NCBI RefSeq assembly: GCF_001465795.2
Contig: NZ_CP013659.2
Location: 3,131,001-3,195,000 of the forward strand
Source: Planococcus rifietoensis
GTDB lineage: Bacteria > Bacillota > Bacilli > Bacillales_A > Planococcaceae
Length of the DNA: 64,000 nucleotides
Reading direction: 5' to 3'
Below the pieces are notes generated by a model. It had not been told where the DNA came from and ran no database searches. It worked only from the letters and a program-made list of their open reading frames with translations. Shown here piece after piece: positions 1 through 64,000 of this stretch. Position numbers and translations under genes: made by a program. Positions within the stretch are counted from its first letter, which is position 1. The number at the start of each line of letters is the position of its first letter.

Positions 1-8
1 GCAATAGA

Positions 9-42
9 AAGCGGGTCTCTTAAACGGAGCCCGCTTTTTTTT
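9..42 (+). terminator. Intrinsic terminator of a gene outside the window
   Basis: A stem AAGCGGG...CCCGCTT with an inner CTC/GAG extension and one bulged T is followed by eight T residues on the plus strand. It would end a rightward gene lying before the window. Confidence 0.75.
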
Positions 43-200
43 GCGTCTTTCTTAATCAAATTCCCTTTTTCAACTCTCCTATTCTTCTATCAGTTGGGGC
101 TGGGCATTGAGAAATCACTCCCGCCATTTCTTATTAAAACTATTCTGAAATATTTAATAATTATTAATTTCACAATCTTTTCCGTTCTTTCTATTTATTT

Positions 201-214
201 ATTTCCCGGGAAAA
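201..214. promoter_or_regulatory. Candidate Noc-binding site (NBS)
   Basis: ATTTCCCGGGAAAA matches the palindromic Noc site known in B. subtilis (ATTTCCCGGGAAAT) at 13 of 14 positions. A noc gene is present at 48756-49619. Only one good match was noticed, so this is a candidate. Confidence 0.5.
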
Positions 215-221
215 CTGCTTG

Positions 222-240
222 TTCATGAGATTTTCATGAG
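222..240. repeat. Direct repeat TTCATGAG, 11 bp apart
   Basis: TTCATGAG occurs at 222-229 and again at 233-240, one helical turn apart, just upstream of the ahpC promoter. Each copy contains the palindrome TCATGA. The spacing would suit a dimeric regulator binding one DNA face. No known regulator is assigned. Confidence 0.4.
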
Positions 241-247
241 TATTTAC

Positions 248-262
248 TAGAAAGCGTTTACA
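248..262. promoter_or_regulatory. cre-like CcpA site upstream of ahpC
   Basis: TAGAAAGCGTTTACA fits the catabolite-response consensus (WTGNAANCGNWNNCA) with one mismatch at its second base. It lies about 57 bp before the predicted ahpC transcription start. CcpA-activated genes such as ackA in Bacillus have their site at that distance. Confidence 0.45.
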
Positions 263-276
263 CCTCAGGGTTCTCT

Positions 277-305
277 TTGACAAAATCTCCGTTTCATATG
301 ACAAT
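277..305 (+). promoter_or_regulatory. Predicted sigma-A promoter of ahpCF
   Basis: A perfect -35 box TTGACA (277-282) is followed after 17 bp by GACAAT (300-305), a fair -10 box. Transcription would start near 312, just before the PerR-type operator, giving a leader of about 118 nt before ahpC. Confidence 0.6.
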
Positions 306-315
306 GGAAATAGAA

Positions 316-330
316 TTAGAATTATTATAA
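316..330. promoter_or_regulatory. PerR box
   Basis: TTAGAATTATTATAA matches the PerR operator consensus TTATAATNATTATAA with a single mismatch. It overlaps the start of the predicted ahpC transcript, where a bound repressor would block initiation. ahpCF is a classic PerR target in Bacillus, so peroxide-inducible expression is the likely regulation. Confidence 0.8.
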
Positions 331-344
331 TCAGATAACGATAT

Positions 345-378
345 TAATTGAAGCCACCACTTCGATTATTTTTTTTTT
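345..378 (+). terminator. Terminator-like hairpin inside the ahpC leader
   Basis: TAATTGAAG pairs with CTTCGATTA around a 6-nt loop (one G-T pair) and is followed by ten T residues, about 50 nt before the ahpC start codon. Outer segments GATAACG (334-340) and CGTTATC (381-387) are complementary and would enclose the hairpin. The layout resembles a leader attenuator, but the stem is AT-rich and no sensor domain is recognised. Confidence 0.45.
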
Positions 379-429
379 GGCGTTATCGGTTATGGTCATT
401 CTAAAAAACATTCAGGAGGTAATTATTCT

Positions 430-999
430 ATGTCTTTGATCGGAAAAGAAATCCAACCATTTAACGCGTCAGCTTACCAGGCGGCGAGCGGCGAATTTAT
501 CGAGGTCACGGAACAAAACATGAAAGGCCAATGGAGCGTCGTATGCTTCTACCCAGCAGATTTCACGTTCGTTTGCCCAACTGAACTTGAGGACCTCCAA
601 AGCCAATACGCAACATTGAAAGAGCTTGGCGTGGAAGTATACTCTGTTTCTACAGACACTCACTTCACCCACAAAGCTTGGCACGACCACTCAGATGCAA
701 TCGGCAAAATCGAATACACCATGATCGGCGATCCGTCGCAGCGCATTTCACGCGGATTCGATGTTCTTAATGAAGAAGAAGGCCTTGCACAGCGCGGCAC
801 ATTCATCGTTGACCCAGAAGGCATTGTCCAAGCTGCAGAAATCAACGCAGACGGCATCGGCCGTGACGCAAGCACGCTTGTCGGCAAAATCAAAGCAGCA
901 CAATACGTGCGCAACAACCCAGGCGAAGTATGCCCGGCTAAATGGGAAGAAGGCGGCGACACATTGAAGCCAAGCCTTGACCTCGTAGGCAAAATTTAA
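430..999 (+). CDS. ahpC: Alkyl hydroperoxide reductase subunit C (typical 2-Cys peroxiredoxin)
   Basis: AhpC reduces hydrogen peroxide and organic hydroperoxides in the cytosol and is recycled by AhpF. The protein is 189 residues, the normal size. The peroxidatic cysteine is Cys49 in FTFVCPTE, and the resolving cysteine lies near residue 168 in EVCPAKW, as expected for a decameric 2-Cys peroxiredoxin. A strong ribosome site (AGGAGGT, 414-420) stands 9 nt before the ATG. ahpF follows after 13 nt, so the two form one operon. A PerR-type box, a cre-like site and a leader hairpin lie upstream. Identification is very secure. Confidence 0.97.
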
Positions 1000-1012
1000 G
1001 GGAGTTTTGACA

Positions 1013-2560
1013 ATGATACTAGATGCGCAAATCAAATCTCAATTAGAGCAATACTTGCAGCTATTGGAAGGCGACGTGCTGCTCCAAGTGAGCGCCGGAT
1101 CCGATAAGGTATCAACAGATATGATCGACTTGGTAGAAGAACTGTCTGCCATGTCTCCGCGCATTCAAATGGAGCGCACGAAGCTTGAGAGAACCCCAAG
1201 CTTCAGCGTCACCCGTCCTGGAGAAGAAATCGGCATCACATTCGCTGGCATCCCGCTCGGCCATGAGTTTACGTCGCTCGTCCTTGCCCTATTGCAAGTG
1301 AGCGGACGCACGCCCAAAGCCGACGCGAAAACAATGGATCAGATCAAAGCGCTCGAAGGCACTTACCATTTCGAATCCTATATCAGCCTGAGCTGCCAGA
1401 ACTGCCCGGAAGTCGTGCAATCCCTTAATTTGATGAGCGTCCTTAACCCGAACATCACGCACACGATGATCGACGGCGCTGCCTTCAAAGAAGAAGTCGA
1501 ACGCAAAGACATCATGGCTGTTCCGACGGTATTTCTAAACGGCGAATCGTTCGCAAGCGGACGCATGTCGCTTGAAGAATTGCTCGCGAAACTCGGCAGC
1601 GCGCCGGATGCATCCGAATTCGAAGGCAAAGAGCCATTTGACGTGCTCGTTGTCGGCGGCGGCCCGGCCGGTGCCAGCGCAGCGATCTATGCGGCGCGTA
1701 AAGGCATCCGCACAGGCATTGTCGCGGAGCGCTTCGGCGGCCAGGTGATGGATACCTTAAGCATCGAGAACTTCGTTAGCGTCAAGCACACAGAAGGCCC
1801 GAAATTTGCGGCAAGCCTCGAAGAGCATGTGAAGGAATACGATATCGAGCTGATGAACTTGCAGCGTGCGAAACGCTTGGAGAAAAAAGAGCTGTTCGAG
1901 CTTGAACTCGAAAACGGCGCTGTCGTCAAAGGCAAGACCGTCATTCTTTCAACAGGTGCCCGCTGGCGCAATATCGGCGTTCCTGGCGAAGAGGAATTCA
2001 AGAACAAAGGCGTGGCGTATTGCCCGCATTGCGACGGTCCGTTATTTGCCGGCAAAGACGTCGCGGTGATCGGCGGCGGCAATTCCGGCGTCGAAGCGGC
2101 GATCGACCTTGCAGGCATCACGAATCACGTGACGGTGCTGGAATACAACGCAGAGCTTAAAGCGGATTCCGTTTTGCAGGACCGCCTGAAGAGCCTGCCA
2201 AACGTCACGGTGCTGACGAATGCACGCACACAGGAAATTACCGGCACCGATAAAGTGAACGGCCTTTCCTATATCGACCTTCAAACCGGCGAAGAAAAGC
2301 ATGTCGAACTATCCGGCGTCTTCGTCCAAATCGGCCTCGTGCCAAACACCGACTGGCTCGGTGACTTCGTCGAGCGCACAGCGCACGGCGAGATCGTCAT
2401 CGACCAGCGCGGCGCAACGAATATGCCGGGCGTGTTTGCGGCAGGCGACTGCACGAACATCCCGTACAAACAGATCATCATTTCGATGGGCTCTGGCGCA
2501 ACGGCTTCACTGAGCGCGTTCGACCACCTTATCCGAAGCGATATCCCTGTTTTAGTGTAA
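1013..2560 (+). CDS. ahpF: Alkyl hydroperoxide reductase subunit F (NADH:peroxiredoxin reductase)
   Basis: AhpF is a flavoprotein that passes electrons from NADH through FAD and two disulfide centres to AhpC. The N-terminal part is a double thioredoxin-like fold with CQNC at about residues 128-131. The C-terminal part is a thioredoxin-reductase module with GGGPAG near 215, the redox pair CPHC near 340 and a second dinucleotide motif GGGNSG. The start chosen is the ATG at 1013, which has AGGGAG 8 nt upstream; an in-frame TTG at 1007 lies too close to that site. This gives 515 residues, beginning MILDAQIK as in relatives. A strong terminator follows. Confidence 0.96.
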
Positions 2561-2567
2561 TAAAGAC

Positions 2568-2607
2568 AAAAGGACTGCGAAGAGACTTTTCTCTTCGCAG
2601 TCCTTTT
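2568..2607. terminator. Bidirectional terminator between ahpF and the deaminase gene
   Basis: A perfect 18-bp inverted repeat (2568-2585 with 2590-2607) has A residues on one flank and T residues on the other, so it works for both converging genes. Confidence 0.9.
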
Positions 2608-2615
2608 ATATGTGC

Positions 2616-3098
2616 TTATTGTTTCGCTTCATGCAAGCGCCGGTGAAGCTGGTGCACTTGTTCCGCGAGATCCGGTACTGGCCCGTCGACGTTCGGGGCT
2701 TTCAGTATTTCCGGGATGGACAAGTTGCGGACAGGTGAAGGCTCAGCACCGAGCTCTTGCATCCATTCGCCCAATTGCTTCGACGAACTCGCGTAGACGA
2801 TGCGGCCGAGCCCAACCCAGCCATGCGCCGCCGCGCACATCGGGCAATGCTCGCCTGACGTATAGACAGTCGCTGCCGCACGTTGATCCAGTGCCATGTG
2901 TTCCGCCGCCCAGCGCGCAATCGCAAATTCGGGATGCTGCGTATGGTCGCCTGATGCTACGTGGTTATGGTCTTCGAACAGCACCTCTCCCTGTGCCGAT
3001 ACGAGAACTGAACCAAACGGCTCGTCGCCTTTTTCAAGTGCCTGTTCAGCGAGTTCGACACAACGCTTCAAATGTTTTAAATCGGTTTCAGTGATCAT
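2616..3098 (-). CDS. Nucleoside/base deaminase of the CDA-fold (guanine deaminase or TadA-like)
   Basis: The 160-residue protein has the zinc-dependent deaminase signature: His55-Pro-Glu57 and Cys85-Pro-Met-Cys88, where His and the two Cys bind zinc and Glu57 shuttles the proton. This family hydrolytically deaminates guanine, cytosine or adenosine-type substrates in the cytosol. The second motif reads SGEHCPMC, where guanine deaminases usually have SxEPCPMC; the substrate is therefore not certain. The essential TadA gene usually sits next to dnaX, so this is more likely a salvage enzyme. The ribosome site AAAGGAGG lies 8 nt before the ATG. It is monocistronic, converging on ahpF. Confidence 0.85.
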   Translation of the reverse strand: MITETDLKHLKRCVELAEQALEKGDEPFGSVLVSAQGEVLFEDHNHVASGDHTQHPEFAIARWAAEHMALDQRAAATVYTSGEHCPMCAAAHGWVGLGRIVYASSSKQLGEWMQELGAEPSPVRNLSIPEILKAPNVDGPVPDLAEQVHQLHRRLHEAKQ

Positions 3099-3227
3099 AG
3101 TGGCCCTCCTTTAAATGCTTCTCATCCAGTATATCCCACCTGCATAAAAATTCCGATTTACCCGGCTCTTGCTTAAACATGCGCTTCATTTTCAAATTAT
3201 AAAATGAAAGCTCCAGACCACATAAAC

Positions 3228-3259
3228 AAGCCCCTTATGAAAAAATCCATAAGGGGCTT
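3228..3259 (-). terminator. Terminator of the beta-glucoside operon
   Basis: AAGCCCCTTATG pairs perfectly with CATAAGGGGCTT around an 8-nt loop, right after the stop codon of the GH1 gene. The T stretch on the minus strand is short (CTTGTTTAT). Confidence 0.8.
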
Positions 3260-3263
3260 AAAA

Positions 3264-4613
3264 TCAGTAATTCATATCGAACCAGCCGTTGCTGATCGTT
3301 TGCTTGTACCAGTAATAACTGTCTTTTTTCGTTCTTTCCAATGTGTTGAAATCGACGTGGATGATGCCGAAGCGCTTGTCGTAGCCTTCTGCCCATTCGA
3401 AATTATCCATGAGCGACCATGTCAGATAGCCTTTGATGTTGACGCCGTAATCCATGCTTCTCTTTAGAGACGTCAAATGCTGCTTCAAGTACTCGATTCT
3501 TCTTTGGTCGCGCACACGGCCGTTTTCCGGCTCGTCGTTATAGCAAGCTCCATTTTCCGTTATGTAAATCGGAATCGCGCCGTATTGGTCTTTGATTTTT
3601 GCCAATACGCGGTAGAAGCCTTCAGGGAAGATGGCCCAGCCGAAATCGGTTTTCTCGAAACCGATGTCCACGCGCTCTAGATCGAATAGATCGGCGTCTT
3701 TTTTATACCTGCCGACACTGCCGGTGTAATAATTGATGCCGACAAAGTCGATCGGCTGATTGATGATTTCCATATCGCCTTCTTCAACTTGAAGCGTCAC
3801 GCCTTTTTTCTCGAACCACTCGACCATGAAGGCCGGGTAGCTCCCTTTGAAGACCGGGTCGAAAAACCATTCCATCAAGAAGCCCATGCTGCGGTTGCAC
3901 GCGTCGATGTCTTCTTGCTTATTGCTGAACGGTTCGAGCCATTCAACGTTCGGCGCATAGCCAATTTCGCCATCCACACCCAACTCTCTAAAGCGGCTGA
4001 CCGCTTTCCCGTGAGCCAGCAAAACGTGGTGGGAAATATTTGTGGCCAGCTGGAGGTCCTGGTTGCCTGGTGCATGGATGCCGATAAAGTTTGATAAGAA
4101 CGACACACACCAAGGTTCATTGATCGTCACCCACTTGCTAATCTTGCCGCCAAATTCCTTGAACATCAACTCGGCATAATCCGCAAAGGCGTCGACTGTC
4201 TTGCGATTGGCCCAGCCACCTTCGTCCTGCAAAGCTTGCGGCAAGTCCCAGTGATACAGCGTACACATCGGTTCGATGCCGTTCGCGAGCAAGGCGTCGA
4301 CAAAGTCGTGATAGAATTTCAAGCCTTTGTCGTTCACTTCGCCGGTTCCTGAAGGGAAAATTCTCGGCCACGACACAGAGAAACGGTACGTATCGATGCC
4401 CAATTCCTTCATGAGCTTGATGTCTTCCTCGTAGCGGTGGTAGCTGTCGGCTGCAACATCCCCATTGTCCCCGTTTAGTACTTTCCCGGGAGTATGCGAG
4501 AACGTATCCCAGATCGATAGCCCTTTGCCGTCTTTAAAAGCCGCGCCTTCTATTTGATAAGCGGCCGTCGCCGCTCCCCATTTCATGTCTTTTGGAAATT
4601 CCATAATCGCCAT
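3264..4613 (-). CDS. Glycoside hydrolase family 1 beta-glucosidase
   Basis: GH1 enzymes cleave beta-linked glucosides or galactosides with retention of configuration. The acid/base Glu sits in TINEP (Glu166) and the nucleophile in ITENG (Glu353). The family N-terminus FPKDMKWGAATAAYQIEG is present. The start chosen is the ATG at 4613, with GGAGGT 7 nt upstream, giving 450 residues, the usual GH1 length; an in-frame ATG at 4640 lacks a good ribosome site. It is last in an operon with an ABC sugar importer and a LacI regulator. An ABC transporter rather than a PTS suggests that unphosphorylated oligosaccharide is imported and cut inside. The exact substrate (cello-, gentio- or laminari-type) is not shown. 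Confidence 0.95.
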   Translation of the reverse strand: MAIMEFPKDMKWGAATAAYQIEGAAFKDGKGLSIWDTFSHTPGKVLNGDNGDVAADSYHRYEEDIKLMKELGIDTYRFSVSWPRIFPSGTGEVNDKGLKFYHDFVDALLANGIEPMCTLYHWDLPQALQDEGGWANRKTVDAFADYAELMFKEFGGKISKWVTINEPWCVSFLSNFIGIHAPGNQDLQLATNISHHVLLAHGKAVSRFRELGVDGEIGYAPNVEWLEPFSNKQEDIDACNRSMGFLMEWFFDPVFKGSYPAFMVEWFEKKGVTLQVEEGDMEIINQPIDFVGINYYTGSVGRYKKDADLFDLERVDIGFEKTDFGWAIFPEGFYRVLAKIKDQYGAIPIYITENGACYNDEPENGRVRDQRRIEYLKQHLTSLKRSMDYGVNIKGYLTWSLMDNFEWAEGYDKRFGIIHVDFNTLERTKKDSYYWYKQTISNGWFDMNY

Positions 4614-4667
4614 TCCTACTACCTCCAATTGCCGCATCATGCGGCTCCACTCACTTTTTTTTCAGTG

Positions 4668-5699
4668 TCATGCCTTTGATTTTAAAATTGCGTTGCCACA
4701 GGATTCCCGGGCGATCAGTTCGGAATCGATAAACACCGGTTTTAATTTCGATTGGCCGTTGATCAAGTCATTCAACATATACGCGGCCAGTTTGCCTAGT
4801 CTTTCCTTGTCCTGCCGAACCGTCGACAATAGCGGAGCGCTGTAGCGGCAAGCATCGATATCATCACAGCCGACCAGCCGGATATCTTCCGGCACTCTAA
4901 GCCCAGCTTCCTTGATCGCCCTTAAGGCGCCGAATGCCATTAAATCAGATGCCGCAAACACCGCTTCCGGACGCTCGGGAGCCTGCAAGATTTTTTTCAT
5001 GGCTGTATATCCACTGTCTTCGTAATAATCGCCGTACTGCATCCATTCGTCTTTTATTTCAAGGCCGAATTGGTTCATCGCTTGCAAATAGCCCCGGCCT
5101 CTCAGCTTGGTGACTTCCGAATTTTGCTGGCCGCCGATAAAGCCGATTGTTCTCACCGAGTTTAAGTAAAGATGCTGGATCACTTTGGCGCCCAGATTAA
5201 TGTTATCGGTCATGACGTAGCTCGAACGCGGGCCGTCAAGTACCAAGTCGATGCCCATGCACGGGATTTCGCTGTTGACGAGGTCATGGATGGAATCTTC
5301 AATTTCCTCACCTGTGATGATCAAGCAGCCATCCACGTGGAAATGTTTGCAGCGAGCCAAATAGCTGCCATTGTCTTGGGAAAAGTTCTCGTTGGAGAAC
5401 ATCAGGATATCGTAACCCAATAAGCCCATATTCTTTTTGAACGCGGTCACGACTTCATTGAAGAAAGGATGGGTAAATTCGACATTCACTTTCCCGGCAT
5501 AAATCAAGCCGATCAAATTGGATTTTTTGGTCGCCAAGGATTTCGCTGAAAAATTCGGCTGGTATCCGGTCTCCTTGATGACATCCAGTATCTTTTTCTT
5601 GGTAGCTTCGTTAATGCCATGATAATTATTGATCGTTTTGGACACAGTGGCCGGCGAGACACCGGCCATTTTTGCGATATCTTTTATGGTTAGGCTCAT
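4668..5699 (-). CDS. LacI-family transcriptional regulator of the beta-glucoside operon
   Basis: The 343-residue protein starts with a classic LacI helix-turn-helix (IKDIAKMAGVSPATVSKTIN, about residues 4-23) and a hinge, followed by a periplasmic-binding-protein-like effector domain (about 60-335). It lies between the permease genes and the GH1 gene in the same direction, so it is probably autoregulated with the operon. The matching operators are probably the two 20-bp copies centred on AAACCGGTTT upstream of the binding-protein gene (9025-9149), because LacI-family sites are palindromes with a central CG. A ribosome site AAAGAGGG precedes the ATG. The effector is presumably an imported or cleaved sugar. 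Confidence 0.93.
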   Translation of the reverse strand: MSLTIKDIAKMAGVSPATVSKTINNYHGINEATKKKILDVIKETGYQPNFSAKSLATKKSNLIGLIYAGKVNVEFTHPFFNEVVTAFKKNMGLLGYDILMFSNENFSQDNGSYLARCKHFHVDGCLIITGEEIEDSIHDLVNSEIPCMGIDLVLDGPRSSYVMTDNINLGAKVIQHLYLNSVRTIGFIGGQQNSEVTKLRGRGYLQAMNQFGLEIKDEWMQYGDYYEDSGYTAMKKILQAPERPEAVFAASDLMAFGALRAIKEAGLRVPEDIRLVGCDDIDACRYSAPLLSTVRQDKERLGKLAAYMLNDLINGQSKLKPVFIDSELIARESCGNAILKSKA

Positions 5700-5733
5700 G
5701 CGTACCCCTCTTTACTGTCTTTAATTTAAGATT

Positions 5734-5767
5734 ATTGTAACTAAGATAGTGAGCCAATGGTTACAAT
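5734..5767. repeat. Inverted repeat ATTGTAAC / GTTACAAT before the LacI gene
   Basis: ATTGTAAC (5734-5741) and GTTACAAT (5760-5767) are perfect 8-bp inverted repeats with an 18-nt spacer, between the second permease gene and the LacI gene. No T run follows, so it is not a normal terminator. It could be an mRNA-processing hairpin or a weak operator. Confidence 0.45.
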
Positions 5768-5774
5768 GAGGCCT

Positions 5775-6617
5775 TTATTTTACTGAACCTTCTGCAATGC
5801 TTGAGATAAACAAGCGGTTGAACAAGAGGAAAATGATGATCAATGGCATCGTTGCCCAAAATACGCCAGATAAGATCATGCCGAAATCGACGTTGACCGT
5901 GTTGCGCAACGAAGCCAAAGCGACTTGGATCGTGTAATTATCCGGGTCTCTGAGAATCGTGAACTGCCATAAAAACTCGCCCCATACCGCGGTAAACACG
6001 ATGATCCCGAGCGTCGCAAAAGCCGGTAAGATGATTGGCAGCACGATGCTGCGGTAGATTTTGAAGTTCGAACAGCCATCCAATTTGGCGGCTTCAATCA
6101 ATTCATCCGGCACCGAGTCACCAATATATTGGCGCATCAGGAAAATGCCCAATGGGTTCAAAAAGAACAAAATCATGACGCCAGCTAAGGTATCTAGCAG
6201 ACCCGCATTGGCGATTAAAAAATACTGCGGGATCAACCCAAGCTGCGGCGGGATGATCATCGTCAACAAGATGGTGATGAACAGGAAATTTTTTGCCGGA
6301 AAATAGAACTTGGCAAAAGCAAACCCTGCCAGCGAACTGATGAATAACACGACCAAGGTGACGATGGAACACAAGACGAACGACGTCCAGAGGGCGCCGA
6401 AAAAGTCGATTTGCAGCAATACTTTCTGAAAATTTTCCACCAATAAATTCCCTGGCGTGATTGTCGGAGGAATGGAGTTATACGCTGAACTGGTTTGCGT
6501 CGCCATCACGAACATCCAATAGAACGGGAACAATGACAGCAAAGAAGCAAGGGACAAGAACAAATAGACGAATAACTTATTCATGGAAAACTTTCGTTTG
6601 CTTTCAGCTTGATTCAT
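5775..6617 (-). CDS. Carbohydrate ABC transporter permease (MalG-type)
   Basis: The 280-residue protein has six predicted membrane helices and the inner-membrane-component EAA motif (EAAKLDGCSNFKIYRSIVLP, about residues 185-205) that contacts the ATPase. It is the MalG-like half of a sugar importer, paired with the MalF-like gene immediately upstream (4-nt gap). No ATPase gene is present here. Importers of this class often share an MsmK/MsmX-type ATPase encoded elsewhere, which is the likely case. The N-terminus NQAESKRKFSMNKLFVY is cytosolic before the first helix. Confidence 0.94.
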   Translation of the reverse strand: MNQAESKRKFSMNKLFVYLFLSLASLLSLFPFYWMFVMATQTSSAYNSIPPTITPGNLLVENFQKVLLQIDFFGALWTSFVLCSIVTLVVLFISSLAGFAFAKFYFPAKNFLFITILLTMIIPPQLGLIPQYFLIANAGLLDTLAGVMILFFLNPLGIFLMRQYIGDSVPDELIEAAKLDGCSNFKIYRSIVLPIILPAFATLGIIVFTAVWGEFLWQFTILRDPDNYTIQVALASLRNTVNVDFGMILSGVFWATMPLIIIFLLFNRLFISSIAEGSVK

Positions 6618-6621
6618 CAGT

Positions 6622-7566
6622 TCATCCCCTCCCTTTCTTTTTGCCGAGTCGACCGGATGCTACATACGTATTGATGGCCGCGAAAATGACGATGATGACC
6701 AATAAAATAATCGCTGTGGCAGAAGCGGTTCCAAACGACTGCAGCCTGAAAGCATCCCGGTACAGATACATGACCACGGTCATCGCTTCGTCTCGTGTAA
6801 ATGCCGCAGCCCCTAAGAACACCGTCGGCTCGGAAAACAGCTGCAAGGCGCCGACTGTCGAGAAGAACACCGTCAAAATAATGAACGGCTTGAGCAATGG
6901 CAAGGTAATGTGAATAACCTGTTGGAATTTATTGGCACCATCGATAGTGGCTGCCTCGTACACATCATTCGGAATGCTCTGGATGCCGGCTAGATAGATA
7001 ATCGTGTTATATCCAACCCATCGCCAGAACACCATGATCGAGATCGCGATTTTGGTCCCCCATTCAGAAGTTGCCCAACTAACAGGTTCCATCCCAAAAA
7101 GCCCCAGTACATAATTGGCCAATGATGATTCATGATTGCTGAAAATGACACTGAAAATCAAAGCCACGGCTACCATCGACGTGATATATGGCATGAAAAT
7201 CGTTACCCGGAAAAAACTTCTTAAGCGGAGAAAGGCCACATTCAGCAAAATCGCCAAGATAATGCCGATGACGATTTGAGGGGCTGTCCCGATCAAGCCG
7301 ATAATGATGGTATTGTACAAAGACTTCCAGAACAGCGGATCTTCCAAGACGATCCGAAAGTTATTCAAGCCGACAAAACTCATATCTCCCAGGCCATTCC
7401 AGCTTTGAAAAGCTAAGTAGAAACTAAAAAGTGCTGGGTAGAGGCCAATGACGGCAAAAATAATAAAGAACGGCGCTATGTATAAATAAGAGGAGATCAT
7501 GTTCTTGCGTTTTTCGGACGATCGTTTTTTCCCGCCTTTGTTTCCTTTTCGGTAAACAGAGTCCAT
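6622..7566 (-). CDS. Carbohydrate ABC transporter permease (MalF-type)
   Basis: This is the first permease of the importer, with about six membrane helices beginning at YLYIAPFFIIFAVIGLYP and an EAA motif (YEAATIDGANKFQQVIHITLP). The start chosen is the ATG at 7566 with GGGTGA upstream, giving 315 residues. A longer reading frame runs back into the binding-protein gene and would give an implausible N-terminus. The 84-nt gap after the binding-protein gene holds no obvious terminator. It partners the MalG-like protein to form the channel; energy coupling must come from an ATPase not encoded in the window. Confidence 0.93.
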   Translation of the reverse strand: MDSVYRKGNKGGKKRSSEKRKNMISSYLYIAPFFIIFAVIGLYPALFSFYLAFQSWNGLGDMSFVGLNNFRIVLEDPLFWKSLYNTIIIGLIGTAPQIVIGIILAILLNVAFLRLRSFFRVTIFMPYITSMVAVALIFSVIFSNHESSLANYVLGLFGMEPVSWATSEWGTKIAISIMVFWRWVGYNTIIYLAGIQSIPNDVYEAATIDGANKFQQVIHITLPLLKPFIILTVFFSTVGALQLFSEPTVFLGAAAFTRDEAMTVVMYLYRDAFRLQSFGTASATAIILLVIIVIFAAINTYVASGRLGKKKGRG

Positions 7567-7649
7567 TTCACTCACCCGCTTTAATTTAAAATAGGGGCAT
7601 GGATTCCGTGAAGTCACCATACCCCTTGAACTGTTGGCTGTGCCAATTG

Positions 7650-8936
7650 TTATTGACGGTCGATCAAATCTTGTGCGCGTTTGACGGCTGCATCCCATTC
7701 TTCTTCAGGGTCTGCCCCATTCTGCACATTTTTCAACGCGTTCAGCACTTCATTATTTACCGGGAAATATTTCACGCCTTTGAAGACGGCTGTATCGATA
7801 TCTTGCGCCGCTTCCGCGAATACAGATGACGTGACTTGGCCGCCGAAGAACTCATCTTCGTTGCCTGTGAACTCGTCCATTTCATACACAGCAGGAGCTG
7901 AAGGGAACAAGCCTTTTTCCTGGAATGATCCAAGCTGGTTGTCAGCTGACACTAGCCATTCCGTAAAGTCGTAAGCTTCCTGTGCATTTTCCGTTTCGCT
8001 TGGGATAGCTAGATAAGACCCGCCCCAGTTAGCCGCGAATTCTGTCGGCAATGTTGCCACTCTCCACTTCCCTGCTGCATCCGGCGCGTTTCCTTCCATC
8101 CAGCCTTTCAGCCAGCCTGCACCTAGTTCGACTGCAAATTCGCCCGTGTTGACGGCGTTGGCCCATTCAGGTGTCCACATTTCAAATTTGCCGACGACGC
8201 CCGCTTCGTTCAGTTCAACTGCGTAATCATAGGCTTTTTTCACATCGTTGCCTTCTTGTGCAATCAATAGTTCGCCTTCAGGATTCAAATAAGTTTCTTC
8301 TGAAGCGTCGAGATATGCTCTAAACGCCATTTCGATGCTGTCGACAAATGGCTTTCCGGTCTCTTCAAGAACTTGCAAGCCCGCTTCTTTGAAGGCTTCC
8401 GGTGAATCGATCATAGCTGATACTTCTGCAGGATCTGTTGGCAGCCCGGCTTCTTCAAAGACATCAGAACGGTAATACAAAGCCTTTGGCCCGATGTCAG
8501 TTGGCAGGCCGAAGAGGAAATCGCCTTCTTGGTTCGCTCCGGCATTCCATTTCCATTCCAAATACTCCCCTTGAACATCTTCTGCCCCTAAATCATATAA
8601 GTTTTCAAAGCTGCCTTGCGCTTCTTTGAATCGATCGAACTGGTCGACTTCGAGCATCGCGATATCAGGCGCGCCGCTTCCTGCAGACAATGAGGTAAAT
8701 AGCGCATCATGGTGTTCGGCTGTTTCTGAAACTTTCACATTGATGGTAACGTTCGGGTTTTCCGCTTCGTACGCTTCAGCTAACTCTTCATAGTTTGTGG
8801 CTCCAAACGACCAAAAATCCAGTGTCACTTCGCCGCCTTCTCCGGAACCAGCTGCCTCTTCTTCATTGCATGCTGCCAGTGTTGCGGAAAGTGCCAATGT
8901 CATTCCAAGCACAGGCCATTTTTTCATGTTCTTCAT
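7650..8936 (-). CDS. Sugar ABC transporter solute-binding lipoprotein
   Basis: The 428-residue protein starts with a signal peptide ending in the lipobox LAAC (Cys23), so it is lipid-anchored outside the membrane. A short acidic linker (NEEEAAGSGEGGE) leads into an extracellular-binding-protein family 1 fold (about 38-425). It captures the sugar and delivers it to the two permeases downstream. The ribosome site AGGGGGG lies 7 nt before the ATG. It is the first gene of the five-gene beta-glucoside operon, directly behind a promoter flanked by two palindromic operators and overlapped by a cre-like site. Confidence 0.94.
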   Translation of the reverse strand: MKNMKKWPVLGMTLALSATLAACNEEEAAGSGEGGEVTLDFWSFGATNYEELAEAYEAENPNVTINVKVSETAEHHDALFTSLSAGSGAPDIAMLEVDQFDRFKEAQGSFENLYDLGAEDVQGEYLEWKWNAGANQEGDFLFGLPTDIGPKALYYRSDVFEEAGLPTDPAEVSAMIDSPEAFKEAGLQVLEETGKPFVDSIEMAFRAYLDASEETYLNPEGELLIAQEGNDVKKAYDYAVELNEAGVVGKFEMWTPEWANAVNTGEFAVELGAGWLKGWMEGNAPDAAGKWRVATLPTEFAANWGGSYLAIPSETENAQEAYDFTEWLVSADNQLGSFQEKGLFPSAPAVYEMDEFTGNEDEFFGGQVTSSVFAEAAQDIDTAVFKGVKYFPVNNEVLNALKNVQNGADPEEEWDAAVKRAQDLIDRQ

Positions 8937-9024
8937 TTCATTTCCCCCCTATATGGTGATCGACGTGCCTCAACTAAAATGATGAGTGCTGATTCATGTT
9001 GAGCGAAAATAGTGTCCGTTTCAG

Positions 9025-9044
9025 TTAACGAAACCGGTTTCCAT
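9025..9044. promoter_or_regulatory. LacI-type operator O2 (downstream of start)
   Basis: TTAACGAAACCGGTTTCCAT holds the perfect palindrome GAAACCGGTTTC (9030-9041) with a central CG, typical of LacI-family operators. Its inverted copy at 9130-9149 matches at 19 of 20 bases. It sits about 41 bp after the predicted transcription start. Confidence 0.75.
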
Positions 9045-9063
9045 AATCGCTAAAAAAAATGAG

Positions 9064-9078
9064 TTAAACCGCTTACAT
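9064..9078 (-). promoter_or_regulatory. cre-like CcpA site over the transcription start
   Basis: On the minus strand ATGTAAGCGGTTTAA fits the cre consensus with one mismatch. It overlaps the predicted transcription start of the beta-glucoside operon, the position for carbon catabolite repression. Confidence 0.6.
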
Positions 9079-9083
9079 TTACA

Positions 9084-9111
9084 ATAATAACTCAATTTTT
9101 TCATTAATCAA
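9084..9111 (-). promoter_or_regulatory. Predicted promoter of the beta-glucoside operon
   Basis: On the minus strand TTGATT (9106-9111) and TATTAT (9084-9089) are separated by 16 bp, giving a start near 9077. A leader of about 140 nt precedes the binding-protein gene. The promoter lies between the two operators. Confidence 0.6.
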
Positions 9112-9129
9112 TCTTTTATTTTAGAAAAT

Positions 9130-9149
9130 ATGTAAACCGGTTTCGTTAA
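9130..9149. promoter_or_regulatory. LacI-type operator O1 (upstream of promoter)
   Basis: This is the inverted copy of O2, with AAACCGGTTT at 9134-9143. Palindrome centres of the two operators are 103 bp apart, close to ten helical turns, which suits repression by DNA looping. Confidence 0.75.
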
Positions 9150-9228
9150 TTCCCCGTCATTTCTAGTAAATAAGCGATAAAAATTTTTTTCTTGTCCATA
9201 CGACATTAATCGCTCGATATACAAAAAG

Positions 9229-9270
9229 AGCAATGGCTTGAAGGGAATTCAAATTCCCCAAGCCATCGCT
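9229..9270 (-). terminator. Terminator of the DUF4317 gene
   Basis: A long interrupted stem (AGCAATGGCTTG with CAAGCCATCGCT, plus inner GGGAATT/AATTCCC) lies just after the stop codon and is followed on the minus strand by CTCTTTTTG. Confidence 0.85.
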
Positions 9271-9280
9271 CCTGTACTTC

Positions 9281-10468
9281 CTACTCCAATTCTTCCTCCG
9301 CCAACAACTTAAACCCTTCCACGACCGTATCCTCTTCGACTTCGATCAGGATGCAGCGCCGGCCGTTGTAATTGACTTGTTTGACGTAACGTAAGTCTTC
9401 GGGGCCGATCTTGATTTCCGCGATTTTCGTGTTGATCTTGATCGATTTGGCCCCGTATTTCGGCACGATGTGGCTCGCTTTCATTTCGTACTGGCGGTCA
9501 TCGGTCACTTGCTGGAAAGCCTGTTCCACTTTCTCGGTGCTGATGTCTTTGATGCCGCTTGCCTTCAAGACGCGTTCGACTTCCTTGGAATCGAGCATCG
9601 GCGCCGGCTCGTCCTCATCTTCCGCTTCCACTTCGAGCATGCTGTTGATCTCATCGTAGACGCCCGCCAGCGTTCTCGAATTGACCTCATCACCGATCAC
9701 CTGCTTGACGATTTCTTCAAACACCACTTTATCGTCTTCAGCGGTGGTGATTTCGTCGCCGTTCAGCACGTTTTCGATAAACTGGAAATCCGGCTTATTG
9801 GCCTTCGCCGCCGAATACAGGATGCGGTTGACGTCTGCGGCATTGTTCGTGAAGCTCGGGAACAAGAAACCGCCGACTGGGGATGACAGTTTGATGACCG
9901 GGTCCGCCATGATGTTCGACTTGAATTCCTTTTCGACAAAATCAAACACCAGTGACGATTTCGGCAGCTCGGTCTGGTTCATGCTGCTGAGGACAAATGG
10001 CGTCGTGTATACCTCGTCGCGCATGGCGGCTTCCGTCTCGTCAGGTTCGCGTTTCGTCGTCTTGAAATACGTGCCGCGGATGAAAGTGATGACCATGTCT
10101 TTCTCGTATGGCGTTTCCTCGACCATCTTCAAGGCGACGCGCTGCATATTGTCTTTCCAGCCCTCTGCATCGTCCGCGTGAAGCCCTTCGTATAGTAAAT
10201 GCTGCGTATGGTCCGCTTGCCCTTCTTCCGGGCGCTGAAACTTCACTTCGAACAGCTTAATGTCGAGCTTGCCCGCGAGCACTTTCTTGAAATTGGCCAA
10301 AAACAGCTCTTGCTGCTCCCGATCGAGCAAGGAAAACGAACGGCTTTCCTCGTGGAAGATCTCGCTTGTGTCCTGTTTGATATATACGTTGTAAATCTCG
10401 GCGATTTTCAGTAAATCCGTCTCCAGCTTGAACTGCTTGCGGATTTCGGCAATGTCTTTTTTGTTCAT
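9281..10468 (-). CDS. DUF4317 family protein of unknown function
   Basis: The 395-residue soluble protein begins MNKKDIAEIRKQFK, the family's usual start. It has no signal peptide or membrane segment and is rich in acidic residues, with a run of Glu and Asp around residue 285. The start chosen is the ATG at 10468. An earlier in-frame ATG at 10552 lies inside the terminator hairpin of the upstream gene, so it is rejected. The ribosome site is weak (GGAAATAGAG). The family is common in Bacillota but I know no function for it. The gene appears monocistronic between two terminators. Confidence 0.85.
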   Translation of the reverse strand: MNKKDIAEIRKQFKLETDLLKIAEIYNVYIKQDTSEIFHEESRSFSLLDREQQELFLANFKKVLAGKLDIKLFEVKFQRPEEGQADHTQHLLYEGLHADDAEGWKDNMQRVALKMVEETPYEKDMVITFIRGTYFKTTKREPDETEAAMRDEVYTTPFVLSSMNQTELPKSSLVFDFVEKEFKSNIMADPVIKLSSPVGGFLFPSFTNNAADVNRILYSAAKANKPDFQFIENVLNGDEITTAEDDKVVFEEIVKQVIGDEVNSRTLAGVYDEINSMLEVEAEDEDEPAPMLDSKEVERVLKASGIKDISTEKVEQAFQQVTDDRQYEMKASHIVPKYGAKSIKINTKIAEIKIGPEDLRYVKQVNYNGRRCILIEVEEDTVVEGFKLLAEEELE

Positions 10469-10512
10469 CTCTATTTCCAACTCCCAGCTAGTAAAATCCA
10501 TATGGTGCAAAA

Positions 10513-10549
10513 AAAGAGCATCCAAGCCAATTCGCTTTGGACACTCTTT
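10513..10549 (-). terminator. Terminator of the AEC carrier gene
   Basis: AAAGAG pairs with CTCTTT and TCCAA with TTGGA in one hairpin; on the minus strand it is followed by seven T residues. It separates the carrier gene from the DUF4317 gene. Confidence 0.8.
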
Positions 10550-10613
10550 CATTATAACAAGATTTCATCAGGAAACCGGGATTGCCCCTAGATGATTTCC
10601 AAATCATTGGTGT

Positions 10614-11519
10614 TCACAAGACCAGCAGTAATGCCGGAATGGTAACGATGCTTGCCAAGGTGCTGACGAACATCGCACTCGACACCATATCCGGATTCAT
10701 ATTGAATTTCATGGCCAACAGCGTCGTCGTGGCAGCAGCCGGAGTCGCCGCAGAAATCAGCAGCACCTTCGCTTCCAACGACCCTGCCGGATACAGCCAG
10801 GCCAGCAGCACGAACGCGATTGCCGGGAACGCGGCCAATTTCAGCACAGCCGCGGTCCCAATAAACTTCAGTACGGTTTTGATCTGAATCGATGCCAAGG
10901 TGATTCCGAGCAGTGTCAACAGCACCGGCACCGCCGCCTGCCCAAGCAAGCCCGTCGCATTGCCGAGCGCCTCAGGAACTCCTATGCCCGCTATTTTCAG
11001 AACCAGCCCGATCGTGATGGCAATAAACCCAGGCATGCGGATGATGGTAATGAAAATCGCTTTCTTCGACACATCGGCATGATTCGAAGCGTAGAAAATG
11101 CCAGCCGAATTCATCAGCAAAGATTGCATGACGACGTAAATAATGGCAATCGCCATCCCCTCGTCCCCGAAGGCGAACAACACGATCGGCAAGCCGTAAT
11201 TCCCGGTGTTCGGAAACGCGCTCGCGAGCATCATCGTGTTGCGGTACGACAGATTCCATCCAAACACGATGCCAAGAAGCTGAATCAGCACCGCAAACAA
11301 GACGAACAACAACACCGCAAACAGCACGATCCGCCCTAAATCTCCCAAATCCAACGAGGAGGTCGTGACGGAATGGAAAAATAACGCCGGGCTGAACACG
11401 TAGATGCACAAATCCGACACCGGTTTTGTCTGGATGTCCATGAACCGGCCGACGAAAAACCCGATGCCGAGCAAAATAAAGACCGGCAAAATGACATTGA
11501 TGATTTCACTGACAATCAC
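10614..11519 (-). CDS. AEC (auxin efflux carrier) family transporter
   Basis: The 301-residue protein is almost entirely hydrophobic, with about ten membrane helices in two halves, typical of AEC carriers (Mem_trans). Bacterial members move malate, other carboxylates or amino-acid derivatives, but the substrate cannot be read here. The next gene upstream is a 2-hydroxycarboxylate transporter, which hints at an organic-acid theme. The start is probably the GTG at 11519 with GGAGAG 8 nt upstream; another GTG at 11528 lies directly against that site. Only 61 nt separate it from the upstream transporter gene, so co-transcription is possible. Confidence 0.88.
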   Translation of the reverse strand: MIVSEIINVILPVFILLGIGFFVGRFMDIQTKPVSDLCIYVFSPALFFHSVTTSSLDLGDLGRIVLFAVLLFVLFAVLIQLLGIVFGWNLSYRNTMMLASAFPNTGNYGLPIVLFAFGDEGMAIAIIYVVMQSLLMNSAGIFYASNHADVSKKAIFITIIRMPGFIAITIGLVLKIAGIGVPEALGNATGLLGQAAVPVLLTLLGITLASIQIKTVLKFIGTAAVLKLAAFPAIAFVLLAWLYPAGSLEAKVLLISAATPAAATTTLLAMKFNMNPDMVSSAMFVSTLASIVTIPALLLVL

Positions 11520-11580
11520 GGCGTTCACTCTCCATCAGAAAGAGGGAAAGGATTTCTCCCCTCCCCCAAAGTTTAATTTA

Positions 11581-12888
11581 TTAAATGAAAAACGGGATAA
11601 ACACACTGGCGAGTAATAAGATCAACGCGCCGCCGAGACGGGACGAAATTTGCGCAAATGGCATCAATTCCATGCGTCTTGCCGCAGACAGCACCGCGAC
11701 ATCGCCCGTTCCGCCCATATTCGCCATACACAACCCTGCTGTGATAGCCGCTTCGATCGGGTAGAAGCCCATGAATTTCCCGACGACGCCGGCACCGATG
11801 ACAGCACCGATGACAACGGCTAAGACGATGAGCACGTATTGGATGCTCAAGGCATTCAGCACGGCTTCAAGATCCGTATACGCGACCCCAATGCCTACTA
11901 GCAAAGCGTTGGTCCAGTTGCGCGCCACGAATTCATACCACTGGCTTGCGCCTTCTACGATAATTTCCGGCATGACGTTCGCGACTTTGAGCAATGCCAC
12001 CAAAACGATCATGATCGCGTACGGATGAAGCGGGATAAAATCGCCCAATAAATTCCCTAAAATATAGAACGACACCGCAGCCAAGACGCCGATTCCCATT
12101 TTGGCCAAATCGTAGCTCGGCGTTTCTTTTTTCTCGTAATGGAAATTGCGGATCAGCTGGCCATTCCCCGTCAAGCTCGGGTATTTATCACCGATCAAAT
12201 TCAATACACTCGCCAAGATGATGGCGAAGACATTCCCAAGTGCCAAAGCCGGCACTAAAATCGACAGGTAATACCCGGGTTCATTGCCCAGCATTTCCGA
12301 ATAAACTTGAGACATCGGCACAGCGCCTGCACCCATGCCGCCGCCCATGATTGGCATGGCGATGACGAGCACCGCTTCCTGGACGCTAAAGCCCAATACC
12401 ATCCCGACCAACGCAGCCAGGCCAACCGCTCCTGCCACCGCAGCGAGCAATGGCAAGGCATAGCGGACGCCCGCTTTCACCAGGATCTTCGATTCCATCC
12501 CCAAAATACTGCCGGTAATTAAAGCCGCAATATAGAAGTTGAGGAAATCGCCGTCTTTCATGAATTCCGTAATGCCTGCCGTTGTGCTTTCAGGCATAAG
12601 TCCACTATAGACCATATAAGCGGATCCGAAAATAGCGACAATCGCGCCGCCTCCGAGGAACGTGCGGACGATTGGCATATGATTGCCGAACCAGCCCAAT
12701 AATTCACCAAGCACCATGGTAATGAGCAAGGCGCCGATCATGCCGGCCGGCAAGTTTTCGGTGTACATCGCATAGATCGCAATCGCTGCGAAAACCCCGA
12801 ACCATAGAATCGGCATATTGAAAATCGTGAATTTGTCTTTCAAATTTCTCGCCGGCAACTGCGGCGGAACCTTATTTGTTTCCTTCAT
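11581..12888 (-). CDS. 2-Hydroxycarboxylate transporter (2HCT; malate/citrate symporter)
   Basis: The 435-residue protein has about eleven membrane helices and the two signature loops of the 2HCT family, GGGMGAGAVPMSQ near residue 195 and GGTGDVAVLSAARRM near 395. These form the re-entrant loops of CitS, MaeN and CimH. It takes up malate, citrate or related 2-hydroxyacids with sodium or protons. GAGGTG stands 7 nt before the ATG. A CitB/DcuR-type two-component system is encoded directly upstream on the same strand, matching the arrangement used to induce maeN or citrate genes. A cre site and a phased direct repeat lie in its promoter region. Confidence 0.95.
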   Translation of the reverse strand: MKETNKVPPQLPARNLKDKFTIFNMPILWFGVFAAIAIYAMYTENLPAGMIGALLITMVLGELLGWFGNHMPIVRTFLGGGAIVAIFGSAYMVYSGLMPESTTAGITEFMKDGDFLNFYIAALITGSILGMESKILVKAGVRYALPLLAAVAGAVGLAALVGMVLGFSVQEAVLVIAMPIMGGGMGAGAVPMSQVYSEMLGNEPGYYLSILVPALALGNVFAIILASVLNLIGDKYPSLTGNGQLIRNFHYEKKETPSYDLAKMGIGVLAAVSFYILGNLLGDFIPLHPYAIMIVLVALLKVANVMPEIIVEGASQWYEFVARNWTNALLVGIGVAYTDLEAVLNALSIQYVLIVLAVVIGAVIGAGVVGKFMGFYPIEAAITAGLCMANMGGTGDVAVLSAARRMELMPFAQISSRLGGALILLLASVFIPFFI

Positions 12889-12925
12889 CGTTGGACACCT
12901 CGTTTTCTTGAGCTTGCGCCATTCA

Positions 12926-12940
12926 GGTAAGCGCTTTCAA
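12926..12940 (-). promoter_or_regulatory. cre site upstream of the 2HCT gene
   Basis: On the minus strand TTGAAAGCGCTTACC matches the cre consensus except for the last base, and has the palindromic core AAAGCGCTT. It lies 38-52 bp before the start codon, so CcpA repression of organic-acid uptake is likely. Confidence 0.7.
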
Positions 12941-12955
12941 TGTATTTCATATTTT

Positions 12956-12972
12956 AGACAAATTTCAGACAA
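12956..12972 (-). promoter_or_regulatory. Phased direct repeat, candidate response-regulator site
   Basis: On the minus strand TTGTCT occurs twice, 11 bp apart (12967-12972 and 12956-12961), just upstream of the cre site. One-turn direct repeats near a promoter are typical of response-regulator dimers. The neighbouring CitB-type regulator is the obvious candidate. Confidence 0.5.
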
Positions 12973-13010
12973 CTTCTAGCTTATGAAAGTATTGGTTTTA
13001 TTGTAATTAA

Positions 13011-13037
13011 AAAAAGCAGCCGCATTGGCTGCTTTTT
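13011..13037. terminator. Bidirectional terminator-like hairpin
   Basis: AAAAAGCAGCC pairs with GGCTGCTTTTT around a 5-nt loop. It separates the two-component genes from the 2HCT promoter; on the minus strand it ends the regulator transcript. Confidence 0.85.
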
Positions 13038-13061
13038 TTGAGTGTCGCGAAACCGTATTTT

Positions 13062-13175
13062 CCGAAGCTTATTGCTCGCTTTCCACGGGCTCGCGCCCAA
13101 GCCTCCTCAGCCGCTTCACTGCTTGCGGGGTCTCGGTCGTCTCGCTATTCCGTTGGAGTCGAGCAAACGCTTCTC
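13062..13175 (-). repeat. GC-rich imperfect palindromic repeat (type A, inverted)
   Basis: Read on the minus strand, this stretch resembles the elements at 24193-24325 and 42958-43145, sharing segments such as GAAGCGGCTGA and CCCGTGGAAAGCGAGC. It fills most of the space between the response-regulator gene and the terminator. No reading frame in it looks like a gene. Confidence 0.6.
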
Positions 13176-13241
13176 CAAACACTCAGACATCTCACTGAAC
13201 TATTAGATGACGCAATGTTTTCCAAAGCCCCACCTTAACCC

Positions 13242-13958
13242 TCAAAGATAAGGATCGAGACGATGTGCGTTTTCCGGCGCCACACGGTATTGATAGATAG
13301 GCCGGCCGACGCCGTAGGTCAAATCTTCCTGCAAATAGCCGATGGCGCTGAGGAATTTCAGGTATTTCCGGACGGAGACCCTGGAAATGTGGGCTGACTG
13401 CGCCAGTTCATCTGTTGAAAACACCGCAGCTTCGTTCGCCAGGATCACTTGCTGGATGGTCTGCAGCGTTCCTTTTGTCAGCCCTTTCGGCAATGATTGC
13501 ACCGTGGCTGATGTAGAAGTGGCTGGCTGTTTTCTGCCGAGCAGGCTGTCGATTTCCTGCTGGCTGATTTGTTTATTATCGTTCAGTTTATGGAAATGTT
13601 TTTGGTATTGCAGCAGCGCTTCCTGGAAACGGCTGAACTCGAAGGGCTTGATCAAATAATCGGAAGCCCCGAGCCTCAAGGCGTGCTGGATTTGCTGGAT
13701 TTCAGAGGCTGCCGTGATCAAGATGACGTCAAGGTCCTGCTGTTGTTCGCGGAGCATCTGCAAAAATTCGATGCCGGTGAGTCCCGGCATGTGGATGTCG
13801 AGCAATACCAAATCGATGTCCGACTCCGCGAGGATCGCGATGGCCTGCTGGGCGTTTTCGGCGGCGCCGATCACCTCAAAGCCTTCCATGCGCCCGACAA
13901 ATTGTCGGTTCAAGGCAGCCACCATTGGGTCATCTTCTACTATCATTACCTTAATCAT
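13242..13958 (-). CDS. Response regulator, CitB/DcuR family
   Basis: The 238-residue protein has an N-terminal receiver domain (about 1-120) with the phosphoacceptor Asp54 in LVLLDIHMPG and Lys near 104 in YLIKPF. The C-terminal helix-turn-helix includes FSTDELAQSAHISRVSVRKYLKFL. This family controls citrate, malate and fumarate uptake genes. The start chosen is the ATG at 13958, with AAGGGGTG 6 nt upstream; it overlaps the kinase gene's end by 8 bp, so translation is coupled. The likely target is the 2HCT transporter just downstream. Confidence 0.93.
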   Translation of the reverse strand: MIKVMIVEDDPMVAALNRQFVGRMEGFEVIGAAENAQQAIAILAESDIDLVLLDIHMPGLTGIEFLQMLREQQQDLDVILITAASEIQQIQHALRLGASDYLIKPFEFSRFQEALLQYQKHFHKLNDNKQISQQEIDSLLGRKQPATSTSATVQSLPKGLTKGTLQTIQQVILANEAAVFSTDELAQSAHISRVSVRKYLKFLSAIGYLQEDLTYGVGRPIYQYRVAPENAHRLDPYL

Positions 13959-15564
13959 CTGTTTCACCCCTTGCTTCATACGGCAGCACCAACTCGAACG
14001 TCGTACCTTCGTTTTTCTCGGAGGCCACTTCAATCGAACCTTCGAGTTGGTCTACGCTATTTTTCACCAAATGCAATCCGAATCCGCGGTGGTAGCCTTC
14101 CTTACTGGAGACGCCTTTTTCGAACATTGTTTCCTGCAATTCCTCGTCGATCCCCGTTCCTGTATCGCTGATCGTGATCGTCAGCAATTCATCGATATAG
14201 GAAAACGCGGCATGCACCTGCTTGTGTTCGGTCGCTTGGACATTGTCGATCGCGTTGTCGACCACATTGCCAATGATCGTGATCAACTCGTGCGTGACCG
14301 CCGGATCGTCCGGTTTTGGGATATCGGTCTCGCAGCTGATCGAAAGATTCACTTGCGCTTCTCTCGCGAAACTGATTTTCCCGAGAATAAAGCCTGCTAG
14401 CACCGGGTCCTTAATGGAGCGCGTCACATTGCCGACTTCCACGGCCTGGTGGTCGACCAACTTCGCGATAAACTGCGACACTTGCTCGTATTGCTCCATT
14501 TTAATCAAGCCGAGCAAGACATGCAGTTGATTCATGAATTCATGCGACTGCGCCCGTAAAGTCTCTGCGTACATCTCGACGCCGGTCAATTGTTCGGCAA
14601 GCAAGTCGATTTCCGTCTTGTCCCGGAATGTCACCATTGCGCCGATCACTTGGTCATTCACCAATAAAGGCACTTGGTTCGACAAGATCGACAGGCCATT
14701 AAGCTCCTGCTCTTCATCCAAAACGGTATGTTTTTCAAGCAATACACGTTGCGTGTTGAGGCCTGGCAAAAAGTCATGGATCTCCTTGCCGATCGGCTCA
14801 CGGCCCGTGAAGCCCGCTTTTTCGAACAGCTCTCTCGCCGACCGGTTGGCGAGCATGATACGCGAATTTTGATCGATCGCGATAACGCCTTCGTAAACGG
14901 AATGAAGCATCTGGTTGCGTTCTTCATGGATGCGCGCAATTTCGGGAGGCTCCAGCCCGAACAGGCTCTTTTTGATATATCGCGCTAAAAACAATGCGCC
15001 GATGATGCCGAACAACAAGCCTGTCAGCGAACCGATCCAGATGGTCTGCCGGTTTTGCCCGACCGCCGCTTCTACTTCCTCCAAGGAAATACCGACCGAG
15101 ACTGCACCGATTTGATTATCGTCTTCATCAAACACCGGCGTGAACGCACGGACCGATTGCCCGAGCGTCCCTTCCGCCCGCGAGGTGTATTCTTCGCCTG
15201 CTAGCACACGGAGTTCATCGCCACCGGCAAACGCCTTGCCGATATTGTCCGGATTCGGATGCGATTTGCGGATGCCGTCCATATCCATGACGACGACAAA
15301 TGACACGTCAGCGGCTTGTTGCACGGCCAGCGCATAATCCTGTATATTCGCTTCCGCCGCTTCCCTCTCCAAGCCCTGATGAATGACTTGCGATTCCGCA
15401 GCGGTCCGTGAAATGCTGACGGCTTTATCTTCCAGCTGCTGCTCGATCCGGTCGCCCGATGTATCGGCCACCAACAGATTGGTGATCACGAGCGACACCA
15501 ACACCACCAAAAGCACAAACGAGATAATGATCGTACTTAATTTAAATCGTGACAAAAACGCCAT
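13951..15564 (-). CDS. Sensor histidine kinase, CitA/DcuS family
   Basis: The protein (about 537 residues) has a first membrane helix at about 8-28, an extracytoplasmic PAS-like ligand domain (about 35-165), a second helix (about 170-190), a cytoplasmic PAS domain (about 210-320), a SpoB-type dimerisation region with the phospho-His in QSHEFMNQLH, and an ATPase domain with N-box NVVDNAIDN. DcuS, CitA and MalK relatives bind C4-dicarboxylates or citrate outside the cell. The start is the ATG at 15564 with GAGGTG upstream; an ATG four codons earlier has a poorer site. It forms an operon with the regulator and serves the adjacent 2HCT transporter. Confidence 0.93.
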   Translation of the reverse strand: MAFLSRFKLSTIIISFVLLVVLVSLVITNLLVADTSGDRIEQQLEDKAVSISRTAAESQVIHQGLEREAAEANIQDYALAVQQAADVSFVVVMDMDGIRKSHPNPDNIGKAFAGGDELRVLAGEEYTSRAEGTLGQSVRAFTPVFDEDDNQIGAVSVGISLEEVEAAVGQNRQTIWIGSLTGLLFGIIGALFLARYIKKSLFGLEPPEIARIHEERNQMLHSVYEGVIAIDQNSRIMLANRSARELFEKAGFTGREPIGKEIHDFLPGLNTQRVLLEKHTVLDEEQELNGLSILSNQVPLLVNDQVIGAMVTFRDKTEIDLLAEQLTGVEMYAETLRAQSHEFMNQLHVLLGLIKMEQYEQVSQFIAKLVDHQAVEVGNVTRSIKDPVLAGFILGKISFAREAQVNLSISCETDIPKPDDPAVTHELITIIGNVVDNAIDNVQATEHKQVHAAFSYIDELLTITISDTGTGIDEELQETMFEKGVSSKEGYHRGFGLHLVKNSVDQLEGSIEVASEKNEGTTFELVLPYEARGETDD

Positions 15565-15663
15565 GATGCACCTCATTCTTTACTGCGAAAAAATTCTTGT
15601 AAACAGATGTTTCTACTATAAGCCAAATCCGCCCTAAAGAAAATCGTGGGAATGAATCAAAAA

Positions 15664-15692
15664 AAGCAACTGCATGAAAAATGCAGCTGCTT
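15664..15692 (-). terminator. Terminator of the NAD(P)-binding protein gene
   Basis: AAGCAACTGCAT pairs with ATGCAGCTGCTT (one mismatch) around five bases, followed on the minus strand by seven T residues. Confidence 0.85.
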
Positions 15693-15706
15693 GGCGTGTC
15701 AGTGAT

Positions 15707-16324
15707 TCACGTCGCAATCCCGATCGACTCGTTTTCGTACGTTGCATCTCCAAGCGCTTTCAAAATAAAATGCGCCACGTCTGCGCGCGGAATGGTCTTC
15801 GATTTGCTCGGCACGCTTTCTTCAGACTCACGGTACTGTCCGCTAAAGGAATCATTGGTCAAGCCCATTGGCCGGACGATCGTATAGGTCAGTCCAGCTT
15901 GTTGAATGGCATCGACAGCGGCGCGGTGATCGATCAGCACCTGCTTCAGCACACCCATCATCAACTTTCCTCCAATGCCTGGAAGTTCATCGTTAATTCC
16001 TGCAGATGCCGTGTAAACGATGCGCTTGATGCCATGCTGTTGCATGCCCGCCACGATATTTTTCGCCATTGTTTGCAGATCCGCTGACTTTTTCATCCCT
16101 TGATTCGAACCCAAGCACGACACAACTGCTTCATGGCCGGCAATTGCTGCAGCTACTTGTTCCACGTGGAACGCATCTCCTTGCACTACCGTTAACTTTT
16201 CACCGGTCACTTTCAATTTGTCCGGAGTTCTCACAAACGCCGTCACTTCATAGCCTTGCTCCAATGCTTGCTCGACGACCGATCGGCCAACGCCGCCCGT
16301 CGCCCCGAATACGATGATTTTCAT
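15707..16324 (-). CDS. NAD(P)H-binding atypical SDR family protein
   Basis: The 205-residue protein opens with a Rossmann fold carrying GATGGVGRSVVEQAL (about residues 7-21), the GxxGxxG dinucleotide motif of atypical short-chain reductases (NmrA/YwnB type). RTPDKL after the second strand suggests NADPH preference. Such proteins act as oxidoreductases or redox sensors; the substrate is unknown. The start chosen is the ATG at 16324, with AAGGTG 7 nt upstream. It is followed 43 bp upstream by the nucleoside hydrolase gene in the same direction, so a small operon is possible, though the functions have no obvious link. Confidence 0.88.
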   Translation of the reverse strand: MKIIVFGATGGVGRSVVEQALEQGYEVTAFVRTPDKLKVTGEKLTVVQGDAFHVEQVAAAIAGHEAVVSCLGSNQGMKKSADLQTMAKNIVAGMQQHGIKRIVYTASAGINDELPGIGGKLMMGVLKQVLIDHRAAVDAIQQAGLTYTIVRPMGLTNDSFSGQYRESEESVPSKSKTIPRADVAHFILKALGDATYENESIGIAT

Positions 16325-16366
16325 CACGCTTCACCTTGCTTTCTTATGAGTTGTCGAGCTGTCGAA

Positions 16367-17332
16367 TCAACGAAATTCCACGCGGTCCGAAATGACTTTT
16401 ACGGCTTTCACGAATTCCGCAACGAACGCTTCCCGGTCCACACTATGCAAAACATGGACGTTCGGCTTCTCCCCTGTCCGGTTCGTGAAATCCACTACCG
16501 TCGCTCCGGCAGTGATGCCTTCGAGCGATGCTTCCACAAAGCAGTCCTGTCCTTCGAACAACTCCGGTTTCAATAAATACATAACCGCACAGACGTCGTG
16601 GAAATGCAGCACCTGGTCGTAATTCTCCTCATGAAAAGGAGTTCTCTTGATAACATCCAAATAATGCGTAACGAGGCTATACGCCTTCTCCGCAAATTCA
16701 GTGCCGATAGCCAAAATGCCCTGAGCTTCTTCCAGTGTCACAAATGCTTTATGCGTCACATCTAAGCCGCTCATGACAACCGGAACGTTCGAGCGGAAGA
16801 CGATTTCCACCGCATGCGGGTCGACATAGGCATTGAATTCAGCGGACGGCGACATATTACCGCCGACTGCCGCTCCGCCCATCCACGAAATGCGCTCGAT
16901 TTTCGGCTTCACTTCCGGATGCGCCAATAATAAGGCCGCCACATTCGTCAAAGGGCCCGTTGCGACTAGGGTCATTTTCTCCTCGCTCGCAAGCAAAGTC
17001 TCACGCATCGCAGCAATAGCCGGCCGTTCGCTCACTGGCAAAGTCGGCGGCGGAAACTCAACATTCCCAAACCCGCTTTCCCCGTGGATCTCTTCCGCCA
17101 TCTCGAGCTCGCGGAACATCGGCTGTTCCAAACCACGCGCCACTTCTACCTGTGCCCCGATATAACTGAGAAACGTGCGTGCATTATAATTCGTCTTGTC
17201 CTGCGAAATATTCCCCGAACACGTCGTCACCAAGCGCACGTCCAACGCGTCATCATGCGCGAACGCCAACGTCAGCATCATCGCATCATCAATCCCCGGA
17301 TCCGTATCGATCATTATCGGCAATCTGGCCAT
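16367..17332 (-). CDS. Inosine/uridine-preferring nucleoside hydrolase
   Basis: The enzyme hydrolyses the N-glycosidic bond of ribonucleosides to free base and ribose. The calcium-binding signature DTDPGIDDAMML lies at about residues 9-20, and an Asp-containing motif FHDVCAVMYLL follows near 255, in place of the HDP(C/L) active-site region of relatives. At 321 residues it has the family's normal length. The protein is cytosolic, with no signal peptide. AGGTGG precedes the ATG. It would salvage nucleosides together with other enzymes encoded elsewhere. Confidence 0.93.
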   Translation of the reverse strand: MARLPIMIDTDPGIDDAMMLTLAFAHDDALDVRLVTTCSGNISQDKTNYNARTFLSYIGAQVEVARGLEQPMFRELEMAEEIHGESGFGNVEFPPPTLPVSERPAIAAMRETLLASEEKMTLVATGPLTNVAALLLAHPEVKPKIERISWMGGAAVGGNMSPSAEFNAYVDPHAVEIVFRSNVPVVMSGLDVTHKAFVTLEEAQGILAIGTEFAEKAYSLVTHYLDVIKRTPFHEENYDQVLHFHDVCAVMYLLKPELFEGQDCFVEASLEGITAGATVVDFTNRTGEKPNVHVLHSVDREAFVAEFVKAVKVISDRVEFR

Positions 17333-17443
17333 CCCTGAAAACCACCTTTTCTCATCTATTGGTTTTGATTTTACGCTAGTCGGGGCTTGGAGTGAAATGA
17401 TAGCAAGTGTCTCTATTGATTACTCAAAACTCAATCCATACAA

Positions 17444-17474
17444 AAGCCATCAAAGTCAGGGACCTTGATGGCTT
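17444..17474 (-). terminator. Terminator of the DUF4230 gene
   Basis: AAGCCATCAA pairs with TTGATGGCTT, followed on the minus strand by TTTTG. Confidence 0.75.
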
Positions 17475-17488
17475 GTTGGTTATATGTA

Positions 17489-18088
17489 TTAATAAAATTC
17501 GATAATTACTTCGTTGTATGCAGGAGTTTCAAGAAGCGCAGTTAAAATCTCTTCTGTGTTTTTGTCTGCTTCTTCCAAGAATCCTTGTTCGACTTTCTCT
17601 TTTTCCAGCTTTTCTTTTTCAAGGTTTATATCCTCTACAATTTTCTGAGAAGGATAGTCCGAGAATAACTCATCTTTGATATCTCTGATTTCCATATTTT
17701 CAGTATCCGCCACGTTCTCAAGTATTTCTGCTTTCGGTACTCTAACGACCAATTGCTTTGTGCTCTCGTCGTAGGAAGTTTCAATTTCCGAAGCTTTGGA
17801 CCCCGCTTTTATATACCCATCGTATTCAATTAATCTGATCGCTTCTGCAAATTTAATATCTGATATCCCAGGCAAGGAAATGTTCTTATCTGTCTCACTG
17901 ACTATGACATTGCTATACTCGTACTCTAATGAGGCCAATTCCGCAATCTTTACGATCTGATCCTTCACCAAGGAGGCGTCGGAACTGCTATTGGTAGTGA
18001 CGCCAAATAAACTTGTTTGTGAAAATGCATATCCAGCAGCTGCCCCTACAATTAATACAAAAAATAAAATTCCGACCAATTTTTTCAT
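17489..18088 (-). CDS. DUF4230 family membrane-anchored protein
   Basis: The 199-residue protein begins with an uncleaved signal anchor or signal peptide (KKLVGILFFVLIVGAAAGYAF, here residues 2-22). The remainder is soluble and probably outside the membrane, with a mixed alpha/beta region and a charged helix near 150-175 rich in Lys and Glu (EKEKLEKEKVE). DUF4230 proteins are widespread and I know no established function. No clear operon partner is visible; an acetyltransferase gene lies 62 bp upstream on the same strand. Confidence 0.8.
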   Translation of the reverse strand: MKKLVGILFFVLIVGAAAGYAFSQTSLFGVTTNSSSDASLVKDQIVKIAELASLEYEYSNVIVSETDKNISLPGISDIKFAEAIRLIEYDGYIKAGSKASEIETSYDESTKQLVVRVPKAEILENVADTENMEIRDIKDELFSDYPSQKIVEDINLEKEKLEKEKVEQGFLEEADKNTEEILTALLETPAYNEVIIEFY

Positions 18089-18150
18089 CGTTTAGTTCCC
18101 CCACATGTTTAATTTATTGCCCTCTCTATGGTAGACCATAAAATGATTTA

Positions 18151-18639
18151 TTACGCATATTGAAAAACAAGTTCGCCCTCTTCCATTCCAGCTGGTGTAA
18201 ACTCCAGCTTTTTAAGCAACTGGATGGAAGCCAGATTTTCAGGAGATGTACCGGCTTTAATTTTGACCCCGGGATATGCCTGTCGAATCCACTGAACCAT
18301 GGCTCTAATCGTTTCATAAGCATAGCCTTGTCTTTTAAAAACCGGGTTGATGGTATAGCCGATCCAACAAGCTTCGGCTTCCTTTTTAATAAACACATCC
18401 CCCATTAGGGACTCGTCGGCTTTACGGATAATTGCTAATTGAGCACCTTTTTCCACAGATGGTTCTCTTATTAAAATTTCTTCATATTCTTCTCGGGCCA
18501 GACCTTTAAAATATTGAAATTCCATCCATTCAGGATTATTGCGGTATGTAATAAAAGCATCCAAATCACTTTCAATAAAAGGCCTGATGTAGCACCTTTT
18601 CGACTCAAAGACAGCTTGCATCCTATTGTCTCTCTTCAT
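18151..18639 (-). CDS. GNAT family N-acetyltransferase
   Basis: The 162-residue protein has the GNAT fold typical of RimJ/RimL-like acetyltransferases: RCYIRPFIESDLDAF at the start, a core strand ACWIGYTINP, then the acetyl-CoA-binding turn RQGYAYE and a C-terminal NLASIQLLKKLEF motif. Such enzymes acetylate protein N-termini, antibiotics or small amines; the substrate cannot be read. The start chosen is the ATG at 18639 with GGGAGG about 10 nt upstream. An in-frame ATG at 18675 has no good site. The gene diverges from the SDR gene at 18893. Confidence 0.88.
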   Translation of the reverse strand: MKRDNRMQAVFESKRCYIRPFIESDLDAFITYRNNPEWMEFQYFKGLAREEYEEILIREPSVEKGAQLAIIRKADESLMGDVFIKKEAEACWIGYTINPVFKRQGYAYETIRAMVQWIRQAYPGVKIKAGTSPENLASIQLLKKLEFTPAGMEEGELVFQYA

Positions 18640-18892
18640 TTCATGCGCTCCTCCCCATGAACATGCATCTGTCACCCTGGTCGTATCTCTTGGATGCTTT
18701 TCCCGTCCAAGAACGCTTGGCCCATCTGTACGAGTGATGCTTCCTCCTGTATATATTCTAACAAGGCAGCGATGAGACCTTTTTCTTCGAATACTTCGAA
18801 TGTCACGAACCCAAATTTCCTACAGTGATCCGAATGCTATATACTGATTACAAATTCTTTATGACTTTACTATGACGTTTGGAGGAGATCAG

Positions 18893-19642
18893 ATGATGTT
18901 CGAAAACAAAGTAGTGGTTGTTAATGGTGGAACGGATGGAATTGGCAAGGAAGTGGTTCGTTTCTTTTGTAAGGAAGGAGCTACTGTTCATTTTACGGGC
19001 AGAAACAGCGACAAAGGCTCTCAGGTGGAGAAGGAATGCGACGGGAAAGCTCATTTTCACCAAGTTCATAACGAAAACCCGGAAGAAATTGAAAGCTTTT
19101 TTAAAGCACTTGAAACTGATGGGCATACTATCGATATTCTCTTCAACAGTGCCGGTGTTCTGTCTATCGGAATGGGACCCTTGTCTCGCGTAAAATTGGA
19201 TGACTGGAATCAGTTGATTGCCGTCAATCAAACGGCGATTTTCCTCTACATGAAATATGCGTTGGCCGTGATGGGCAAGCAAAAACATGGCGTCGTGATT
19301 AATAATGCGGCGATCCTTGGAAACGACAAGGTCAATCCGATGCTGCCAGCTTATAGCGGAACCAAAGCAGCCGTTGTCGCGATGACCCAAAGCACGGCTC
19401 TGCGCTTTGCCAACCAAGGCATCCGCGTCAACTGCATCTCCCCTGGCCCAACAGAAACCGACCTAGCCATTAAAGCATACGGCGGAAAAGAGAATTATGA
19501 CAAACAATCTCAGGGACACCCGAGAGGAAGCTACGGGAAGCCAAGTGAGATCGCAGAAGTCGTGCTGTTCTTGGCTTCAGACAAGGCGTCTTATATAAAT
19601 GGGGCGGAAATCGTTGTGGATGGTGGTTATTCGTTGAAATAA
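18893..19642 (+). CDS. Short-chain dehydrogenase/reductase with altered catalytic Ser
   Basis: The 250-residue protein is a classical SDR: GGTDGIG near residues 12-18 for cofactor binding, NSAG near 85-88, catalytic Tyr154 and Lys158 in AYSGTKAA, and the C-terminal ISPGPTETDL. The position of the catalytic Ser, 13 residues before Tyr154, holds Ile141 (INNAAILG), so the usual Ser-Tyr-Lys set is incomplete. GGAGG (18881-18885) stands 7 nt before the ATG at 18893. It is the only accessory plus-strand gene here, and its substrate is unknown. Confidence 0.9.
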   Translation: MMFENKVVVVNGGTDGIGKEVVRFFCKEGATVHFTGRNSDKGSQVEKECDGKAHFHQVHNENPEEIESFFKALETDGHTIDILFNSAGVLSIGMGPLSRVKLDDWNQLIAVNQTAIFLYMKYALAVMGKQKHGVVINNAAILGNDKVNPMLPAYSGTKAAVVAMTQSTALRFANQGIRVNCISPGPTETDLAIKAYGGKENYDKQSQGHPRGSYGKPSEIAEVVLFLASDKASYINGAEIVVDGGYSLK

Positions 19643-19771
19643 ATAGATTTAGGAAACAAGATAGGATTAGTTTAATCATTTAACATAGAGAAGTTTATTT
19701 TCCTGTCGGGTGAAGTAAAGTTGTTTTTTTACAGTCTTTCACAAGGAGCGCTTGATCGATTCAATAAAGTA

Positions 19772-19812
19772 AAAAGGTTCATTCTTCTCATTAAAAGAAG
19801 AATGAACCTTTT
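19772..19812 (-). terminator. Terminator of the DUF1846 gene
   Basis: A perfect 17-bp stem (AAAAGGTTCATTCTTCT with its complement) around seven bases, ending in TTTTT on the minus strand. It may also slow plus-strand transcription from the SDR gene. Confidence 0.85.
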
Positions 19813-19888
19813 CAGTAAACGCTATAAATGAAAATAAATCTGTCTCAGGCTTATATGGAAGGAGAAAAAGGCAGGTGTTTTCTAAAAT

Positions 19889-21364
19889 CTAATTGTAATA
19901 TAGGTTCTCAGTTGGATATACCGGATCATTGGTGATGTCGATTCCAAGCTTCTTAAAGGTCTGTTCGTTTTCTCTATTCAATATAACCGTCGAATGTGCT
20001 TGGGTGTCTTTTAAATGTGGCAATTGCTTATAAGCCAGCTCAGAAGTAGGATTGGTGACCGCACTGATTGCCAGTGCAATGAGCACTTCATTGGCGCTTA
20101 ATGTCGGGACGCGGCTATTCAAATCATCGGTTTTCAACCGTTGAATCGTTTGTAAAATCATCGGCGACAGCAAATCAATTTCATCGGAAATATTGGTCAA
20201 TTTCTTCAACCCATTCAGAATCGCGGCTGCCGAAGCATCCATCAAAGTGGTCGTTCGACCGGTGATCATCTCGCCATTCGGCAATTCTATCGCAATGACG
20301 GCTTGTAAATTCGTGCTGTCAATTTGCGCTTGGACTTCTTTCGCATAATTACGGGCCGGCAATACAGGTGCCCGATCCTCTTTCTTTAAACCGGTTTCTT
20401 CTAAAATCACTTGCATGTGGCGTACACTGTCTTCATCGGCAAGCCCTTTTTTATAATCGTTCTCTACGACGAAACTGCGCCGAATGATTTCCTGCTTGGC
20501 AGCTTCCTGGACAACTCGATCGTCCGTGATGCCCGATTTCAGGCGATTAACCCCCATATCAGTCGGTGAGCTGTAAACAGACTCTTTGCCGGTAATCCTT
20601 TCAATGATCCGTTTGATGACAGGAAATGTCTCAATATCACGATTGTAATTGACCGCTACTTTCTCATAGGCTTCATAATGATAATTATCAATCATGTTTA
20701 CGTCTTTTAAATCGACGGTAGCTGCTTCATAAGCGATGTTTACTGGGTGCTTTAACGGCAAGTTCCAAACTGGAAAAGTCTCAAACTTGGCATAGCCGGC
20801 TTCATTTCCCAGTTTGTTCTCGTGGTACATTTGGTTAAGGCAGGTGGCAAGCTTTCCGCTGCCCGGGCCAGGGCCCGTTACTACCACGATTGGCTTTGTC
20901 GTTTTAATATAAGGATTCGTCGCAAATCCTTCTTCCCCAAGGACCGCCTCCACATTTGCCGGATAACCTTCGATTTCGCGGTGAATACAGACGTTAATTC
21001 CGCTTCTCTCCAGCTTTGTCATAAATACTTTGACTGTTGGCTGCCCCTGGTAACGTGTGATCAAGACACTGTTGACAGAAATGCCGTATGCCCGATATTC
21101 ATCAATTAAGCGCAAGACATCTTGGTCATAAGTGATGCCGTAATCTTCACGGACTTTGTTTCGTTCGATGTCTCCAGCGTAGACACAGATGATGATTTCT
21201 GCCTTTTCTTTCAGTGTATGCAATAGTTTGATTTTGGCATCTTCATCAAATCCAGGCAACACACGCTTGGCATGTTTGTCCCCTATCAATTTTCCGCCAA
21301 ATTCCAAGTAAAGTTTATCGTACTGCTGCACCCGCTCCAGGATGTAGGCTGATTGTTCTTGCAA
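19889..21364 (-). CDS. DUF1846 family protein with disrupted first codons
   Basis: The 491-codon frame encodes a DUF1846 protein with conserved [19 protein letters not shown] near the start and a P-loop-like [13 protein letters not shown] near residue 165. Relatives begin MKKxxF..EKYLxxQ. Here the matching residues ([12 protein letters not shown]) are encoded upstream, but the expected ATG (21394-21396) is out of frame by one base at a run of six A residues. As written, translation would have to start at the TTG at 21364 or at a non-standard codon. A seventh A would restore the normal start. A GGTGGG site lies upstream of that ATG. The biochemical role is not established. Confidence 0.85.
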
Positions 21365-21535
21365 ATATTTCTCCGAATCAAATCCAATTTTTTCATTAAG
21401 TTCAGTCCCACCTTTTATACTTCAAACTCTCTTAACTCAAGGGATAAAAACGCCTTAAGAGATACTCCTAAATAAAAATCTACTCTTTATGATTATAAAC
21501 TTTTGAAAAAAAGTAAATCGGTCCAATTGCTTCAT

Positions 21536-22015
21536 TTACTTATGATACGGCTCACCCTTCATAATCCGGAAAGCCCGATATACCTGCTCCAGCAAGATCA
21601 ACTTCATCAATTGGTGGGGAAACGTCATCTTCGAAAACGACAATTTCTCATCCGCGCGCTTCAACACTTCGTCGTGGAGGCCCAGAGATCCCCCGATAAC
21701 GAAAACGACTTTGCTGCGGCCGTAAGTCATGAGTGATTCCATGTCTTTGGCGAGCTGCTCGGAGGTCTTCATCTTGCCGTCGATCGCCAGGGCGATGACG
21801 TAGGCGTCTTGTGGGATTTTTGCGAGTATGCGCTCGCCTTCTTTCTTTTTGACGATTTCCATATCCGCTTCGCTTAATTGCTCCGGCGCTTTTTCGTCCG
21901 CGACTTCAATCTCCGTAATTTTTGCATAAGCCCCTAAACGTTTTGCATATTCTGCAATGCCCGCTTTCAAGTATTTCTCTTTCAGTTTTCCGACCGTCAC
22001 AATGGAAATGTTCAC
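21536..22015 (-). CDS. rlmH: 23S rRNA (pseudouridine1915-N3)-methyltransferase RlmH
   Basis: RlmH is a SPOUT-class enzyme that methylates pseudouridine 1915 in helix 69 of the large ribosomal subunit, using S-adenosylmethionine. The 159-residue protein has the family hallmarks [12 protein letters not shown], the trefoil knot, and the C-terminus [19 protein letters not shown], all in the right order. Length is normal. It stands near the end of the wal-region gene order, as in Bacillus. Confidence 0.97.
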
Positions 22016-22050
22016 AACTTATCCCCCTTTACACGAAATTTACAAACAAG

Positions 22051-22441
22051 TTGCCCACAGACTTTATGCACATATCCACAGGCGATTCTACATCTTGTAG
22101 AATTTTATTTACTCGCCACAAGATACAATGCCTGTTGTTCACAGTAGTTGCACTTTGTGGATAACTTTTCGCTATCTGATAATTCAGTCAGTATAGGATA
22201 GCTTTCCGTTTTGGCAACAAATTCGTCAAGCCCTTGTCCCACATGCGTTTGGCAGCAATGTAGCTCCATTTTTACGCCTCCTTTCGATTTCCGAATATTC
22301 AACACAGTTATACACATTTCGTTCCCTTTTATCCACAATCCATTTTAACAGATATAAAACACTACGGATAGCGAAGCTTTTGCCGCCTGTGGATTGTTAA
22401 CAATCGATTTTTAACAAAAAAGTTATCCACATGCCATTTTC
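22051..22441. promoter_or_regulatory. DnaA-box cluster near rlmH
   Basis: Perfect TTATCCACA boxes occur at 22156-22164 (minus), 22329-22337 and 22433-22441. One-mismatch boxes lie at 22072-22080 and 22308-22316. This is five boxes in about 370 bp, roughly 34 kb left of oriC. Part of the cluster overlaps the CxxH/CxxC gene. Confidence 0.65.
22105..22269 (-). CDS. Small CxxH/CxxC protein (BA_5709 family)
   Basis: This 54-residue protein has two paired metal-ligand motifs, CCQTHV near the start and CNYC near residue 42, which suggest a small zinc-binding fold. The start chosen is the ATG at 22269 with AAAGGAGG 7 nt upstream; the longer frame upstream has no such site. Members of this small family are found next to rlmH in Bacillus-type genomes. 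The function is not known. A perfect DnaA box (22156-22164) lies within the coding region. Confidence 0.85.
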   Translation of the reverse strand: MELHCCQTHVGQGLDEFVAKTESYPILTELSDSEKLSTKCNYCEQQALYLVASK

Positions 22442-22538
22442 CCGAACAATTGCCCTTTTTCAGCTAAAAATTCGAGCTCCGAAGTGTATAATATTCAGCT
22501 GATTTTTGTTTCTTCCTTTCATTTTCGGAAATGAAAAA

Positions 22539-22579
22539 AACAGTTCCAATTGGTGCATAAAACACCAATTGGAACTGTT
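22539..22579 (-). terminator. Terminator of the HtrA-family gene
   Basis: A perfect 17-bp stem AACAGTTCCAATTGGTG and its complement, followed on the minus strand by seven T residues. Confidence 0.9.
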
Positions 22580-22585
22580 CAGGTA

Positions 22586-23788
22586 TTACTGTGTGGAATT
22601 GTCAGTGAGTTCAAGCTCGAATTCGAGCAATTCTCCGTTTCGGTATGCTTTTACCTGCAGCATATCCCCAATTTGTTTTTCGTTGTAAAGATGCTGGCGC
22701 AACTCGATAATATCGCCAATTTCTTCACCATCCAGCTCGACGATGACATCGTATTGGCGCATGCCCGCTTCATCCGCCGCAGAAGACGGGACAACCGAGC
22801 TGACGACGACACCTGCCGTGACGTCTTCCGTCAAATTCAATGTATCGTCACGGTATGTGCTCGGCACTTGCGCCAAATCAATCAGCGTGATGCCCATTGC
22901 CGGACGCACCATTTCACCCGTTGCTTCGAGTTGATTGATGACCGGCAGCGCCGAATTGATCGGAATCGAGAAGCCGATTCCCTCGACTTGAGAAGTGGCG
23001 ATTTTCATGGAGTTGATGCCAATCAATTGCCCTGCCAAATTGACGAGCGCACCGCCGCTGTTTCCGGGGTTGATCGCTGCATCTGTCTGCAAGACTTCCG
23101 CTTGCCAGTCTTCTGTGCCGTCGCCGTCCAGGTCGACCGGCACTGCCCGGTCAGTGCCTGACACGACGCCGCTCGTCACAGAACCTGAGAATTCAAGACC
23201 AAGCGGATTGCCGATCGCGATGACCGCTTCGCCGCGCTTCAATGCATCCGAATCACCCAGCTCCACAACACCCTGCACTTTCTCGTTGCTCATTTCAAGA
23301 ACAGCGAGATCGGTCCAAATATCGCTGCCGACCACTTGTGCGTCGACTTTCGTCCCATCGGCCAACGTCACTTCGATGCCGCTCGCGCCGTCAACGACGT
23401 GATGGTTCGTTACAACATACGCGGTATCGCCTTCACTTTTATAAATGACGCCAGAGCCCGTGCCGACTGCCTGTTCCTGGCTTTGCGAGAAGAAATCCCC
23501 GCCTGTCTGGAGATTCGACACGCCGACTACCGCATCCGACGCCTCGTCGACTGCTTTCGTCACGTCAGTCGTGATATCAAGCGACGCGCCTTGCTGCTCA
23601 CGGTTTTGCTGCTGGATCTGGGTGCCGGAATTTGTTGATTCGGTGCCTGGCAATAAGCCCGGTGCTTGCGAAAACAACAGCCACATTAATAACGCTCCGA
23701 CCAGTACGCCGAATATCCCCGCAAAGAAACTGCCCGCACGGCTCGGCTTCGGCTGCCTGCCATTCGGCGTTTGATTGTAATAACCCAT
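22586..23788 (-). CDS. htrC: HtrA/DegP-type membrane-anchored serine protease
   Basis: The 400-residue protein has an N-terminal cytosolic segment, one membrane helix (about 21-40), a Ser/Gln-rich linker, a trypsin-like domain with His130 (TNHHVV), Asp160 (WTDLAV) and Ser244 (PGNSGGA), and a C-terminal PDZ domain (about 305-395). It degrades or refolds damaged exported proteins on the outer face of the membrane. The start is probably the ATG at 23788, with GAGAGG 9 nt upstream. It is the yyxA/htrC position, next gene in line after walJ. A 600-bp gap rich in repeats separates the two, so it probably has its own promoter. Confidence 0.93.
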   Translation of the reverse strand: MGYYNQTPNGRQPKPSRAGSFFAGIFGVLVGALLMWLLFSQAPGLLPGTESTNSGTQIQQQNREQQGASLDITTDVTKAVDEASDAVVGVSNLQTGGDFFSQSQEQAVGTGSGVIYKSEGDTAYVVTNHHVVDGASGIEVTLADGTKVDAQVVGSDIWTDLAVLEMSNEKVQGVVELGDSDALKRGEAVIAIGNPLGLEFSGSVTSGVVSGTDRAVPVDLDGDGTEDWQAEVLQTDAAINPGNSGGALVNLAGQLIGINSMKIATSQVEGIGFSIPINSALPVINQLEATGEMVRPAMGITLIDLAQVPSTYRDDTLNLTEDVTAGVVVSSVVPSSAADEAGMRQYDVIVELDGEEIGDIIELRQHLYNEKQIGDMLQVKAYRNGELLEFELELTDNSTQ

Positions 23789-24008
23789 AGCCTCCATCCT
23801 CTCTTATGCCTCTCTTTTTATCATAAGATGTACCCGCCAAAATGCAAGCAATCCTCCCTGTATGAGCAGGCTAGAAGGTTGTCATTCAACTTACTTTGTA
23901 CACTTTTAAACTGGATGATTGGTCGTAGGGCAGTAAGATGATGCTTCCCACAACTATTACTTCGACTTCTATATTCATCCCACACGAGCTGATGTAGATC
24001 GAAGCGGC

Positions 24009-24078
24009 GAATAAACGGACGAAGTCACGCTAAGTCCATTTATTTGCGACGTATCTGATTGGGAAATGCGGGAGCAAC
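24009..24078 (+). repeat. Two-hairpin repeat element, copy 1
   Basis: AATAAACGGAC (24010-24020) pairs with GTCCATTTATT (24034-24044, one mismatch), followed by GCGACGTATCTG...GGGAGCAA. Copies 2 and 3 at 39293 and 43004 have the same layout with different but self-complementary arms. Here the second hairpin is degenerate. Similarity continues to about 24110 (GATGC...AACTTTT). Confidence 0.6.
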
Positions 24079-24192
24079 GTAGAGTTACCCGATGCGCTTC
24101 AGCAACTTTTCCCCAATCACTATGCTTTTTCGGCATAAAGATCTTTTTAAGCAAGCTTATAGAACTAGTCTATAGTATTTTTCCCCTCACTC

Positions 24193-24325
24193 TAGCTGAT
24201 GAGAATGGAGGCGGCGACTCCTGCGGGAACAGCGCGAGCTGAAGACCCTGGACTGAGCGCAGCGAGGGAAGCGGCTGAAGCCGTGCCCGCGGAAAGCGTC
24301 CGCCGCAGTGAGCATCAGCGGCTCT
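24193..24325 (+). repeat. GC-rich imperfect palindromic repeat (type A)
   Basis: Nested stems are visible: GCTGATG with CATCAGC, GGCGGCGAC with GCGTCCGCC, and GCGGG with CCCGC. The same phrases recur at 13062-13175 (inverted) and 42958-43145. The 601 bp between htrC and walJ (23789-24389) hold this element, the two-hairpin repeat, and the walJ terminator; no gene is seen there. Confidence 0.65.
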
Positions 24326-24336
24326 AAAAACAAAAA

Positions 24337-24378
24337 AGACTGCCCCACAGGCCGCATCTAAGGCTTCTGGGACAGTCT
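24337..24378 (-). terminator. Terminator of the wal operon
   Basis: AGACTGCCCCACAGGCC pairs with GGCTTCTGGGACAGTCT (some mismatches), followed on the minus strand by TTTTTTG. It lies right after walJ. Confidence 0.85.
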
Positions 24379-24389
24379 CTCCTATCTAT

Positions 24390-25178
24390 TCACACCACAA
24401 CCAAAGGCGTCGCTTCGGTCGGCGAGGTATCAAACAAATCGACGTAATCGCCGACGATGATGCCTTTTGTCTGCAATGTCTGCTCGACGCTCATGCGCGC
24501 GAGGTCTTTCATGTTATTGTCTTTGCTCAAATGCGACAAGTAGATGCGCGTCGGCTTCTCCGCGAGCACTTCCGACATCGCCACCGCCGCATCTTCATTC
24601 GACACGTGCCCGACGTCGCTCAGGATGCGTCGTTTGACCGACCATGGGTAGCGCCCCATCTGCAACATTCCGATGTCGTGGTTGCTCTCAAACACATAAG
24701 CATCGGATGCGCCGATGATGCCTTTCATGCGATCGCTGACATAGCCCGTATCGGTGATCAGCGCAAGTTTGCGCCCATGTTCATGGAATACATAGAACAT
24801 CGGGTCCGCCGCATCATGCGACACGCCGAACGATTCGATGTCGAGGCCGCCAAACGATTTCGTCGTCTCCATATCGAAATGGAAACGCTGGTCGACCGGA
24901 ATCTCGCCGACCAGCCCGTCCATCGCCGTCCACGTTTTGGCGTTGGCGTAAATCGGCACTTTATGCCGGCGGGCGGCGATGCCGAGCCCTTTAATATGAT
25001 CGCTATGCTCATGGGTGACAAGAATGCCGTCTAGCTTGCCCATATCGCGGCCGATGGAGGCGAATAACGACTCCAATTTCTTGCCGCTAAGCCCTGCGTC
25101 CACTAAAAACGCATGCTCGTCGTTTTCTATATAAATGGCATTGCCAGTCGAACCGCTGGCCAATACACTGAAGCGCAT
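24390..25178 (-). CDS. walJ: WalJ/YycJ metallo-beta-lactamase-fold nuclease
   Basis: The 262-residue cytosolic protein has the metallo-beta-lactamase metal site THEHSDH (about residues 56-62) with later His/Asp ligands ([13 protein letters not shown]). YycJ proteins are 5'-3' exonuclease-like enzymes implicated in DNA repair or in coordinating replication with cell-wall growth. The N-terminus [16 protein letters not shown] is typical. It is the last gene of the wal operon and lies 13 bp after walI. Confidence 0.95.
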
Positions 25179-25191
25179 AGTTAAAATCTCC

Positions 25192-25995
25192 TTACTCTGC
25201 TGTTTCCTCGTTCTTTTTATTCAATTCAATGACACCGTCTTTGATGGCATTGACGAAATGATCTGTTTCGACACCTTCAGAATCCTTCACACGGACGCGC
25301 CAGGTCGGAACGAACATCTGCCGGTTTTCTGACACTTGCACATGCGTCGAATAGCCAAGTTCGACTTCCGTGATGCGGCTATTGGTCTGAAGCAGACTCT
25401 TTTGATAGAGCGTATGGATCGCTTCTAGCGGTTTGATCAATCTCTTTTGCTCTTCATTTTCGATAATATTGTTAAATAAAGTTTGCTCGAAGCCAATCAC
25501 GGCATCGTTTTCATTCCAGAACACCGTCAACTGGCCGCCCGTGCTATAGAATAGCGGGACGTCTGTGATCTGCTGGAAAAATACCGCGTGGTTCTGGTCT
25601 TCATCGATTTTCCATAAGGTGTATTCTGAGCTTTCCGGAACTTCCTCTTCAATGAATGCCTGCAGTGCGTCTTCTTTATCGCCTTCTAGATCGACTGGCT
25701 TATCGTAAGTGATTTGCAGCAGCCGTTCATCTAAAACATTGACGATCCCGTCAATGTCCACTTCGTTTTCAGTGAACGATTTTGATTCGCCGCGCACATA
25801 GGGCTTGTCTTCAGATGAATCCGGCAATGCCGAATAGGTGATATTGTCTCCGTGGAGCTTCTCATCGATAGACGATTCCGGAAGTGGTTGGATCTGTTCG
25901 GCTTCCGTATAACGGTCGATATACAGTGAATACAAGAAAACATTGAGAATCGAAAAAACAACGATGAAAATGGTCTTTGTTTTACTCCAATCCAA
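25192..25995 (-). CDS. walI: WalI/YycI regulator of the WalK sensor
   Basis: The 267-residue protein has a short cytosolic start, one membrane helix ([20 protein letters not shown], about 7-26) and a large extracytoplasmic YycI domain. With YycH it forms a membrane complex that modulates WalK activity. Its start overlaps the end of walH by 14 bp, indicating coupled translation. Length is in the family range. Confidence 0.93.
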
Positions 25996-27317
25996 GCTTC
26001 ACGCCTCCTACTGATTCGTCAGATAGCCGTGTCCAGTTGCCATTTGCTTTATAATACCAAGCCGGTTGGAACATAATCAATTGACCGTCTTCACTGCGTG
26101 TCAGCTCATAGCCAATCGTCACTGCTTCAATCGTCGATAGATCTGTATCAAGGCGCGACAAAGCTTTCAGAACGACTTCGCCTGACGTCATTTCGACGTC
26201 ACGGGTTTCAGCGACTGAATCGCGGAAATAAGTCGGACGGCTATAACGGAATGCCTGCTCGATGCCGTCACTGATGCCCCATTCGACGTCTAGACTCACG
26301 GCCATCGTATTGCTAAAGACCGGCAAGCCATCAAAAAACAATTGATAACTGATCTGCTGGTTGACCGATTTCATGCCAAAATACACATATTGGTCGGTCC
26401 AGCCGCCGTGTTCATTGACGAAACTAATCGAGTTGAACACCAGGTCGGACGGGATCGCCGGGTCGGAGGTTTCGGCTTTCGGCTGTACATAATTGATGCT
26501 TTTCTGGCCGTCCAATTCGCGCATGATGGCCCCTGACTCATCGGTGAATTCCTCACTCTGCAGGTCCCCTGCAAACTGTGAGCTCGGGCTGTCCATGATG
26601 GCATCTGCAAATGTAGATGCTGGAGTTTCGCCCAGCAAATAATTAAAAGCTGTCTTCTCTATCGGGCCTTCCGGCACATAGACCGGCAATGTGCCGATGT
26701 CAGGATCCGTGACGTAGCGGTCGTACTCTTCTGATGGCTGCACATAGTCGCCGCGGAACTCAATCAACTCAGCGTCCGATACTTGTGCTTCGTAAACCCG
26801 GCCGGATCCGGTGTTGATAAAGTAAATGACAGAATCGGGATTTTCCTCTGTGCCCCATTCGACTACGACCCTGTTAAAGGTCGATTCCGGCAAATTATTA
26901 TCGGAAATGTCCATGATGATGTCAAACACAGGAAACGGCACAGCCCCTGGATAATACAGCACGGTGCGCCCCGGTTCTTGTAAATACTGCTTGAGTACTT
27001 CGGTCCCCGCTTCTTCTTCAAATAGCTGGACGTCGGAAATCTCCCATTGCTGGATCGTGTCCAACATCGTTTCAATTTTCGGTTTGTGAGAAAGTGCCGG
27101 TCACTTCGTTTTCGTGGTGATACAACACTTTCACGGGCCTCACGACTTCCTCTGCGCTGCGCTTGTCGCCGATTGAGACATCATCCACTTGCGTGGGCGT
27201 TTCGAGCTCCTCAAGCTTTGGGGTGAATGTCCAAATAGTGAAAGTCAGTGCCAGGCTTAGAAAAATCAAAATAAACAAGGCAACGGATTTTACATGCTCC
27301 AAGTATTTCAATCCCAT
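25982..27317 (-). pseudogene. walH: walH (yycH) split by a one-base frameshift
   Basis: YycH is a membrane-anchored extracytoplasmic protein that modulates WalK. Codons for the N-terminal 81 residues (27317-27072) include the membrane helix (residues about 11-30) and end with SQTEN-stop. The rest of YycH (25982 to about 27076) is intact in the next frame, resuming with IETMLDTIQQWE. Removing one A from the AAAA run at 27076-27079 would join them into about 444 residues, the expected size. No internal ribosome site is obvious for the second part. It is either a true null, a slippage site or a base-calling error. The start overlaps the end of walK by 10 bp. Confidence 0.85.
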
Positions 27318-29134
27318 TCACCTCCATCATCAATTTCATATGGCAAGGTGAAATAAATCGAGGTCCCTTTGCCGTAACGGCTTTGCGCCCAAATCCTACC
27401 GCCGTGGGCATTGATCATTTCCTTTGAAATCGCAAGGCCAAGCCCCGTTCCGCCCATGGCACGCGAACGCGCTCGGTCGACGCGGTAGAAGCGGTCGAAA
27501 ATGCGCTCGACATTTTCTTTCGGGATGCCCATTCCTTCATCGCTGATTGAAACGAGCAATTCGCCTTCTTTCTCGCGGACAGAAAAGCGAACTTTGCCGC
27601 CTTCCGGAGAATACTTCAAGGCATTGGAAATGATGTTATCAATGACTTGCGTCAATTTATCGGTATCGATTTCCACGAAGTACTGCGATTTCGGTACTTT
27701 CCGCTCGAACGATACATTTTGGGATTTCGACATTTCAAAGCGGTCGATGATGCGGTTGAAAAACACACCGAACTCGACCATTTCGCGGCTTAAATCCGCT
27801 TCGCTCGAATCCATCTTCGACAATTTCAGCAAATCGTTGACGAGGCGGATCATCCGCTCGGTCTCGGTCTGCGTGACATTGAGGAAATTCGGCGCGAGAT
27901 CCGGATCTTGCCAAGCACCGTCAGCGAGCGCCTCCAAATAGCTGCGCATCGTCGTGAGCGGTGTCCGTAGTTCATGCGATACGTTCGCCACAAACTCACG
28001 GCGTTCCATATCAATCTTCTCCTGCTCGGTATTATCGTGCAGGACGGCGATCAAGCCGTTGACAAAACCGGTCTCTTTTTGGATGACCGAGAAAGTCGTG
28101 CGCAGAAGCGTCGCTTGATCTTGTGAACTGATATCAAGCGTAATCGCATCGCGCATATCGATTAAATCTTCGAATGTATAGGATTCATCCAAGCCAAGAA
28201 CCGTCGTGACAGGCCGGTTGATGACTGTTTCACGTGAAACATTCAATAATTGCAAAGCCGGTTCATTGATCAAGATGATGCGCCCTCTGCGGTCTGTCGA
28301 AAGAACGCCATCCGTCATATTGGCAAGCACCGAGGCGAGTTTACGCCGCTCACTTTCCGTTGACTGCTGGGATTCCTGCAGCCGATTTGTTAAGTGGTTG
28401 AACGCCCGGGCAAGCTGGCCGATTTCATCTTCACTGTAAACGCGGACTTTGCGTGAGAAATTGCCTTTTGCCATCGCCTGCGCTTGCCTGCGCATATCAG
28501 CAATCGGCCGCGAAATCGTCTGGGCGACCAATACGCCAAGCACAGCCGTGATGACCAAAGCAATGGCGGTACCGCCGGCCAAAATGGAGTTGATGGTGTC
28601 CATTTGATCATAGACATTCTCGACTTCCGCTTTCACATACAGTGTGCCAAGCATCTCGCCCCCGACCGCCGTGATTGGCAAGGTTCGGACCCATACCCGC
28701 TCTTCTAGGGTTCTGTCTATATATGTTTGCGTGAGCAGCGTCTCCCCGACGATGGAGCGACGGATTTGGTCATCTGTCGAACGCTGGCCGACGAGCGACT
28801 GGTTCTCGCCCAAGGACGTTGCCAAAATCCGGTAACGATTATCGACGACGCGGATTTCAATGATATCCTGCGAATTAAAATTAGAAAGGACCGACCGAAG
28901 GCTCTGCTCGACTGTCAGGTCCTCGTCTGTCCGGTTGCGGATCATCTCTTCGCGGACGCTGAACTCGATGATTTCCATGCGGTCTACAATCGAATCCTCG
29001 AAGTTTCCGCGCAGCGTTTGTTCGAGCTGCTCGGAAAAATAAAGGCCGATGATCTGCATCGCCAACAAGATCAGCAAAATATAGATCAATACAAATTTCA
29101 CATGGATCGACTTAAAAAAACTGGTTTTCAGCAT
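27308..29134 (-). CDS. walK: WalK sensor histidine kinase
   Basis: WalK senses cell-wall state and phosphorylates WalR; the pair is essential in most Bacillota. The 608-residue protein has membrane helices at about 12-32 and 185-205, an extracytoplasmic PAS domain between them, then HAMP (about 206-258), a cytoplasmic PAS domain (about 262-370), a HisKA domain with phospho-His387 in NVSHELRTP, and an ATPase domain with NALKYSP and GTGLGLAISK. Length matches B. subtilis WalK. A perfect parS site lies inside the coding sequence at 28226-28241, encoding VSRET. Confidence 0.98.
   Translation of the reverse strand: MLKTSFFKSIHVKFVLIYILLILLAMQIIGLYFSEQLEQTLRGNFEDSIVDRMEIIEFSVREEMIRNRTDEDLTVEQSLRSVLSNFNSQDIIEIRVVDNRYRILATSLGENQSLVGQRSTDDQIRRSIVGETLLTQTYIDRTLEERVWVRTLPITAVGGEMLGTLYVKAEVENVYDQMDTINSILAGGTAIALVITAVLGVLVAQTISRPIADMRRQAQAMAKGNFSRKVRVYSEDEIGQLARAFNHLTNRLQESQQSTESERRKLASVLANMTDGVLSTDRRGRIILINEPALQLLNVSRETVINRPVTTVLGLDESYTFEDLIDMRDAITLDISSQDQATLLRTTFSVIQKETGFVNGLIAVLHDNTEQEKIDMERREFVANVSHELRTPLTTMRSYLEALADGAWQDPDLAPNFLNVTQTETERMIRLVNDLLKLSKMDSSEADLSREMVEFGVFFNRIIDRFEMSKSQNVSFERKVPKSQYFVEIDTDKLTQVIDNIISNALKYSPEGGKVRFSVREKEGELLVSISDEGMGIPKENVERIFDRFYRVDRARSRAMGGTGLGLAISKEMINAHGGRIWAQSRYGKGTSIYFTLPYEIDDGGEWD
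28226..28241. other. parS site inside walK
   Basis: TGTTTCACGTGAAACA is a perfect palindrome matching the ParB/Spo0J parS consensus. It lies about 29 kb left of oriC. ParB (Spo0J) is encoded at 47014-47847. Confidence 0.9.
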
Positions 29135-29139
29135 TCAGC

Positions 29140-29847
29140 CTACTCCTGTTCAGGGTTCCGCAGGTAGTAGCCGACGCCGCGACGCGTCACGATCCACGCT
29201 GGGTGACTCGGATTGTCTTCAATTTTTTCACGCAAGCGGCGAATCGTGACGTCCACTGTCCGCACATCGCCGAAATAATCATAGCCCCATACCGTTTGCA
29301 GCAAATGCTCACGCGTCATGACTTGCCCGATATGTTTCGCTAAATAATGCAAAAGCTCAAACTCCCGGTGCGTCAATTCGATCGTCTCTTCGCGCTTCAA
29401 CACCAAATACGCATCCGGCTGAATCGTCAACGACCCGACCTGAATATCATTCGAGCCTACGCCTTCCTCTTCTGCCGGCACAACATTCTGGCGCCGCAGA
29501 TTCGCTTTGACACGCGCAATCAATTCACGCGTCGAGAATGGCTTCGTCACGTAATCATCCGCTCCGAGCTCAAGCCCCAGCACTTTGTCGATCTCTGAGT
29601 CCTTCGCCGTCAGCATAATGATCGGAAAATCGAATTTCTTGCGCACTTCCCGGCACACTTCCATGCCGTCGCGGTTTGGCAGCATGATGTCGAGCAGCAT
29701 CAAGTCCGGCTGAATCTCTTCCGCCACTTTGATCGCCTCGTCGCCGTCATAAGCCACGACCACATTAAAGCCTTCTTTTTTCAAATTAAATTGCAAAATA
29801 TCCGCAATGGGCTTCTCATCATCCACAACTAATATTGTTTTATTCAT
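29140..29847 (-). CDS. walR: WalR response regulator
   Basis: WalR is the OmpR-type regulator that controls autolysins and wall metabolism. The receiver domain (1-115) has Asp9-Asp10, phosphoacceptor Asp53 (LLDIMLPN) and Lys near 103 (VTKPF). The winged-helix domain (about 130-232) ends [33 protein letters not shown]; shown here only as the family end region (residues about 195-230). It has 235 residues, the normal length. A GAGGGGGAG site precedes the ATG. It heads the wal operon; the 1-kb gap upstream is filled by repeat elements. Confidence 0.98.
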
Positions 29848-29984
29848 CTATCTTCTCCCCCTCTGATTCCCATTTGTTCCACCTGTACACAGCCGTTTTG
29901 ACATTCTTTGCTATCCTTTACTTTATCATTATTTCAAGCATTTCGCACCTTTGGATGGTCACAGCGGGGCTCAGCGGCTTACGG

Positions 29985-30480
29985 GTTCTAGAGGCGTAAA
30001 CGCCTGGCGATGATAGCGAGGGATTTTGTGTAGACGTATTTCTTTGTGCTAATTAAGCATCTTATTGGTCTTCGCCGCCCTGCTTGGGGTTGGCCTCTTG
30101 CCATAAGCCAAGAAGAACACTTGGCTTACGGCTTCGGCTCACCCCTTTACGCTGTGCGGCTGAGAGATTTCGTTGATTCAGGTGCGTTTAAATAGATATG
30201 CTTCTGTACGAGTTGCCGGCTAGCGGGGGAATCGCTTCCCAGGGAATATGAGAAGATAGCGGGAGTTTGCGTGTTGACCTATTTCTGCATTCTACTTTTT
30301 CTTCCTCTTATTATTCGCCGCTCTGCTTTGGGTTGGCCTCTTGCCATAAGCCAGAAAGAACACCTGTCTTACGGCTTCGGCTCGCCCCTTTACGCTGTGC
30401 GACTTGAAGATTTCGTTGAGTCGAGTGCGTTCAGGTGGATCTGCTTCTATAACTAGTTGCCGGCTAGTGGGGGAATCACT
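29985..30480 (+). repeat. Two-unit cluster of the 246-bp repeat family
   Basis: One degenerate and one full unit of about 244 bp; the shared phrase CTTTGGGTTGGCCTC or near copies begin at 30073 and 30316, 243 bp apart. It is the same family and orientation as the six-unit array at 38923-40483. No convincing gene is present in the region 29848-30874, which holds this cluster and the GC-rich element after it. Confidence 0.8.
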
Positions 30481-30607
30481 TCCCGAGATGCGGCATCTGA
30501 CAAATAAGTGTTTGAACTGAAAATCATACTCTCTTCGATCCAAATGATATGAACTGCAAAATATGATGTATTTCCACACTTCCTATCGATTGGACAGAAG
30601 AAGTTTT

Positions 30608-30765
30608 CTTCCCCTCTAAAACTTGAGACGGAGTGGAAGGGGCCGACGCCTGGGGGACCGAGCGGGCTGGCGAGACAATTGTGCCGCGCTCTTTGGCACA
30701 TTGGCTCAACACCCGCCCCCCGGCAAGCGTGCCCCTGGAACGCAGTCTAATAGCGCAAGCTATTT
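30608..30765 (+). repeat. GC-rich structured element (type C), copy 1
   Basis: This stretch aligns almost base for base with 40617-40765, sharing CTTCCCCTCTAAAACT, GACGGAGTG, GCGGGCTGGCGAGACAA and TTGGCTCAACACCCGCCCC. An inner hairpin TGTGCC/GGCACA here becomes ACGTG/CACGT in the other copy. Both copies follow a 246-bp-type repeat cluster. Confidence 0.75.
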
Positions 30766-30842
30766 TACTCACTTGATCGAATGTTCTACAACACTCCAGA
30801 TGCACTATCCCACAATCTATCTATATTGAAATACATAAAAAA

Positions 30843-30864
30843 AGCTCCCAGCACGCTGGCAGCT
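30843..30864 (-). terminator. Terminator of the M23 peptidase gene
   Basis: AAGCTCCCAGC pairs with GCTGGCAGCTT (one mismatch), followed on the minus strand by a run of T residues. It lies ten bases after the stop codon. Confidence 0.75.
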
Positions 30865-30874
30865 TCTTATTAGT

Positions 30875-32161
30875 TTATTTCTTCACATAATCCAACGGGT
30901 CGCGGTCCTGGCCATCATAGGAAAGCTCGAAATGCAGGTGGATGCCCGTAGAGCGCCCTGTCGTCCCCATATCGCCGAGTTTCGTGTGCGGGGATACTTT
31001 GTCTCCCACCTTGACGTCAATCGACGACAGGTGCGCATAGATCGTCTCATAGCCGTTCTTATGGTCGACGACGACGCGGTTGCCGAATGTGCCAGCTTTA
31101 CCTGCTTTTGTCACCGTCCCATGGTCTGCAGAGACGATATCAAGCGTATCAGGCTGCGCGATGTCGATGCCTTTATGGGCACGGCCCCAGCGCTGGCCTT
31201 TCTTGCTTGAGACGTAGCCGCCATCTGCCGGCCACGTGAATTCGCCTGTGCCGATGCCCGGCAATTCTTTCTCGCCTTCAAGGACGATTTTGTCGACCGG
31301 CTCTTTCAGGATTTTCTCGCGTGTTTCGGAACGGCCGACGCGTTCGCCGTTGACTTCGCGTACAGCGTAGCTCACCGCTTTTTCGCCGCGCTTGCCTTTT
31401 TGGCCGACTTCCGTTTCGCCGATATAGACATCTTTGCTGTCTTTTTCGACCGTTTCGTATGGCATTTTCTTCAAAGCTTTTTCGGCTTTATTGACGAGCA
31501 CGTCCACGCCGAGCTCATCTGTTACGTGTTCTGCAGCTTGTTTCGGCTCCATCACCTGTTTCGGGTCAATTTGCTTCGACAAGCCGTTGATCGGTTCCGA
31601 AAAGGAAATATCGGTGATGCGCGACTCGCCCGCTTTTAGCTCGGGCAGTTCCGCTGCGTCTTGCTGCTCTTCGAATTGCTCGAGCTCTTCTTCCGTTAAG
31701 GCGCTTTGTTTCATGAGCTGGACGGTCTCTTCATAAGCTTTCCGGTCTTTTACATAGACCGCCGCTTCACCGTCGACTTGCAGGGCGAATGCTTCCGCCT
31801 TGACCTTTAATTGCTCGTCCAGCTGGCTGATGACCGTGTCATCGTCTTTCGAGCTCGATGCCACAGCTTGTTCGGTGACAATGTTCAGTTCTTCACTCGG
31901 CGCGAGGCGCAGATTGTCGTAGTCGCTTGAGGCCGTTTCCAGTTTTTCATCAATCAATTCGTCGATTGGCGCATCGTCCGAGACGGCTCCGAGGTAGCTG
32001 GTGTTGTGATATATATGATAAACCGGCTCCAGGTTTTGCGGCTCATTCGGTTCGGCAAAAATCGTGTTGGCGCCGAATGCACTGGCAGCTAAAACGAGGG
32101 CGGTTCCGATTTTCCATTTGCGCAGTTTCAACTTGTCTTCGTTCTGGTGTTTCGCGTTCAT
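30875..32161 (-). CDS. Secreted M23 peptidase with G5 domain
   Basis: The protein (about 428 residues) has a signal peptide (WKIGTALVLAASAFGANTIFA after a charged start), a long helical region, a G5 domain (about residues 240-310, KGKRGEKAVSYAVREVNGE) and a C-terminal M23 metallopeptidase domain with zinc ligands in HKGIDIA and HLHFEL. It probably cuts peptidoglycan cross-links during wall growth. The start is uncertain: the ATG at 32161 gives a sensible signal peptide but its AAAGGAG site is 13 nt away; a GTG at 32224 has no site. Position beside walR suggests WalR control, but I did not find a clear WalR box. Confidence 0.9.
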   Translation of the reverse strand: MNAKHQNEDKLKLRKWKIGTALVLAASAFGANTIFAEPNEPQNLEPVYHIYHNTSYLGAVSDDAPIDELIDEKLETASSDYDNLRLAPSEELNIVTEQAVASSSKDDDTVISQLDEQLKVKAEAFALQVDGEAAVYVKDRKAYEETVQLMKQSALTEEELEQFEEQQDAAELPELKAGESRITDISFSEPINGLSKQIDPKQVMEPKQAAEHVTDELGVDVLVNKAEKALKKMPYETVEKDSKDVYIGETEVGQKGKRGEKAVSYAVREVNGERVGRSETREKILKEPVDKIVLEGEKELPGIGTGEFTWPADGGYVSSKKGQRWGRAHKGIDIAQPDTLDIVSADHGTVTKAGKAGTFGNRVVVDHKNGYETIYAHLSSIDVKVGDKVSPHTKLGDMGTTGRSTGIHLHFELSYDGQDRDPLDYVKK

Positions 32162-32472
32162 GTTGCGGGTCTGGCTCCTTTCGTACTCCCGTAGAGGGGT
32201 CTTCCGTTTTTTTAACTTCCCCACTCTACCACATCCGTTTTCGCAAGCTCACCCGATAAACTCATTGTTACAGAAGCGTTATGAAACAGACAGTATTATC
32301 CAGTTATTGTCATGATTTTCTTTAATTCTGCAAATAGAGGCAAAAAACTTATGATTTCCGCCCTTTTTTTCCATTTCGCATCCAGTTTCTGTGACCTTAT
32401 TGTCATAAACATCATATAAGCGCATGAGACGGCTTTTTTATTTATGGCGAATTTGTAGCAAACGCAAAAAAA
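32162..32472. other. Intergenic region before the M23 peptidase gene
   Basis: About 310 bp, AT-rich on the purA side. I searched by eye for a c-di-AMP (ydaO-type) riboswitch and for tandem WalR half-sites and saw neither convincingly. The promoter of the peptidase gene presumably lies here. Confidence 0.4.
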
Positions 32473-32502
32473 CCACTGCCCTCTTGAAAAAAGAGGCAGT
32501 GG
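32473..32502 (-). terminator. Terminator of purA
   Basis: CCACTGCC(C)TCTT pairs with AAGAGGCAGTGG (one bulge), followed on the minus strand by seven T residues. Confidence 0.9.
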
Positions 32503-32517
32503 CTTGTAGGGATTCGA

Positions 32518-33804
32518 TTAACGCCAAACGCTTTTGACGATGTTTGTTTGGTTGCGGTCCGGTCCGACAGAGAAAATCGAGATCTGGACACCGGTCAATT
32601 GAGAGATGCGCTCCAAATAATGGCGCGCGTTGTCCGGCAATTCATCCAATGATTTGCACGATGTCACGTCTTCAGACCAGCCTGGCATTTCTTCGTAGAC
32701 TGGTTCGCAGTCTGCGAGCATGCGCAAGTTCGCTGGGTATTCTGTGATCAACTCGCCTTGGTAACGGTAAGCTGTACAGATTTTCACTGTATCGAGGCCC
32801 GTCAAGACGTCGATCGAGTTGACGGTCAAATCCGTCAATCCACTGACACGGCGTGCGTGGCGCACGACGACGCTGTCGAACCAGCCGATGCGGCGCGGGC
32901 GTCCTGTTGTCGTGCCGTACTCTTTGCCGACTGTGCGGATCTGGTCGCCCACTTCATCGAACAATTCTGTCGGGAATGGGCCGTCGCCGACACGGGATGT
33001 GTAGGCTTTGCAGACGCCGATGACGTGTGAAATATTCGTTGGGCCCACTCCTGCGCCGATTGTGACGCCGCCCGCTACTGGGTTGGATGACGTGACGAAC
33101 GGGTAAGTGCCTTGGTCGATATCGAGCATGACGCCTTGTGCGCCTTCAAACAACACGCGGCGGCCGGCATCAAATGCATCGTTCAGCACTTTCGATGTAT
33201 CGGTCACGTATTTCGCGATTTCCTGTCCGTATTGATAATACTCTTCCATGATCTCTTCGACTGTGAAGCCTTCTGTTTCATAGAATTTCTCGAACATGCG
33301 GTTTTTCTCTTTCAAGTTCATGCGCAATTTCTCTTCGAACACAACGTGGTCCAGCAGGTCCGCCATGCGGATGCCGACGCGCGCTGCTTTGTCCATGTAC
33401 GCAGGCCCGATGCCTTTGCCGGTCGTGCCGATCTTGTTCGCACCGCGGCGCGTTTCTTCCACTTCGTCTTGCTTGATGTGGTAAGGCAAAATGATGTGCG
33501 CGCGGTTTGAGATGCGCAAGTTCTCCGTTGTCACTCCGCGGTCGTGAAGGCCTTTCAGCTCTTGCACAAGCGCTTTCGGGTCGACAACCATGCCGTTGCC
33601 GATAACTGATGTTTTATCTTTATAAAAAATCCCCGATGGAATCAAATGCAATTTATACGTTTCGCCGCCGAAAATGATTGTGTGGCCAGCATTGTTCCCG
33701 CCTTGGTAACGCGCGATTACTTCTGCGTGTTCCGACAGAAAATCCGTGATTTTCCCTTTTCCTTCGTCTCCCCATTGCGTTCCTACTACTACGACTGATG
33801 TCAT
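32518..33804 (-). CDS. purA: Adenylosuccinate synthetase
   Basis: PurA joins IMP and aspartate using GTP, the first step from IMP to AMP. The 428-residue protein starts with the GTP-binding loop [11 protein letters not shown] (residues 8-18), with catalytic Asp14 in GDEG and His41 in NAGHT. The start chosen is the ATG at 33804, with GGAGGT 7 nt upstream; an upstream in-frame GTG lies inside that site. Length matches the family. A terminator follows and the gene after dnaC's terminator suggests its own promoter. Confidence 0.98.
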
Positions 33805-33893
33805 CGTCCGCACCTCCGTTAGGCTTGTCGCCCTGTTTCAAACAGTCTTTATTGTATCAATAGAGCGCCTTGGCGTCAATATGAAATCAAAGA

Positions 33894-33938
33894 AAACACG
33901 AACATCGAAATGCATGTGCGCATTTAATGTTCGTGTTT
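33894..33938 (-). terminator. Terminator of the dnaC-rplI-gdpP operon
   Basis: AACACGAACAT pairs with ATGTTCGTGTT, with further pairing of AAATGC inside. The minus strand continues TTTTCTTT. Confidence 0.8.
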
Positions 33939-33948
33939 AATAGATGCT

Positions 33949-35304
33949 TTAGAAATCGCCGCCGCCTTCTTGGTCAGCCCAATCGATGGTGACGAACTTA
34001 TTGTATTCCTTCACAAACGCCAGCTTGACGGTGCCGGTCGGGCCGTTCCGCTGCTTGGCGATGATGATTTCAATCATGTTCTGGTCTTCGGTTTCTTTGT
34101 CGTAATAATCTTCACGGTATAAAAACGATACGATATCGGCATCTTGCTCAATCGATCCGGATTCACGTAAATCGGACATCATCGGCCGTTTGTCTTGCCG
34201 CTGCTCAACCCCACGGGACAGCTGCGACAAGGCGATGACCGGGACTTCGAGTTCACGCGCCAGGCCTTTCAATGAACGGGAAATATCGGATACTTCCTGC
34301 TGGCGGTTTTCGCCGGCCTTGCCGGGTCCTTGAATGAGCTGCAAATAATCGATCATGATCATGCCAAGGCCGTATTCCTGTTTCAAACGGCGGCATTTCG
34401 CGCGGATATCGTTGACGCGGATACCCGGCGTGTCGTCGATGAAAATGCCAGCATTGGATAAACTGCCCATCGCCATCGTCAGCTTGCGCCAGTCTTCATT
34501 CTGGAGCGCACCGGTCCGCATGACTTGAGCATCGATATTGCCTTCTGCGCAGAGCATCCGCATGACGAGCTGCTCTGCCCCCATCTCCAAACTGAAGATC
34601 GCGACATTCTCTTCGGTTTTCGTCGCGACGTTTTGCGCGACGTTAAGTGCGAAGGCTGTCTTACCGACGGACGGGCGGGCAGCAACGATGATCAGATCGT
34701 TGCGCTGAAAGCCCGCTGTCACTTTGTCCAAATCGCGGAAACCGGTCGGGATGCCGGTGACATCACCTTTACGCGTATGCAATAGCTCGATATTGTCGTA
34801 AGTTTTCACCAAGACATCTTTAATGTGGATAAAGTCGCCAGCGTTTTTGCGGCTCGACACTTCCATCATTTTCTTCTCCGCTTCGGCAAGCAACGCCTCC
34901 ACTTCGTCTTCGCGCGTAAAGCCGTCTTCGACGATCGTGGTGGCCACTCGGATGAGGCGGCGCAATAAGGCTTTCTCTTCCACGATATGGGCGTAATGCC
35001 CAACGTTTGCGGCTGTCGGCACCGCATTGGCGATCTCGGTCAAATACGATAAGCCGCCGACATCTTCCAGCTCTTTCTTGACCGATAGCTCTTCTGTCAC
35101 CGTGACCAAGTCCACCGCTTTGCCGCGGTCCGTCAAATCGATCATCGTCTGGAAAATCTTCTGATGGGCGACGCGGTAGAAATCCTCCGGCATGACAATT
35201 TCCGCTACGGAAACAAGTGCCTGTGGCTCCAGGAAAATGGCCCCGATGACGGATTGCTCGGCTTCCTGGTTATGCGGCGGGACGCGGTCGATCGATTCGT
35301 TCAT
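33949..35304 (-). CDS. dnaC: Replicative DNA helicase (DnaB family, DnaC in Bacillus)
   Basis: This hexameric helicase unwinds DNA ahead of the replisome. The N-terminal primase-binding domain (about 10-110) is followed by a RecA-like motor domain with Walker A ARPSVGKTAFAL near residue 210, Walker B MIMIDYLQLI near 315 and arginine-finger region SQLSRGVEQR. It has 451 residues, as in Bacillus DnaC. It follows rplI by 11 bp. Confidence 0.98.
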   Translation of the reverse strand: MNESIDRVPPHNQEAEQSVIGAIFLEPQALVSVAEIVMPEDFYRVAHQKIFQTMIDLTDRGKAVDLVTVTEELSVKKELEDVGGLSYLTEIANAVPTAANVGHYAHIVEEKALLRRLIRVATTIVEDGFTREDEVEALLAEAEKKMMEVSSRKNAGDFIHIKDVLVKTYDNIELLHTRKGDVTGIPTGFRDLDKVTAGFQRNDLIIVAARPSVGKTAFALNVAQNVATKTEENVAIFSLEMGAEQLVMRMLCAEGNIDAQVMRTGALQNEDWRKLTMAMGSLSNAGIFIDDTPGIRVNDIRAKCRRLKQEYGLGMIMIDYLQLIQGPGKAGENRQQEVSDISRSLKGLARELEVPVIALSQLSRGVEQRQDKRPMMSDLRESGSIEQDADIVSFLYREDYYDKETEDQNMIEIIIAKQRNGPTGTVKLAFVKEYNKFVTIDWADQEGGGDF

Positions 35305-35315
35305 ATCTATTCCCC

Positions 35316-35765
35316 TTACGCTTCTTCAGTAACGTGCACACGCAATGTCGCGGTTACATCGTGATGCAATTTCACCGGCACATTCGTATAGCCAAGCGTG
35401 CGGATGGCGTCGTCGAGCTCCATTTTGCGCTTGTCGATTTTATGGCCATGGGTCTTTTCAAGTTCTTTCGCTATTTGCTTGGTCGTGATCGAGCCGAACA
35501 AGCGCCCGTCATCACCGGATTTCGCTGTCAGTTCAATCGTTAAAGCTTCAAGTTTTTCTTTCAGCTCTTTCGCTTCGTTCAATTCCTGCTCGACTTCCTT
35601 TTCCTGCTTTTTCTGCTGTCCGGCAAGTTTGCTCATCGCCGCCTGGTCCGCTTCTACGGCCAAGTTGTTTTTCAACAGGAAGTTGTTCGCGTAGCCGTCC
35701 GCCACGTTTTTGATATCACCTTTTTTACCTACATTTTTTACGTCTTTCAAGAAAATCACTTTCAT
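35316..35765 (-). CDS. rplI: 50S ribosomal protein L9
   Basis: L9 binds 23S rRNA domain V and spans to a neighbouring ribosome. The 149-residue protein begins [17 protein letters not shown], has the glycine-rich ribosomal-binding N-domain, a long connecting helix (about 41-75) and a C-domain. It overlaps the end of gdpP by 4 bp (ATGA-type overlap), a tight coupling usual for this pair. Confidence 0.98.
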
Positions 35766-37738
35766 TCTTCAGATCCCCCTCTATCGTTTTCGGTTAATAC
35801 GGTCTTTAATTGCCCGACCGCTTCTTCAAGGCTAGCATCCGGCATTTGCGTGGCCGCATTCGTTAAATGGCCGCCGCCGCCGAGATTTTCCATCACGACC
35901 TGTACATTGACTTCGCCGAGCGAACGGGCGCTGATGCCCACGCCGCCTTCTGTGCGTTCTGCGATGACAAACGACGCGTTGACGTCTTTCATCGTCAGCA
36001 GGATATCTGCCGTCTGGGCGATCAGCACAGGGCTGTAGATGCGCCCAGGCTCGCCTTTTGCGATGGCAATGCCGTCGCCGACAAATTCCACGCTCTGGAC
36101 GATTTTCGCCCGCTCGATGTACGTCTCCAGGTCTTCTTTCAATAATCGCTGCACAAGTACCGTATCGGCACCGTTCGAGCGCAAGTACGATGCCGCTTCA
36201 AAGGTCCGGGCGCCGGTGCGCAGCGTAAAGCTTTTCGTGTCGACGATGATCCCGGCGAGCATCGCTGTCGCTTCGAGCATCGTCAATTTTTCGTGTTTCG
36301 GCTGGTATTCGATCAATTCGGTCACGAGCTCCGCCGTAGACGATGCGTACGGCTCCATATAGACGAGCATCGTATTGGTGATGAATTCCTCGCCTCTTCT
36401 GTGATGATCGATCAAGACGACGCGCTCCATGCGCTGAAGCAGGCGTTCATCGATGACCATCGACGGTTTGTGCGTATCGACCACGACCAGCAAGGAATGT
36501 TCGGTCATTTCCGATAATGCCTCTTCCGGGGTAATGAAACGCTCGAACAAATCCGGATCGCTCTCGATTTCTTCCATCAAGCGCATGACGCTGCGGTCGT
36601 ATTCGTCGAAATCGATGACGATGCGGCCTTTGACGCGGTTCATTTCCGCCATTTTGGCAACGCCGACCGCTGCGCCGATCGAATCCATATCGGGCATTTT
36701 ATGGCCCATGACAAAGACTTGGTCGCTTTCTTGAATCAAGTCACGCAGCGCGTGCGAAATGACGCGTGCACGCACCCTCGTGCGTTTTTCGACCGGATTG
36801 GTTTTGCCCCCGTAGAACTTGACCTTGCCGCTCGGATGCTTGATCGCCACTTGGTCGCCGCCGCGCCCAAGCACCAAATCGAGCCCCGACTGCGCCATGG
36901 CGCCCAGTTCGATCAAGGAAGCGGAACCCGCCCCGACCCCGATGCTCAGTGTCAGCGCCATATTGTCTTTCGCTGTCACTTCACGGATGTCATCGAGCAC
37001 TGTAAACTTGGTTTCTTCCAATTGCTTCAAGATGGATTCATTGAACACTGCCATAAAGCGGTCCGATGAAATCCGTTTCACAAAAATGCCGTTATCGGTC
37101 CCCCATCGATTGATCAAGGACGTCACCAGGCTATTTAAATTACTGCGTACCTGATCGTCCATCCCTTGTGACAATTCATCGTAGTTATCGATGAACAGGA
37201 TGCCGATGACGGTCCGGTCCGCATGATACAAAGTTTCAATCTCTACTTGCTCGGTAATATCGAACAAATAGAACAAACGGTCATCTGCACGGTAGTAGAC
37301 GCGGTATTTACGGCCGCCGAGTGACATGACCATTTCATTCGATTCGGCAGATTTGACCAATTGGTTAAATTCTTCCGTTAAGCTATAAACCGATTCACCG
37401 ATCAGCGTCTCGTAATCGAGCGCCGAGGTGATATAGGGATTGGCCCATTCGATCTGCTGGTTTTCATTGACCAGCAGAATCCCGATCGGCATCTCGAGCA
37501 ATGCTTCCTCACCGACTTTTTTCATTCGGTAAGACAGCGTTTCGATATGCTTTTCGGTTTCTTCATAGTTGCGCTTCTCCAGTACCCACGCCGAGGTGAT
37601 CGCCGCCCCGTAAAGGATGGCGAAAATGCCCGCGCCCCATTCAGACCAAAGGGAGATGAGGATGACAGCGGCCATTCCAAGAGCCAGCAATGCCAGCAAT
37701 GGGTATCTTAGATTACGTTTCCTGAAAAAAGCCGACAT
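35762..37738 (-). CDS. gdpP: Cyclic-di-AMP phosphodiesterase GdpP
   Basis: GdpP hydrolyses c-di-AMP and thereby affects wall stress and potassium balance. The 658-residue membrane protein has two N-terminal helices (about 13-30 and 33-50), a degenerate PAS domain (about 70-160), a degenerate GGDEF domain (about 170-300), and a DHH/DHHA1 catalytic region with [12 protein letters not shown] near 345 and LIDHHRRGE near 420. The C-terminal GGGGH motif is present ([11 protein letters not shown]). All expected active-site motifs are visible. Confidence 0.97.
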
Positions 37739-37752
37739 TTCTCTTCAGCTCC

Positions 37753-38721
37753 TTACTTTCCTTTAGACTCGTGCGCCCGCTTGATCCAGCCCCGGACATC
37801 GAAGCCAAGATCCAAAATTCCGATGATGCTCGTAAACGACTGCAAAGGAAATGCAAGAACCGTCACAACGACCACCACCCAGCGGGGCCAGCCCTCTTGG
37901 TGGATATAGAAATGATAGAACGATACCCCCTGCAAGAACAGCAGGAACTGCAACAGCATCGAGGCATTGACGAAAATCAAATAAGCCATGGTCCCCTGCT
38001 CGAAATCCGACAGCAAGGACACCAAAATGACGATCAAATAATACCACAGTACGCTTTTCGGCAAGCGCATCTCGCGGAACGGCGGGAATTTCGGCACTTC
38101 GATGCCAAGCCGTTTCAAAATCGGCAACAGGATCAACAACAAGATCCACACCGTCGTAAATACCGACAAAATCAATAGCGTCGGCAACAAGGTCTCGAAG
38201 GTCAGCATGAACTGCGCCACAAGCTCCTCATATTCCTGCGTCGATTCCGACCCAAGCCGCTCCAGCCACGTACCGGCCTGTTCATACGAACTGCGCATCG
38301 TCGCCATGAATTCTTCCAGGAAATTAATCCCTAAAAAGGCGATAGCTGCCACGTACTGCACCATCAATGACACCAATAGCACGATACTTGAACCCATAAA
38401 CATGAACAATTTGCTTTTTTTATAATGGATCGACAGCCCAATCATGAGCCCCAGCGGAATGTGGATCAATGCCAAAGGCAAAGACAGCAATCCGCCGATC
38501 AGAAAGCTTAACACGACCCCGACCACTGCGACCAGCGCCGACGCCTTCACCGGATACTTGGCGCTATACCAAGCAATCGGCAATGCCAAAAACAAGGTAC
38601 TGATCAAACTCAGCACCGGTACATATACAGAAATAGCCAATAGGACGGCAAACAGCGCCGTCATCATGGCTCCATTCGTCAACTGACGTGTCTTTTGGTT
38701 AGGCATATCTGCGTTTTTCAT
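37753..38721 (-). CDS. yybS: YybS family (DUF2232) integral membrane protein
   Basis: The 322-residue protein has about eight hydrophobic segments and no soluble domain. DUF2232/YybS proteins sit upstream of gdpP in many Bacillota and resemble S-components of energy-coupling-factor transporters, but no substrate is established. It is 14 bp from gdpP and in the same direction, so it is the first gene of the yybS-gdpP-rplI-dnaC operon. The ribosome site is weak (GAAAGAAG). Confidence 0.9.
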   Translation of the reverse strand: MKNADMPNQKTRQLTNGAMMTALFAVLLAISVYVPVLSLISTLFLALPIAWYSAKYPVKASALVAVVGVVLSFLIGGLLSLPLALIHIPLGLMIGLSIHYKKSKLFMFMGSSIVLLVSLMVQYVAAIAFLGINFLEEFMATMRSSYEQAGTWLERLGSESTQEYEELVAQFMLTFETLLPTLLILSVFTTVWILLLILLPILKRLGIEVPKFPPFREMRLPKSVLWYYLIVILVSLLSDFEQGTMAYLIFVNASMLLQFLLFLQGVSFYHFYIHQEGWPRWVVVVVTVLAFPLQSFTSIIGILDLGFDVRGWIKRAHESKGK

Positions 38722-38922
38722 CTTCTTTCGGGTTTATTTCATCCGTATAATTGTACCATGATTCAATCTCCCGAACAAAAAAGGGAGGTTGCCTCACTGT
38801 ACATCTATCGACCCGTTTCGAGAAGAAAAAAGTTCCTGCCCTCTGGCAATAGCCGTCTATAGAAAATCATTATCGCTGATTCGACAGAGGATGGAAATAG
38901 TAGATGGAAATTAAAATGTGGG

Positions 38923-40483
38923 AATCGCTTCCTGGATATGCTTGAAGAAAATAGTGAGAGTTTACGTGTTGAAGTGTTTCAGCATTCTATTTGTGCTTCA
39001 TCTTACGCTTCACCGCCCGGCTTTGGGTTGGCCTCTGGCAGTAAGCCAAGAAGAACACTTGTCTTACTGCTTCGGCTCACCCCTTTACGCTGGGCGGCTT
39101 GAAGATTTCATTGATGAGGGTGCGTTTAAATAGATCTGCTTCTGTAGGTGGTTGCCGGCTAGTGGGGGAATCGCTTCCCGGGACAAGGTTGAAGAAGAAA
39201 GTGAGAGTTTGCGTGTCGAAGCATTTCAGTATTCTACTTGTGCTTTAGCTTATTATTCGCCGCCCTGCTTTGGGTTGGCCTCTTGCCATAAGCCAATGAA
39301 CTAGCGAAAGGAAGTTGAGTCATTTCATTGGCGACGCATCTGCGTAGCAGATGTGGGAGCAAGGTGTTTGAGGTGATGCTTGAATAAACTTTTTATCTTC
39401 GGCATCGGCTCACCCTTGGCGCTCGGGGACTTAGTGATTTCATTGATTTGGGGCGAGGTTAATCTGAGCTACTTCTGTAAAAGTTGCCGGCTAGTGGGAG
39501 AATCGCTTCCCGGGATAAGTTTGGAGCAGCTAATGAGAGTTTAGGTGTTGAAGTGCTTCAGCATGCTGTTCATATTTTATCTTACTATTCGCCGCTCTGC
39601 TTTGGGTCGGCCTCTGGCAGTAAGCCAAGAAGGACACTTGTCTTACTGCTTCGGCTCACCCCTTTGCGCTGGGCGGCTTGAAGATTTCATTGAATGGGGG
39701 GCGTTTAAGTAGATTTGCTTCTGTACGAGTTGCCGGCTAGTGGGGAAATCGCTTCCCGGGATAAGTTTGAAGTAGATAGTGAGAGTTTAGGTGTTGAAGT
39801 GCTTCAGCATGCTATTCATATTTCATCTTATTATTCGCCGCCCTGCTTTGGGTTGACCTCTTGCCATAAGCCAGGAAGAACGCCTGTCTTACGGCATCGG
39901 CTCACCCTTGGCGCTGGGCGGCTTGGTGATTTCATTGATTGAAGTGTGTTTAAGTAGATTTGCCTCTTTATTTAGTTGCCGGCTAGCAGAGAATCGCCTC
40001 CCGGGATAAGGTTGAAGTAGATAGTGAGAGTTTAGGTGTTGAAGTGCTTCAACATGCTATTCATATTTTCATCTTGTTATTCGCCGCCCTGCTTTGGGTT
40101 GACCTCCTGCCATAAGCCAGGAAGAACGCCTGTCTTACGGCATCGGCTCACCCTTGGCGCTGGGCGGCTTGGTGATTTCATTGATTGAAGTGTGTTTAAG
40201 TAGATTTGCCTCTTTATTTAGTTGCCGGCTAGCAGAGAATCGCCTCCCGGGATAAGGTTGAAGTAGATAGTGAGAGTTTAGGTGTTGAAGTGCTTCAGCA
40301 TGCTATTCATATTTCATCTTATTATTCGCCACCCTGCTTTGGGTTGGCCTCTGGCAGTAAGCCAAGAAGGACACTTGTCTTACTGCTTCGGCTCACCCCT
40401 TTGCGCTGGGCGGCTTGAAGATTTCATTGAATGGGGGGCGTTTAAGTAGATTTGCTTCTGTACGAGTTGCCGGCTAGTGGGGA
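38923..40483 (+). repeat. Tandem array of six ~246-bp units
   Basis: Unit boundaries taken at AATCGCTTCC or AATCGCCTCC fall at 38923, 39169, 39500, 39747, 39992, 40238 and 40484, so periods are 246, 331, 247, 245, 246 and 246. The second unit is longer because of an inserted element. Every unit has CTTTGGGTTGGCCTC or GACCTC, a hairpin, GGCTCACCC, and TTGCCGGCTAG. Neighbouring units at 39747 and 39992 are near-identical. The whole region 38722-40905 has no convincing gene. Confidence 0.9.
39293..39362 (+). repeat. Two-hairpin repeat element, copy 2, inside the array
   Basis: CCAATGAA (39293-39300) pairs with TTCATTGG (39324-39331), then GCGACG leads to CATCTGC-GTA-GCAGATG (39337-39353) and TGGGAGCAA. 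It replaces most of the hairpin in the second array unit; similarity to copy 1 continues to about 39395. Confidence 0.7.
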
Positions 40484-40616
40484 AATCGCTTCCCTGGATG
40501 CAGTGTCTGGCACGTTGGTGGATTAGAACTAACTAGCCTCTCTAAATCAAAGATGACTTCAGCTGAAAAACAGGAAGCATTTCCACATTTTCTGTCGAGT
40601 GAACAGAAAAAAATTC

Positions 40617-40765
40617 CTTCCCCTCTAAAACTGGAGACGGAGTGAAAGGGGGCTGACGCCTGTGGGACCGTGCGGGCTGGCGAGACAAACGTGGCGCGCA
40701 CTTTGCGGCACGTTGGCTCAACACCCGCCCCACGGCAAGCAGCCCCCTGAAACGAAGTCGAAAAG
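40617..40765 (+). repeat. GC-rich structured element (type C), copy 2
   Basis: This is the partner of 30608-30765. Nested pairs include GCGGGC with CCCGC, and ACGTG with CACGT. It follows the array end by about 130 bp, the same order as at the other cluster. Confidence 0.75.
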
Positions 40766-40871
40766 CGGAAGCTTTTCCAATCACTTCTTTCTCCATTCCC
40801 TCCCTCCAGTTACAATCTTTACGATGTAATCTTAACTTTTCCAATACAGTCAACTTCCCAAAGCATATAAA

Positions 40872-40897
40872 AAAGAGGCCGGTTTCCCGGCCTCTTT
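40872..40897 (-). terminator. Terminator of the rpsF-ssb-rpsR operon
   Basis: AAAGAGGCCGG pairs perfectly with CCGGCCTCTTT around four bases, with a T run on the minus strand, eight bases after rpsR. Confidence 0.95.
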
Positions 40898-40905
40898 GGA
40901 CAATC

Positions 40906-41142
40906 TTATTTTTCTTCCGCTACGAACGGTAGAAGTGCCATGATACGAGCGCGTTTAACTGCAATTGTCAAACGACGTTGCCATTTAGCGCTTGTGCCCG
41001 TAACACGACGTGGCAAAATTTTGCCTCGCTCAGAAATGAATTTCTTAAGCAAATCAGTGTCTTTGTAGTCGATGCGTGTAATGTTGTTTGAAGTGAAATA
41101 ACAAACCTTTTTACGCTTCTTGCCTCCGCGACGTGGTGCCAT
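40906..41142 (-). CDS. rpsR: 30S ribosomal protein S18
   Basis: S18 binds S6 and 16S rRNA on the small-subunit platform. The 78-residue protein has the basic start [15 protein letters not shown] and conserved [14 protein letters not shown] and RRVTGT. It carries one cysteine in KVCYF rather than a full zinc set. It closes the rpsF-ssb-rpsR operon and is near-universal in this order. Confidence 0.98.
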
Positions 41143-41195
41143 ATCGAATTACCTCCCTCATTTTCAGATTTTCTATTCGCTGATGGGCGCCTGGT

Positions 41196-41690
41196 TTAGA
41201 ACGGCAGATCGTCGTCCGAAACTTCGATCTTCCCGCTTCCGCTTGAAAACGGATCGTCATCTACACGAGTATTGTTTTGCTGACTTGGACTAGACGGTTG
41301 GTTCTGTTGATAAGACGGCTGCTGTCCATACGAGCGATCGTTTGAACGATCCCCAGATCCGGAGTTGGCGCTTTTCGGTTCAAGGAATTGAACGCTGTCC
41401 GCCACCACTTCCGTCGTATAAACGCGCTTGCCATCTTGACCCTCGTAGCTGCCAGTCTGAATGCGGCCTTCGACACCGGCGAGACTTCCTTTTTTGAGGA
41501 AATTCGCTGTGTTTTCAGCCTGCTTGCGCCAAACGGTACAATTGATAAAATCTGCTTCGCGTTCACCTTGCGCATTGGAGAATGTCCGGTTTACAGCAAG
41601 TGTAAAACGAGCCACCGCCGCTCCGCTTGGCGTGTAACGAAGATCAGGATCTTTTGTCAGTCTTCCGACCAATACAACCCGGTTGATCAT
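41196..41690 (-). CDS. ssb: Single-stranded DNA-binding protein
   Basis: SSB coats single-stranded DNA in replication and repair. The 164-residue protein has an OB-fold (about 1-105) starting [21 protein letters not shown], a flexible Gln/Ser-rich linker (about 115-150), and the acidic tail DDDLPF that recruits partner proteins. It lies between rpsF and rpsR, the standard primary ssb. Confidence 0.98.
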
Positions 41691-41741
41691 CAGAATTCAA
41701 CCTCCTTTTTCAAGTCGTGTATTATCTGTATTCCGCTTATC

Positions 41742-42029
41742 TTATACGTCTAGGCGTACAGCGATGTGGCGGATAATGTCTTCATTGATGTTCGCAAGAC
41801 GTGTAAACTCGTTGATAGCTTCAGTTCCAGCGTTCGCTTTCACGATCTGGTAGAAACCTTCTTTGAAATCATTGATTTCATAAGCCAAACGGCGTTTACC
41901 CCATTCTTTCGACTCGATGATTTCCGCACCGTTTGAAGTTAGGATTTCGCTGAAACGCTCAACTAGCGCTTTCTTAGCGTCCTCTTCAATGTTCGGGCGT
42001 ACAATGTACATTACTTCATATTCTCTCAT
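41742..42029 (-). CDS. rpsF: 30S ribosomal protein S6
   Basis: S6 pairs with S18 on the 16S rRNA central domain. The 95-residue protein has the ferredoxin-like fold start [11 protein letters not shown] and conserved [25 protein letters not shown] leads into the ATG. A hairpin leader at 42052-42080 precedes it, the known place for S6:S18 feedback control in Bacillota. Confidence 0.98.
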
Positions 42030-42051
42030 CGTATTGTCACCTCCTTATGGA

Positions 42052-42080
42052 CTTGGGCCCTGCTGTTTCCAGCGGGCAAG
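42052..42080 (-). promoter_or_regulatory. Leader hairpin of rpsF, possible S6:S18 site
   Basis: On the minus strand CTTGCCCGCTG folds with CAGCAGGGCCCAAG (small bulges) around GAAA. An rpsF leader motif bound by S6:S18 is known in Bacillota and carries a bulged CCG. The position and the CCCG segment fit, but an exact motif match was not confirmed. Confidence 0.5.
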
Positions 42081-42115
42081 GAGCAAGCAATCATAAATAT
42101 TACTCACATCAATAT

Positions 42116-42144
42116 ATTGTAGCATACGCTGAGGCTTCCGGCAA
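42116..42144 (-). promoter_or_regulatory. Predicted promoter of rpsF-ssb-rpsR
   Basis: On the minus strand TTGCCG (42139-42144) and TACAAT (42116-42121) are 17 bp apart. A weaker plus-strand promoter for the DUF3267 gene (TATACT, 42159-42164) may share the -35 area. Confidence 0.65.
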
Positions 42145-42194
42145 GCTGTAATTTAGGCTATACTGGGAGCATCAAAATTCGGGATGTGTTGCCA

Positions 42195-42746
42195 ATGGAA
42201 CCGCATAAAGTCATCGATTTGAATCTGGAAGAAATTGCACCAAAAGCGCTATGGTTCAATATCGTGCTCGTCGTCGCCTTTGCGCTCGCCTATCAGCTGT
42301 TCCGCGAGCCGCTATCTTTCGGCTTTTCGCTGTTCGGCATTCTTTATTTCTTCGGCGGCTACGCACTATTGATCGTACTGCACGAACTATTCCATTTGAT
42401 CGGCTTTGTCGTCTTCGGCAAAGTGTCAATTTCGTCGCTTCAATACGGCCTCAATTTAAAATTGGGCATCGCTTATGCGACCAGCGACCGGCCTGTGAAA
42501 AATCGGGCCACGCGGGCTGTCTTATTGCTTCCGTTTTGGATGACCGCTGTGCTGCCGACCGTCATCGGCTTTTGGATCGGCGATCAAGTGCTCGTCCTGC
42601 TCGGCGCCATGCTGACTGCCGGCGCGTTCGGCGACTTCCTCATGTACCGTGAATTGCGCAAAGAACCGAACGAAGCGTGGATACTGGATGATCCAAAACT
42701 CCCCCGCCTCCACGTCTATTCCAGCTATCCGCCACTTGATGAATAA
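42195..42746 (+). CDS. DUF3267 membrane protein, putative zinc metalloprotease
   Basis: The 183-residue protein has about four membrane helices. The second contains VLHELFHLIGF (about residue 65), an HExxH zinc-peptidase signature typical of DUF3267, so membrane proteolysis is plausible but unproven. The start chosen is the ATG at 42195; a GTG at 42186 is also in frame. The ribosome site is weak (GGGATG). It diverges from rpsF and is the lone plus-strand gene in a long leftward block. Confidence 0.85.
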   Translation: MEPHKVIDLNLEEIAPKALWFNIVLVVAFALAYQLFREPLSFGFSLFGILYFFGGYALLIVLHELFHLIGFVVFGKVSISSLQYGLNLKLGIAYATSDRPVKNRATRAVLLLPFWMTAVLPTVIGFWIGDQVLVLLGAMLTAGAFGDFLMYRELRKEPNEAWILDDPKLPRLHVYSSYPPLDE

Positions 42747-42957
42747 ACGGCAGGATTCGTGCAAATAAAAAAAGACACAGCAGTGTTAAAGAAGTGTATT
42801 AATTTAGTTATGAATCAAAATGACGGCATCTTTTCGACACTCAAAAATCAATGACCTATCTAAGTATTTGGAGAAGCGTTCGCTCGTAAAACCTTCTGCT
42901 CAATAATGCTGCGCATTACTTCGCAAAGATAAAGTCTCACGTAGTTCGACTTTATCT

Positions 42958-43145
42958 TTCCTGCGGGAGCAGCGAAGCGACGGGTTTGAGAGACCTCGCA
43001 GGCAATGGATATGTGAAGCTTTGGCTGAGCATATTCATTTGCGACGCATCTGCTATGCAGATGTGAGAGCACACGGTTTTCGTAGCGGCTGAGGAAGCTC
43101 GATTCCCGCCCGCGGAAAGCGAGCGATAAGCTTCGGAAAATACCA
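42958..43145 (+). repeat. GC-rich imperfect palindromic repeat (type A), interrupted
   Basis: CCTGCGGGAGCAGCGAAGCGAC and CCCGCCCGCGGAAAGCGAGC, noted here by position (42958-42980 and 43104-43124), match the two halves of the element at 24193-24325. The middle is occupied by the two-hairpin element at 43004-43070. The 467-bp gap 42747-43213 holds only these and a terminator. Confidence 0.6.
43004..43070 (+). repeat. Two-hairpin repeat element, copy 3
   Basis: AATGGATATG (43004-43013) pairs with CATATTCATT (43030-43039, one G-T pair), then GCGACG leads to CATCTGC-TAT-GCAGATG (43047-43063) and TGAGAGCA. It is nested in a type A element. Confidence 0.7.
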
Positions 43146-43167
43146 CTTCTTAACTTTTTCGACAAGC

Positions 43168-43208
43168 AAAAAGAAGGTGCAGCAGATTTCCTGCCACACC
43201 TTCTTTTT
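43168..43208. terminator. Terminator after the GGCT-like gene
   Basis: AAAAAGAAGGTG pairs with CACCTTCTTTTT, with a further GCAG/CTGC pair inside. A and T flanks allow function on both strands; the minus-strand gene ends six bases away. Confidence 0.9.
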
Positions 43209-43213
43209 ACTTG

Positions 43214-43597
43214 TTATTTCACAAACGACCGTTCCACATCCCAGACGCCTTCCGGGATATATTCCTTCAACAATCGCTCCGCTTTCGCCGTATAGACAAT
43301 CGCTTGTTTCGTGCCGCGTTCGGTTTCAACTTCGATCGTCAAGCGGTCGTACATATCGGTTTTCGCATTTCCCGAATAATCTTCCAAATCGTTGATCGCC
43401 GGCCATAAGACATCCGGGATATCGTAAAGCTCTCCTTGGATGACATCGTCTCCCGCCAGTGCCAGCGCCGGATAGCCGAGCCCTGTATCGTACAAGCTTC
43501 CTGAAATCGTCACGTGTTCGGCCACCAATTCCGCTTCTTCCAGATAGAAATGGTATTTGCCGCCTCTTTTCAAAGTTCCATATGCGAATAAATACAT
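43214..43597 (-). CDS. Gamma-glutamylcyclotransferase-like protein
   Basis: The 127-residue protein has the GGCT-fold signature YLFAYGTLKRGGKYH at its start, with the loop YGTL that binds the gamma-glutamyl group. The expected catalytic Glu is probably within NDLEDYSG near residue 72. Such proteins cyclise gamma-glutamyl amines or dipeptides to 5-oxoproline; the substrate is not clear. Length is normal. It appears monocistronic. Confidence 0.88.
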   Translation of the reverse strand: MYLFAYGTLKRGGKYHFYLEEAELVAEHVTISGSLYDTGLGYPALALAGDDVIQGELYDIPDVLWPAINDLEDYSGNAKTDMYDRLTIEVETERGTKQAIVYTAKAERLLKEYIPEGVWDVERSFVK

Positions 43598-43617
43598 TCG
43601 TTTCCCTCCTCATAAAA

Positions 43618-43646
43618 AACCGGATGCTCAAAAAAGCACCCGGTTC
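43618..43646 (-). terminator. Terminator of ychF
   Basis: AACCGGATGCT pairs with AGCACCCGGTT (one mismatch) around a short A-rich loop; T residues follow on the minus strand. Confidence 0.75.
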
Positions 43647-43725
43647 GGTATTCTTTTCCAGCCGCCAATCCGTTGTTAACTTGTTTCCATGGCAATGACT
43701 GACAATAAACTATTAGGCGTATGCC

Positions 43726-44826
43726 TTATACATTAAATCTGAAGAGCATGACATCGCCGTCTTTGACGATGTACTCCTTGCCTTCTTGGCGCACTTTTCC
43801 AGCTTCTTTCGCCGCTGCCATCGAACCGGCTTCCACCAATTCGTCGTAAGCGACGGTTTCTGCGCGGATAAAGCCGCGTTCGAAGTCCGAGTGGATGACG
43901 CCGGCACATTGAGGGGCTTTCATGCCTTTTTTAAATGTCCATGCCCGTACTTCTTGCACGCCGGCAGTGAAATAAGTCGCCAGCCCGAGCAAGCTGTATG
44001 AAGCTTTGACCAATTGGTCCAATCCAGACTCAGTGATGCCCAATTCTTCAAGGAACATTTCTTTTTCCTCATCATCCAGTTCAGCCATTTCTTCTTCGAT
44101 CTTCGCGCAAATGACGATAACATCAGCTTTGTCTCCAGCAGCAAACTCACGAACTTTTTGGACATATTCGTTGTTGTCGGCATCCGCGATTTCATCTTCT
44201 GAAACGTTCGCTACGTAGAGCATCGGTTTCAGCGTCAAAAGATTCAAGCCTTTAGCGATGCGCAGCTCATCATCTGTGAAATCGATCGAACGTGCCAATT
44301 TGCCGTCCTCGAAAGCTTCACGCAGTTTTAACAAGACCGGCTCTTCTGCAATTGCGTCCTTGTCTCGTTGCTTTTTCAATTTCGCTGCACGTGCAATGCG
44401 TTTCTCGATGCTTTCCATATCCGCCAGTATCAATTCTAGGTTGATGACTTCAATATCGGAAATTGGATCCACTTTTCCCGTAACGTGCGTGATGTTGTCG
44501 TCAGCAAAGCAGCGGACCACTTGGCAAATCGCGTCTACTTCACGGATGTGGGACAGGAATTTATTCCCAAGCCCTTCCCCTTTGCTGGCACCTTCAACAA
44601 TTCCGGCGATATCGGTGAATTCAAAAGCCGTTGGGACGGTTTTTTTCGGATCCACTAATTCCGTCAATTTATTGAGACGCTCATCAGGCACTTCGACGAT
44701 GCCGACGTTTGGATCTATCGTACAGAACGGGTAGTTCGCCGCTTCGGCGCCCGCTTTCGTAATAGCGTTGAATAATGTGGATTTCCCCACGTTTGGTAAT
44801 CCTACAATCCCTGCAGTTAATGCCAA
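43726..44826 (-). CDS. ychF: Redox-responsive OBG-family ATPase YchF
   Basis: YchF is a ribosome-associated P-loop protein that prefers ATP to GTP. The start MALTAGIVGLPNVGKSTLFN carries the P-loop; a coiled-coil hairpin (about 130-215) and a C-terminal TGS domain follow. The start chosen is the TTG at 44826, which gives exactly the family N-terminus and 366 residues, the normal length, with AAAGG 11 nt upstream. A GTG at 44835 lies too close to that site. The function in growth is a negative control of stress responses. Confidence 0.96.
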   Translation of the reverse strand: MALTAGIVGLPNVGKSTLFNAITKAGAEAANYPFCTIDPNVGIVEVPDERLNKLTELVDPKKTVPTAFEFTDIAGIVEGASKGEGLGNKFLSHIREVDAICQVVRCFADDNITHVTGKVDPISDIEVINLELILADMESIEKRIARAAKLKKQRDKDAIAEEPVLLKLREAFEDGKLARSIDFTDDELRIAKGLNLLTLKPMLYVANVSEDEIADADNNEYVQKVREFAAGDKADVIVICAKIEEEMAELDDEEKEMFLEELGITESGLDQLVKASYSLLGLATYFTAGVQEVRAWTFKKGMKAPQCAGVIHSDFERGFIRAETVAYDELVEAGSMAAAKEAGKVRQEGKEYIVKDGDVMLFRFNV

Positions 44827-44906
44827 AGGATTCACGACCTTTCTTTTTCGCTCACAAATTTTGCAACCATTCCATTATAGAAAGACGAGGCGGAAATGTC
44901 CATTCC

Positions 44907-45107
44907 TCATTCCGCCTCGGCCTTCACCAACACTTTTTTCATTTTTTTATTGAACTCGGCGCGCGGCAGCATGACGCTGTGCTGGCAGCCTTCACATTTG
45001 ATGCGGATATCGGCGCCCATGCGGATAATTTTCCAGGCATTCGCCCCGCATGGATGCCCTTTTTTCATTTCGACAATATCATGTAACCCGAATTCTTTCA
45101 TTTCCAT
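44907..45107 (-). CDS. DUF951 small zinc-ribbon-like protein
   Basis: The 66-residue protein has GLHDIVEMKKGHPCG at the start and KCEGC later, giving three cysteines and a histidine that could bind a metal. DUF951 proteins are small, basic and widespread in Bacillota beside ychF and an MscS gene. No function is known. It is 15 bp from the mscS-family gene, so they are probably co-transcribed with ychF. Confidence 0.9.
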   Translation of the reverse strand: MEMKEFGLHDIVEMKKGHPCGANAWKIIRMGADIRIKCEGCQHSVMLPRAEFNKKMKKVLVKAEAE

Positions 45108-45122
45108 GGCTGCGTCCCTCCA

Positions 45123-46025
45123 TCATTTAGTCGCATTCATTGCGGCTGCATCGCCCGGCTCGCGGTGCATGACCACCATGCGAGGATATGGCAATTCGAC
45201 GCCGCGCTGATCGAGAAACTCCTTCAAATCACGGCGCATTCTGCGGGATACCGCAAAATGCTGCATCGGCAAAGTTTCCGCCGTCAAACGCATGACTACT
45301 TCCGTCGCCGTCATATTCTGCACGCCAAGCAATTCGGCTGGGCTGATGACTTCTTCGTAAGTGGGCTGTACCGTTTCCAAAAACTCCAAAATCAACCGTT
45401 CCACTTTTGCCAGGTCGGAATCATGCGAAACGCTCAGATCCACGACTGCGATTGAATTATGAAGCGAGAAGTTGACGACTTCCGTAACCATGCCGTTCGG
45501 GAAGATGAACAGCTCGCCGGTCCACGCCTGCACTTTCGTCGTACGCAAACCGATTTCCTGCACCGTTCCTTCGGCTTGGTTGATGCGGACATAATCACCG
45601 ACTGAAAATTGGTCTTCAAAAATGATGAAGAAGCCGGTGATGACATCGCGCACCAAGTTCTGTGCGCCAAAACCGACAGCGAGGCCGACCACCCCGGCAC
45701 CGGCGATAATCCCGCTGATGTTAACCGAGAACGCCGACAATATGGCGACTAGCGCCATGAATCCAATGACATAGGTAACGATATTCTCCAACAGTTTCGA
45801 CAAAGTCTGATGACGGCGGCCATTCGTTTTGATCGGCCCTCTTAAACGGACTGAAAACGATTTGCGGATGATGATCCGCATGACACGCGTCAATATATAG
45901 GCACCGACAGCAATTAAAATGACACGCAGGGCTGTTCCGGAAATGGCTAACCACATTTCCTCATCCATCAGCTTTGCTATCATCCGATTTACAAATCCTT
46001 CAACAACGCTTCTTTCGTAAAACAC
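45123..46025 (-). CDS. MscS-family mechanosensitive channel
   Basis: The 300-residue protein has three membrane helices (about 25-45, 75-100, 100-125), the last holding the Gly/Ala-rich pore GIIAGAGVVGLAVGFGAQNL, followed by the MscS beta domain and a C-terminal alpha/beta domain. It releases ions when membrane tension rises. It lies in a leftward block between a DUF554 gene and the DUF951 gene, the usual order here in Bacillota. Confidence 0.94.
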   Translation of the reverse strand: MFYERSVVEGFVNRMIAKLMDEEMWLAISGTALRVILIAVGAYILTRVMRIIIRKSFSVRLRGPIKTNGRRHQTLSKLLENIVTYVIGFMALVAILSAFSVNISGIIAGAGVVGLAVGFGAQNLVRDVITGFFIIFEDQFSVGDYVRINQAEGTVQEIGLRTTKVQAWTGELFIFPNGMVTEVVNFSLHNSIAVVDLSVSHDSDLAKVERLILEFLETVQPTYEEVISPAELLGVQNMTATEVVMRLTAETLPMQHFAVSRRMRRDLKEFLDQRGVELPYPRMVVMHREPGDAAAMNATK

Positions 46026-46046
46026 GTCTACACCTTCTTTAATTAC

Positions 46047-46760
46047 TTACATCAGATTGAATTTAAACACGGCCGTGACAAGAAACGCAACTACAATGAT
46101 CCCCGGCAATAAGTTTGCTACACGGATCTTCACAATGCCCATCAAATTAAGTCCAATTGCCACAATCATGACCCCGCCGGTCGCCGTCATTTCGGTGATG
46201 AACAAGTCGAGCGCCGCTTCCGGGATGAGCAGGCTGATCTGTGTCGCGAACAAAGCGATTAATCCCTGGTACACGAATACCGGAATCGCTGACAGCATCA
46301 CCCCGATGCCGAGTGTCGAAGCGAGGATGATCGATGTAAAGCCGTCAATGATGCCTTTCGAGACGAGAACGCCGTGTTCGTTGCTGAGACCGCTCTCCAA
46401 TGCGCCGATAATGCCCATCGCGCCGATGACGAAAATCAGCGTCGCAGTGACAAATCCTTGCGCCAGGCTCCCCTGGCTTTCTTTCGTGCCGAGCATCCGT
46501 TCAATCCAACGGCCGAATGCATTCAATTTGTCTTCGAGCCGCGCCCACTCGCCGATCACCGCACCGAGCACCAAACTGATGATGACGATGACGAAATTCT
46601 GGCTCTCAAAGCCCATCTGCAAACCCAACACTACGACCACAAGCCCAATGACATACATGACCGTCTCTTTCATCCTGTCGGGAATATTGCGCAATGCCCG
46701 CCCGATCAGTGTTCCTATGACAATTAACAGCGCGTTGACCAATGTTCCCCAAAGAACCAT
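46047..46760 (-). CDS. DUF554 family membrane protein
   Basis: The 237-residue protein has about seven hydrophobic segments with conserved GTLIGRAL and a central GFVTATLIFVIGAMGIIGALE. DUF554 proteins resemble transporters, but no substrate is known. It is 21 bp from the MscS gene. A sporulation-linked yyaC gene, found near spo0J in Bacillus, is not seen here. Confidence 0.9.
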   Translation of the reverse strand: MVLWGTLVNALLIVIGTLIGRALRNIPDRMKETVMYVIGLVVVVLGLQMGFESQNFVIVIISLVLGAVIGEWARLEDKLNAFGRWIERMLGTKESQGSLAQGFVTATLIFVIGAMGIIGALESGLSNEHGVLVSKGIIDGFTSIILASTLGIGVMLSAIPVFVYQGLIALFATQISLLIPEAALDLFITEMTATGGVMIVAIGLNLMGIVKIRVANLLPGIIVVAFLVTAVFKFNLM

Positions 46761-46908
46761 ATTCGAGCTCCTTCCTCTCCGTGCCTCGGAATGTGCAAAG
46801 CGCCCGGCTCTTCTCCCTCTTTTTTATCGAGTTTTAAAAACCGTCCACTGAGCTGCCATTACGTAAGTGCATGTTTGTTTCGACGGCTTTCTCCCGCTTC
46901 AAAGAAAC

Positions 46909-46935
46909 GCCTATTTCCCGTCTCCGGAAAATAGG
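46909..46935 (-). terminator. Probable terminator of the soj-spo0J operon
   Basis: GCCTATTTCC pairs with GGAAAATAGGC (one mismatch or bulge); the minus strand continues GTTTCTTTG, a weak T tract. Confidence 0.6.
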
Positions 46936-47013
46936 CCGTTTTCATACCGATGTCACAGTTCATTTAGATAAACCCGCCATTAGCGTCAAATACGCCATAT
47001 GCCGGTTGAAATA

Positions 47014-47847
47014 TTATTTCAGCAAATCCAAGATCCGTTCCAAGTCATCTTCTGAGAAAAACTCGATTTCGATCTTGCCTTTGTTCTTCTGTTTTTTGAT
47101 CTGGACATTCGTGCCGAAACGGTCACGCAGCTCAGATTGTTTTTCTTCTATAAAGATATCCTTTTTCTTTTCCGGTGTTTCACGTGGAACATTGTCGTTT
47201 AAACGCTGCACCAAGCTCTCCAGCTGGCGGACATTCAATCCTTCTTTGACCGCCTTTTGCGCCGTCTCGGAAATATCCTTTTTGCTGCGCAATCCGAGCA
47301 AGGTACGGCCATGCCCCATCGATAGCTTTTTATCCGAAATGAGCTCGCGAACGTCTTTCGGCAAGGTCAACAAACGGATATGGTTGGTGATATGCGGGCG
47401 GCTTTTGCCAAGCCGGAACGCCAATTGCTCTTGCGTCAAATTCAATGTATCCATCAGTTTCTGGTAGGCTTCCGCTTCTTCGATCGGCGTCAAATCCTCG
47501 CGCTGCAAGTTTTCGAGAATCGCCAATTCCATCATCTGCTGTTCATTGAAATCTTTGACGATGGCTGGAACTTCTTTCAATTTACACAGTTTTGCCGCAC
47601 GGAAGCGGCGTTCTCCGACGACCAGTTCGAATTTTGCGCCTTTTTTCCGCACGACGACTGGCTGCAGGATGCCGTGCTCGCGAATCGATTCGGCAAGTTC
47701 TTCAAGGGCTTGCTGGTCGAACACTTTGCGCGGCTGATGCGGGTTTTCTTTAATATCGGTCAACTTGATCTGCATCACTTTATCCGTTTCGTTGACTGTT
47801 TCTCCTGGAAACAATGCGTTGATGCCTTTTCCCAATCCTTTAGCCAT
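47014..47847 (-). CDS. spo0J: Chromosome-partitioning protein Spo0J (ParB)
   Basis: Spo0J is a CTP-dependent clamp that loads at parS sites and recruits SMC. The 277-residue protein begins MAKGLGKGINALF and has NPHQPRK (box I), the CTP-binding GERRFRAAK, a helix-turn-helix TQEQLAFRLGKSRPHITNHIR for parS, and a C-terminal dimer domain. It overlaps soj by 8 bp. A parS site lies within it (47176-47191), as in Bacillus. Confidence 0.98.
   Translation of the reverse strand: MAKGLGKGINALFPGETVNETDKVMQIKLTDIKENPHQPRKVFDQQALEELAESIREHGILQPVVVRKKGAKFELVVGERRFRAAKLCKLKEVPAIVKDFNEQQMMELAILENLQREDLTPIEEAEAYQKLMDTLNLTQEQLAFRLGKSRPHITNHIRLLTLPKDVRELISDKKLSMGHGRTLLGLRSKKDISETAQKAVKEGLNVRQLESLVQRLNDNVPRETPEKKKDIFIEEKQSELRDRFGTNVQIKKQKNKGKIEIEFFSEDDLERILDLLK
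47176..47191. other. parS site inside spo0J
   Basis: TGTTTCACGTGGAACA fits the parS consensus read on the opposite strand (TGTTNCACGTGAAACA). Its place in spo0J is conserved with B. subtilis. Confidence 0.9.
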
Positions 47848-48601
47848 TACGAATCACTTCCTTCGCCAATTCTAGATAAACTTCTGCGCCTCTGGACTTC
47901 GGATCATAGATGATGATTGGCTCTCCGTGACTCGGGGCCTCGCTCAAGCGGACATTACGTGGAACCACTGTGTCGTACACTTTGTCCTGGAAGTATTTCT
48001 TCACTTCTTCGATAACTTGCATGCCCAGATTGGTCCGTGCATCGTACATCGTCAACAGCACGCCGTCGATCATCAGATCGTGGTTTAAGTGTTTTTGGAC
48101 CAAGCGGACGGTACTCAATAACTGGCTTAAACCTTCTAGAGCATAATATTCACATTGTACTGGAATAATAATTCCGTCTGAAGCGGTTAACGAATTCAAG
48201 GTCAATAAGCCAAGTGACGGCGGACAGTCGATGATGATGTAATCGTATAAGTCCTTTACTTCTGCCAAGGCATTTTTCAGTCGTGCTTCGCGCGAAATGG
48301 TCGAAACCAATTCAATTTCCGCACCGGCCAATGAAATTGTCGCCGGCACCACATGAAGATTTTCGACTTTCGTCTCCATGATTGTGTCTTTAACATCGAC
48401 ATCATCGATGAGAATTTCGTAGATGCATTGATCGACATCGCCTTTATTGATGCCGACGCCGCTCGTCGCATTTCCTTGTGGATCGATATCTATTAACAGC
48501 ACTTTCTTGCCTAAATATGCAAGGCATGCGCTTAAATTAACTGATGAAGTTGTTTTTCCTACACCGCCCTTTTGATTGGCGATGGCAATCGTTCTACCCA
48601 C
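47840..48601 (-). CDS. soj: Chromosome-partitioning ATPase Soj (ParA)
   Basis: Soj is a ParA-type ATPase that works with Spo0J in origin segregation and controls DnaA activity. The 253-residue protein has the deviant Walker A KGGVGKTTSS (residues 11-20), where Lys11 is the signature lysine, and Walker B YIIIDCPPSLG near 120. Translation starts at a GTG (48601) with a weak ribosome site. It overlaps spo0J. Confidence 0.98.
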   Translation of the reverse strand: MGRTIAIANQKGGVGKTTSSVNLSACLAYLGKKVLLIDIDPQGNATSGVGINKGDVDQCIYEILIDDVDVKDTIMETKVENLHVVPATISLAGAEIELVSTISREARLKNALAEVKDLYDYIIIDCPPSLGLLTLNSLTASDGIIIPVQCEYYALEGLSQLLSTVRLVQKHLNHDLMIDGVLLTMYDARTNLGMQVIEEVKKYFQDKVYDTVVPRNVRLSEAPSHGEPIIIYDPKSRGAEVYLELAKEVIRNG

Positions 48602-48730
48602 ACGTGCACCAACTTTCTTCGATACTGTCTTTATTTTACTGCGGAAACACCATTATGGCTATCCGCGACAGCTTCCATTTCTATATTGTATCAAATTTCC
48701 TGTTTCATAGAGATAAATCTGCCAAAAAAA

Positions 48731-48753
48731 GCCCTTTCCTCAACGGAAAGAGC
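48731..48753 (-). terminator. Terminator of noc
   Basis: GCCCTTTCC pairs with GGAAAGAGC (one mismatch); seven T residues follow on the minus strand. Confidence 0.8.
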
Positions 48754-48755
48754 GA

Positions 48756-49619
48756 TTATGGGCGTTTTTTCGGAATTTTCACGGTAATTTGGTAATAATC
48801 CTCGTGTTCTTCCTCTTTTGTATCCAGCTTAATGCCGCTTTTTTTGACCATCGACAACGACTCTTTGATGGTATTCATCGCAATACGCATATCCCGGCTG
48901 ACAGCTTTTCGGCGTTTCTTCGGCTTTTTCGGAACTTCTTCCGTCAAGTTTCTGATGCGTTCTTCCAGCTCTTTAACGTTAAGCCCTTCCTCCAATAGTT
49001 GTTCAAGCAAGTGCTGTTGGAGTTCAAGGTCTTTTACCGGCAATAAAGCACGGGCATGGCGTTCAGTGATGCTTCGTGTAAGAAGCGCTTGCTGGACGGC
49101 TTCCGGTAGCTTTAACAGCCGCAGTTTATTGGCGACAGCTGACTGGCTTTTACCGAGCCGCTGCGCCAATGCCTCCTGAGTGATCTCCTGGATTTGCAGC
49201 AGATTGGAATAGGCATGCGCCTCTTCAATTGCCGTCAATTCCTCGCGCTGGAGGTTTTCAATCAACGCGATCGATGCCGTTTCTTTATCGCTTAATTGGC
49301 GGACGATTGCCGGAACTTCCTTCCAGCCAAGAGAGGTCATCGCACGGAAGCGCCGTTCCCCTGCAATGATTTCATAAAAACCTTCCTGCTGCGAATCCCT
49401 GACGACGATCGGCTGAATGACGCCGTGGACATGGATCGTCCGGGCCAATTCTTCGATTTTCTCCTCGTCAAAAACGGTCCGCGGCTGGAATTGGTTGGCA
49501 TGGATCTTAGCCAGCGGTATTTTCACCACTTCTTCAGAAGCATTATTTGAAGCTTCTGCTATTGTTGCATCGTTTGCTTTATCTCCGCCTCCGAAAAGAC
49601 GGGCAAAAGGACTTTTCAT
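48756..49619 (-). CDS. noc: Nucleoid occlusion protein Noc
   Basis: Noc is a ParB paralogue that blocks division over the nucleoid. The 287-residue protein has an N-terminal amphipathic helix ([14 protein letters not shown]) for membrane contact, the CTP-binding GERRFRAM motif and a helix-turn-helix [21 protein letters not shown]. It differs from the adjacent Spo0J by that N-terminal helix and by a basic region [18 protein letters not shown]. It lies between rsmG and soj as in Bacillus. Confidence 0.97.
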
Positions 49620-49688
49620 GCTCAGGCACCACCTTATTAAAAACTTGCTCTTGTTGTTTCATTCCAAAGACGCATTTGCAATTCCATA

Positions 49689-49704
49689 TGTTCCACGTGA
49701 AACA
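49689..49704. other. parS site between noc and rsmG
   Basis: TGTTCCACGTGAAACA matches the parS consensus exactly. It lies just outside the end of rsmG, about 8.6 kb from the DnaA-trio region. Confidence 0.92.
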
Positions 49705-50418
49705 TTAGCTGATCGGGGATTTGTTCGGCATGCCCGCTTTTCTCGGATATTTCTTCGGCGTTGCCTTGAATTTCCGGAACACTTGGATATGGCGTTCACT
49801 TTCTTCTACTGGCAAGAGGAAGGAATGCACAGCTTCCTGCTTCACTCCGAGCACTTGGAGCGCTTTGTCCGCGTCTTTCAGTTCATCGGTTGCGGATGCT
49901 GCTTTCATTGCGGCAAACACCCCTCCCTGTTTGACGAGCGGCACACAGAGTTCAGCGAGCACTGAGAGTCTTGCTACAGCGCGAGCGGTTACGATATCGT
50001 AGCTTTCGCGGTGCTGTGACTGGCCAAAATCTTCTGCGCGCGAGTGGACGAAAGAAACTTTGTCCAACCCTAAAGCTTCACTCAAATGATTCAAGAATTG
50101 GATTCGTTTGTTCAATGAATCGACGATCGTCACTTCGATATGCGGGAAGCAGATTTTTAGCGGGATGCTCGGAAAGCCAGCCCCTGCCCCGACGTCACAT
50201 AATGACAGCGGCTTGGTGAAATCCATGTAAAAGGCGGCACTGATGGAGTCGTAGAAATGCTTTAAATAGACATCTGCCTGATCCGTGATGGCTGTCAAAT
50301 TCATTTTTTCGTTCCATTCGACGAGTTCCTTGTAATAGATGCGGAATTGCTCCAACTGGCGCTCGGAAAGTTCGATGCCTTGTTGTTTCAATGCTTGCGC
50401 GAATTGCTGTTCGTTCAC
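49705..50418 (-). CDS. rsmG: 16S rRNA (guanine527-N7)-methyltransferase RsmG
   Basis: RsmG methylates G527 in 16S rRNA with S-adenosylmethionine; loss gives low-level streptomycin resistance in relatives. The start chosen is a GTG at 50418 with GAGGGGG 7 nt upstream, giving 237 residues and the usual start [14 protein letters not shown]. The SAM-binding [16 protein letters not shown] is present near residue 71. It is next to mnmG, from which a terminator separates it. Confidence 0.96.
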
Positions 50419-50487
50419 TTTATGTCCCCCTCTCACCTGTCTCACCGCACATTTGCGGGAGCGGGATTAGCGTTTTTATGTAAAAGC

Positions 50488-50515
50488 AAATGGGCTGGCG
50501 GATACCAGCCCATTT
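50488..50515 (-). terminator. Terminator of the mnmE-mnmG genes
   Basis: AAATGGGCTGG pairs perfectly with CCAGCCCATTT around six bases; the minus strand continues GCTTTTAC. Confidence 0.8.
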
Positions 50516-50567
50516 CGAGTTCTGTTATGTGCTGGCGGCCATGCCGCCCAGTGAGCTCAAATCCCAA

Positions 50568-52451
50568 CTAGACTTTTGCGATTCTTCCTTGTTCAATATA
50601 CACCAATAAAATCGAAATGTCAGCAGGGTTGACGCCAGAAATGCGCGTGGCTTGCGCAATCGACAGCGGCTGTACTTCTTTCAGTTTGCCGCGTGCTTCC
50701 GTCGCAAGCCCTGAAATGGCATCGTAATCGATGTTTTCAGGAATCTTTTTATTCTCCATCTTCTTCAGCTTATCGACTTGCTGAAGGGATTTCTCGATAT
50801 AGCCTTCGTATTTCACATGGATCTCGACTTGCTCTTTCACTTCGTCGCTGAGCGCGATGTCGGATTCAGTTAAGGACGCGATCATGTCGTAATTCATTTC
50901 CGGGCGCTTCAACAGGTCGGCTGCGCGGATGCCGTCTTTCAGCTCGCTGCCTCCTGCGTTGCGTATCGCTTCCTGCGTTTGTTCGTTCGGCTTGATGATG
51001 ATGCCGCGCAGGCGCTTGATTTCTTCTTCGATATGATCTTTCTTCTCAAGAAAGCGTGCATAACGCTCTTCTGTGATCATGCCGAGCTGATAGCCGAGTT
51101 CTGTCAAACGCAAGTCAGCGTTATCGTGGCGCAGCAATAAGCGGTATTCGGCACGTGATGTCAACAAGCGGTAAGGCTCGCTTGTGCCTTTGGTGACCAA
51201 ATCGTCGATCAAAACGCCGATATACGCATCCGAACGGCTGAGGATGACTTCTTCTTTGCCGAGCACTTTCGCTGCGGCATTGATGCCTGCCATAAGCCCC
51301 TGTCCCGCTGCTTCTTCGTAGCCGGACGTGCCGTTGATTTGTCCTGCTGTATAAAGATTGGTGATTTGTTTGGATTCAAGCGTCGGCCATAATTGCGTCG
51401 GCACGATGGCATCGTATTCGATCGCATAGCCTGAACGCATCATATCGGCCTTCTCAAGCCCTGGAATCGATTCGAGTAGCTTGCGCTGAACGTGTTCCGG
51501 CAAACTCGTAGAAAGGCCTTGTACGTAAACCTCGCGCGTTGAGCGCCCTTCCGGCTCCAGGAAGATCTGGTGGCGGGGCTTGTCGCTGAAGCGGACGATT
51601 TTGTCTTCGATCGATGGGCAATAACGCGGCCCTGTGCCTTTTGCCATGCCCGAATACATCGGCGACAAATGCAAATTCTCATCGATGATCTGATGGGTTT
51701 CGCTCGTCGTATACGTCAGCCAGCACGGCATTTGGTCCATGATGAATTCCGTCGTTTCAAAGCTGAACGCGCGCGGCACATCGTCTCCCGGCTGGATTTC
51801 CGTTTTCGAGTAGTCGATGCTGTTGCTGTTGATGCGCGGCGGTGTACCGGTCTTGAAACGCACCGTCTCAAAACCGAGCTGCTCCAGATTTTCCGCCAGT
51901 TTAATGGACGGCTGCTGGTGGTTCGGGCCGCTTGAGTAGCGCAAGTCGCCGATGATGATTTCGCCGCGCAGGAAGGTTCCAGTCGTGATGACCACCGTTT
52001 CCGCGCGGTAAATGCCGCCTACTTGTGTAATGAGGCCCTTGACTTCCCCATCTTCAACAATCAATTCTTCTGCGATGCCTTGGTGCAAGCTCAGGTTTTC
52101 CTGTTCTTCCATCAAGCGCTTCATTTCCTGCTGGTAAAGCACTTTATCGGCTTGTGCGCGCAATGCGCGAACGGCCGGCCCTTTGGCGGTATTGAGCATT
52201 CTCATTTGAATATGCGTTTTATCGATGACGCGGCCCATAGCCCCGCCCATTGCATCTATTTCACGTACTACGATGCCTTTTGCCGGCCCGCCGATGGACG
52301 GGTTGCATGGCATAAAGGCAATCATATCGAGATTCATCGTCAACACAAGCGTTTTAGCGCCCATGCGTGCAGAAGCGAGTGCTGCTTCTGCTCCGGCATG
52401 GCCTGCGCCTACGACGATGACATCGAACGTGCCTGCTTCGTATTGTGGCAT
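50568..52451 (-). CDS. mnmG: tRNA uridine 5-carboxymethylaminomethyl modification enzyme MnmG
   Basis: MnmG (GidA) is an FAD- and NADH-dependent enzyme that, with MnmE, modifies the wobble uridine of certain tRNAs. The 627-residue protein has [17 protein letters not shown] for FAD near residue 14, conserved [12 protein letters not shown] near 49 and C-terminal helical domain for MnmE contact. It follows mnmE by 23 bp, the usual pairing. Confidence 0.98.
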
Positions 52452-52474
52452 GTTCGTTCAGTCCCTTCAAAAAT

Positions 52475-53863
52475 TTATTTTCCTAGGCAAAATTGCGAGA
52501 ATAATTGATTCAATAAACCGTCATCTGCCGTATCGCCGATGATCTCACCGAGAATTTCCCAAGTACGGGTCACATCGATTTGGATCATATCGACCGGCAC
52601 GTCCATTTCGGCGGCTGAAATCGCATCCGAAATCGTTTGATGCGCTTGGTGCAAGAGTGAAATATGGCGCACGTTGGAAACATAGGTCATGTCCCCTGCC
52701 TCGATTTCTCCTTCAAAGAACAATTCGGCGATCGCTTCTTCGAGCTGGTCGATGCCTTCTTCTTCAATTAAAGAAGTCGTCACGAGGCGTTTGTCGCTGG
52801 TCAGTTCCTTCACTTGATCCAAGTCGATCTGTTGCGGCAAATCGGTCTTGTTGATGACGACGATGTAATTCATGTCGCGGACCGCTTCGAATAACAGCAG
52901 ATCTTCTTCTGTCAGAGCTTCCGCGTAATTCAATACATAAAGGATCAAATCGGCTTCCTTCAGCACTTTGCGCGAGCGTTCGACGCCGATTCGTTCGACA
53001 ATGTCCTCTGTTTCCCGGATGCCTGCTGTATCGACAAGACGCAGCGGCACGCCGCGGACATTGACATATTCTTCGATGATGTCGCGCGTCGTTCCGGCGA
53101 TTTCTGTGACAATGGCTTTGTTTTCCTGGACCAAGCTGTTCAATAGCGATGATTTCCCGACATTCGGGCGACCGATGATGACGGTTGATAAGCCTTCCCG
53201 CAAAATCTTGCCTTGCTGGGAAGTTTGGAGCAATTTGGCGATTTCCGATTGCACCCATTGCGCTTTTTCAAGCATCATCGGACGCGTCATTTCTTCCACA
53301 TCGTCATATTCGGGATAATCGATGTTCACTTCCATCTGTGCGATCGATTCCAATAGCGCCTGGCGCAGCGAACTGATGAGACGCGACAAGCGCCCTTCCA
53401 TCTGCGTCAGGGCGACGTCCATGGCACGGTCCGTTTTCGCGCGGATCAAGTCCATCACGGCCTCTGCCTGTGACAAGTCGATGCGCCCATTAAGGAATGC
53501 ACGCTTGGTGAATTCACCTGGCTCTGCAAGCCGTGCACCCGCTCTTAAGGCGAGTGACAGTACACGATTGACTGATACGATGCCGCCGTGGCAATTAATC
53601 TCCACGACATCTTCACGGGTAAATGTTTTTGGTGCTCTCATCAATGCGACCATTACTTCCTCCGCCGTTTCTTTCGTCGCGGGGTCTTCGATATGGCCGT
53701 AATGGATGGTATGGCTCGCCTGTTCAGCGAGCGCTTTAGCAGACGGCGCACGGAACAAACGGTCTGCGATGGCTACCGCTTCCGGCCCGCTCAAACGGAC
53801 AATGGCGATAGCCCCTTCACCGCTTGGCGTGGAAATCGCGGCGATCGTATCGAATTCCATCAT
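52475..53863 (-). CDS. mnmE: tRNA modification GTPase MnmE
   Basis: MnmE is a potassium-activated dimeric GTPase partnering MnmG. The 462-residue protein has an N-terminal formyl-tetrahydrofolate-binding domain, a helical domain, a G domain (about 225-380) with P-loop [14 protein letters not shown] and NKTD, and the C-terminal CLGK with the conserved cysteine. GGAGG lies 10 nt before the ATG; a second ATG follows directly. Confidence 0.98.
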
Positions 53864-53943
53864 GATGCTGTTTCCTCCTCTTGCAATAAAATACTAAAGG
53901 CAAACAAATTAAGTTTGCCCACAGCATGCTTTTATGGGTTAAA

Positions 53944-53969
53944 ACAGTTGTCCACATGTGGACAACTGT
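53944..53969. repeat. Perfect 26-bp palindrome with paired DnaA-like boxes
   Basis: ACAGTTGTCCACA is followed immediately by its exact complement. It contains head-to-head TTGTCCACA boxes (53948-53956 and 53957-53965), each one base from the DnaA consensus. No T run follows. The gap 53864-54177 holds this, the jag terminator and nothing else recognised. Confidence 0.85.
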
Positions 53970-54128
53970 CAAAATACGCGTGGCTGTACAACGTACAACA
54001 ATAACACAAAATGCATGAAATCAAAAGATACAGCGCTCGATTTTGGTATTTTTTTCAGGTTCACTCGCAAATATGATATGCATAAATATACAATCGTAGA
54101 ATTGCTGCTTCTCTGTTCTTTCCATAAA

Positions 54129-54170
54129 AAATGCCCGCTGGCGTCATATAAATGACGCCAGCGGGCATTT
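54129..54170 (-). terminator. Terminator of yidC-jag
   Basis: A perfect 19-bp stem (AAATGCCCGCTGGCGTCAT with complement) around four bases, followed by T residues on the minus strand. Confidence 0.95.
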
Positions 54171-54177
54171 GCTTCCA

Positions 54178-54978
54178 TTATTTATGCGGTTCGATGACCA
54201 AATAGCGGTTCGGGTCTTTTCCTTCCGAATACGTGTCGATATCCAGCCGACGCGACAGCGCCTGATGGATCACTTTCCGCTCGTAAGACGGCATCGGTTC
54301 GAACTGGACACGGTTTCCGGTGCGGATCGCTTTGTCCGCCATCCGGTCCGCCAATTGTTCCAAGGTTTCCTGGCGGCGTTCCCGGTAATTTTCGGCATCC
54401 AACTCGACAATCATGAATTGTTCAGCGTGGCGATTCGCCACCAATTGCGCCAATTGCTGAAGCGAATTCAAGGTCTGCCCTCTTTTGCCGATGAGCATCG
54501 CCACTTTTTCGCTTTCCAATTTAAAACGCACCGTTTTGCCTTGTTTTTCATGCGCAACAGTCAAATCGTCGATCTTCATGCCTTTTGCAACATCTCTTAG
54601 ATAGGTTTTCGTTTCTTCGATCGCTTTGTCATTCGATGGTTTCATTGCAGGTTCTGCAGCAGATCCACCGAAATCCGGTTCTTCTCCCTCTTCTACTGGA
54701 GCTGACGGCATCTCTGCCGCAATCTCTTGTTCAGAAGGTTTGGCGTTATCCGCTTCCGGCGTTTTTTCCGTCTGTTGCGGCACCTTTTCAGTTTCTGGCT
54801 GCCCCGATTCCATCACTGTGACTTCAACTTCCGCATCTTTAGCACCGAATCCGAAAAACCCCTTTTTTCCTTCTTCGATAACGCGGACCGTCACTTCATC
54901 GCGTGATTTCTTCAGTTTTTCCAACGCATTTTCAATCGCTTGTTCAACCGTTTTCCCCGTTTGTGTAAGATGCTTCAC
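54178..54978 (-). CDS. jag: RNA-binding protein KhpB/Jag
   Basis: KhpB (Jag) binds RNA with KhpA and affects cell elongation in related bacteria. The 266-residue protein has an N-terminal Jag domain (about 1-52), an acidic Glu/Pro-rich linker (about 55-115), a KH domain with IGKRGQTLNSLQ near 165, and a C-terminal R3H domain (about 210-266, RKVIHQALSRR). It overlaps yidC by 4 bp, showing coupling. Confidence 0.97.
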   Translation of the reverse strand: MKHLTQTGKTVEQAIENALEKLKKSRDEVTVRVIEEGKKGFFGFGAKDAEVEVTVMESGQPETEKVPQQTEKTPEADNAKPSEQEIAAEMPSAPVEEGEEPDFGGSAAEPAMKPSNDKAIEETKTYLRDVAKGMKIDDLTVAHEKQGKTVRFKLESEKVAMLIGKRGQTLNSLQQLAQLVANRHAEQFMIVELDAENYRERRQETLEQLADRMADKAIRTGNRVQFEPMPSYERKVIHQALSRRLDIDTYSEGKDPNRYLVIEPHK

Positions 54979-55754
54979 TTTTTAGCCCCTCCTGTTTTCG
55001 TTTTAACAGGCTGTTGCACTTCTTTCTTTTCCCATGGACGGTAAATGAACATGTTTTGGATTAGCGAGATGATGTTCCCGATTACCCAGTAAAGCGTCAA
55101 TGCGGATGGCAAGATGATCCCGAACCCGGCAATCATGACCGGCATGAAATACATCATCGCTTTCATTTGCGGGTTGTCCATCGCAGGGCCCGTGCGCAGA
55201 ACGATCAATTGCATGACACCGGCTGTAACGGCCAGGATAATGCTTGGTTCTGCCAGCGGGAAGATCAAAAATGTGCCAAGATCGATTTCCGGCGTTGCAT
55301 TCATGCGGCTGATCGCGTGATAGAAACCGATCAGAATCGGCATCTGGATGACGATCGGCAAACAGCCGGCCATCGGGTTGACGCCTTTTTCCTGGAACAT
55401 TGCCATCATTTCCTGCTGGTATTTCTGCTGGGTGACGGCGTCTTTCGATTTATACTTCTCTTTTAACTTAGCCAGCTCAGGCTGGATTTCCTGCATGCGT
55501 TTCGAACTTTTCGTCTGCTTGATCATCAATGGCAATAAAGCCAAACGGATGAGAATCGTTACTGCGATAATCCCGAATCCATAAGTACCTAAGAAATCCT
55601 TAAAGAATACGATGATCGATACTAACGGCCAAACGACAAACTCGTTCCAAAACCCTTCGCTTTGGTCGCTGATCGGCTGGTCAAACTCCATACAGCCCGA
55701 CAATAAGAGGGCAACAGCCACCAAGGCGAAGAGCAATCCTGTTCTCTTCTTCAC
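54975..55754 (-). CDS. yidC: Membrane protein insertase YidC (SpoIIIJ/OxaA)
   Basis: YidC inserts membrane proteins, alone or with SecYEG. The 259-residue lipoprotein has signal peptide and lipobox LLSGC (Cys21), then five membrane helices with the hydrophilic groove Arg in LIRLALLPL (near residue 72) and the coiled cytosolic loop KRMQEIQPELAKLKEKY. It lies between rnpA and jag. Confidence 0.97.
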   Translation of the reverse strand: MKKRTGLLFALVAVALLLSGCMEFDQPISDQSEGFWNEFVVWPLVSIIVFFKDFLGTYGFGIIAVTILIRLALLPLMIKQTKSSKRMQEIQPELAKLKEKYKSKDAVTQQKYQQEMMAMFQEKGVNPMAGCLPIVIQMPILIGFYHAISRMNATPEIDLGTFLIFPLAEPSIILAVTAGVMQLIVLRTGPAMDNPQMKAMMYFMPVMIAGFGIILPSALTLYWVIGNIISLIQNMFIYRPWEKKEVQQPVKTKTGGAKK

Positions 55755-55815
55755 TTTGCTTCCTCCAAACTCTATTCAATTACTTCCTATAGTAACATCC
55801 GGATCGACCCGGCAT

Positions 55816-56157
55816 CTACTTCTTCGGCAAAGCGCGTGCAATCTTCAGCACATGCTCCAGGCTTTTCTTGCTTTCGTGAAAATCTAAATTGGCCGCCTGT
55901 GGTCGGGCGATGATAATGTAATCCGCGTTTGGCAGGAGATCATCCTTCAATTCCAAGAAGGCTTGGCGGATATAGCGCTTGACGCGGTTTCTAGCGACCG
56001 CATTGCCGACTTTCTTGCTGACAGACAGGCCCAGGCGAAACTCGTCCTGCTCGCCTTTCAGCAAATAGACGATGAATTGCCGATTCGCAAATGATTTTCC
56101 TTTTTTGAAAACGCGCTGAAACTCCGTATTCTTCTTGATCCGCTGCTGCTTATTCAT
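55816..56157 (-). CDS. rnpA: Ribonuclease P protein component
   Basis: RnpA is the protein partner of RNase P RNA in 5' tRNA maturation. The start chosen is the ATG at 56157 with AGGTG upstream, giving 113 residues beginning [20 protein letters not shown]. The RNR motif [15 protein letters not shown] lies near residue 55. An upstream in-frame ATG would add unlikely residues. A terminator-like hairpin separates it from rpmH. Confidence 0.97.
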
Positions 56158-56224
56158 TCTTTCACCTGCTACTTGCTTATTTTGACGCATTTTCGCTCAA
56201 ATTCGGCGAAAAAGAAAAAAAAGA

Positions 56225-56243
56225 CCACTGATGCGGTCAGTGG
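56225..56243 (-). terminator. Terminator between rpmH and rnpA
   Basis: CCACTGA pairs with TCAGTGG around five bases; on the minus strand eight T residues follow. It lies just after the rpmH stop and before rnpA, so rnpA needs readthrough or its own promoter. Confidence 0.8.
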
Positions 56244-56246
56244 ACT

Positions 56247-56384
56247 TTAAGCTGATAGTACTTTTCTTCCTTTACGGCGACGGGCAGCGATAACGCGACG
56301 TCCGTTCTTTGTGCTCATGCGTGCTCTGAAGCCGTGCACTTTGCTGTGTTTGCGTTTATTTGGTTGGTATGTGCGCAATGTCAT
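56247..56384 (-). CDS. rpmH: 50S ribosomal protein L34
   Basis: This 45-residue protein starts [19 protein letters not shown] and continues with the very basic [17 protein letters not shown], the full L34 signature. GGAGG stands 9 nt before the ATG at 56384. It is the gene nearest the left origin half. Its downstream partner rnpA is on the same strand. Confidence 0.97.
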
Positions 56385-56516
56385 GACCTTACACCTCCTA
56401 TATAAAAGTTAACTATTTTCTAAAGACAGTCTCGACTATTATAAGGGCGCTAGCTTGTCCGTGTCAATCATTTCTTTTAAATGCAAGAGATCCGCCAGGC
56501 AATCCAAAAAGAAAAG

Positions 56517-56814
56517 TTATACACAATCGGGGAGGATCTACAGTTAACTTCCTGTGACCTCATTTTTTGCGAATTTGATTTATCCACATGCCTTATCGAC
56601 AGGTTTTTCACATAGGAACTGCCTGTGGATATCAAAAATGTGCACAAACACCGCCATGTGGATAAGTGAAAGAAATGCTTGTAATGTCTATCGTTTTTTG
56701 ATAACATTGTTTTGTTTTCACTTGTTAACAATTTCTATCCCGAAATAGTTATCCACATATTGTGGGTAAGGTGTGGATAGTTTTCCCCAAGCCTGTTTAT
56801 AGATCTTATCCACA
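56517..56814. other. oriC: oriC left half (DnaA-box cluster upstream of dnaA)
   Basis: Perfect TTATCCACA boxes lie at 56580, 56657 (minus), 56749 and 56806. Boxes with one mismatch lie at 56517, 56593, 56624 (minus), 56761 (minus) and 56772 (minus). Nine boxes in 298 bp match the incAB-type half of a Bacillus bipartite origin. Confidence 0.93.
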
Positions 56815-56834
56815 GGCTGTGGTTTTGTGTATGG

Positions 56835-56840
56835 TATACT
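56835..56840 (+). promoter_or_regulatory. Extended -10 box of dnaA
   Basis: TATACT is preceded by TGG, an extended -10 motif, while the -35 area is poor. DnaA boxes directly upstream suggest autorepression by DnaA. Confidence 0.55.
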
Positions 56841-56874
56841 GTAAAAAATCTTTACATATAAAGGAGATACGCTA

Positions 56875-58218
56875 TTGGAACACTTAGACGAAATTTGGTC
56901 GAGTGTCTTAGCCCAAGTCGAGAAAAGAATCTCCAAGCCCAGTTTTGAAACTTGGCTCAAATCTACCAAGCTCTTGTCCTATAAAGAAGATACTGTAACC
57001 ATTTCAGCCCCAAATTCATTTGCGCGCGACTGGCTTGAAAACCATTATGTGCACTTGATCACCGGCATTTTGACAGATCTGACAGGGGACGAAGCGCTTA
57101 TTAAATTTGTGGTGCCAAAAGATCAGGATATGGATGATTTCCAGCTTCCCGCTCCCCGTGTCAAACCGGGGCAGGCGGAGCAGCAAGAGTTTTTGCCGGG
57201 CATGCTGAACCCGAAATATACCTTTGACACATTCGTCATCGGTTCCGGCAACCGCTTTGCGCACGCTGCATCGCTGGCTGTCGCCGAAGCACCGGCAAAA
57301 GCTTATAACCCGCTTTTCATCTATGGAGGCGTAGGACTTGGCAAGACCCACCTTATGCACGCAATCGGACATTATGTCATTGAACACAACCCAGACGCCA
57401 AAGTGGTTTATTTGTCGTCGGAAAAATTCACCAACGAGTTCATCAACTCGATCCGTGACAACCAGACCGTCGATTTCCGCAATAAATACCGCAATGTCGA
57501 TATTTTGCTTATTGACGATATTCAATTTTTAGCCGGAAAAGAGCAGACACAGGAAGAATTCTTCCATACATTCAATACGCTGCACGAAGAATCCAAGCAG
57601 ATCATCATCTCGAGCGACCGGCCGCCAAAAGAGATCCCGACACTCGAAGACCGCTTAAGATCGCGCTTTGAATGGGGATTGATCACCGATATCACGCCGC
57701 CGGACTTGGAAACGCGGATTGCCATTTTGCGCAAAAAAGCCAAAGCGGACGGCCTGGACATCCCGAACGATGTTATGACCTATATCGCCAATTCAATCGA
57801 TTCCAACATCCGCGAGCTCGAAGGCGCCTTGATCCGCGTCGTCGCTTATTCCTCCCTGATCAACCGGGACATGAGCGCAGAGCTTGCCGCAGAAGCGTTG
57901 AAAGACATTATGCCGAACTCCAAGCCAAAAGTGATCACCATCTTGGACATCCAAAACGCAGTCGGCGAACAGTTCAACGTCAAATTGGATGATTTCAAAA
58001 CGAAGCGCCGCACGAAGGATATTGCGTATCCACGTCAAATCGCGATGTATTTATCGCGCGAAATGACAGATTTCTCGTTGCCGAAAATCGGCGAGGAATT
58101 CGGCGGCCGCGATCACACGACGGTCATCCATGCACATGAAAAAATCAACACGATGCTGAAAGAGAACCAGCAGCTTCAGCAGGATATTAAAGAAATTCGA
58201 TCTGCACTCGGGAAATAA
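56875..58218 (+). CDS. dnaA: Chromosomal replication initiator DnaA
   Basis: DnaA-ATP binds oriC and opens DNA. The 447-residue protein has domain I (about 1-80), a linker, the AAA+ domain III with Walker [13 protein letters not shown] (151-162) and Walker [10 protein letters not shown], and domain IV with the DnaA-box-reading helix ending [15 protein letters not shown]. The start is a TTG at 56875, with AAAGGAG 8 nt upstream; no ATG in frame fits. Confidence 0.99.
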
Positions 58219-58221
58219 GGC

Positions 58222-58388
58222 TGTGGATAACCCCCGATTTTCTTAAGCAGTTTATGCACAGTTTGTCTACATGTGGATAAGCTGCTTTTATTGCTCATAT
58301 CGGGCTTATCCACATATTCACAGCCCCTACTACTATTACTGTCTTTAAGTACTAATAACTAAAATATATATATAAGCGAGGTTCGAGA
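58222..58388. other. oriC: oriC right half with DnaA-trios and unwinding region
   Basis: Perfect DnaA boxes lie at 58222 (minus), 58272 (minus) and 58306. After the last box a GC-rich CAGCCC is followed by CTA CTA CTA TTA CTG (58327-58341), the complement of 3'-GAT-type DnaA-trios. An AT-rich stretch ending near 58375 follows. This is the layout of the B. subtilis unwinding site. Confidence 0.9.
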
Positions 58389-59525
58389 ATGAAATTCGAG
58401 ATAAAACGTGAGCGATTAGTTGAAGGTTTAAACGATGTAATGAAAGCAGTCAGTTCAAAAACAACGATTCCGATTTTGACTGGGATCAAGATGGATGTTT
58501 CTACAGAAGGCATGCGCTTAACAGGAAGTGACTCAGATATCACGATCCAAACTTTCATCCCAGCAGAAGAGGATGGAAAACAATTGATCGATGTCACTGA
58601 AGGCGGAAGCATCGTTCTTCAAGCAAAAGTATTCGGGGAAATCGTCCGCAAATTGCCGACTAATGAAGTCGAAATCGAAATCAACGGCAATTTCCAGACC
58701 CATATCCGTTCAGGAAAATCCGAATTCCACTTGATCGGGCTTGACGCAATGGATTATCCACAATTGCCGGATATCCAAGACGACCGCATTTTCACGATTC
58801 CAGCGGATCTGTTGAAAACCATCAATAGAGAAACGGTATTTGCCGTGTCCAGTTCTGAAACGCGCCCGGTACTTACTGGCGTTCATTGGGAGGTAAAAGA
58901 TGGGGAGCTGGTTTGTGTTGCAACCGACAGTCACCGTTTGGCACGCCGCAAAACGAAACTCGAAACTTTGCCGGAAGGGGAGTACAGCGTCGTCATTCCA
59001 GGGAAAAGCTTGAATGAGTTGAACAAAATCCTCGATGACACGTCCGATCCGGTTGAAATCGTCATGACCAACCAGCAAGTGTTGTTCAAATCGAAGCACA
59101 TCTTGTTCTTCTCCCGTCTATTGGAAGGGAACTACCCGGATACATCCCGCCTCATTCCGTCTGAATACAAAACGACGGTAACGGTAAACGGCCGTTCATT
59201 GCTTCAGGCAATCGACCGTGCATCATTACTTGCGCGCGAAGAACGCAATAACGTCGTGCGCTTCTCCACAAACGAAGGCAGCGAAGTAGAAGTCTCTTCG
59301 AATTCCCCGGAAGTCGGGAAAGTCGAAGAGCAATTGCAGGCACAAAGCGTCGACGGCGAAGAGCTGAAGATTTCCTTCAGTGCGAAGTTCATGATGGATG
59401 CTTTGAAAGCGATCGATGGCCAAGACGTCGTTATCCAGTTCACTGGAGCGATGCGCCCATTCATTTTGAAATCGGCCTTGGATGACTCAATTCTTCAATT
59501 GATTCTTCCTGTCCGGACATATTAA
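58389..59525 (+). CDS. dnaN: DNA polymerase III sliding clamp (beta subunit)
   Basis: DnaN is the ring-shaped clamp that tethers polymerase to DNA. The 378-residue protein has three repeats of the clamp fold and begins MKFEIKRERLVEGLNDVMKA. The C-terminus LILPVRTY is the conserved family end. It follows dnaA across the right half of oriC and is followed by a terminator. Confidence 0.98.
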   Translation: MKFEIKRERLVEGLNDVMKAVSSKTTIPILTGIKMDVSTEGMRLTGSDSDITIQTFIPAEEDGKQLIDVTEGGSIVLQAKVFGEIVRKLPTNEVEIEINGNFQTHIRSGKSEFHLIGLDAMDYPQLPDIQDDRIFTIPADLLKTINRETVFAVSSSETRPVLTGVHWEVKDGELVCVATDSHRLARRKTKLETLPEGEYSVVIPGKSLNELNKILDDTSDPVEIVMTNQQVLFKSKHILFFSRLLEGNYPDTSRLIPSEYKTTVTVNGRSLLQAIDRASLLAREERNNVVRFSTNEGSEVEVSSNSPEVGKVEEQLQAQSVDGEELKISFSAKFMMDALKAIDGQDVVIQFTGAMRPFILKSALDDSILQLILPVRTY

Positions 59526-59543
59526 TTAGAACCAAAACCCTCA

Positions 59544-59570
59544 GGATAGCCCATAAAGGCTATCCTTTTT
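59544..59570 (+). terminator. Terminator after dnaN
   Basis: GGATAGCC pairs with GGCTATCC around six bases, followed by TTTTT on the plus strand. Confidence 0.85.
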
Positions 59571-59632
59571 ACTTATGGGGGCAAATAGGGTAAAATAAAG
59601 GGATAGACTACGAATCGAAGGATGAGTGCATT

Positions 59633-59872
59633 TTGAAGGAAATCGGTATTGAGACAGAATTTATTACACTTGGACAGCTGCTTAAAATGACAGACACAAT
59701 CAGTTCAGGCGGCATGGCCAAATGGTTTTTGAGTGAACACGAAGTATTCGTGAACGGAGAAGCGGAAGACCGCAGAGGGCGCAAATTGCGTCCAGAAGAT
59801 ACTGTGAACATACCGGGGACGGGGGAATTCCGCATCGTTGTCGCCGAAGGCATGAGCTTCGATGCGGATTGA
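59633..59872 (+). CDS. yaaA: S4-domain RNA-binding protein YaaA
   Basis: The 79-residue protein is one S4 domain ([21 protein letters not shown], here residues about 23-43), an RNA-binding fold. In Bacillus it is associated with large-subunit assembly. Start is a TTG at 59633 with AAGGATG upstream. It overlaps recF by 11 bp. Confidence 0.92.
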
Positions 59873-60974
59873 CAACCTCGAGTTAGTCAATTACCGCAAC
59901 TATGAAACGCTCAAGCTCGATTTCTCGCCGGAGATCAACGTCTTTATCGGCGAGAACGCGCAAGGGAAAACCAATATCATGGAATCGCTCTATGTTTTAT
60001 CGATGGCGAAATCCCACCGGACGAGCAATGACAAAGAATTGATACGCTGGGACGCGGAATATGGTAAAATTAAAGCTGATGTGCTCCGGAAATATGGCAA
60101 ACTGCCGCTTGAAATCAGCTTTTCTAAAAAAGGCAAAAAAGCGAAAGTGAACCACCTGGAGCAGAGGCGGCTGAGCGATTATATCGGTCAATTGAACGTC
60201 GTCATGTTCGCTCCTGAAGACTTGCATTTAGTCAAAGGCAGCCCGCAAGTCAGGCGCCGCTTCATCGATATGGAAATCGGCCAGATTTCACCGGTCTATC
60301 TCCACGATCTCGTTAATTATCAGAAGCTGTTGAAACAGCGCAACCATATATTGAAGCAGCATTACGGCAAACAGGCGATCAATGACGTCATGTTCGAGGT
60401 ATACACCGAACAATTCATTGAAGCTGCTGTAAAAATTATACAAAAAAGATTCCAGTTCATGGAATTGCTGCAAAAATGGGCAGAGCCGATTCATCATGGC
60501 ATTTCCCGTGGGCTTGAAAAACTGGAAATCCGCTACCAGCCAATTAGTGGGTTGAAGCCCGAATGGACGCCTGCTGAAATGGCGTCCTTTTTAGAGCAGA
60601 AGCTTCAGGAAGTGAAAAAGCGTGAGCTCGACCGCGGCGTAACGCTGGTCGGACCGCACCGCGATGATCTGCAGTTCATGGTCAACGGCTATGACGTCCA
60701 GACATATGGCTCCCAAGGGCAGCAGCGCACGACAGCCCTGTCTTTGAAGTTGGCGGAAATCGAGCTGATCAAGCAGGAAGTCGGCGAAGCGCCGGTTCTT
60801 TTGCTGGATGACGTGCTTTCCGAACTGGACGATTACCGCCAGTCGCATTTACTCAACACCATCCGCGGATCCGTGCAGACCTTTGTCACCACTACCAGTG
60901 TCGAAGGCATCCAACACGAGACCATTCAAAGCGCCCGCCTTTTCGAAGTATCGAAAGGAACGGTCAAGGAGTGA
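59862..60974 (+). CDS. recF: DNA repair protein RecF
   Basis: RecF is an SMC-like ATPase that helps load RecA at gaps. The 370-residue protein has Walker [15 protein letters not shown] (about 30-43), the signature [17 protein letters not shown] and Walker [13 protein letters not shown]. Length is normal. Coupled to yaaA by overlap. Confidence 0.98.
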
Positions 60975-60980
60975 ACATGC

Positions 60981-61190
60981 ATGTATGTCCAGATCGGAGC
61001 CTCCCAACTGATTGCCGTCACGGAAATCCTTGCGGTCGTCCATCATGAACATTATGTCCACTCCGCTTTTACGCGGCTTTTAGTCCCGCCTGAAGCGGTG
61101 AAATCCTATGTCGTTACCGATGATTTCGTCTATGGGTCACCTTATCGGCCCCAGGCACTGCTGAATAAAATTCAGCAAAACAGGTTATAA
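60981..61190 (+). CDS. remB: Extracellular matrix regulator RemB-like protein (YaaB, DUF370)
   Basis: The 69-residue protein starts MYVQIGASQLIAVTEILAV, like the DUF370 protein between recF and gyrB in Bacillus. There it is named RemB and influences biofilm genes. Here it is shorter than the usual 80 or so residues. GGAG stands 9 nt before the ATG at 60981. The function in this organism is inferred from position. Confidence 0.8.
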   Translation: MYVQIGASQLIAVTEILAVVHHEHYVHSAFTRLLVPPEAVKSYVVTDDFVYGSPYRPQALLNKIQQNRL

Positions 61191-61210
61191 CCGGTCAATG
61201 GAAATAATGA

Positions 61211-63166
<1,956 letters not shown>

Positions 63167-63196
63167 CGCAACAAGAGTTGAGAGGAGGCTGCGGAT

Positions 63197-64000
63197 ATGG
63201 CGGAACGGCCAGGCAGCGGAGTAGAAGAAATAAATATCAGCACGGAGATGCGCACATCATTCCTTGACTATGCAATGAGTGTCATCGTTTCACGTGCGTT
63301 GCCGGATGTCCGGGACGGCTTGAAGCCGGTGCATCGGCGCATTTTATATGCCATGCATGACCTCGGAATCACAGCGGATAAAGGCTATAAAAAGTCAGCA
63401 CGTATTGTCGGTGACGTAATCGGTAAATATCACCCGCACGGCGATAGCGCGGTTTATGAAACGATGGTACGGATGGCTCAGGATTTCAGCTATCGCTATA
63501 TGCTCGTCGACGGCCACGGGAACTTCGGTTCTGTCGATGGTGACGCAGCAGCAGCAATGCGCTACACAGAATCCAAAATGTCGAAAATTTCCATGGAGCT
63601 TTTGCGTGATTTAAATAAAAATACGGTTGATTACAAGGAAAACTATGACGGTCAGGAAAAAGAACCGGTTGTCCTCCCGAGTAGATTCCCGAACTTGCTT
63701 GTCAACGGGACTTCCGGAATCGCAGTCGGGATGGCTACGAATATCCCGCCCCATAATCTCGGAGAAACCATCGATGCAGTTCTCGCATTAGCCGAAAACC
63801 CGGCCATTACGACAGAAGAATTGCTCGACTTCCTTCCAGGCCCTGATTTCCCGACCGGAGGCATCATCCTCGGACGGAGCGGCATCCGCCGTGCTTACGA
63901 AACCGGAAAAGGTTCGGTGTTGATCCGTGCGGTCGTTGAAATCGAAACAAAACCGAACGGCAAGGAAGTAATCCTCATCCATGAACTTCCTTATCAAGTC
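63197..64000 (+). CDS. gyrA: DNA gyrase subunit A (5' part, runs off the window)
   Basis: The first 268 residues of GyrA are present. The winged-helix domain contains the catalytic Tyr123 in AMRYTESKM. The quinolone-determining region [10 protein letters not shown] has Ser84 and Glu88, the wild-type residues. GGAGG precedes the ATG at 63197 by 10 nt. The frame is open to the end of the window; the rest lies outside. Confidence 0.98.

Follow-up and report, generated by a model that had tools for sequence, protein, structure and literature searches.

In Planococcus rifietoensis, the array in the gap between yybS and rpsR is genuine, and it belongs, as a locally amplified member, to an extragenic repeat that is conserved in structure, restricted to the family Planococcaceae and apparently undescribed. 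On the reading that we favour, at a probability of about 0.55, it is a non-coding extragenic palindromic repeat of the kind known as REP/BIME or bcr in other bacteria, family-restricted, inserted here in the ancestor of a species group and amplified locally since then. All coordinates given below refer to the window, that is, the whole stretch of 64,000 nucleotides of chromosome that was analysed, unless another sequence is named.

In the window, Tandem Repeats Finder found 4.5 copies of a 246-bp period over 39396-40499 (87% matches), and an iterated nucleotide profile resolved six units of about 246 bp each at 38952-40498, five of them complete and the second one interrupted; the regular six-unit tandem array of ~246 bp seen in the first-pass annotation is thus present. 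The features that bear on the argument are the following:

38952-39183, plus strand: unit 1 (profile; hairpin covariance-model match 39005-39116)
39200-39515, plus strand: unit 2 (profile pieces 39200-39296 and 39396-39515, split by an insertion)
39532-39761, plus strand: unit 3 (profile; hairpin covariance-model match 39584-39695)
39777-40006, plus strand: unit 4 (profile; hairpin covariance-model match 39830-39940)
40022-40252, plus strand: unit 5 (profile; hairpin covariance-model match 40076-40186)
40268-40498, plus strand: unit 6 (profile; hairpin covariance-model match 40321-40432)
40499-40810, plus strand: array tail (tail profile positions 2-337), of a kind common to 33 of the 44 clusters
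40648-40747, no strand assigned: second hairpin (H2) within the tail (arms read from the sequence; covariation in aligned tails)
38722-38790, minus strand: yybS upstream block, conserved, which bounds the ancestral gap on the left (matches 16 of 16 outgroup gaps that reach yybS)
40872-40897, minus strand: intrinsic terminator downstream of rpsR, which bounds the ancestral gap on the right (seen in 15 of 16 outgroup gaps)
30014-30488, plus strand: another cluster of the repeat, made of two units with the same tail behind them (profile, covariance model and tail profile)

The regularity of the array holds for unit starts that lie 245-248 apart, with junctions of 15-16 nt between units (profile), and breaks down between units 2 and 3, whose starts are 332 apart because unit 2 carries an insertion of ~99 nt at about 39297-39395, near the hairpin tip. 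This insertion bears a small palindrome of its own, and motifs like it also occur in other clusters and at the yybS-rpsR locus of two relatives (L229 and L230). In the same way, the statement that adjacent units are nearly identical is true of units 4 and 5 (96%), but the other near-identical pair, units 3 and 6 (97%), is not adjacent, and the remaining pairs among the five complete units are 80-89% identical. That the array is non-coding is supported, since none of the open reading frames of at least 60 aa that touch it exceeds 75 aa, and a coding repeat was rejected on this ground; the tail holds a 103-aa frame on the minus strand, and no tRNA-like gene was found in the 64-kb window. NCBIfam models identify the surrounding genes as that of the replicative helicase, rplI, rpsR, ssb and rpsF, and the protein that had been labelled YybS has no NCBIfam match and a Pfam match to DUF2232. 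The positions of dnaA (56875) and dnaN (58389) place the replication origin near 56.5 kb of the window, and in 2-kb steps the GC skew is negative at 56-58 kb and positive at 58-60 kb.

From an evolutionary perspective, the gap can be compared across the genus. By BLAST with one unit, 14 of 46 Planococcus genomes are rich in the window's subtype (26-50 matches), and the 13 of these that gave an rpsR locus form what we call the species group, a grouping by match count and rpsR identity; their rpsR is 97-100% identical to that of the window, against 84-89% in the others. All 13 species-group loci (L226-L238, our own included) hold at least one unit between yybS and rpsR, with 1 to 4 complete hairpins in the 1.5 kb beside rpsR. 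An assembly artefact, which the first-pass annotation had named as a finding that would refute its view and for which nothing speaks except the repetitiveness itself, has a negligible chance of being right, as the same gap is occupied, with differing unit numbers, in 13 of 13 loci. Among the 17 outgroup loci (L239-L255), a unit was found in L251 only. The outgroup gaps, compared in 16 loci because L252 is cut before yybS, measure 144-374 nt in 13 cases, and the other three are longer, at 412 nt (L254), 571 nt (L253) and 800 nt (L251); the yybS upstream block (42-84 nt) is present in all 16 and the rpsR terminator in 15 (L248 being the exception), at 78-93% identity. Since the outgroup gaps keep these two features, the array and its tail were inserted between them, and the first-pass claim that a conserved gene order is interrupted has to be given up: the order is unbroken and the array lies within the gap between the upstream block and the terminator. 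On the best reading, the insertion took place in the ancestor of the species group.

Other positions were compared with two complete relatives, G015 and G019. For at least 35 of the 44 clusters of our genome, the orthologous interval of one or the other bears units, often in a different number; the count allows 700 nt on either side, a few of its flank matches are to repeats, and eight clusters lie outside it. Such sharing would be expected of old insertions under selection and also of slow mobility. Most stretches of the relatives were picked because they contain a match; eight were fetched by projected position alone, and these position-only intervals contained units for three of four own clusters in G015 and one of two in G019. 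Three intervals (one in G015, two in G019) are without a unit and could reflect losses or missing insertions: cluster C1:1082245 has no unit in its G015 interval, the G019 interval opposite cluster C1:2270024 is empty, and the two unit-less intervals that were aligned within the species group are both much diverged. Over 128 units from three genomes, mean identity is 84.7% within a cluster, 78.1% between orthologous clusters, 72.5% between unrelated clusters of the same genome and 72.6% between those of different genomes. The local amplification or homogenisation proposed for the array is therefore upheld, and it acts on insertions that are mostly shared and old.

The repeat is dispersed through the whole chromosome. 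BLAST with one unit gave 69 genomic matches (40 of 51 candidates being scored), and the hairpin covariance model gave 86 at E <= 0.01, the last four of them weak or partial, which make up 44 clusters on the stretches fetched. The array had at first been considered as possibly a special locus near the origin, a reading that was rejected because it is one cluster among 44. More than one profile match is found in 35 of the 44 clusters, a split unit being counted twice. Units are spaced by 246-248 in many clusters of our genome and by 215-217 in others, by 237-239 and 216-218 in some clusters of G015, by ~155 in other Planococcus and by ~208 in G197, of another genus (g17). In a second genome of that genus (G186, with 128 hairpin matches), some neighbours are inverted, about 200 nt apart, and others direct, whereas the arrays of the window's species group are direct. 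Overall, tandem arrangement is common, and neither period nor orientation is fixed.

The element extends beyond the units on one side. A shared tail (profile of ~345 nt), mostly with the second hairpin H2, follows the array 3' on the same strand in 33 of the 44 clusters, and the 250-nt 5' flanks of the 44 clusters yielded no two that match each other at E <= 1e-4 on the plus strand. Of 43 tail matches in the stretches fetched, 41 have a unit no more than 800 nt away, a proportion that, these stretches being mostly chosen around clusters, is no measure of lone tails. A weak tail-like match (E 3.1e-6) was seen at 24142-24304, 5.7 kb from any unit, and H2 may thus also occur alone. A partial tail match was found in three of eight stretches of other Planococcus, seven of which hold the hairpin, and in two of 23 stretches of other genera; it shares the strand of the units in four of these, about 300 nt behind them in L287 and L296 and at a larger distance in L289 (about 1.3 kb) and L290 (about 0.7 kb), and is on the opposite strand in L273. 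The two-part layout is clear in the window's species group and suggested outside it.

With regard to taxonomic spread, the hairpin was detected in all 46 Planococcus genomes searched. P. citreus DSM 20549 is one named strain that carries the repeat. The search of other Planococcaceae that had been recommended found it in 89 of 261 family genomes and 5 of 19 genera with the first model (E <= 0.001), and in 99 of 261 and 6 of 19 genera with a broader one (E <= 1e-5). The order-level search covered the same 261 genomes, and in two samples of the class the matching genomes (11 of 299 and 20 of 398) all belong to the window's family, under filters strict enough that weak copies can be missed. One unit matched no phage record and a single plasmid record among 72,556, NZ_CP025126.1 of Planococcus sp. 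MB-3u-03 (L299), a 7-kb linear "plasmid" with three unit matches and chromosome-like genes that is probably a chromosomal fragment; carriage by phages or plasmids was rejected on these counts.

The clusters are also distributed unevenly with respect to genes. Sixteen of the 44 lie in convergent gaps, 27 in tandem gaps (in 19 the genes run against the element, in 8 with it) and one in a divergent gap. Of the remaining gaps of 60 nt or more in the stretches that hold them, 5 are convergent, 90 tandem and 30 divergent; for all these counts, genes came from a simple hexamer model and stretches were chosen around clusters. A terminator-like site stands ahead of the first unit in 15 of the 24 genes that run towards the 5' side of the element (8 of 300 for shuffled 110-mers), and within 140 nt of the stop in 13 of the 35 genes that face the tail.

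These features recall, in the first place, the REP/BIME elements, which are described as dispersed extragenic palindromes, single or clustered and then sometimes tandemly reiterated, located mostly in convergent or unidirectional gaps near the 3' ends of genes, with a palindrome of 20-40 bp and super-families tagged by GTAG or CGTC (PMC3733652, whose main text contains no word that starts with Planococc or Firmicutes). As far as that description goes, the Planococcus repeat is likewise dispersed, extragenic, clustered and mostly confined to convergent or tandem gaps, and it is REP-like in a wide sense, with 44 dispersed clusters, a single divergent gap and hairpin covariation. It differs by its palindrome, ~88 nt and 29 pairs long instead of 20-40, by units in direct tandem, spaced by about 155-248 bp and accompanied by a second hairpin, by the lack of a conserved GTAG or CGTC tag and, in our own genome, by not lying beside the gene for the REP-associated tyrosine transposase (RAYT). 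In three alignments, GTAG is found within 5 nt ahead of the stem in 10 of 50, 13 of 48 and 4 of 41 rows, and an unpaired CGTC at the palindrome end in 0 of 50, 0 of 48 and 0 of 41, the script having left 1, 1 and 28 rows unmatched. Membership of a tagged REP super-family was dismissed because no tag is conserved and the palindrome is too long, and a REPIN/RAYT system because the repeat does not flank this genome's RAYT gene. In size class and in restriction to one group of Bacillales, it resembles, as far as they are described, the repeats bcr1-bcr18 of the Bacillus cereus group, which are interspersed, 100-400 bp long and mostly chromosomal, with tens of copies of bcr1 per genome (PMC6542083); it belongs to another lineage, and its tandem arrays and tail seem to have no counterpart in the account of bcr given there. 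The array shares regularly spaced repeats with CRISPR, but CRISPR has repeats of 24-48 bp and unique spacers where we find diverged units of ~230 nt, junctions of 15-16 nt and no unique spacers, and a CRISPR array was rejected on unit and junction length. The first-pass statement that no described family is recognisable holds: at gathering thresholds Rfam gave no match in the 64 kb, at E <= 10 the best score was 18.2 bits against a cut-off of 50, which sets aside a known RNA, and no description of the repeat was found in open-licence papers of PubMed Central.

The fold shows strong compensatory change. Each unit of ~230 nt contains an imperfect palindrome of ~88 nt with 29 pairs, as read from 51 aligned units and from 49 hairpin cores, a diverged subtype among the latter. 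In these 49 sequences, 92.8% of cells pair, and 100 cells with a double change were counted against 33.6 +- 5.9 after shuffling (0 of 500 shuffles as high) and at most 19 in slid controls. Across genera, 68 distinct rows from our genome, other Planococcus and other genera, in an alignment fitted to the model, gave 314 double-change cells against 101.2 +- 7.7 shuffled and at most 66 slid. H2 behaves alike, with 65 double-change cells in 31 aligned tails against a shuffled mean of 19.6 and a maximum of 29 in 300. Such covariation alone is no proof of function as RNA, because DNA-level quasi-palindrome correction during replication could keep the arms complementary.

On this basis, the reading as a REP- or bcr-like repeat would have the hairpins acted on by a process linked to replication or to single-stranded DNA, which disperses the copies, while slippage or unequal recombination lengthens the arrays unit by unit; copies would survive only where promoters and operons stay undisturbed. 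The conserved fold would then most likely be kept because a dispersal or replication enzyme reads the hairpin as DNA, and any effect on neighbouring transcripts would be secondary. Against this reading, we identified neither a mobilising enzyme nor a target duplication, and the conservation of sequence and pairing across genera exceeds what would be expected of a decaying selfish repeat.

The strong covariation of both the hairpin and H2, together with the placement at gene ends, could also be explained if the units were transcribed as structured RNA, as 3' UTR elements or as a multi-unit non-coding RNA that stabilises transcripts, stops read-through or binds a protein. The plus strand folds more stably than its complement in 51 of 51 units (mean -80.0 against -64.2 kcal/mol), which could mean RNA, but the plus strand also allows more G.U pairs. 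The wobble counts favour neither strand clearly: G.T against A.C cells number 73 to 42 in the 49 rows and 72 to 35 in the 68 rows, and, once a single pair that is G.T in 47 of our own 49 rows is left out, 26 to 42 and 44 to 32. Moreover, over 38600-41200 no sigma-70-like site is seen on the plus strand (one on the minus strand; shuffles 2.6), the terminator-like sites counted above stand behind 15 of 24 genes on the 5' side and 13 of 35 on the tail side, and Rfam gave no match. A structured RNA is thus possible, and on balance doubtful. With comparable reserve, we consider a Planococcaceae-wide two-part element, made of tandem hairpin units (H1) and the downstream H2, that might be selected as a unit and act at gene ends, for instance as a boundary of transcription or replication or as a multi-domain RNA, in which case it would be unlike any described family of repeats or RNAs; we put this forward tentatively.

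Two further explanations fare less well. The arrays could be chromosome-structure sites that bind a nucleoid, condensin or topology protein, as 32 of the 44 clusters lie in the chromosome half around dnaA (p 0.0037) and 31 are oriented against the replication fork (p 0.0096). However, the orientation may be a by-product of gene context, the bias towards the origin half could be one of old insertions in conserved regions, and the units keep no fixed phase, being spaced by anything from about 155 to 248 depending on cluster and lineage; this role is unlikely. Few clusters were seen near the expected replication terminus. Even less credit can be given to a REPIN-like element moved by the genome's own RAYT. 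A single Y1 transposase gene is present, assigned to RAYT by NCBIfam (83.5 bits against a cut-off of 80), and relatives of it are found in 124 of the 261 family genomes, by our own count in 57 of the 89 that carry the hairpin and in 67 of the 172 that lack it, an association that is weak at best and confounded by ancestry. The gene (L286:1080-2345, at C1:2,169 kb) is flanked by several copies of a different repeat, of GTCCCTGTGCAC type, direct and inverted, and its 3.3-kb locus holds no match to the hairpin or the tail; 32 of the 89 hairpin-bearing genomes have no RAYT match at 1e-20, and the scarcity of GTAG before the stem (10 of 50 rows) also argues against it. With weak co-occurrence and other repeats at its flanks, the RAYT was discarded as mobiliser.

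To return to the favoured reading of a family-restricted palindromic repeat, Planococcus and its relatives offer an extragenic palindrome family of the Bacillota whose empty sites can be read and whose orthologous arrays differ in unit number in many species, with covariation across genera and a two-part architecture. Such a family lends itself well, as a natural test case, to asking how REP-like repeats disperse, expand in tandem and persist, and whether it is as DNA or as RNA that their fold counts.
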